IMG/VR virus record: IMGVR_UViG_3300006919_000276
Location: 1 to 29,874 of that record
Length of the DNA: 29,874 bases
Source of the DNA: a virus
Reading direction: 5' to 3' (one strand)
Positions within the stretch are counted from its first letter, which is position 1; each line of letters starts with the position of its first letter. The notes under the pieces were generated by a model, which saw only the letters and a list, made by a program, of their open reading frames with translations, searched no databases and was not told the DNA's origin. Made by a program: the position numbers and the translations under genes. This document shows positions 1 to 29,874 of the stretch, in pieces.

Positions 1-1245
1 AAAAATACTACCAGTTAAAACTTTGAATCCTAAAATAAATCCTGCAGTTGTTGTTTCTTTTGTCCATAAGAAAGGTTCAATATATGCTGTACCATTATTT
101 GATTGATCATAATAAATCGACCAAGTTAAATCGGGTAATACTCCTGATCTTAGACCTGCAACAAAATGAACTTCTTGAATTGATCCTGCACTCTGAACAT
201 AATACGTACCTGATACTTGATAGTTTTCTGAGCTTCCGTTTGGTGTAATTGTTACTACTTTTTGGTATTCGTTTTGTTCAAAGTAAGAAGTACCAGATAC
301 TGCACCACCAGTATATCTTTGATTTAATCTAATTAAGTTTGAATTTGTATATTCATCTCTTGTTCCATTAAAGAGAGTTCCAGTAAGTTTTACATCTCCA
401 ACAACATGAAGGTCTTCCTCTGGCGCGGTGGTTCCAATACCAACATTTCCACCAGCAATCATTGATATTACATTACTAGAACCTTCAGCATCGTTACCTT
501 TAATTCTTAAAATATTATCTGTGCCTAAAGAAATAAGTGACCTAGTTGAACCTGCTACATTTGCAGACATAAAGGCATCGCCATTTCCTATTTTAACATC
601 ACCATCTACAGTAAGTTTTTTATCAGGAGTTGCTGCACCGATACCAACATTGCCCGTAACATTATCTATTTTTAAAGCAGTATAATTAGAGCCTGAGCCA
701 TTATCTAAATTTATTAAAAGGTCATTACTTGCTGCATATATTCTTGGATAATGGTTTGTTCCTTTAAATTTTAATTGGCCGTTTGAAGGTAATGTTATAT
801 CACCTGCTACTTCAAGAGCTGTTGCTGGGGATGTGGTTCCGATACCAACATTACCATTATCGAGTATTGTTAATGATGCACTTCCATCAGTAGCTAATGT
901 AAGTGATGTATCGTTAACTGCAGTAATAAATTGATTAGGATTTCCTATAGTAATTTTATCTGTACTATTTAATTGAATACCACCAGCAAGATATGAAGCT
1001 CCACTTCCACCTACATGCAATTTATATGTTGGATTTGTTGTGTTAATACCGACACGATCATTGGCACTATCGATATGCATGATAGTATTATCATGTGCTG
1101 TAATGATTGTGCCGTCTGATTTTTTGAAATAGAGCGCACCATCCATGGTGTTCATGGCTAATTCGCCATCACTAAGATTTGCTGCTCCTGGAATTGCGTT
1201 CGCTACATTAGAACGCCTAAGTCTAATATCTGTTTTTCTGGCCAA
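1..1245 (-). CDS. Tail fibre-like protein with TTG start, C-terminus beyond window
   Basis: An open minus-strand frame of 415 codons runs off the left edge of the window. The first codon is TTG at 1243-1245. An AGGAG ribosome binding site at 1255-1259 lies nine bases upstream, and no in-frame ATG precedes the conserved start of the protein, which reads MARKTDIRLRRSNVANA. Residues about 20-50 (DGELAMNTMDGALYFKKSDG) resemble the Mtd-type N-terminal attachment domain of phage fibres. Four copies of a motif of the form GNVGIGTTxPxxxLxVxGD follow at roughly 40-residue or longer spacing. In other phages this motif precedes a C-terminal S74 intramolecular chaperone, so such a domain may lie beyond base 1; that is inference. 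The gene is separated by 95 bases from the upstream fibre gene and has its own late promoter. The role is probably a distal tail fibre or tip protein that contacts the host surface; the receptor is unknown. Confidence 0.85.
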   Translation of the reverse strand, partial: MARKTDIRLRRSNVANAIPGAANLSDGELAMNTMDGALYFKKSDGTIITAHDNTIMHIDSANDRVGINTTNPTYKLHVGGSGASYLAGGIQLNSTDKITIGNPNQFITAVNDTSLTLATDGSASLTILDNGNVGIGTTSPATALEVAGDITLPSNGQLKFKGTNHYPRIYAASNDLLINLDNGSGSNYTALKIDNVTGNVGIGAATPDKKLTVDGDVKIGNGDAFMSANVAGSTRSLISLGTDNILRIKGNDAEGSSNVISMIAGGNVGIGTTAPEEDLHVVGDVKLTGTLFNGTRDEYTNSNLIRLNQRYTGGAVSGTSYFEQNEYQKVVTITPNGSSENYQVSGTYYVQSAGSIQEVHFVAGLRSGVLPDLTWSIYYDQSNNGTAYIEPFLWTKETTTAGFILGFKVLTGSIF

Positions 1246-1268
1246 TTTTGGCTTCTCCTATGTTCAAT

Positions 1269-1308
1269 CTCTATATAGAGTGTTTAATTATATTGGTTTA
1301 TATAAACC
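1269..1308 (-). promoter_or_regulatory. Two perfect palindromes in the 5' leader of the TTG fibre gene
   Basis: GGTTTATATAAACC (1295-1308) and CTCTATATAGAG (1269-1280) are perfect inverted repeats of 14 and 12 bases. Both lie between the late promoter and the ribosome binding site of the fibre gene. With a start point near 1310, the first would form a hairpin at or next to the 5' end of the mRNA. The second would sit about ten bases before the AGGAG. Neither is followed by a T-run on the minus strand, so a rho-independent terminator is unlikely. A role in mRNA stability or in translation from the TTG codon is inference. Confidence 0.5.
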
Positions 1309-1315
1309 TTTATTC

Positions 1316-1323
1316 TATTTATA
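1316..1323 (-). promoter_or_regulatory. T4-type late promoter octamer (TATAAATA) for the TTG fibre gene
   Basis: The minus strand reads TATAAATAGAATAAA in the 95-base gap between two fibre genes. TATAAATA is the conserved core of T4 late promoters, bound by the phage late sigma factor (gp55 type). The predicted start point, near 1310, gives a leader of about 65 bases. Confidence 0.7.
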
Positions 1324-1340
1324 ATAGGAGAAATGCTAGA

Positions 1341-2915
1341 TTAATATGTTCCGCCGTCAATTACGTCTGATGCAACTGGTACACCTGATGCATTAAACTG
1401 AATAATTTCACCTTCTGATCCAGTAATAAAACTTAAAGCTGTTCCAGCACCATTTGAAATAAATACCGCATTTGCAGTAAATGAACTTAAACCAGTACCA
1501 CCATGTGCAACTGCTAAATCAGTGCCTAAAGTTAATGCACCTGATACATCTAAACTACCATTTAAATCGACTGTATCATTAATAATAACACTAGTGCCAG
1601 CTGCTGAAATTGTTAAATTGCCTGATGATGTTGTAATTGTATTATCGTTTGATGTACCAATTTCAACATTACCTGCATATAAACCACCAAATTGTGCATC
1701 ACCCCATGGTGCTACAAAATTTTCATCTGAAGAATCTGTTTCTCCTGAATCATCTGATTTAAATACAAATCTTTCTGATTGAATATCGAAACCAAAGAAT
1801 CCATCAACAACAGCTGAACCATTACCCCATTTAAAATTAACACCACGATCAACTCCGTCTGAGGCTGTATCAGTAGTATTATCAGCAAGAGCAATAACTG
1901 GATCATCTAAAGTAATTGTTGTAGATTCAACTGTAGTTGTAGTACCCTGAACTACAAGATTACCAGCAACAGTAACAGTATCTCCAGTATCATTACCAAG
2001 ATTAATTGTAGAACCTTGAACTGTTAAATTACCAGCAATCGTAGTATTACCAGTGGCACCTGCAACTGTAAAGTTACCACTACCTACATCTAAGTCTGTC
2101 GTAACTGTTAAATCATTTCCAATTGTTACGTCATCTGGTAAACCTACTTGAACAGTAACATCATTACCTGATTTAGAAGCAACTGTAACGATTTCGTTTG
2201 AAGTACCTGTAATTTCTAAAGTATCTGTTAAGAGATCAACATCACCTGTACCTGTATCACCGTCAACAGTTAAAGCAGTAGCTACGGAGGCCGTTGTAAC
2301 TGCAGTTAATTGACCTTGAGCATTAAATGTAATTACAGGAATTTGTGTTGCACTACCTGCGCTTCCTGCAGTAATTTGGTTTGTAATAGAAACAGTTGAA
2401 GTATTACCAACATCAGAGTTAGTTACAGTAATTCCAGTTCCGCCTGTTACTGCACCACCAACTGTATCGTAAATAAATTCATCTAAAGCTACATCACTAC
2501 CACCTGTTGCAGTTGTATTAACATAAGGATTATGGAGAATAGTTTTACCTGCTCCATTTGGATCTAATACAATATTTCCATTTGTATCAGTTGATGTAAT
2601 AGCGTTTCCATTAAAATCTAAATTATCTACTTTTAATTGTTGTAATTTAGAACTGCTATCTGTAATTAATGCGCTACTTGCTTGCAGTGTACCGTGAACA
2701 TGGTCAAGTAGATCAGTATAATATTGACCACCAATTTGTACGATTTCAGTTGCTATTCCGTTTGAATCTTCTCCCTGAATACCAATATATAATCTATCAC
2801 CGCCGTTATTTTGTAAACCTGTACCATAGGAGTAACCTATCTCACCTGTTTTTAGAATAGTAGGCGCATTAGTGGTACTACTCGTTAGGTGTTTTATTCT
2901 TGTTTTAGCCGCCAT
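1341..2915 (-). CDS. Tail fibre / virion structural protein, 524 aa
   Basis: The product is a low-complexity, Thr/Gly/Asn/Asp-rich beta protein typical of phage fibre shafts. Residues about 20-50 (LKTGEIGYSY, GGDRLYIG) resemble the Mtd-type N-terminal domain found at the virion end of fibres. The middle carries repeated turns such as NLTVQGSTINLG and NLVVQGTTTTVEST. That 'NLxVQGT' block recurs in the giant fibre at 3516-11162, so the two are related by shared modules. No S74 chaperone is present; the protein ends in VIDGGTY, similar to the GGLY end of the next gene upstream. The start is preceded by GGAGG with a long spacer of about 11 bases. It lies in a run of small and large fibre genes with almost no spacing, so it is probably a tail fibre component. 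The exact T4 counterpart cannot be named. Confidence 0.8.
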   Translation of the reverse strand: MAAKTRIKHLTSSTTNAPTILKTGEIGYSYGTGLQNNGGDRLYIGIQGEDSNGIATEIVQIGGQYYTDLLDHVHGTLQASSALITDSSSKLQQLKVDNLDFNGNAITSTDTNGNIVLDPNGAGKTILHNPYVNTTATGGSDVALDEFIYDTVGGAVTGGTGITVTNSDVGNTSTVSITNQITAGSAGSATQIPVITFNAQGQLTAVTTASVATALTVDGDTGTGDVDLLTDTLEITGTSNEIVTVASKSGNDVTVQVGLPDDVTIGNDLTVTTDLDVGSGNFTVAGATGNTTIAGNLTVQGSTINLGNDTGDTVTVAGNLVVQGTTTTVESTTITLDDPVIALADNTTDTASDGVDRGVNFKWGNGSAVVDGFFGFDIQSERFVFKSDDSGETDSSDENFVAPWGDAQFGGLYAGNVEIGTSNDNTITTSSGNLTISAAGTSVIINDTVDLNGSLDVSGALTLGTDLAVAHGGTGLSSFTANAVFISNGAGTALSFITGSEGEIIQFNASGVPVASDVIDGGTY

Positions 2916-2917
2916 TT

Positions 2918-3163
2918 CTAGTATAATCCTCCGCTTATGGTTAAGTTCTCATTCTCAATTTGCCTAGTTACTTTATATTCTCCTGAAGTACCATCATAGA
3001 TCATCATAACGCCATCTGCTTGGCCTGATGTATTCACATCAATCAAATCACCTAGTGATAATCCACCAGCTTGAACTTTAACAGTTTGTGCAACAATTTC
3101 ACCTTGTGCACCAACTTTACCTTTTAATCTGTTTGCTTGTCTAATTTTAGCTTTAATTGCCAT
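2918..3163 (-). CDS. Small fibre-associated protein, 81 aa
   Basis: The N-terminal 30 residues are basic (MAIKAKIRQANRLKGKVGAQ). The second half (LGDLIDVNTSGQADGVMMIY) follows the pattern LxDLxDVxxxGxxDGxxLxYD seen in phage fibre and baseplate attachment segments. It ends in ISGGLY, close to the VIDGGTY end of the following 524-residue fibre, which suggests a common C-terminal docking motif. The start codon overlaps the stop of the upstream 113-residue gene as TAATG, so translation is probably coupled. AAGGG lies about nine bases upstream. It is likely a virion accessory or fibre-connector protein; no named family is claimed. Confidence 0.7.
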   Translation of the reverse strand: MAIKAKIRQANRLKGKVGAQGEIVAQTVKVQAGGLSLGDLIDVNTSGQADGVMMIYDGTSGEYKVTRQIENENLTISGGLY

Positions 3164-3504
3164 TAGCTTGCCCTTGTCACTCCTGGTCGTACTTCTACTT
3201 GTCCTTCTACAATTCTAGTAATTTCACTAGTAGCTGTTTTTGTTATTTCAACATCATAAACATATCTACCAGCTTTCATATTATTAGTTTGTGTAGCAGT
3301 TAATGATATTCTAACTGTTCCATTAGATTCACTATATACCGAACCAGAAAAATCAACTGCAGTTGTTGATGCATATGATTTTCTAATCTGACCTGCTACA
3401 GTATAGCCTGTTAATAATAAAGGATCACCATTAGAATCAGTCACGTCAATGTCTGCACTAAATGTGGAACCTTGATCTATTACTAAATTAGAATATATAG
3501 CCAT
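3163..3504 (-). CDS. Beta-sandwich virion accessory protein, 113 aa
   Basis: The sequence is a compact series of beta strands (IDQGSTFSADIDVTDSNGDP, LTGYTVAGQIRKSY, AGRYVYDVEIT, VEGQVEVRPGVTR) with an Ig-like or BppU-N-like pattern. Small proteins of this type sit beside fibre genes in marine T4-like phages, but I cannot assign a characterised function. AAGGAAA lies upstream of the ATG. The stop overlaps the ATG of the 81-residue gene by one base (TAATG). Its late promoter lies in the last codons of the giant fibre gene. It may decorate the baseplate or fibre base; this is inference from position and predicted fold. Confidence 0.7.
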   Translation of the reverse strand: MAIYSNLVIDQGSTFSADIDVTDSNGDPLLLTGYTVAGQIRKSYASTTAVDFSGSVYSESNGTVRISLTATQTNNMKAGRYVYDVEITKTATSEITRIVEGQVEVRPGVTRAS

Positions 3505-3515
3505 TAACCATTTCC

Positions 3516-3824
3516 TTAACTATTTATACTTTTAAGATTCTCAATCTCATCTCTTAAAAGTTTATTTTCTTCTTTTAATTCTTTAATTGCTTCGATAAAC
3601 AATGCTGATAATTGGTTATAATCAACATGTTTATTAATCTCTTCACCATCTAATGTCTCAACTTCTTTTACTGCAGATGGTAATACTTTTTCAACATTCT
3701 GAGCGATAACACCAGCAGATTCTTTACCGTCTTTCTTCCAAGTAAATTTTACACCATCTAATTGTGATACTTTCTCCAATGCTCCTTCAACCCTTTCAAT
3801 ATTCTCTTTGAGTTTAACATCAGA
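3516..3824 (-). other. S74 intramolecular chaperone / autoprotease domain of the giant fibre
   Basis: This segment encodes the last 102 residues of the giant fibre. The dyad Ser (codon 3822-3824) and Lys five residues later lies in SDVKLKENI. The domain then has the usual GVIAQ block, a VDYNQL block and a final heptad helix. In known S74 proteins this domain trimerises the fibre and then cuts itself off. The fit is by motif only. Confidence 0.85.
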
Positions 3825-6800
3825 AGCGGTTGTTGCAGAAAATGCAATTACATCGCCCGCAGCATGGAAATCACCATCACCTTCAAATTTAAAATTAAGT
3901 AACTCACCACTAAGTCCATCAGCTGAAGTATATACATCTATATATCCAGAATCTCCAGATGCTGTAGCAACATTAAAATCTAAATATGATTTTCCATTAG
4001 TTCCACTATGTCCTACTTTAACATGAGTTCCACTACTATATGGTAATCTTTGATCATAATCTAAATTAATTGTTTTATCAGAATTTGTTAAACTAATACC
4101 ATTACCTGCAATATTTTGATTAGCATTTGTATCAATAGTTGATAAAAGTGTATGACCACCTACAGTTAAAAGCCCAGGGCCATTTGCATCTGCAGCTGGT
4201 AAAGTAACATTATTACCATTAGAAGATGTTACTGTTAATGCACTCGATGTTCTAGAAAACGAGAGATTTGTTGTTGAAGCAATAGCAAAAGTATCTGTAC
4301 CTTCTGTTAATGTAATTCCAGTTCCGGCAGTAATACCAATATCGTGTGATGTACTATTCGACATTGTATGACGTAAGATAATATTAGCACCGTTATCTAC
4401 AACTGATACATCATTTAAGAATGTGTCAGTATTTGTATCTGTTGATGATATTGTTATAACACCACCAGATTCTGATAATGTAATATTACTACCCTTCTTA
4501 AACGTTAATGTTTCAGTAGCACCTAGTGTATTATTAACACTTCCATCTCCATTAGTATCAACGCTGACCGTTCTAAATGTATTAGTATTTGTATCTGTCC
4601 ATGGAACATTTACATATGCATCATTACCACTTAATTGAACAGCATAATTTCTAGCACCTGAATTTGTTGTATAACCTACCTCAATAAGACCTAATGTATT
4701 AGCTGCAGCTACACCATAAGTTGTATTAGTATCAGTAGCATTAATTGTAATTGTATTGCCACTTTGCGATACTGATGCTGAACCTGAAGCAGCAATTGTA
4801 ATATCACCAGATTGTAATGTTCCATTAGAAGCTTTAACTCTCGTAACTGTATTAGTATCAGTTGATGATATTGTTACAATACCTCCAGATTCTGATAATG
4901 AAATATTAGAACCTTTCTTAAGTACTAATGTTTCACTAGCACCTAATGTATTATTAACTGAACCATCACCATTAGTATCAACACTAACAGTTCTAAATGT
5001 ATTTGTATCTGTCCATGGAACATTGACGTATGCTTTTTCAGAAGCTAATTCTACTGGATAGTTTTTACCATTTTCACTATATCCAACCTTAATACCACCT
5101 CTTGTTGCAGATGAAGCAAGCGGTAAACTATATGCTGAAGGCATTGTAAACTGAGATGTATTAACAGCAGTAATATGACCTTGAGCGTTAGATGTTACAC
5201 CTGTTACTGCAGAGAAATTATTACCGTAAGATAACGTTGCTGAACCTGCAGGTGGATCATCTCTTGTTACGTTTTCATGATTAATTTGTAATCTATGAGA
5301 TTCTCCACTATTAACAGTAACAAAGTCAGTAGAAATTGCAGTACCACCATCAATTGCTAATACTTCGTCTTTAGTAATTTCTATATTACTATTATCATCT
5401 GGCCTAATATAAAATCTTGTTAAGTTTGCATCATCAGGAGCTCTTGAGAAATTTCTCAAAGTCATAGATGTATCACCTTCTGCGAATTGCCATCTATTCG
5501 TATTTTCATTCCATTGAATATACGAATTTACATATGAACCCCTTTCTACTTCAAAGAAAGCATCTTCTGTTGGTGCCTGATTTGGATAATCGTAGTTAAG
5601 AAGAATCTTATTATCAGAAATTTGCAATACTTCTGCATTAGCTGTTGTTTGTGTGCCTTGTACAGTTAAGTTACCTCTAATCACAATTGTATTATCAGAT
5701 ACGCTTGTATCACCAATATTAATTGTACCAGAAGTTTGTGCTAATCTCGATGTTAAGTTAGCAACACTTACATCAACGTCAGTATTATTATCTGTACCGT
5801 GAATGTTTATTGCGCCACTATTTGTATATGTTACTGTAACACTACCTGAATCAGTAATTCTTATATCAGAATTAGATCCATCGCTTAATCTCAGAATTGG
5901 ATCATTACCATCAGCTCCTGAATTTACGGCTGTTAATGTAGCAGTTCTTTGAGATGTGAGATAACCAGGATCAACAAAGTTTACAGTAACTTTATTTCCA
6001 CTTCTTACTGTACTAATTGATGTACCACCTTCAATATCAACTGTGTTTCCTGAACCAATTGTAGCTGTTCCACCAGAATCTGCTGTTAATGACCATGAAC
6101 TATAATCATCGAAATGTGATGTAAGATCAGTTGTTTGCCACGCTCTTGTGTGACCATAACCATCTACTATAACTTGACTTAATACAGTAGTTCCATTATT
6201 TCCGTATGTTGTTCCGCCTGATGTGAATGTGTTGTGATTCCATTGGATTCTATTACCTGATGCTGTCCATACTGCAGTTGTGTGATTACCGTTTTTAAAG
6301 TCAACATCACCATTATTACCAATATCAGCAACGTGTGTACCATTTACTTCAACATCCCAACCTGCAAATCCTAAATCACCGAGTGTTAAGTTTCTTGTAG
6401 CTACTGTACCATTAGCATCAACAACAGAACCAATTGAATCTGTTGTAACATTAATATCTAAATCTGAAATAACTGTTGCACCCGTAAGTGGTCCAGTATC
6501 AATACTGAAATCATCACCATTATATGTTGGGTGAGTATAAGAATATGTTTCAGTTGCTGTACCAATTCCAGTTACGTGACCATAAGTATCAATTGTAATA
6601 TCTTGAATATATGTTCTACCACTATTATTGCTTGATGATGCAGATGATGTATCTGAATGTGATATTCTAATTGCATCGTTTGTTGCATCAACATCGATAT
6701 CAATTGCACCGCCTGATACGAATGTTACTGTATCGTTATTAGAATCTGCTACTACTGTACCTGTTTCTGCATAGCTATATCCGCTATCTGTGTCAGTAAC

Positions 6801-9800
6801 TGCAATATTTTTAAAGATATTTTGTGATGAACCTCTATCTGTATTATTTACAGTAAATGTTAAATCGTAAGGATCAGTATCTGAACCAGGTGTTATATCA
6901 GTCCAATTAATATCAATTGTAGCACCAGTACCAGAACCTTCTACGAACTTCCATTCATTTGCTTGATTAATTGTAACTTTTGAACCGTCACCATCTTCGA
7001 CTACGAAGGATCTAATATATCTGTTATCTAAGTTAACAGTTCCAACTGAGCGTGTTAACGCATGGCCATAAGTATCATATGTTAATGTAAGATCTTGAAT
7101 TACAGTACCATCACTATTATTTGATGCTAAGTTACCGATACTTGATGTATTAGCGTGAGCTAATGTTATTACTGAATCTGTATTATCTGTAGATGATGTA
7201 ATTGTTAAACCAGCTACTCCATCAACTGAACTTACAGCAAAATCTACACTATCACCATTATTAACTGGATCGATTTGTGTACCTGAAACTTTTAGATTCC
7301 ACGCTGGATCAGATGCTTCGTATCTTGTATCAAAGTCACCAGTTGTAATAGCACTAACGTGACCTTCAGCTGTAAGTGTAAGTGATTTAATATATTGACC
7401 GTCTTGAGCATTTACTTGACCAAAATTACCAGCAGTGCCTGTAAATACATCAGCGTGTGAAAGAGCAATTGCATCATCTGTTGTGCCGCTAGCTAATGCA
7501 TTAATTACTCCATCATCTGTAAACGTAAGTGTATCATTATTAGATTCTGCGCTAATGGTAACCCCACCAGCAACTATATTTTTAAAGATAGATTGTGAAG
7601 AACCTCTATCAGTGTTTTGATATAAAACAGTATGTGTTGTACCACTTTTTGATGTAGTTACACTTACACCATTACTAGCAGTAAAATCTAAATTATCGCC
7701 TGATTCAAAAGCTTGTCCTTCGATATTCGGTGATCCTAATGTTGCTTGTGAAAGAATTAATGAACCATCTGCTTCCCATCTATCAGTTGCATAGTTATAT
7801 ACAATTGAGTGAGCACCTGTAACACCAGAAGCTACACCACTTGGGCTTGTAATTGGACCAACTTCTAAACCAAATCCTCCTGATGTTGGTTCTGAACTTA
7901 AATCGTTTCCTGCTAATACTAATGTATCTTCAACTTCTAAAGTTGTTACGTTTAATTCTGTTCTTGTTCCTTCAACGTATAGATCACCAGCAACGTATAG
8001 ATCTTCACCAATACCTACACCACCAGCTACAGTTAAAGCTCCAGTAGCTGAAGATGATGAAGCTGTATTATTAGTAATACTTACAGCGCCTCTTAATGTA
8101 GAACCTAAAGCTACATCTAATGTTCCATCTGTATCAACGTTACCAGAAATATCAAGTGATCCAGCATCTAATTCACCAGAAAGTGTAATATTTCTAAATC
8201 CTGTAATATCTTTATTTGCATCAACAACTACTACTTTTGAAGCACCTACTGTACCAGCAACTACACCATCAATAGTTTCTAATTCAGCTTCTACTATTTG
8301 TGCATTACCAATTCTAAATTGTGTACCTGTAATAATTCCAGCATTAAGTGTTGATGTTCCAATATTAATACTTCCAAACCCTGATGTAATACTACCAGAA
8401 TTTAATGCACCTGATTGTACAAGATTTGGCATGTTTGTAATTTCATCATCAAAGTATGCAGCTAAATCTGTAACAGCAACTTGCTTCATTGTGCCGTTAT
8501 CATTAACAACAACTCTATCAGCATCAGCTATAGTTGTTGATGATGCTGCTGTATTACCGTCCATTATATTTAATTCTGCAGCAGTAGCAGTAACTGTTGT
8601 TCCGTTAATTGATAATCCGTCAGTTTCGATTGAACCATTAACATCGACATTACCTTCAATATCAACATTATTAGTTACAATTAAATCATTCGAAACAGTT
8701 AAGTTATTAGCAAATGTCGCGTTTTGGCCTGATGCTGTTAAGAATAAAGCACCTAAATGTCCAGCTTTTAATTGAAAATCTGTGCCGCTCTTTGTGAATC
8801 TACCATATTCAACGCCATCAGCTTGAAGTATTGTATGATTTGATCCATTATCTAATTTAATATTACCATCAGAATTTACAGTAAATGCACCCGATGTAAT
8901 AAGAAATGCATTTGTTCCTGCAGTAATATTTTTTGCAGATGCATCGAAAACTGCTTCGATTTCGTTAATAGCACCGACTAAATGCGAAGCATCTGTATCT
9001 AATGTAACTGAACCTGATGTATGAATATCTGCATAGATTTCATTAATAGCATCAACAATAGATGTTTTATCTGTTGTTGATAAATCACTCATTGTTCTTC
9101 TTTCAGAACCAACTGCGTTAAATAGATCTGCGTCTATTTCATTGATAGCACCAACAATAAATTTGTTTGTTGTTTGAAGTGTTGTTAATGAATTAGTTGT
9201 ATTAATATCGTTATATACATTTAATAAAGCAGTACTAATATCAGTACCCATACTATTATAATTAGTATTACCGATTTCAGCATCTAATACATTAATAGCT
9301 CCAGTTAATGTTGTTGAATTAACAGCATCAACAGGACCACTTGCACCAAATACCATATTACCTATTTGTGATTCGTGTTCTCTTAATGCATCTCTAACGT
9401 TAGCAGCTGCAGTTGTTATTGTGTAATCTGAATTTGTACCTCTTAAGAACGTTTCGATTTCATTAATAGCTGCAACTACATTATTAGCATCTGTACCCAT
9501 CACATAGCCAGTTCTTTGAGTTGTATCATCTCTTAGAACATTTTCTAATTCATTAATTGCTGCAACAAGATCAGATACTGCATTTGTATCTAAATCATCT
9601 ACATCTCCGATATCACCTTGAATTTCTTTAATACCACCAACAGCAGTTGTAGCAGAATAACCTGTAGCATCATCAATTTCTAAATGATTACCAAGTTCAA
9701 CTCGTAATTCTCTTATAGCTGCTGATAAATCTGTAGCAGTTAAACCTGTAAGTGACATATTACCGATATCACCTTCATGTTCGTTAATTGCCGCTGTTAA

Positions 9801-11162
9801 ATCAGTAGCTGTTGTATTTAAACTTAATGAACCAACTTCTGTATGTAATTGATTTAATGCACCTGTGATTGTATTGTTACTATCTCCTGAATCGATAGTA
9901 CTAATACTTTCACTACCGATTTGATCTTCATGTTCTCTTACTGCAGCAGTTAAGTTTGATGCTGATGTTCCTAAGTTACTTGCTGTGACATCACCAATTT
10001 CATCGTGAATTTGCTCGAGTGCACCAGTGATAGTATCATTAGAACTAGAAATATCAGTAATATCAACATTACCAATTTGTGTTTCATGTTCAGCGATTGC
10101 GCTACTTACTGTTGAAGCAGTTGTTCCCATTGCTAAAGCAGTAATTGTTCCTAATTCTGCATCGTGTTCGTTAATTGCTAATACAACATCATTAGCAGAT
10201 GTAGTTAAATTTTCTACTGTACCAATATCATCTTGTAATTCATTAATAGCTGCTACTAAATCGAGAGAGAAAACTTTAATTGTATTTGTATTTGCTGCAG
10301 GAGTTGTAAGTTCAATATAACTACCATAAGTACTATCAACCGCTGTTAATGCTCCATGATCTGCAGCTGCAATTTCATCGGCTGAACCTAATACTCTTAA
10401 TTTTGCTGTAGCACTAAAAGATCCTTGAGATGTTTTAAATCTAATTTCACTTGAATCTACTGAGTGAAGAACACCATACCAATTTGAATCAGATTCAATA
10501 TCTCCTTGTGTACTTAATGAACTTCCATTCTGATAAACTGTTACACCTTCACTAAATGAATTACCTACAGATGGTGAATTACTAATCGCAGAAACACCAG
10601 CAATTTTTGGTGCAAAGAATCCATTTGCTGCCATACCTTGAGTTAATTCTGTGTTATTATTGTAAACTCTAGCGATTGCTACTGGATATGATTCAATAAT
10701 AATCCTAGCAATATTAGCATTTGCAATTGTATCAGGTGAACCTGTGCCTACTTTTAAATCAGCACTTGAACTAAATGTTCCTGTTGAATCTCTTACAATA
10801 ATTTTATTTACAGATGCAGAAACAATAGTAGCTGACCAACTTTCAGAACCAGATGAGCCTTGATAAATAATTGCATTCGCAACATATGATGCATCAAGTG
10901 ATGATACACCTTCAAGAATAATAGATCCACCAGTATTATCAATAGTATGTTGTGGGCTTAATTCAAACCTTGTAACTTTAGAGTTATTATCAGCTCCATC
11001 AAATAAAACTTGTCCAGCTGAAGCAGTATAACTATAAGTTTTATCTGCTAATAAAGCATCAAGCTGTTCGTTATCACCAACGTGTAACGATATTTCATTT
11101 GTCTTCTGTCTTAAGATCTCTAACGTATCTTGTTTTAAAACTCTAGTTTCTTTATTTGCCAT
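3516..11162 (-). CDS. Giant tail fibre protein (2548 aa) with C-terminal S74 chaperone
   Basis: This is the longest gene of the window. Residues 1-300 are beta-rich. Residues about 300-740 hold 17 repeats of the form LxxAINExExxIG, probably a trimeric helical or coiled-coil shaft. Residues about 750-2400 are Thr/Asn/Gly-rich beta repeats with fibre motifs (TAAELNIMDG, ALTVAGGVGIGEDLYVAGDL, NLTVQGTQTT) and a duplicated unit around VDTNGDGSVNNTLGA. Residues 2447-2548 are an S74 intramolecular chaperone: SDVKLKENI, then GVIAQNVEKVLP, HVDYNQLSALFIEAI and a terminal coiled coil. Ser2447 and Lys2452 have the spacing of the autocleavage dyad known from endosialidase tailspikes, so cleavage before Ser2447 is expected after trimerisation. 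The ATG overlaps the stop of the 77-residue gene (TAATG), and a late promoter lies inside that gene. The role is a host-recognition long tail fibre; the receptor is unknown. Confidence 0.88.
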   Translation of the reverse strand: MANKETRVLKQDTLEILRQKTNEISLHVGDNEQLDALLADKTYSYTASAGQVLFDGADNNSKVTRFELSPQHTIDNTGGSIILEGVSSLDASYVANAIIYQGSSGSESWSATIVSASVNKIIVRDSTGTFSSSADLKVGTGSPDTIANANIARIIIESYPVAIARVYNNNTELTQGMAANGFFAPKIAGVSAISNSPSVGNSFSEGVTVYQNGSSLSTQGDIESDSNWYGVLHSVDSSEIRFKTSQGSFSATAKLRVLGSADEIAAADHGALTAVDSTYGSYIELTTPAANTNTIKVFSLDLVAAINELQDDIGTVENLTTSANDVVLAINEHDAELGTITALAMGTTASTVSSAIAEHETQIGNVDITDISSSNDTITGALEQIHDEIGDVTASNLGTSASNLTAAVREHEDQIGSESISTIDSGDSNNTITGALNQLHTEVGSLSLNTTATDLTAAINEHEGDIGNMSLTGLTATDLSAAIRELRVELGNHLEIDDATGYSATTAVGGIKEIQGDIGDVDDLDTNAVSDLVAAINELENVLRDDTTQRTGYVMGTDANNVVAAINEIETFLRGTNSDYTITTAAANVRDALREHESQIGNMVFGASGPVDAVNSTTLTGAINVLDAEIGNTNYNSMGTDISTALLNVYNDINTTNSLTTLQTTNKFIVGAINEIDADLFNAVGSERRTMSDLSTTDKTSIVDAINEIYADIHTSGSVTLDTDASHLVGAINEIEAVFDASAKNITAGTNAFLITSGAFTVNSDGNIKLDNGSNHTILQADGVEYGRFTKSGTDFQLKAGHLGALFLTASGQNATFANNLTVSNDLIVTNNVDIEGNVDVNGSIETDGLSINGTTVTATAAELNIMDGNTAASSTTIADADRVVVNDNGTMKQVAVTDLAAYFDDEITNMPNLVQSGALNSGSITSGFGSINIGTSTLNAGIITGTQFRIGNAQIVEAELETIDGVVAGTVGASKVVVVDANKDITGFRNITLSGELDAGSLDISGNVDTDGTLDVALGSTLRGAVSITNNTASSSSATGALTVAGGVGIGEDLYVAGDLYVEGTRTELNVTTLEVEDTLVLAGNDLSSEPTSGGFGLEVGPITSPSGVASGVTGAHSIVYNYATDRWEADGSLILSQATLGSPNIEGQAFESGDNLDFTASNGVSVTTSKSGTTHTVLYQNTDRGSSQSIFKNIVAGGVTISAESNNDTLTFTDDGVINALASGTTDDAIALSHADVFTGTAGNFGQVNAQDGQYIKSLTLTAEGHVSAITTGDFDTRYEASDPAWNLKVSGTQIDPVNNGDSVDFAVSSVDGVAGLTITSSTDNTDSVITLAHANTSSIGNLASNNSDGTVIQDLTLTYDTYGHALTRSVGTVNLDNRYIRSFVVEDGDGSKVTINQANEWKFVEGSGTGATIDINWTDITPGSDTDPYDLTFTVNNTDRGSSQNIFKNIAVTDTDSGYSYAETGTVVADSNNDTVTFVSGGAIDIDVDATNDAIRISHSDTSSASSSNNSGRTYIQDITIDTYGHVTGIGTATETYSYTHPTYNGDDFSIDTGPLTGATVISDLDINVTTDSIGSVVDANGTVATRNLTLGDLGFAGWDVEVNGTHVADIGNNGDVDFKNGNHTTAVWTASGNRIQWNHNTFTSGGTTYGNNGTTVLSQVIVDGYGHTRAWQTTDLTSHFDDYSSWSLTADSGGTATIGSGNTVDIEGGTSISTVRSGNKVTVNFVDPGYLTSQRTATLTAVNSGADGNDPILRLSDGSNSDIRITDSGSVTVTYTNSGAINIHGTDNNTDVDVSVANLTSRLAQTSGTINIGDTSVSDNTIVIRGNLTVQGTQTTANAEVLQISDNKILLNYDYPNQAPTEDAFFEVERGSYVNSYIQWNENTNRWQFAEGDTSMTLRNFSRAPDDANLTRFYIRPDDNSNIEITKDEVLAIDGGTAISTDFVTVNSGESHRLQINHENVTRDDPPAGSATLSYGNNFSAVTGVTSNAQGHITAVNTSQFTMPSAYSLPLASSATRGGIKVGYSENGKNYPVELASEKAYVNVPWTDTNTFRTVSVDTNGDGSVNNTLGASETLVLKKGSNISLSESGGIVTISSTDTNTVTRVKASNGTLQSGDITIAASGSASVSQSGNTITINATDTNTTYGVAAANTLGLIEVGYTTNSGARNYAVQLSGNDAYVNVPWTDTNTNTFRTVSVDTNGDGSVNNTLGATETLTFKKGSNITLSESGGVITISSTDTNTDTFLNDVSVVDNGANIILRHTMSNSTSHDIGITAGTGITLTEGTDTFAIASTTNLSFSRTSSALTVTSSNGNNVTLPAADANGPGLLTVGGHTLLSTIDTNANQNIAGNGISLTNSDKTINLDYDQRLPYSSGTHVKVGHSGTNGKSYLDFNVATASGDSGYIDVYTSADGLSGELLNFKFEGDGDFHAAGDVIAFSATTASDVKLKENIERVEGALEKVSQLDGVKFTWKKDGKESAGVIAQNVEKVLPSAVKEVETLDGEEINKHVDYNQLSALFIEAIKELKEENKLLRDEIENLKSINS
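3521..3528 (-). promoter_or_regulatory. T4-type late promoter octamer before the 113-aa gene
   Basis: TATAAATAGTTAA on the minus strand covers the final codons and stop of the giant fibre gene. The expected start point, near 3515, would leave a leader of about ten bases and would cut into the AAGGAA ribosome binding site. It may therefore be weak, or a coincidence of the codons for Ser-Ile-Asn-Ser. Confidence 0.4.
4428..5034 (-). repeat. Duplicated coding unit in the giant fibre
   Basis: Two near-identical stretches of about 185-195 bases, at roughly 4428-4622 and 4852-5034, encode the same run: FRTVSVDTNGDGSVNNTLGA, followed by a TLxFKKGSNIxLSESGG block. Differences are mostly third-base or conservative, so this looks like an internal duplication under selection. 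About 230 bases of related but different fibre sequence separate the copies. Confidence 0.75.
8945..10262 (-). repeat. Seventeen AINE-type repeats in the giant fibre
   Basis: Reading the translated minus strand I count 17 units matching LxxAINExExxIG, for example LVAAINELQDDIG, LTAAINEHEGDIG and IVDAINEIYADI. Unit length is variable, mostly 20-35 residues. They occupy residues about 300-740. The pattern suggests short amphipathic helices alternating with Thr/Ser-rich linkers, as in other phage fibre shafts. The DNA is diverged between units. Confidence 0.8.
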
Positions 11163-11395
11163 TATTTACCACCAAGTAATTTTTCTAACATTTTTTTAAT
11201 TTCGACCATATCTTTTTTTAATTGATCGATGTCTTGCCTTTGTTGTTCATCAATTTCTTGTTGAGCTTTTGCTGCAACAATTTGAGATCTACGTGCTTCA
11301 TAAGCACCGCTATTAGTATTTATAATAGCATTGGTAGAAGTATCTCTAACTAAATCAGGATTATTTTCTACTTGTACTTTTTTCTTTCTTGGCAT
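11162..11395 (-). CDS. Small basic/coiled-coil structural-module protein, 77 aa
   Basis: The protein starts with a basic patch (MPRKKKVQVE) and ends in a strongly amphipathic helix (IDQLKKDMVEIKKMLEKLLG) with leucine/methionine/isoleucine heptads, so it is probably an oligomeric coiled coil. AGGA lies about seven bases before the ATG. It sits between the DUF4815-type protein and the giant fibre and shares a TAATG junction with the fibre, suggesting it acts with one of them, perhaps as an adaptor or assembly factor. The gene also contains the late promoter for the giant fibre. I do not recognise a named family. Confidence 0.7.
   Translation of the reverse strand: MPRKKKVQVENNPDLVRDTSTNAIINTNSGAYEARRSQIVAAKAQQEIDEQQRQDIDQLKKDMVEIKKMLEKLLGGK
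11317..11324 (-). promoter_or_regulatory. T4-type late promoter inside the 77-aa gene, driving the giant fibre
   Basis: The minus strand reads TATAAATACTAATAG, the closest match in the window to the full T4 late consensus TATAAATACTATT. It lies about 155 bases upstream of the giant fibre ATG. Being within a coding region it may be partly constrained by codons. Confidence 0.65.
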
Positions 11396-11403
11396 TCTCT
11401 ATC

Positions 11404-14400
11404 CTATGTTGCTGCTATCGCTCTAAAATCCTTTATTGTTGGTACTGCTGCTGAGTTACTTGATCTCATAACAATCTTAAATGCCATTGAACCAAAACTT
11501 CCTGTTGGATCAATGGAGTATTTAACTTCATCATAAACAGATCTATCATTATTGATAACAATTGGTTCTGCAGGTGTTGCTAAAGTCCAAGCTAAAGCAT
11601 CAAAGTCACCATCTTCTCCCGCACCAGTTGTTTTCCAATATAAATCTACAGTAGCACCTGTTGGAACGTTAGCTCCTAAATAAACATCAATTACATCTGC
11701 TTCTTCTTCAAGATCAATTTTCTTAGTTATATATTTAGCTAACTCAGATCCACCTATACCATTTGTTTCTGCTACGTAATTACTGTAAGCACTTGTATTA
11801 TTTCCTGCATCACCAATTCTATTTTGAATTGCAACAGCTGATAATCTATTTTGATCAATAACTGGAGTTAAATGATTTTTTGTGGAAGATAATACTGCTC
11901 TAATTTTTAAACTCTTACCTGCTGCTTCATTACCAGGTGAACATACAACCCTAGGCGAATGGAAATAAAGATTCTGATTAGGTAAAAACTCAAATTCACT
12001 TTGTGCTTGATATGCAGTTTCGGTTCCATCAACTGATTGTTGTGATGTTGTTGTTAAGAAACATCTTAAATCTGTATTAGGCACTGTAAAATGTTCTAGC
12101 TTAGTATGTAAAGCATCTATGTGTTTATTTTCTGTAGCAGTAACTGATGTTCCACCTCCAGTTCCTGTAGCAGTTGCATTACTTGATCCACATGTTATTG
12201 TATACGAATCTTGTTCTATGTTAGCGATTGTTTTTGTTCCATTAATATCATTAGCAGCAATTCCATTTAATGCAGTAGCTCCTGCTATTGTTACGCTTGA
12301 ACCACTATTATGCATACCATGATTTCTATGTTGTACTCTTACAACTGTTGAACCAGAAGTTGTTGTTAATGGATTACCAACTAAACTCACTGCTGGTAAT
12401 GCATCATTATCAAAAGTAACTTCAGCACTTAATGAACTAAACTGAGCTCTCTTTAAAGTAAACTTAAGATCTTTAGTTTGATCTGGTGTCCATGTTGATG
12501 CATTCTGTGATGTAAAGAATGAACCACCGTGTGGTTGTTTTGTAATTCTATAATCAACATTAGTTACATCGAATCCACCCATTTCTGCAACCCATGCTTC
12601 GTACTCATCACATGGTGATTTAATAACAATAGCATATTCAACATCTTGTTGTAAGTATACAGGAAAATCGAATGGGAAATTTGTAGCACTTGATGCATTA
12701 GTAGAAACATTGACTGAACTAGGTAATAATGTTACTTCAGTTCCTGGCACTACTGTTTGAGTAGGTATTCCATTAGATGTTGTTCTAATACTTACTTCAA
12801 CACCAGCTGGTGATTTAACTGCTTTCGTTTTAAAGAATAAATCAAGTGATGTTACAAAGATACCGCCTTCTTTTTCAATAAGAATTGTTTGTGCTAATGG
12901 ATCTTCCCATCTTGTAGTTTCTCTAACGAATGATTCTCTTACAACTCTATTATCACTTACTTCAGATTGAACAAGCTTAGGAACCTTTGTACTAATAATT
13001 GTATTTTGTACGGATTCAATTAAACCTTGTGCGTGAAATGTTGCTTCAGAGAAAGTTGATTCATCGCTTCTATTATTTGTTGTGCTATCTGACAATCTAA
13101 ATTCTTTTTGGCCAGTTTTAAATTTAAGTGATGAGTTTCTTGGTATAATAAATGATCCTGTAACTTGACCATTTGCATCAGTAGTTAATGAACCAGAACT
13201 TGAAGCTGGATGTGATGTAACACCATTATAAACGTCTGATTGATCACTAGTATTTGTCCATTCTTGGAATGATTCTTGTTTTACATAATCAGTTATACCG
13301 ATACCATCAAAGAAAGCATATACCTTTGTGTTAGGCTTCATTTGCTTGGCTTCAAAATAAATTTTTCTTGATCTCATGAATGGAACAAAGTTAACTTCAA
13401 CAACTCTACTTCCAGCATTTCTCTCTATAATATCAAATCCAACATCTGTTCTGATACCAGTTCTTGATTGATTAGATGTAGTAGTAGTTGTTATACTTTG
13501 GTTATTTCTATTATTTCTTCCACCACGACCGAACCACCAAACATCTCTTTGTGGTTCAACCCTTATATCTTCATCTACACCAAACCAATTTGTTTCCCAT
13601 TCATTCCATACTGTACCAAGAATTCCTGATTCTTCTGCTAATTCTACAAACTGATCGTAAGCTCCTGTCTCATCTATAATAACATCAGGTCTTACATCAG
13701 TTTCTTTCCATTCATCAGATTCTGGTGAAAGCTTAAGTGAACCACCCCATTCAAAGATATTATATGGATTAACATTAATCGCGACACTAGCATAAGGTTG
13801 AACTGTATGATTTACTTGTGAATATGGCAATGTCCAAATAGAACTATTCTTAACCGCAGTATTTGTAGCTGTAGCTGATGTAACCATATTAACATTCTTT
13901 GAATTACACTTAGCTCTTAATGTTCCTTGTACTTTATCAATAGCACACTTACCACCTAATGTATCAGGATGTTGATTATTAATTACATTATGTCCTCTAA
14001 ATGAATCTACTAAAATACCATTTTTAAATCTAGTATTATTATTCGAATCAACCATAAATGTATCTGAAGCAGATTGTTCTAATAAAGATAATGATGTATA
14101 GTATTCTAAGTTCTTAATTCTTTTATCAAGCTTAGCAATATCTTTCATTGTATATCTTTTATTTTCAACTAACTGAGGTATAATATCATTAGTATTAAAC
14201 ACATAAGGCTTTAACTTTAATTGATATAATGAAATAGAATCTTCTCTATCTTCTGGAGGTTGAGGAATATCTGATGCTACGCCTTTTACAATTTCATATG
14301 TACCATCTCTTTTTAAAATTAGTTTATCAATTCTTGGTAAGTAATATGATATATCACTTTCGAAAATATGGGCAGGCTTAGGTGATCTCGAAATTTTAAA

Positions 14401-16638
14401 TCCTGAACCTGTACTAAATTCAGAACCAGTTGTTGCACCTGACTCGGCTTTACGAGGTCTAAAGTCTACACAATCTCTTAATTGTAAAACACCCTTTGAA
14501 CTATTGAAAGAACCTATGGTTGCATAATCTGCAGTAGGATAAGAATCAACTGAGAAATAATCTCCATCTCCATGGTTATAAAAATCGAATGTAACAATTA
14601 AATCTTTTCCAACATCAATAGCAGGAGTTGATTGATTTTTGATAATTCTACCATTTTCATAGAAGTTATCTCTTTGTCCATTATCTAATGTAAATCTATT
14701 TGTTACAGTATTTCCACCATCTTCTACAATTGAAACAATTCTAATTATATCTGCATGATCTAAATCAAATGATTCTTGACCAGTAGTAATATTAGAACTA
14801 GAAATTGTTAAAGTTTCACTATTCACTCTTGACTTATTTTTCCTAGCTAAATTCTTTTTAGCAGTAACTAGAACTTTACATGTACCAGAAATACCTAGTG
14901 CAGTAGCATTAAATGTAACGGAGGTTGAACCATTTCCTCCTGCTGTAATATTACCAGATACACCAGTTTTAACTGCGCCTGAAGCTGGAGCAATAATAAT
15001 ATCAACTTGATCTGAAATAACTCCTGAAGATGCAGGTAAACTTACTTGTAATGATCCAGTTGAAACAGAACCTGTTAAGATATGTCTTACTTTATATTCA
15101 GTATTTGTTAAATTTTTAATAGCATCATACGGTAATTTATGTAAGCCGCTATTAAATCCAGTGGCAAATCTTGTTCCTGCTGTAGCTAATGTGGCACTAA
15201 ATGATGTAGATGATTGTGTTATAGTTGTAACATTATTAAATGAATATCCAGCATCCATAACAATATCAAATAAATATAATCTAATATGATCACTAAATAT
15301 TTCAAGACCACGAGCTCTTGCTGTACCTCTTGCTGTACTACTAATATTTAAATCTAATGTTGTATATGTTTCTAAATCTGGTATACCTTCAACTGTATTT
15401 GTAGTTAACTTAACATAGTTACCTACCGTAATTTGTGTATTAGTATTTGTTTCTGTTTCAGTAGCATCATTACCTCGAGGCTTATCAACCTCAACAAATT
15501 CTTTTGATGTTTTTTCTACTCTAAATCCTTGGATATATGCGATAGATTTTTCAACACCAATAGCTAATTTATCGGCATCACCTCCATTAGCTGCTAGCTT
15601 ATATCCAAAATTAGTTGTATCATCTAAGTGTTCTTTAATATCTAATTCGAATAAACCTACAATATAATCGCCAGATTCTTCATGTGTTCTATTAGCTAAT
15701 CTCTTTGTTAATTCTGTATCAGACGTTTTATCTGTGACATCTAATCGAACAACACCATTTTCTATAGTAGCTAAAGGAACATATTCATCAATTGTTCTAT
15801 TCGTATCTGTATCTAAATCTTCTTTAATAAGTGTTGTTGAAATTTTATATCTATCTGCACCTGGTGCTGCTGTATTAGGAACACCTTGAGCATTATCTAA
15901 TAAGCTTGTATCTCCTGCAGAAGTTTGAATAGTTTGAGATACTTGCAAACCTACAACATAGTTTGGTGTATTTGTATATTTGTCTAATACTAATGTTTGA
16001 TTAGGCACATATACAAAACAACCAGAAATAAAGTATACACCTTCTCTTACATTATATGTTGAACCTTGTCCAGTTGAATTAGCAATAGTTGATACTGAAT
16101 TACTACCATCAACATTAGATCCGCCACCAACCATAAGATATCGAGTTGTTGATGTATCAGTTGAAACAACTTCACCAACACCAAATTTTTCTACTGTTCT
16201 ATTAGGACCACCTTTGTTTAAGTATTTAATATAAATTGTATCTGGATCAGAACCAGTTGCAGCTACAACTTTATCAACAATAGCTGTAACTTGGTGAGTA
16301 GTATTTGCAGTACCAGTTAGAATAGTACCTTTAACAATTTCTGAAAGATAATTCGCAGTAGTATAATCTACTGAATTGTGTTGGAATGTTCCTTCAACTT
16401 TTAAATATTCGTGAGAAATATTGAGTGATGCTTCACCATTAACTACGCGTGATCCATCTTTAAAAGCATATTGACCATGACGATCGATCTGTGCCTGTAA
16501 AGCAGTTTGCATTTGAGTAAGCTCACGAGCTTGAACCGATCTTCCAGGCCTAAACAGTATTCTTTGATAATTTTTAGTTTCATCAAAGTCGTCGTAGTAA
16601 GGCGCTATGCCATAATTTTTAATCGATGTTGTACTCAT
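11404..16638 (-). CDS. DUF4815-type large virion structural protein, 1744 aa
   Basis: The N-terminus (YYDDFDETKNYQRILFRPGR, then SVQARELTQMQTALQAQIDR) is the signature of DUF4815 virion proteins common in marine T4-like phages. That family appears to span roughly residues 1-850, including ARGLEIFSDHIRLYLFDIVM near 440-460. A second conserved block near 1080-1105 (FVPFMRSRKIYFEAKQMKPN) is followed by beta domains and a C-terminal jelly-roll-like region (LYFHSPRVVCS near 1560). GAGAGAAG precedes the ATG. It directly follows gp8 in the wedge operon, which in T4 is the neighbourhood of genes 9-12. I infer a baseplate-periphery or fibre-attachment role comparable in position to gp10, but not proven homology. 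Confidence 0.8.
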   Translation of the reverse strand: MSTTSIKNYGIAPYYDDFDETKNYQRILFRPGRSVQARELTQMQTALQAQIDRHGQYAFKDGSRVVNGEASLNISHEYLKVEGTFQHNSVDYTTANYLSEIVKGTILTGTANTTHQVTAIVDKVVAATGSDPDTIYIKYLNKGGPNRTVEKFGVGEVVSTDTSTTRYLMVGGGSNVDGSNSVSTIANSTGQGSTYNVREGVYFISGCFVYVPNQTLVLDKYTNTPNYVVGLQVSQTIQTSAGDTSLLDNAQGVPNTAAPGADRYKISTTLIKEDLDTDTNRTIDEYVPLATIENGVVRLDVTDKTSDTELTKRLANRTHEESGDYIVGLFELDIKEHLDDTTNFGYKLAANGGDADKLAIGVEKSIAYIQGFRVEKTSKEFVEVDKPRGNDATETETNTNTQITVGNYVKLTTNTVEGIPDLETYTTLDLNISSTARGTARARGLEIFSDHIRLYLFDIVMDAGYSFNNVTTITQSSTSFSATLATAGTRFATGFNSGLHKLPYDAIKNLTNTEYKVRHILTGSVSTGSLQVSLPASSGVISDQVDIIIAPASGAVKTGVSGNITAGGNGSTSVTFNATALGISGTCKVLVTAKKNLARKNKSRVNSETLTISSSNITTGQESFDLDHADIIRIVSIVEDGGNTVTNRFTLDNGQRDNFYENGRIIKNQSTPAIDVGKDLIVTFDFYNHGDGDYFSVDSYPTADYATIGSFNSSKGVLQLRDCVDFRPRKAESGATTGSEFSTGSGFKISRSPKPAHIFESDISYYLPRIDKLILKRDGTYEIVKGVASDIPQPPEDREDSISLYQLKLKPYVFNTNDIIPQLVENKRYTMKDIAKLDKRIKNLEYYTSLSLLEQSASDTFMVDSNNNTRFKNGILVDSFRGHNVINNQHPDTLGGKCAIDKVQGTLRAKCNSKNVNMVTSATATNTAVKNSSIWTLPYSQVNHTVQPYASVAINVNPYNIFEWGGSLKLSPESDEWKETDVRPDVIIDETGAYDQFVELAEESGILGTVWNEWETNWFGVDEDIRVEPQRDVWWFGRGGRNNRNNQSITTTTTSNQSRTGIRTDVGFDIIERNAGSRVVEVNFVPFMRSRKIYFEAKQMKPNTKVYAFFDGIGITDYVKQESFQEWTNTSDQSDVYNGVTSHPASSSGSLTTDANGQVTGSFIIPRNSSLKFKTGQKEFRLSDSTTNNRSDESTFSEATFHAQGLIESVQNTIISTKVPKLVQSEVSDNRVVRESFVRETTRWEDPLAQTILIEKEGGIFVTSLDLFFKTKAVKSPAGVEVSIRTTSNGIPTQTVVPGTEVTLLPSSVNVSTNASSATNFPFDFPVYLQQDVEYAIVIKSPCDEYEAWVAEMGGFDVTNVDYRITKQPHGGSFFTSQNASTWTPDQTKDLKFTLKRAQFSSLSAEVTFDNDALPAVSLVGNPLTTTSGSTVVRVQHRNHGMHNSGSSVTIAGATALNGIAANDINGTKTIANIEQDSYTITCGSSNATATGTGGGTSVTATENKHIDALHTKLEHFTVPNTDLRCFLTTTSQQSVDGTETAYQAQSEFEFLPNQNLYFHSPRVVCSPGNEAAGKSLKIRAVLSSTKNHLTPVIDQNRLSAVAIQNRIGDAGNNTSAYSNYVAETNGIGGSELAKYITKKIDLEEEADVIDVYLGANVPTGATVDLYWKTTGAGEDGDFDALAWTLATPAEPIVINNDRSVYDEVKYSIDPTGSFGSMAFKIVMRSSNSAAVPTIKDFRAIAAT

Positions 16639-16654
16639 ATCTTCTCTCTTCTAA

Positions 16655-18082
16655 TTAGAATTCAATAATAACTTTAATATCTTCAATCTGTGTAGCTGTT
16701 CTATTAATTGGATTTCTGTTTTCCATAAAAATGATTTGACCACTTTCTTTATTAACTTCAGGATTTGTTAAGAAATCATTAGCCGTAGTTTTAGGTACAC
16801 CAGTAGCACCAGAAGTTTGTCCTGTTACTGTGTTACCTGAACCATGCGCAAATGTTCCATAACCAGTTTTACTATTTTGATTATAATAAATTTCTCCAGT
16901 TCCTGAATCAATTGATACTACGTATGCTTGTACTAATGATGCTCCAGAACCTTGAGTAATTAATTCATCAACTTGGAATGTTCCAGTTTTAGAAGCAAAA
17001 TCTAAAGCGCCTGTTGCATTTAATGTTGTAGCTGTAGCGATAGTTGTTAACCCGTAATTAGTTGGATTTTTAACAAGTGTTACTTGTCTGAAATCATTTC
17101 CAACAGTAAGATCTCCACCGCCTGTACCTTCTAGTAAAGTATTAACTGCTACAAAGAATCCACCTAGTTCTTTTATTGGATCAGTTCCATGACCACCAGC
17201 TGGAGAAATAACTGCTCTCGCAGATGCATCACTACCACCTCCACCAGAAATTCTTACATCAGCAATTGTATAACCAGTTCCTTTATTTGTAATAGTAAAT
17301 CCAGTAACAGCACCACCTGAAACAGTAGCTGTCGCTTGAGCGCCAGATCCATCACCTGTTATATACACTGTAGGAGCAGAAGTATATCCTGTTCCTCCAC
17401 TTCCTGATGTAGTAGCTAGTTCGATTCTTTCAATACCTCCAGCATTAGCGTGTTGAGCTGAAGCTTTTTGATTTAGGTATTGTGCATAGTCTGCTTCTGA
17501 TAAAGCATTCTCTGCGGTTGTATCATTGTTATAATCTGATGCTTGACCTCCTGCTCTTGGATCAACTGTTTTAACGGGCATATATGAAGTTGTCAAGAAT
17601 TTTTCTGCATCAGCAACGGAAACTGTATACATGTATTTCCAAGTGTAACCATCTGATTCTGCTGTTGGTACTGTTAATGTTTGTACAGGTTCTTGTGTTG
17701 AATTACCGCTTCCTTGTTTAATACACTTATAAACTTTAAACTCTGAAGTAATAATATAAAACGCTTTATCGAAAATATCTGGATCATTAGAATCCCATTC
17801 GTAATATTGTCCACCTGATTGCCATGTATGTCTTGGAACTACATGTGATACATCATTAGCGCCAAGTAGTTTATAAGCAAATACGTTTTGATGTGCTTCT
17901 CCTAATTGATCTAATGTATCTGCTGGTGTAAAAGGTGTTGTGTCTGTTGTATCAGAAGTTGTTAAAGACCAGACATCTGATTTACCAATACCAACATATA
18001 CACTAGTACCAGCATCAGCAATATCTGCTTTAAAGTTTTCTGCGTTCAACGTTCTGAATTTAGATGTTACTATTGCCGTCAT
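16655..18082 (-). CDS. 8: Baseplate wedge subunit gp8
   Basis: Both ends match T4 gp8: the N-terminus reads [16 protein letters not shown], and the C-terminus reads [20 protein letters not shown], against the T4 end with the YMENRPP block. At 475 residues it is longer than T4 gp8 (334). The extra length lies between: residues about 215-295 contain two GxGYxxxP-type beta repeats ([36 protein letters not shown]), and residues about 365-425 contain a module ending in TGQTSGATG. gp8 dimers bridge the wedge arm to gp7 and gp10 in T4. It lies between gp7 and the DUF4815-type gene, and a late promoter sits about 50 bases upstream inside gp7. Confidence 0.9.
17198..17440 (-). repeat. GxGYxxxP beta-repeat insert in gp8
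   Basis: Residues about 215-295 of gp8 read as two units built on [13 protein letters not shown] and [12 protein letters not shown], each followed by an AxAxV strand and a [13 protein letters not shown] turn. T4 gp8 has no equivalent. The same unit type occurs in the neighbouring gp7 homologue. Confidence 0.7.
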
Positions 18083-18095
18083 TTTTTATTTCCCG

Positions 18096-20993
18096 TTAAT
18101 TTGTGTGAATAAAAGAATTCACGTTATATTTATTTATATCAGTTATAGAAGTACTTTGTAATTGAGTATCACCTAATACTTCAATTGTTTCATTAAACTC
18201 ATATAATCTATTACTATTTAATACGTTAGTTTTTTGGCTATAATAATCATTACCAGGTTGCGTTCTATAACCTGATGCTTTGACTAATACTTCATAGCCA
18301 CCCATTGTTTTTGTTGATGTTGATGATTGTGTTATTGTCCAATTACCTGAACCTAATTCACCTATTGTTAATAATCCACCATTATATAATGTTCTACCAG
18401 TTACTGATCCTGAACTTTGAACTGGGTTTGTTTGTCTATTAAATTGTGGATCATCATATGTATGATTCAATTCAAGAATCATTGTTTGATCTTTATGTTT
18501 TACTCTATCTTCATGCTTAGCCCTTGATGCTAGTGTTATATCTGGATTTAAAATATAATTGGCACCCGCATTTGTAATACTTACTGATGCAATTTCAGAT
18601 GGAGTTAATTGAGCTTTCGCAGTAGCATTACCACTAATTGATACTGTAGGTAATTCAGTATAACCTGAACCTAGATGTGATAGTGTAATTCCGCTAATAG
18701 AACCGTTTTCAATTTCTGCATGAGCTCTTGGATAATCATACTTAACTGTAATACTTACATCATCGATATAAACAATACCATTATTACCATCACTTTGAAA
18801 TCCTACATAATCTTCGTTAATAGGAGTTGAACTAGAAATATTATATTCAAATTCAAAGTCTTGCCAATCAGTTGTTAAGTTTTTAGTAAACCAACCAGAG
18901 TTACCAAGTTGATTTGTTGAATATGCCATTCTAAATGTATCTGCTCCACCGCTACTTGGCTTTTTCGCTCTACACTTTACTTTAATTGTATTACCGGCCA
19001 ATCTTGATACAAATTCAGGTTTATCATTACGTAATCTATATACCACACCACCAATATTTTGATTAGCATTTGTATCTAGTGTTGTTGTCTGTACTTGTAA
19101 AACTGATGATGAATCAATAGTTTGAATTGAAGCAGTGTGATTTAATGTATCAATAACTCTCCATATATCATCGCCATATTGTGTTGTACTTACTGATGCT
19201 CCAGTATAATCTTCTGTGAAGAATGGAGTTGCTGTGTAGTGTGATGATGGATTAGAAAATGATATATCAGGTTGTGTTGTATATGAACTACCTCCACTCA
19301 ATAATTCTATGTGTGATACTGATGTTGGTTGTAAAAGATATTTTGCCGTAGCCGTAACGTTACTTGATAGTGGAACACCGAATTCGTCTTTCGAAGTAGG
19401 AGCACTTATTCGAATTGCAGGAGGTTCACTATATGATTTATTCTCATTCGCAACTACACTAATAGAAGCCACTTGACCAACATTCGGATTACCTGCAACA
19501 CTTGCGAATGCTGACTGATAACCAGATCCAGCTCCACTAATAGTTACTGAATCTACTTTACCTTCACTATCAATTGTACATGTTACAGTTGCTGCACTAA
19601 TTGTTTGTCCACTCAGTGCTACACCATTTACAGTAATTGATGGAGCCGATGAATATCCAAATCCAGCATCTGTAATTGTGGCACCTGTTACAGATCCACC
19701 TGAAACTGTTAAAGCGATAGAAGCCGATTTATGGATTTCAGCAAATGTAAATGGTAAGAATAAAGAACCAAACATTTCTACAAGTATTGGTAAGTCTTCA
19801 ATACCAATTACACCAGGTTGTTTACCTGGCATCGATGATAATGTAAACCTCGGCGTTTCTGCTGTACCTGAAGGATATTCTCTATATCTTAAATTGCCAG
19901 TTGGTCTAAAATCTCCGCCTGATGGATCTGTACCACCAGCATAATTTTCTAAGAATGAAGATTCTTTTTCATCATCTCCTAAAGCTTCTCTTGTAGCAAA
20001 TAATTGAAGTAGTATCTCAGCGAAATATTTAAATCCAGCTGGATGAACCAATCGTGCATAGACATCATTCCATGAAGAAAGGTTCTGACCAGTTCTAATT
20101 AAGTAAGAGAACTTTTGATAAAAATCTGAATCATGTATTTTAATATCATCTGATAAAAATCCTTTATTATCAAGATATTGTCCTAAACCAGTATCATAAT
20201 TACCTGATGAAGGAATTAATGTTTTATTATATGGGTATTCAATCTCAACTGTATCATTAAATAATAATCTAAAGAATACTTCAATTGAATCTGAAGAACC
20301 TCTTATTTTATAATAATCAATAATAGATTTATAGAGAGATCTTTTATTTACTTGAATAGAACGAGGGATTACAGCCGCAATTTCTTTTTGAATTAATTCT
20401 AAATAGTTTGCGGCTGCGCTATCAATATCCATTGCTTCCTCAATTGTATTGAGGACATATGAAGCACCAGGGCCAGCCCAATATTTAATGGGCGTTGTAA
20501 GTGTGGCAGTTTGTGTATTATACGAAGATAATCCTGTAACAGTAAATGTCTTACCAATCTCTGAAAGAGAATTAGCGAGTGAACCAGGAAGATTATTACC
20601 ATTAGTGATTGCTACGTTTTCATCATTTAATGTTATTGTTGTAATTGTTCCATCTGTTGCTGTTACAGTTAATGTTGAATTAGCTCCATCTTCGTCAGTA
20701 AAGAAATGATCATTCTCACTTCTTGGATCTGATATTCTAAAGACTGCTTTATTATCTAAAACAATATCTGTATAAACTTCGTTTTGTTGATATATAAACT
20801 CTTCTAAGTTCATATAATCATAATATGCATTTAATAATGTTTCAATACCAGAAGCATTCGAAAGAATCTCAGAAGGAATTAACTCCTGAGTTCTTAAATC
20901 TTCTTTTGTCTTTTTCTTTGAAGACGCTACTGATTCAATATAACCAGGTGATGCGTTATCCGAAGAAAACAATGTATTGTCTTTATGTGCCAT
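18096..20993 (-). CDS. 7: Baseplate wedge subunit gp7-like, rearranged and multi-domain (965 aa)
   Basis: Residues about 190-330 match the conserved core of T4 gp7: YKSIIDYYKIRGSSDSIEVF, then FRLLFNDTVEIEYP, and later SSWNDVYARLVHPAGFKYFA. T4 has the equivalent blocks FYSTKGIEASYKFLFKVLYN and RFVHPVGFGF near its C-terminus; here the core is in the N-terminal third. Residues about 430-590 and 755-825 hold GxGYxxxP beta repeats. Residues about 605-752 look like a carbohydrate-binding-module jelly roll (TTDWQDFEFEYNI and GIVYIDDVSITV). The last 120 residues are unassigned. The ATG lies two bases after the gp6 stop in the minus-strand sense of order (gp6 then gp8 flank it), with only a distant AAGG as ribosome binding site. 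In T4 gp7 is the scaffold of the wedge; the gp7 call rests on the core and on order. Confidence 0.82.
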   Translation of the reverse strand: MAHKDNTLFSSDNASPGYIESVASSKKKTKEDLRTQELIPSEILSNASGIETLLNAYYDYMNLEEFIYQQNEVYTDIVLDNKAVFRISDPRSENDHFFTDEDGANSTLTVTATDGTITTITLNDENVAITNGNNLPGSLANSLSEIGKTFTVTGLSSYNTQTATLTTPIKYWAGPGASYVLNTIEEAMDIDSAAANYLELIQKEIAAVIPRSIQVNKRSLYKSIIDYYKIRGSSDSIEVFFRLLFNDTVEIEYPYNKTLIPSSGNYDTGLGQYLDNKGFLSDDIKIHDSDFYQKFSYLIRTGQNLSSWNDVYARLVHPAGFKYFAEILLQLFATREALGDDEKESSFLENYAGGTDPSGGDFRPTGNLRYREYPSGTAETPRFTLSSMPGKQPGVIGIEDLPILVEMFGSLFLPFTFAEIHKSASIALTVSGGSVTGATITDAGFGYSSAPSITVNGVALSGQTISAATVTCTIDSEGKVDSVTISGAGSGYQSAFASVAGNPNVGQVASISVVANENKSYSEPPAIRISAPTSKDEFGVPLSSNVTATAKYLLQPTSVSHIELLSGGSSYTTQPDISFSNPSSHYTATPFFTEDYTGASVSTTQYGDDIWRVIDTLNHTASIQTIDSSSVLQVQTTTLDTNANQNIGGVVYRLRNDKPEFVSRLAGNTIKVKCRAKKPSSGGADTFRMAYSTNQLGNSGWFTKNLTTDWQDFEFEYNISSSTPINEDYVGFQSDGNNGIVYIDDVSITVKYDYPRAHAEIENGSISGITLSHLGSGYTELPTVSISGNATAKAQLTPSEIASVSITNAGANYILNPDITLASRAKHEDRVKHKDQTMILELNHTYDDPQFNRQTNPVQSSGSVTGRTLYNGGLLTIGELGSGNWTITQSSTSTKTMGGYEVLVKASGYRTQPGNDYYSQKTNVLNSNRLYEFNETIEVLGDTQLQSTSITDINKYNVNSFIHTN
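18131..18138 (-). promoter_or_regulatory. T4-type late promoter octamer before gp8
   Basis: TGATATAAATAAATATAA on the minus strand includes TATAAATA. It lies in the last codons of gp7, with an expected start near 18125 and a leader of about 43 bases before the gp8 ATG. The ribosome binding site there is a weak GGGAAA. Confidence 0.6.
18519..18731 (-). repeat. Second GxGYxxxP repeat block in gp7
   Basis: Residues about 755-825 contain GITLSHLGSGYTELPTVSIS and SVSITNAGANYILNPDITL, two diverged units of the same beta repeat found at residues 430-590 and in gp8. They directly follow the carbohydrate-binding-like module. Confidence 0.65.
18738..19181 (-). other. Carbohydrate-binding-module-like domain within gp7
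   Basis: Residues about 605-752 of the gp7 homologue show the pattern of family 4/9-type carbohydrate-binding jelly rolls. An opening W-containing strand (DDIWRVIDTL) is followed by NTIKVKCRAKKP, the DTFRMAYST strand, the TTDWQDFEFEYNI block, and a closing GIVYIDDVSITV that ends in the characteristic Ile-Asp-Asp-Val-Ser. No binding specificity can be read. The call is by pattern only. Confidence 0.6.
19224..19706 (-). repeat. First GxGYxxxP repeat block in gp7
   Basis: Residues about 430-590 contain successive units around GFGYSSAPSITVNG, GSGYQSAFASVAG, NKSYSEPPAIRIS and GSSYTTQPDISFS. Each ends in a short beta strand, as in a beta-solenoid or small beta-sandwich repeat. The block joins the wedge core to the carbohydrate-binding-like module. 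Confidence 0.65.
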
Positions 20994-20995
20994 AC

Positions 20996-22861
20996 TTATC
21001 TAAGCCTTGAGGTCGTTGTATAATTAATTGTACCTGACGAACCTGATAATGCAATTGTATCTACACTTGGTGTTACGGTTACTCTCAAAGGATCAATAGA
21101 AATTAACTGATTTCTGAGAGGAGCAAGATCAAGTGAATTAGGTGTAACTGTAATTCGTATTGCGGCAGTTGTATCTGGTCTAAAGTTATTTAATGTTATA
21201 ATACCTTTTTGATGATCAACAGTTCCTGCATTATTTACCACAGTAACATTTACACCATTCACAATCTTGTATATAATAACCTTACGATTATTTTCATTAG
21301 TAATCTCTGTATCTCCAAAATAAACTGTTTCACCATTTAAAAGGAAAGAAGTAGAGGAGATAGTATGTGTTGTTCCGCCTGCTCTATAGAATTCTTCGAC
21401 AAATTTTAATTCGAAGTTATTATCTGCATTATTAGCAGGTGTAATGTTCATAAACATATAAGGACGAACGGAACTATTCTGAATAGCAGGATCCGCATTA
21501 TCAATTGCCCTTAATAACTGTGAATGTCTAAAGACACCATCGAATTTTTCTAGTTCGTTAAAGTTATAATCCGAAATAGTATCTCTGACAACAGATTCGA
21601 GTTCGACAGCCGAACGATCTGTGAGGTTAGGATTATATTTAAAATTAACGTCAAGTTCTAAGAAGGTAAAGGTCGGATCCACCATTTGAGGTGTAATCGA
21701 AACCACATTCTTACCTTTGAGAATAGTACCTGTGATATTATCTTTTTCTGATTGTGTAAGGGCATCTCCGACCAAAGGCTTAATAGAGATGAACACTTTA
21801 CCAAAATCAGGTGGATCATTATCTTCTCCACCCCAACATGAGATAGAAGAAATATTAGAGAACGATTTTTGAATGATCGCTCTATAATCATCAGAGGTAA
21901 CGGCTCTGTTCTGAGATGTAAATGTCAGAGGAGCATTGAATCGAATTGATTCGTTTGTTTCTTTTTCTGTCCCACCAGATGCAGCAGCGACAGTTGTAAT
22001 CGTAACGTTAGAGAAACCACCCACGTTATCGACAATCGTAAACACGTTCGCACCATTTGATTCTGAACCTTCAGTAAAGATATAATCGAGTGTTACGATA
22101 TTATTGTTTGTTGGTTTATTACCTGTTACACCATCTCCGAAATATATCTCATAGTATTCGTTCGCATTCTCTTGTAAGTAATAGACCTTTGAATCGGAAT
22201 CCACATTGAGCAGACTCTCGAACTTTGTATAATTATCGAACGCAGTCGATTGTTCGTTGGCCTGGACTAAGACACGAAGCGTCGATGTATCGGCATCGTC
22301 ATCGGATAACTGAAACTTCTGATTCTCGATATCATTATCCACTCGATACTTGAGTTCTTTCCTTGTTCCTTCGACAACGGTTACATTATTAAAGGTAAAC
22401 GTACGAGTCGCGGGCGAGGTACTATTATCGGTAACGAGCAGCGCACTCTGTTCATTGAGAACCACGTACCTAAACTCGGTACCATCCACATTGGTAGACA
22501 GCTTCGTTCCACGCGGAAGTGTTAATGTTGAAGGGACGGTCCCAGTTTCATCGGTCACGTTCACGACCAAATTAATACGGGCACGAGGCGACAGGACAGA
22601 ACGCGGAATATATCCTAATAGCTTCGCACGTGTGACAATATTCCCTCGGATCTGAGCAGAATCGAGGAAGGCCTCGTTTAAACTGAAATGGGCAGTCATC
22701 GCATTATAATGAGTATTATACGCGAGGACATCCAATAACGTAGAAAGGCCCGAACCTTCAAAATCATAATCGTTAAATTCTGATTGGGTCTTTAAATAGT
22801 TCTTCAGATTCTTCTTAATCTGGTCAAAGTCAAGTTCTGTTACATTTAAATTCTGTGCCAT
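20996..22861 (-). CDS. 6: Baseplate wedge subunit gp6
   Basis: The 621-residue product has the gp6 / J-type wedge signature: an N-terminal helix (LDFDQIKKNLKNYLKTQSEF), then DYDFEGSGLSTLLDVLAYNT and AFLDSAQIRGNIVTRAKLLG. Further on it has the TSDDYRAIIQKSF and GKVFISIKP blocks of this family. T4 gp6 is 660 residues. gp6 dimers form the inner iris ring of the baseplate with gp7 and gp25 or gp53. It sits between gp25 and gp7, the expected partners. AAGG lies about ten bases before the ATG. The 5' half (about 22150-22800) is much richer in GC than the 3' half and the neighbouring genes. Confidence 0.92.
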   Translation of the reverse strand: MAQNLNVTELDFDQIKKNLKNYLKTQSEFNDYDFEGSGLSTLLDVLAYNTHYNAMTAHFSLNEAFLDSAQIRGNIVTRAKLLGYIPRSVLSPRARINLVVNVTDETGTVPSTLTLPRGTKLSTNVDGTEFRYVVLNEQSALLVTDNSTSPATRTFTFNNVTVVEGTRKELKYRVDNDIENQKFQLSDDDADTSTLRVLVQANEQSTAFDNYTKFESLLNVDSDSKVYYLQENANEYYEIYFGDGVTGNKPTNNNIVTLDYIFTEGSESNGANVFTIVDNVGGFSNVTITTVAAASGGTEKETNESIRFNAPLTFTSQNRAVTSDDYRAIIQKSFSNISSISCWGGEDNDPPDFGKVFISIKPLVGDALTQSEKDNITGTILKGKNVVSITPQMVDPTFTFLELDVNFKYNPNLTDRSAVELESVVRDTISDYNFNELEKFDGVFRHSQLLRAIDNADPAIQNSSVRPYMFMNITPANNADNNFELKFVEEFYRAGGTTHTISSTSFLLNGETVYFGDTEITNENNRKVIIYKIVNGVNVTVVNNAGTVDHQKGIITLNNFRPDTTAAIRITVTPNSLDLAPLRNQLISIDPLRVTVTPSVDTIALSGSSGTINYTTTSRLR

Positions 22862-22868
22862 TTTATGT

Positions 22869-23303
22869 TTACCTTATTCTTCTTAATAGTATTTCTACTT
22901 CTTCCTTTGTATCATATTCTTTTATCAGGAAGCTTACTAATAGATTATATGCATTTTGATCTTCTAGATTATTCACCCTTACATCTAATATCTTTACGCG
23001 GGGTTCATGATCCTGTATTGTTCTTCGGACATTATCTTCAATAGCCATTCTTGTAATCGCATCTGCTGGCTCAAAAAGCAACGCACGAAGATTAGCGCCT
23101 ATACCATGATTGAAAGGACGCTCATAAAAATTGGTGAGCAATAAGTTTTTAACTGCATTACGGATAGCCCTATCATCCTTTAAAGGGATTATATCTTTAC
23201 GGATAGGATGGAGAGCAAGCGATAAATCAAGATCACGATACTGTCTCTGACGAGCAACGTTACTTGTCTTACCTGATTTATCTGATTGTAATATTGTACT
23301 CAT
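22869..23303 (-). CDS. 25: Baseplate wedge subunit gp25
   Basis: This is a GPW/gp25-family protein of 144 residues. It contains RDLDLSLALHPIRKDIIPLK, then a DRAIRNAVKNLLLTNFYERP block with PFNHGIGANLRALLFEP, and DHEPRVKILDVRVN. These correspond to the PFDPEFGCDLSDQLFE and YEPRIDKLAV parts of T4 gp25 (132 residues). I chose the ATG at 23301-23303 because it matches the family's usual start and because a perfect late-promoter octamer lies just upstream. A longer frame from 23354 would add 17 residues and would translate through the promoter. gp25 links the sheath initiation site with the gp6 ring. It is followed after five bases by the gp6 ATG. Confidence 0.9.
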   Translation of the reverse strand: MSTILQSDKSGKTSNVARQRQYRDLDLSLALHPIRKDIIPLKDDRAIRNAVKNLLLTNFYERPFNHGIGANLRALLFEPADAITRMAIEDNVRRTIQDHEPRVKILDVRVNNLEDQNAYNLLVSFLIKEYDTKEEVEILLRRIR

Positions 23304-23308
23304 ACTAG

Positions 23309-23316
23309 TATTTATA
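23309..23316 (-). promoter_or_regulatory. T4-type late promoter abutting the gp25 start
   Basis: The minus strand reads GATATAAATACTAGTATG, in which the last three bases are the gp25 start codon. The octamer ends five bases before the ATG, so transcription would begin at or next to the start codon. The flanking CTA matches the T4 late consensus. The rest of the gap up to the gp5 stop (23317-23460) is GC-rich, with runs of C, and shows no clear hairpin or gene. Confidence 0.65.
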
Positions 23317-23460
23317 TCCTTTGTATAACCCTTTGCGAAAAAGCCTGGGATCATTTTTTCCGGGGGAGAATTTTTTTATATCTTTCCCTCTGAGAAAATA
23401 CCCTGAATGCTAGACCCTATGCCTGGCCCCGAAGCTTTTCCCTCCCTATAAAAGTAGGCC

Positions 23461-24156
23461 CTATGCGTCTGGGACACTGCTATCTGTGGTAGAAGGTGAA
23501 GGCGAGCTGGCCCCTCCTGTACCCGGTGCATACTTATGTTTATGTGTGGCCAAGGTAGGTGCATTTCCAGCGTCTGTCGATACATCTCCTGTACTGTGTG
23601 TTGTTCCGTTTACTAATAGATTACCATGGATCGTTGTATTGCCAGTAATATCTACAGTGTTATTAGAGGCGTTGACAAAGACTGTCCCATCCGGGTTAAT
23701 ATTAATCGTTGTCCCCGTCTTATGTTGGATGTTAATGCGTTCGCTACCAGAAGTGTTGTCGTACTCTATGAGATGTCCTGCTACTGTCTTATGCACTTCA
23801 TTATGTGGATAAGAATCCTGCGTCTCTGGTGCGATATCTGTGATCCCTTCCGTTTTCGTAGCAATAGAACCCAATATAACCGGATCCTGCGCCGATATGC
23901 CATCCCGAAAGAACCCAACAACCCAGGAACCTATTAATAACTGATGATTACTCCCGATACCCTTATAAGAAGCAGACGTATTAGGCATCATTACAGTAGC
24001 CCAAGGCAGATCTTTCGTTGTAACCTTCTCTTGATCGTAGTATCCGAACGGAAATACTCTCACTCTATTCAGTTTCTCCGGGTCCGAAACATCTTTGATC
24101 TCTCCTATGAACCAGGTAAACGATCCTCCTACGAATTGGTCATCTGATTGTCTCAT
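23461..24156 (-). CDS. 5: Baseplate hub/spike protein gp5-like, without lysozyme domain
   Basis: Residues about 10-110 form the OB-fold of the gp5/VgrG family (TWFIGEIKDVSDPEKLNRVR, then LPWATVMMPNTSAS and GSWVVGFFRDGISAQDPVIL). Residues about 115-190 are a beta-helix needle with VHKTVAGHLIEYDNTSGSER, then GTTININPDGTVFVNA and GNTTIHGNLLVNG. The C-terminus is a His/Pro/Ser-rich tip (THKHKYAPGTGGASSPSP). T4 gp5 is 575 residues because a lysozyme domain lies between OB-fold and needle; here no such domain fits in 231 residues. gp5 trimers form the membrane-puncturing spike on gp27. Its ATG overlaps the gp27 stop (TAATG). Confidence 0.88.
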   Translation of the reverse strand: MRQSDDQFVGGSFTWFIGEIKDVSDPEKLNRVRVFPFGYYDQEKVTTKDLPWATVMMPNTSASYKGIGSNHQLLIGSWVVGFFRDGISAQDPVILGSIATKTEGITDIAPETQDSYPHNEVHKTVAGHLIEYDNTSGSERINIQHKTGTTININPDGTVFVNASNNTVDITGNTTIHGNLLVNGTTHSTGDVSTDAGNAPTLATHKHKYAPGTGGASSPSPSTTDSSVPDA

Positions 24157-25463
24157 TATTCTTGCTCCATTATCTTATTCACGTCCTCTATATAAGAATC
24201 TTTCTTCAGGACCAGCTGTTGTGTATATGAATCGCTGAATTGATGTCTCACTGAGGCTACAATATAGTTCCCGCTGAGTACCTTATCTAATGTGGACTCG
24301 GCAGACTTACCGCTATCTACTCCCTTTCGAACGACGATATTCAGCTTTTTTCCACTTGCAATTTCGAAGTCTCCGTGTATCTCTATATTCAGGCTTATCG
24401 TATCCATATTAGATACATACGCATTAGCTTTCAGTAGTGAGTTATCCGCTGGCGCATGATAGTTAGCATTGTTGCCAAAGGAGAGAGAATTGAGAGAGAT
24501 ATAATGGTTTTTTGCCTCTGAATATGTCTCTATATTCCTATCATTGAATGATATCTTATCCGCCAGAGGTATGAATTGATTTAATTTGAGTAGTTTTTCT
24601 TCTTTATAGTTATATTTTGTCTTCTTGAATTCTTTTTTTGCAATATCCAGTGTATACAGAGATGATCCATACGCTCCTTTACTGCTATTCAGATACTTTG
24701 AGATGTTCATGTTATCCATTGCAAGGGAAAGGATCTGTGCTTTTCTGGACTGATAGTTATCCTCTGATCCTACTACATTTTCTTGCAATGCTTCGTAATG
24801 ATATGTTTCATGTACCTCTGCATTTTGCAAGTTCTCTAACGAATTGAAGATAACTCCATTCGCGAACGTATCAAAGAAGAAATATGGTGATCCGTTGTCG
24901 AAACTTCGGCGCGTTAGCCAATGTATATGGGTCAGCGGTCGCATCTTTGGATATACCCCTTTGATAATTTCCTTCGTATCCTTGTTGATATCCATCTCTT
25001 CGATTTGCAAGTAATCTTTACATATCCTTTCGATTAATGCACCTGGACTACCTGAGAATGGTCGAGAAACTGTTTGCAATTGGTTCATGTACGCGTGTTT
25101 TGAGACACAGGTGAAGAGATATGTCGAATAACCTGGTGCTTTCTTCGAGAACATATTGATGTTTGCAAGATATAGCTCTTTCGTAACCGATTCTGGGTTT
25201 CCTTCGATATCCCTACGTGTGAGAATAAGATCGATGCGCTCGTTGCCAGAGAATTTAAGCTTTTCGAGATAAGAATTTGCATCTAATATACCCATTGTAC
25301 ACTCGAGAAAAGATGATTCGAGGCTCTCCGTGAATGTAATTTCTGCAATCAGATCCATAATGTTGACAATCTGACCATCATTGAGGTGTATATCTGCCTT
25401 ACTTAGCTCATATGAACCTGGTAAGATAGCATTTGAGCCATCTTTTCTCTTTGATCTAGACAT
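24156..25463 (-). CDS. 27: Baseplate hub subunit gp27-like
   Basis: The 435-residue product shows the gp27 / gpD-type hub layout. It has an early beta domain (IMDLIAEITFTESLESSFLE, then GNERIDLILTRRD), a surface helix region (SPGALIERICKDYLQIEEMD) and a second beta domain late in the chain (GDFEIASGKKLNIVVRKGVD, SGNYIVASVRHQFSDSYTQQ). T4 gp27 is 391 residues with a similar order. The trimer forms the cup that holds gp5 and accepts the tail tube. Position directly before gp5, with a TAATG junction, supports the call. It overlaps the gp53 stop by eight bases, and GAGAG serves as a modest ribosome binding site. Confidence 0.82.
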   Translation of the reverse strand: MSRSKRKDGSNAILPGSYELSKADIHLNDGQIVNIMDLIAEITFTESLESSFLECTMGILDANSYLEKLKFSGNERIDLILTRRDIEGNPESVTKELYLANINMFSKKAPGYSTYLFTCVSKHAYMNQLQTVSRPFSGSPGALIERICKDYLQIEEMDINKDTKEIIKGVYPKMRPLTHIHWLTRRSFDNGSPYFFFDTFANGVIFNSLENLQNAEVHETYHYEALQENVVGSEDNYQSRKAQILSLAMDNMNISKYLNSSKGAYGSSLYTLDIAKKEFKKTKYNYKEEKLLKLNQFIPLADKISFNDRNIETYSEAKNHYISLNSLSFGNNANYHAPADNSLLKANAYVSNMDTISLNIEIHGDFEIASGKKLNIVVRKGVDSGKSAESTLDKVLSGNYIVASVRHQFSDSYTQQLVLKKDSYIEDVNKIMEQE

Positions 25464-26259
25464 TTAAGACTCTCTCGAATTCGTCTGCAAATTGAGTAAT
25501 ATACTTTGGATCTACTACACGAAGCTTTGATCTGGCATCATTCTTTTCTTCGAGATATGATCGATTGGACTGATAGGATAGCTGTCCCGATTGTACTCCA
25601 CCTTCGATGAAGACCGCATTTGTTTGTATTCTATGCTCTGGATCGTCTGTTCGAAAGTAGTGATGAGGTGCATCGATATATTTGAACACTTCATATGTAC
25701 CTACACTATCTCCTGATGTGCCACCAGTGAGTGATTCTGATATTACTCCAGGTTCACCAACGAATGTACCTGTTACGTTTTTGAGTACAATTTGATTCAG
25801 GTCGACATCTTTCTTATGTAATGTACCTGTTGCACCCGATGTACCGCCTGTGATTGTTTCTCCGAGCGTGAATCTACCTGCAAGAGAGTTACGATGATCT
25901 GTAATTGATTGATCGTTATCTCTTTGAATCTCTGGATTTGTGTTGATTGCAATCCCTGAGTACTCGTTTTCCATATACTGTTGCAATTTCTCTTGGGACA
26001 TTGGCCATGCTGCTAATCCATCGTGCAAGAAATCGTTTGTAATGAAAAATGTCCAGTAATATATGGTTGTACCGTATAATCTTTGCGATACAATATCTGG
26101 TCTCTCGCCGTTTTTTACTGTGTAATACGTATATGTACTGAAGTTATCTGCAAATAATTGCAATGGACGAACAGAACGATAGATATTAACTACGTTCTGA
26201 AGTACACCACTACGATCGAAATCATATGATATTGTTGGAAATTGTTTAAAGAAACTCAT
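25456..26259 (-). CDS. 53: Baseplate wedge subunit gp53
   Basis: The N-terminal half fits the gp53 / LysM-like wedge family: YRSVRPLQLFADNFSTYTYY, then ERPDIVSQRLYGTTIYYWTF and TNDFLHDGLAAWPMSQEKLQ. This compares with the PEELANAIYGNPQLYWVLLM and NDNYDPYYGW part of T4 gp53. At 267 residues it exceeds T4 gp53 (196) because residues about 128-186 hold two repeats built on GETITGGTSGATG and ESLTGGTSGDSVG. The family pattern then resumes with YIDAPHHYF and ends in ITQFADEFERVL. I chose the ATG at 26257-26259 because AGGAG lies about six bases upstream; the frame is open further upstream, with a GTG at 26277. It starts one base after the gp48 stop. gp53 clamps neighbouring wedges together. Confidence 0.87.
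   Translation of the reverse strand: MSFFKQFPTISYDFDRSGVLQNVVNIYRSVRPLQLFADNFSTYTYYTVKNGERPDIVSQRLYGTTIYYWTFFITNDFLHDGLAAWPMSQEKLQQYMENEYSGIAINTNPEIQRDNDQSITDHRNSLAGRFTLGETITGGTSGATGTLHKKDVDLNQIVLKNVTGTFVGEPGVISESLTGGTSGDSVGTYEVFKYIDAPHHYFRTDDPEHRIQTNAVFIEGGVQSGQLSYQSNRSYLEEKNDARSKLRVVDPKYITQFADEFERVLNV
25702..25878 (-). repeat. TSGATG-type insert in gp53
   Basis: Residues about 128-186 carry two units of the pattern GExITGGTSGATGxL with an intervening strand (NQIVLKNVTGTFVGEPG). The insert interrupts the family pattern and accounts for most of the extra length over T4 gp53. A related unit ([19 protein letters not shown] to GQTSGATG) occurs in gp8. Confidence 0.65.
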
Positions 26260-26260
26260 G

Positions 26261-27166
26261 CTATTCTCCTGTTGCACCCGTACCGAGTGTTTTTACTGTA
26301 TCTCTTGCAACGTTTCCAGTATATCTTACTGCCTCTTGTGCATCAACTTGTTCACCAACAACATGACCATCATTTTCTCTATCATCTGAGTAGATATATC
26401 CTGCACCTTCGCCGTAGAGATCATCTCTTGTAATTGCTCTGACTTCTTGGAAGGTAAGATTTAAATCTAATTCTGTTGGTGATGCGCCAAGATCATCGTT
26501 CTTATGATATGCATTACCCGTTGAGTTTGCTGTTGCAACCATATTAGTAAGATAGCATTGAATGATACGTGGTAGATATTTATTCTCTCTTTCTCCAATC
26601 ATAAAACGAATTCTAAATGTTGGAGGATATTTCAGCGCTCCAGCACCTAAATTTTTAGGATACATGTACTTTCTAAATTGATTTTCTATTCTGTGGATGT
26701 CTCTTGCTTCTTCTGCAGAAGTAGGAATGAGTTTAAAATTAAATGCAAATGACCTAATCGTAACACCATCGAAGTTCTGTGTAGTATATGGATTAACTAC
26801 AAGGCCTGATTTGAGTTCGAATATTGTTGCAGCTTCGCCGAGTGCAGCACCAGCTTTTGTTTTGAATGCTTTTGTTACATTAGAAATCAGATCGGCTGTT
26901 GATGCTTTCTTATCTCCAGATAATCCCGCAGCTCTACCCACTCTTGACTGTGCAGCCGTAGTTGTTTGTGCTACTGCTCCAACAGCTCCCAAATTTACTG
27001 AATTATATGTTATACCATCTGATGCAGAAATAGCTGTTGGTATGAACATATGAACTTTAAAAAATTCTTGCTCTGCTCCGCTTGCTAAAGAAAATTCTAC
27101 ATGAGGAAATTCATCGCCTTCTTTGGCAATCATATCTCTGAGGTTTTGTGGGAATGTAATTATCAT
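26261..27166 (-). CDS. 48: Baseplate tail-tube cap gp48-like
   Basis: The 301-residue product has an N-terminal Ala/Gly-rich segment (residues about 50-115) and a tube-fold domain (residues about 115-250). The latter includes DGVTIRSFAFNFKLIPTSAE, RIENQFRKYMYPKNL, PTFRIRFMIGERENKYLPRI and ELDLNLTFQEVRAITRDDL. These are typical of gp48 in T4-like phages; T4 gp48 is 364 residues. gp48 sits on the hub and nucleates tube growth together with gp54, whose likely homologue is encoded on the other strand at 28269. AAAGG lies nine bases before the ATG. It is the first gene of the minus-strand run, with a late promoter about 50 bases upstream. Confidence 0.85.
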   Translation of the reverse strand: MIITFPQNLRDMIAKEGDEFPHVEFSLASGAEQEFFKVHMFIPTAISASDGITYNSVNLGAVGAVAQTTTAAQSRVGRAAGLSGDKKASTADLISNVTKAFKTKAGAALGEAATIFELKSGLVVNPYTTQNFDGVTIRSFAFNFKLIPTSAEEARDIHRIENQFRKYMYPKNLGAGALKYPPTFRIRFMIGERENKYLPRIIQCYLTNMVATANSTGNAYHKNDDLGASPTELDLNLTFQEVRAITRDDLYGEGAGYIYSDDRENDGHVVGEQVDAQEAVRYTGNVARDTVKTLGTGATGE

Positions 27167-27178
27167 ATGTTTTACCTT

Positions 27179-27186
27179 TATAAATA
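27179..27186 (+). promoter_or_regulatory. T4-type late promoter for the plus-strand gp4 operon
   Basis: TATAAATAACCTATAAT lies 35 bases before the gp4 ATG, with an expected start near 27192. The leader has no recognisable ribosome binding site. Confidence 0.65.
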
Positions 27187-27214
27187 ACCTATAATATTAA
27201 TTAATTTATAGAAC

Positions 27215-27222
27215 TATTTATA
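27215..27222 (-). promoter_or_regulatory. T4-type late promoter for the minus-strand gp48 operon
   Basis: The minus strand reads CCATATAAATAGTTCTA. The octamer overlaps the first base of the gp4 start codon on the other strand. The expected start near 27209 gives gp48 a leader of about 43 bases. This promoter and the plus-strand one at 27179-27186 face each other. Confidence 0.65.
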
Positions 27223-27668
27223 TGGCTTACAAAGGTAGATACACAATTCAGAACAAAAAGAAATACCTCGGAGATCCTTCGAAGGTGGTTTATCGTAGTT
27301 TATGGGAAAGACAAGCATTTAAATGGTGTGAATCGAATGGAAGAGTTAAATCGTGGAACTCTGAAGAGATTGTTATACCATATAAGTGCAAAACAGATGG
27401 CAAACTACATCGTTATTTCGTTGATATGTTAGTTGAATTAGCTAATGGAGATATTATATTGGTTGAAATTAAACCTAAAAAACAGACCGTTCCTCCAAAA
27501 AATCCAAAAAGAAAAACGAAGAAATACATTGACGAAGTTACTACTTATATTAAGAATACATCGAAATGGGAAGCTGCACAGCAGTATGCACAGCATAAAG
27601 GTTGGAAGTTTCAGGTGTGGACAGAAGATACTTTAAAGAATTTAGGTATCAAACTACTAAAATCTTGA
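27222..27668 (+). CDS. 4: Head completion protein gp4, PD-(D/E)xK nuclease fold
   Basis: The 148-residue product matches T4 gp4 (50/65): KVVYRSLWERQAFKWCESNG, then SWNSEEIVIPYKC and HRYFVDMLVELANGDIILVE followed by IKPKKQ. T4 gp4 is 150 residues. The residues Asp68 and Glu82-x-Lys84 form a D...ExK pair, and Glu29 lies in LWER, as in TnsA-like and other PD-(D/E)xK nucleases. gp4 acts in the final maturation of DNA-filled heads before tail joining; whether it cuts DNA there is not settled to my knowledge. The ATG has no clear Shine-Dalgarno sequence. It opens the plus-strand operon, opposite gp48. Confidence 0.88.
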   Translation: MAYKGRYTIQNKKKYLGDPSKVVYRSLWERQAFKWCESNGRVKSWNSEEIVIPYKCKTDGKLHRYFVDMLVELANGDIILVEIKPKKQTVPPKNPKRKTKKYIDEVTTYIKNTSKWEAAQQYAQHKGWKFQVWTEDTLKNLGIKLLKS

Positions 27669-27676
27669 TATAAATA
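27669..27676 (+). promoter_or_regulatory. T4-type late promoter abutting the 196-aa gene
   Basis: GATATAAATAGTAGTATG fills the gap between the gp4 stop and the next ATG. The octamer starts right after the TGA and ends five bases before the start codon. The layout is the same as in front of gp25 and predicts a leaderless or nearly leaderless mRNA. No ribosome binding site is visible. Confidence 0.6.
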
Positions 27677-27681
27677 GTAGT

Positions 27682-28272
27682 ATGGCAAGTTTATTCGATA
27701 CATTACAGGCACAGGCATTTAGAGCAGGAGTAACTCCTCGTTCGAAAGAATCCTTAACATGGTTTCAAAATAATGTTAGAAAGCTTGGAGATGTTAATCA
27801 AAGAAAATTATTGAAAGATCCAGCGTTAGATGCTACTAAAAATCCTAAACCTGGTGATATGATGATGTATTTCTATGATCCTAAATTTAAACAAGAATTA
27901 CCGTATTACGATAGATTTCCTCTTACATTGTTAGTAGAACCTGCAAAGGGTGGATTCTATGGACTTAACTTACATTATTTATCTCCTGGTGTGAGAGCCA
28001 GATTTCTCGATGAACTAATGGAATTAGCTCCAAAAACTATGAATGATACATCAAGATTAACACGTATGAGATATAGTTTATTAAGAGGAGTTAAGAAATA
28101 TAAAGAATTTCAACCTTGTTTTAAGCATTATTTGATGGATCATGTCGAATCACAGATTGTAAGAGTACCAATGACCGAATGGCAGATTGCAATCTTTTTA
28201 CCAACAGAACAGTTTAAGAAAGTTAAAGCACAATCAGTGTGGAGATATTCGAGGAAGGCGTACTCAACATGA
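27682..28272 (+). CDS. Conserved T4-like phage protein, 196 aa (possibly gp2-like)
   Basis: The product has conserved-looking blocks: KPGDMMMYFYDPKFKQELPY, then YDRFPLTLLVEPAKGGFYGL and NLHYLSPGVRARFLDELM, and near the C-terminus FQPCFKHYLMDHVESQIVRV. It is rich in aromatic and basic residues and has no membrane segment. In T4 gene 2 (DNA end protector) lies next to gene 4, and marine T4-like phages carry a protein like this beside gp4, so gp2-like is a reasonable guess. I cannot confirm homology with T4 gp2, which is longer (about 274 residues). It overlaps the next gene as ATGA. Confidence 0.6.
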   Translation: MASLFDTLQAQAFRAGVTPRSKESLTWFQNNVRKLGDVNQRKLLKDPALDATKNPKPGDMMMYFYDPKFKQELPYYDRFPLTLLVEPAKGGFYGLNLHYLSPGVRARFLDELMELAPKTMNDTSRLTRMRYSLLRGVKKYKEFQPCFKHYLMDHVESQIVRVPMTEWQIAIFLPTEQFKKVKAQSVWRYSRKAYST

Positions 28273-28931
28273 GAAGTATAGACGATTTAAAGGCAACCAT
28301 TTCAAAGAAGGGTGGAGTAGCATTTGCAAACAGATTTCAAGTATTCTTTCAGCCACCTGGAGCTTTAAACCTAAAGAATTTAATTAATAGTGATCCTAAA
28401 GCTTTAGTTGGGTCTTTAGCTAAGAATGCTATTGCAGGAGGAAAGCCTGCAAATATAATTCCTGATCCAAGAGATATAGCTATGCTATGCGAGTCAGTAA
28501 ACTTACCAGGAAGACAGATTAGTACAATCGATTATCAAGCAGAAAGACAATCAATAAAAATTCCTTACGGAGTTATCAACGAAGATGTTACGATGTCTTT
28601 TATTTTAACAAATGATTATTATATGAAGAAATTATTTGATAATTGGATGTCTGGTATTTTCGATGTAGAAAATTATAGAGTAGGATATAAAAAAGATTTT
28701 ACAACTGATGTTATTATACAACAGTTAAATAAAAAGAATGTGCCGGTGTATGCTGTCCGATTGGAAGGAGCATTTCCAGTTAGTATGCAATCGATACAGT
28801 TGGATAGTAATAGTGAAAATACTATTCAAAAATTGAATGTGACTTTGAGTTACGAAAATTATGTACCAGAGGATATAGTAGATACAATTAAAAGTACTGT
28901 ATCTACTATTGGCGCTGGACTTGGTATTTAA
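28269..28931 (+). CDS. 54: Tail-tube-fold baseplate protein, gp54-like tube initiator
   Basis: The 220-residue product has the tube fold shared by gp19, gp48 and gp54: ANRFQVFFQPPGALNL at the start, CESVNLPGRQISTIDYQAER near residue 75, then NEDVTMSFILTNDYYMKKLF and NWMSGIFDVENYRV. It ends with VPVYAVRLEGAFPVSMQSIQ and LNVTLSYENYVPED. The last part parallels T4 gp54 (FTGCIPISVSAPELSYDGDN followed by VTFAYRVM). T4 gp54 is 320 residues and gp19 is 163, so a tube-subunit relative is the alternative. An Ala/Gly/Lys-rich insert (residues about 35-65) supports gp54. The ATG at 28269 overlaps the preceding TGA; GAGGAAG lies upstream. An alternative GTG at 28239 would add ten residues and lacks support. 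Confidence 0.72.
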   Translation: MRSIDDLKATISKKGGVAFANRFQVFFQPPGALNLKNLINSDPKALVGSLAKNAIAGGKPANIIPDPRDIAMLCESVNLPGRQISTIDYQAERQSIKIPYGVINEDVTMSFILTNDYYMKKLFDNWMSGIFDVENYRVGYKKDFTTDVIIQQLNKKNVPVYAVRLEGAFPVSMQSIQLDSNSENTIQKLNVTLSYENYVPEDIVDTIKSTVSTIGAGLGI

Positions 28932-28948
28932 TATAATAGGAGAAAATA

Positions 28949-29659
28949 ATGGCTTTACCAAAGTTAAATAATGCACGGTACAGTACTGTGATCCCATCAA
29001 CGGGTCAAGAAGTAGAATTTAGACCGTACTTAGTGAAAGAAGAAAAGATTTTAATGTTAGCATTAGAATCAAACGATCAAAAACAGATTTTAAAAGCTGT
29101 AGTTGATGTAATTAAATCATGTGTATATGATGATATTGATGAGAACAATCTTGCTATGGTTGATATCGAATCGTTATTTATTGCCTTAAGATCAAAATCT
29201 AGTGGAGAGAAAATTGATCTACAGGTTAAATGTACGGAATGCGATACTGCTAATGATGTAACGGTTGATTTTGAAGAGATTACTGTTCCTGAATTTGATG
29301 AAAAGAAAGGAACAATTATGTTAACAGATGAAGTTGGTTTAACATTACGTGTGCCATCTTATAAAGATGTTATAAAATCTCAATCAAGCGGCGAGGGTAA
29401 TGATGTTGAATTAGCATTTAGTATGATGATCGATAGTATTGAAACTATTTTCGATGCTGATGGTGTATATAATGCAGCTGATGAAAAAAGATCAACTCTT
29501 GTCGAGTTTATTGACTCATTAAATAATGAGCAGTTTACTAAAGTTGGCGATTTCTTTACAGATATGCCACAACTACAATATGATGTAGAATTTGAATGTG
29601 CTAAATGTAAAGCAGAAAATAAGCATGAGATAAGAGGCTTACAAGGTTTTTTTACTTAG
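28949..29659 (+). CDS. 26: Baseplate hub assembly protein gp26-like with Cys4 zinc-ribbon pattern
   Basis: The 236-residue product fits the T4 baseplate protein gp26 family (T4 gp26 is 208 residues). It starts with PSTGQEVEFRPYLVKEEKIL, followed by MLALESNDQKQILKAVVDVI and DIESLFIALRSKSSGEKIDL. Two CxxC pairs, Cys95/Cys98 (KCTECD) and Cys217/Cys220 (CAKCK), could bind zinc. AGGAG lies eight bases before the ATG, the clearest ribosome binding site of the plus-strand genes. The frame ends in LQGFFT at a run of seven T. A -1 shift there would extend the protein into the gp51-like frame. In T4, gp26 and gp51 act in hub assembly; a chaperone role, like the G/GT pair of lambda, is inference. Confidence 0.85.
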   Translation: MALPKLNNARYSTVIPSTGQEVEFRPYLVKEEKILMLALESNDQKQILKAVVDVIKSCVYDDIDENNLAMVDIESLFIALRSKSSGEKIDLQVKCTECDTANDVTVDFEEITVPEFDEKKGTIMLTDEVGLTLRVPSYKDVIKSQSSGEGNDVELAFSMMIDSIETIFDADGVYNAADEKRSTLVEFIDSLNNEQFTKVGDFFTDMPQLQYDVEFECAKCKAENKHEIRGLQGFFT

Positions 29660-29665
29660 GCCTCT
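29632..29665 (+). promoter_or_regulatory. Candidate -1 programmed frameshift site (T7 run, SD-like element, hairpin)
   Basis: The end of gp26 reads CAAGGTTTTTTTACTTAG. The seven T at 29647-29653 allow tandem slippage of Phe tRNA from TTT TTT. A Shine-Dalgarno-like AAGAGG (29632-29637) lies nine bases upstream, a spacing like that of the dnaX frameshift stimulator. AGAGGCTTA (29633-29641) can pair with TAGGCCTCT (29657-29665) as a nine-base-pair stem with one G-U, placing the slippery run in the loop. After a -1 shift the reading frame continues for 63 codons. All parts are seen in the sequence; the frameshifting itself is inference. Confidence 0.6.
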
Positions 29666-29844
29666 CACACGATAGCTTAGTTAATCATTTTAAGACTAAC
29701 TTTGCTATGATACAGCACCATAATTGGAGCTTAACTGAATTAGACAATATGATGCCGTGGGAGAGGGAAATATACATAACGTTACTCTCTGAATGGATCA
29801 AAGAGGAAAACGAAAGAATTAAAAAAGAAAATAGGAATATATAA
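29653..29844 (+). CDS. 51: gp51-like hub assembly segment in -1 frame, probably a gp26 frameshift extension
   Basis: In the -1 frame relative to gp26 the sequence continues as YLGLSHDSLVNHFKTNFAMI, then QHHNWSLTELDNMMPWEREI and a Lys/Glu-rich helix (EWIKEENERIKKENRN) before TAA. The MPWEREIYI block is the kind of motif I associate with short gp51-type proteins next to gp26. The frame is open upstream only to a TGA at about 29625-29627, and no ATG, GTG or TTG lies before residue 19 (ATG in FAMIQ). That ATG has no ribosome binding site and would give only 45 residues, skipping the conserved start. So a 298-residue gp26-gp51 fusion made by frameshifting is the simplest reading. A gap in the sequence data is the alternative. 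Confidence 0.65.
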   Translation, partial: YLGLSHDSLVNHFKTNFAMIQHHNWSLTELDNMMPWEREIYITLLSEWIKEENERIKKENRNI

Positions 29845-29874
29845 TGAGCGAAGAAGAAATTAAAAAATCAGGAC
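29844..29874 (+). CDS. Start of next gene, truncated by the window edge
   Basis: An ATG overlaps the TAA of the gp51-like frame as TAATG, and AGGA lies seven bases upstream. Ten codons are visible (MSEEEIKKSG). In T4-like order the tail tape measure or another hub gene would be expected near here, but nothing in ten residues decides it. Confidence 0.6.
   Translation, partial: MSEEEIKKSG

Follow-up and report, generated by a model that had tools for sequence, protein, structure and literature searches.

The window, by which we mean the whole 29,874-base viral record analyzed here (IMG/VR IMGVR_UViG_3300006919_000276), belongs to a marine myovirus of the T4-like type. Genes for the baseplate and tail fibres lie on its minus strand, and those for head closure, a DNA end protector, the tail tube, and gp26 lie on its plus strand. 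Among the minus-strand genes, a 2,548-aa ORF (3516-11162, minus strand) has a tail-fibre-like C terminus (residues 2434-2545) and lacks a PHROG match over most of its length. The gp26 gene lies close to the end of the window (Table 1); its closest annotated counterparts share about 37-40% identity with it and come from Kyanoviridae cyanophages or marine relatives, and its short form scores 196.8 bits against PF12322, for which the curated Pfam cut-off is 24.5. The protein encoded at 28949-29656 apparently consists of two similar halves, each ending in helices and then a beta hairpin that contains CxxC (residues 88-107 and 210-229), and in a profile comparison the second hairpin aligned to the first hairpin of T4 gp51. 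At its 3' end the gene reads GGC TTA CAA GGT TTT TTT ACT TAG, which contains the run of seven T pointed out in the preliminary description. That account placed the gp26 stop five bases after the run, whereas only the three bases ACT separate the two.

Table 1. Features at the gp26-gp51 junction of the window, in order of position.
Feature	Position	Strand	Basis
gp26 Shine-Dalgarno sequence AGGAG	28938..28942	+	Sequence; 6 bases before the gp26 ATG
gp26 short form, 236 aa, N part of tail assembly chaperone	28949..29659	+	PF12322 (T4_baseplate) and PHROG 150 (baseplate hub); predicted fold matches HK97 tail assembly chaperone
Shine-Dalgarno-like AAGAGG, 9-base spacer to heptamer, likely frameshift stimulator	29632..29637	+	Anti-Shine-Dalgarno energy peak in both groups; GAG bias in cyanophages
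5' arm of proposed stem, overlapping the Shine-Dalgarno-like element; probably without function as a stem	29633..29641	+	No covariation
Slippery heptamer T TTT TTT, zero-frame phase	29647..29653	+	T TTT TT[T/C/G] kept in 173/175 loci
-1 frame tail, gp51-like, C-terminal part of 298-aa long form; 65 codons from slipped TTT TTT, then TAA	29647..29844	+	PHROG 634, E=1.5e-28; dN/dS 0.048
Zero-frame stop TAG, end of short form	29657..29659	+	One codon past heptamer in 171/173 loci
3' arm of proposed stem; probably without function as a stem	29657..29665	+	No covariation
Start of next gene, ATG overlapping TAA of -1 tail, cut by window end	29844..29874	+	Sequence; homologous region in loci L010 and L005

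In these two relatives (L010 and L005), the region downstream encodes an EF-hand-like membrane protein of about 107 aa and then a tape-measure-like protein of about 606 aa. The small protein of L010 (3893-4216) has a single EF-hand-like motif, DTNGDG, as well as probable membrane helices, with a Pfam match to EF-hand_5 at only E=0.0087 and no PHROG match. The hydrophobic protein of about 606 aa, one small gene downstream in relatives, matched the tape measure family PHROG 167 weakly and at one locus only (E = 0.0096), and the Cr30 record labels its counterpart tape measure; the window ends upstream of that gene.

The T run of the window forms a heptamer X XXY YYZ, here T TTT TTT, in the canonical -1 phase for a simultaneous slip of two tRNA-Phe. 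An alignment of the junction across relatives had been proposed as a check on whether the T run, its phase, and the spacing of the upstream element are conserved, and whether relatives carry a repaired, continuous frame. We assembled 175 gp26 loci by scanning IMG/VR with the window gp26 and with the gp26 of P-SSM2, each scan yielding 80 loci, and by adding annotated phages of Vibrio, Aeromonas, Cronobacter, Caulobacter, and Rhizobium together with other relatives. An in-phase heptamer was present in 173 of them, as T TTT TTT (84 loci), T TTT TTC (88), or T TTT TTG (1). The distance from heptamer to stop was exactly one codon in 171 of these 173 loci, and none of the heptamer-bearing relatives had a continuous frame. 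Elsewhere in gp26 an in-phase heptamer is rare, occurring once in 9,379 codon positions in one group and twice in 4,187 in the other. Within the window itself, shuffling the codons of gp26 placed such a heptamer among the last four codons with P ~0.003, and an open stretch of 62 codons would by itself arise by chance with P ~0.012. We regard the conservation of the heptamer in 173 of 175 relatives as the decisive evidence against chance.

Four loci from Ackermannviridae and relatives (L175, L176, L183, and L185) have a gp26 that ends in ATT TTC or CTT TTC, without a heptamer. In the same phages, TAATG is present in Ag3, Cygsa01, and K355, and Kuttervirus FrontPhageNews has no start codon at the beginning of the tail. 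Because FrontPhageNews lacks a start there, heptamer-less gp26 genes of its type may use a single-tRNA slip on T TTC instead.

Beyond the heptamer, the -1 frame stays open from 29647 until the TAA at 29842-29844 and encodes FFYLGLSHDSLVNHFKTNFAMIQHHNWSLTELDNMMPWEREIYITLLSEWIKEENERIKKENRNI. Joined to gp26 it gives a predicted gp26-gp51 fusion of 298 aa whose junction peptide spans GLQGFFYLGLSHDSLVNHFK, and the sequence bears out the expectation of 236- and 298-residue products from one start. The segment had been called conserved-looking, and substitution patterns agree. Among 66 representatives at less than 85% identity, including 41 from the window group and 18 cyanophages, dN/dS of the -1 tail was 0.048 in the window group, a value of strong purifying selection, and 0.10 in cyanophages. 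Over the same stretch and in the same representatives, the -1 frame was free of stops, against more than five per sequence when read in the gp26 frame. Where the two frames overlap, the last gp26 residue varies among T, M, G, I, and S. The -1 residue read from the overlapping bases, in contrast, is aromatic in every window-group sequence (Y in 31, W in 8, F in 2) and R in 17 of 18 cyanophages. Judged by this pattern of substitutions, coding switches frame at the heptamer, and the -1 tail is coding.

The identity of the tail as gp51-like, another point of the preliminary description, was upheld by profile searches. All 23 tails tested matched PHROG 634 ("baseplate hub assembly catalyst"), and the -1 tail of the window aligned with residues 201-244 of T4 gp51, its C terminus, at E=1.9e-4; Pfam holds no family matching the -1 tail alone. 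Equally, the segment was correctly described as lacking a usable start near its beginning, the first NTG being an ATG that lies within the conserved segment, at codon 20. In 76 of 81 window-group loci, ATG, GTG, and TTG are all absent from -1 codons -3 to 18, and most residues of this start-less stretch are 85-100% conserved in the group, so the conserved N-terminal part of the tail is out of reach of ordinary separate initiation. A conserved -1 ORF that has no start of its own and continues a short form is the arrangement of frameshifted chaperones of the G/GT type, and it is what we found here.

Upstream of the heptamer, the element AAGAGG is present nine bases before the T run, as had been noted, and across relatives a corresponding element sits 9-10 bases upstream. 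Predicted pairing with the anti-Shine-Dalgarno sequence peaked for 8-base stretches starting 13-17 bases before the heptamer, with best values of -5.6 and -8.3 kcal/mol over a background of about -0.8. Cyanophages keep the Shine-Dalgarno-like element through a different amino acid, E instead of R/K. The Glu codon concerned is GAG in 16 of 18 cyanophages against a usage of 28% (P = 1e-7, with related sequences counted as independent), suggesting that the nucleotides, and not the residues alone, are under selection. The element probably stimulates the frameshift.

A nine-base-pair stem enclosing the slippery run had been proposed, and the pairing is indeed present (with one T.G pair), but covariation is absent. 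Across relatives, 83.7% of cells were paired compared to 83.9% in shuffles, the covariation score was reached by 299 of 500 shuffles, and in cyanophages the stem was no longer than with shuffled 3' arms. Moreover, its 5' arm is the Shine-Dalgarno-like element, so stem and element cannot act simultaneously. RNAalifold gave almost nothing in the way of conserved downstream structure. Single downstream sequences folded somewhat better than shuffles (mean z of -1.3 and -2.3), and that of the window alone had a folding z of -1.58.

Taken together, these observations support the main proposal of the preliminary description, a programmed -1 frameshift joining gp26 to a gp51-like tail, through the conserved heptamer, the -1 phase, and the spacing of the Shine-Dalgarno-like element. 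We consider -1 frameshifting in the window gp26 very likely, and we infer its occurrence, its ribosomal nature, and its efficiency from sequence comparison. Under this model, gp26 and the downstream gp51-like segment would together form a single gene of the G/GT class of tail assembly chaperones, with slippage of some ribosomes by one base on the T7 run giving rise to a short and a long product. The majority of ribosomes would terminate at 29657-29659 and release the 236-aa gp26. In a minority, the two tRNA-Phe on T TTT TTT (29647-29653) would slip one base back, probably aided by pairing of the ribosomal anti-Shine-Dalgarno with AAGAGG nine bases upstream, and these ribosomes would read on to 29841, producing the 298-aa fusion. 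By analogy with lambda G/GT, both forms might bind the tape measure protein, and the C part of the long form might recruit tail tube or hub subunits.

Other processes could account for parts of this arrangement. After releasing gp26 at its stop, ribosomes might initiate anew at a start codon of the -1 frame and so produce two separate proteins; public records often annotate a gp51 of its own. In some relatives an ATG does overlap the stop or lie close to it (TAATG in ValKK3, TAAGTATG in P-SSM2), and the ATG at -1 codon 5 of P-SSM2-like cyanophages would permit separate initiation there. However, the heptamer is conserved even in relatives that have an ATG, the Shine-Dalgarno-like element of cyanophages lies more than 20 bases from it, too far for initiation, and the 76 window-clade loci without an NTG before codon 18 would lose conserved residues by starting at their first ATG. 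Since, in addition, T4 gp51 is itself a fusion and not a free tail, we consider a separately initiated gp51 very unlikely in the window. Nearly all of the P-SSM2-like cyanophages (loci L087-L166) combine an ATG at -1 codon 5, just past the gp26 stop, with the conserved heptamer; judging from these sequences, such phages could produce the fusion as well as a free gp51 peptide.

The slip might also belong to the RNA polymerase: with a U inserted on the T run, the fusion would lie in one frame in a minority of mRNAs. The pure T7 run of the window group would suit this, but 88 of 173 loci, those of cyanophages and of Vibrio/Aeromonas relatives, have only six T (T TTT TTC), and polymerase slippage usually takes place on runs of about nine or more. 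As the conserved phase and the Shine-Dalgarno-like element likewise point to the ribosome, transcriptional slippage appears very unlikely. Homopolymers are, finally, generally prone to error, and a miscounted T in sequencing or assembly would hide one continuous frame. This explanation is refuted by the relatives and retains practically no probability: the same -1 arrangement recurs in 80 other metagenomic contigs and many cultured phages, half of the relatives have T6C, and the zero-frame stop follows the heptamer by one codon in nearly all.

The preliminary description treated gp26 and gp51 as separate genes in T4, which they are, and divergent ones; yet the two are of the same family, and gp51 already includes the tail. 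Both match PF12322 (8.8e-64 for gp26 and 3.9e-52 for gp51). T4 gp51 does so over residues 1-201 and matches PHROG 150 over profile positions 13-280 of 282; its matches also take in the tail portion of PHROG 150 and PHROG 634. Since it spans both short form and tail, T4 gp51 represents a natural in-frame fusion of the two, with T4 gp26 as the short form. On these profile matches, T4 gp26 and gp51 belong to one family, in which gp51 is the long form as a gene of its own. When the window gp26 profile was compared with T4 gp51 as a single sequence, the alignment was confined to a CxxC region of 35 residues, so the kinship to T4 rests on the Pfam and PHROG matches.

T4 thus has two separate, divergent genes, 26 and 51, in place of the one frameshifted gene of the window, and its gp26 ends in GAG TTC TTT GAG TTA CTA TAA, which is not slippery, unlike the end of the window gp26. 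The same divergent pair is found in Aeromonas phage 31, KARL-1, and an RB49-like phage. RB43 (L179:2501-3794) differs from T4 in that its long gp51-like gene and the short gp26-like gene behind it are arranged in tandem, both on one strand. In a phylogenetic tree, which bears on grouping and not on the root or the order of events, the long-form copies formed one group (100/98) and sequences with the frameshift signal spanned most other lineages. One scenario, to which we would give slightly less than even chances, is that frameshifting with T TTT TTY and a Shine-Dalgarno-like element upstream of it as its main determinants, without conserved downstream structure, was ancestral in the T4 superfamily, was replaced by a duplicated long-form gene in the T4, RB49, 44RR, and RB43 lineages, and was weakened to T TTC in Ackermannviridae-like phages.

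The chaperone assignment was also considered at the level of structure. An AlphaFold model of gp26 (pLDDT 88.9), compared to the PDB with VIA-align, matched 3fgx (Z 8.3), 2ob9 (Z 7.0), and 5ir0 (Z 5.5), with the fourth-ranked entry at 3.2. The second of these, 2ob9, is the HK97 tail assembly chaperone, matched over 84 residues, so that the predicted fold of gp26 resembles that protein; 5ir0 is a phage-inducible-island protein. Foldseek gave no significant match with the same model (E 0.84). The model therefore lends moderate support to a chaperone fold for gp26 residues 1-95, and only moderate support, given that a Z of 7-8 can reflect a common arrangement and that the Foldseek result was non-significant. 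Comparing the gp26 profile to the sequences of solved structures yielded nothing convincing, and searching the PDB with the T4-type long form yielded no meaningful match.

These results also bear on annotation. Many cyanophage and marine phage records that contain gp26 omit the -1 tail or assign it an arbitrary separate start. In two cyanophage records, KJ019036.1 (L083) and KJ019063.1 (L170), the conserved tail is unannotated, and gp51 is consequently missing from their gene tables. Our analysis corrects such annotation, in that the functional product is likely the frameshifted fusion.

Among known systems, the window gene can be set beside lambda G/GT, which produces a short form and, by low-level -1 frameshifting, a long form from one start. 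The two differ in their heptamers, T TTT TTY here and G GGA AAG in lambda. Poly-T frameshifting in T4-like chaperone genes was reportedly described by Vladimirov, Gautam & Davidson (Virology 2022, 566:9-15). Several T4-like groups reportedly conserve frameshifting, with genes 26 and 51 serving in T4. We found no open-access primary report of gp26/gp51 frameshifting in the literature. Two papers citing the 2022 work report poly-T -1 signals as known in TAC-N genes of T4-like phages (PMC12846349) and, in some T4-like phages, a short gene accompanied instead by a longer, fused one (PMC10885494). A 2016 review had described G/GT frameshifting as conserved in long-tailed phages "except T4" (PMC5009743). 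Our data support the published resolution of this exception, in that relatives show the frameshift signal and T4 holds both forms as related separate genes. The short/long chaperone logic suggested for the T4-type pair in the preliminary description is therefore supported, but not as a new idea, having been published in 2022. As far as the citing papers describe it, that work concerns the same kind of gene and the same logic, so the window gp26 is a strong, well-conserved new example, from a marine clade, of a published strategy and not a new strategy; relative to it, the Shine-Dalgarno-like element and the dual-coding test are what was measured in the present analysis.
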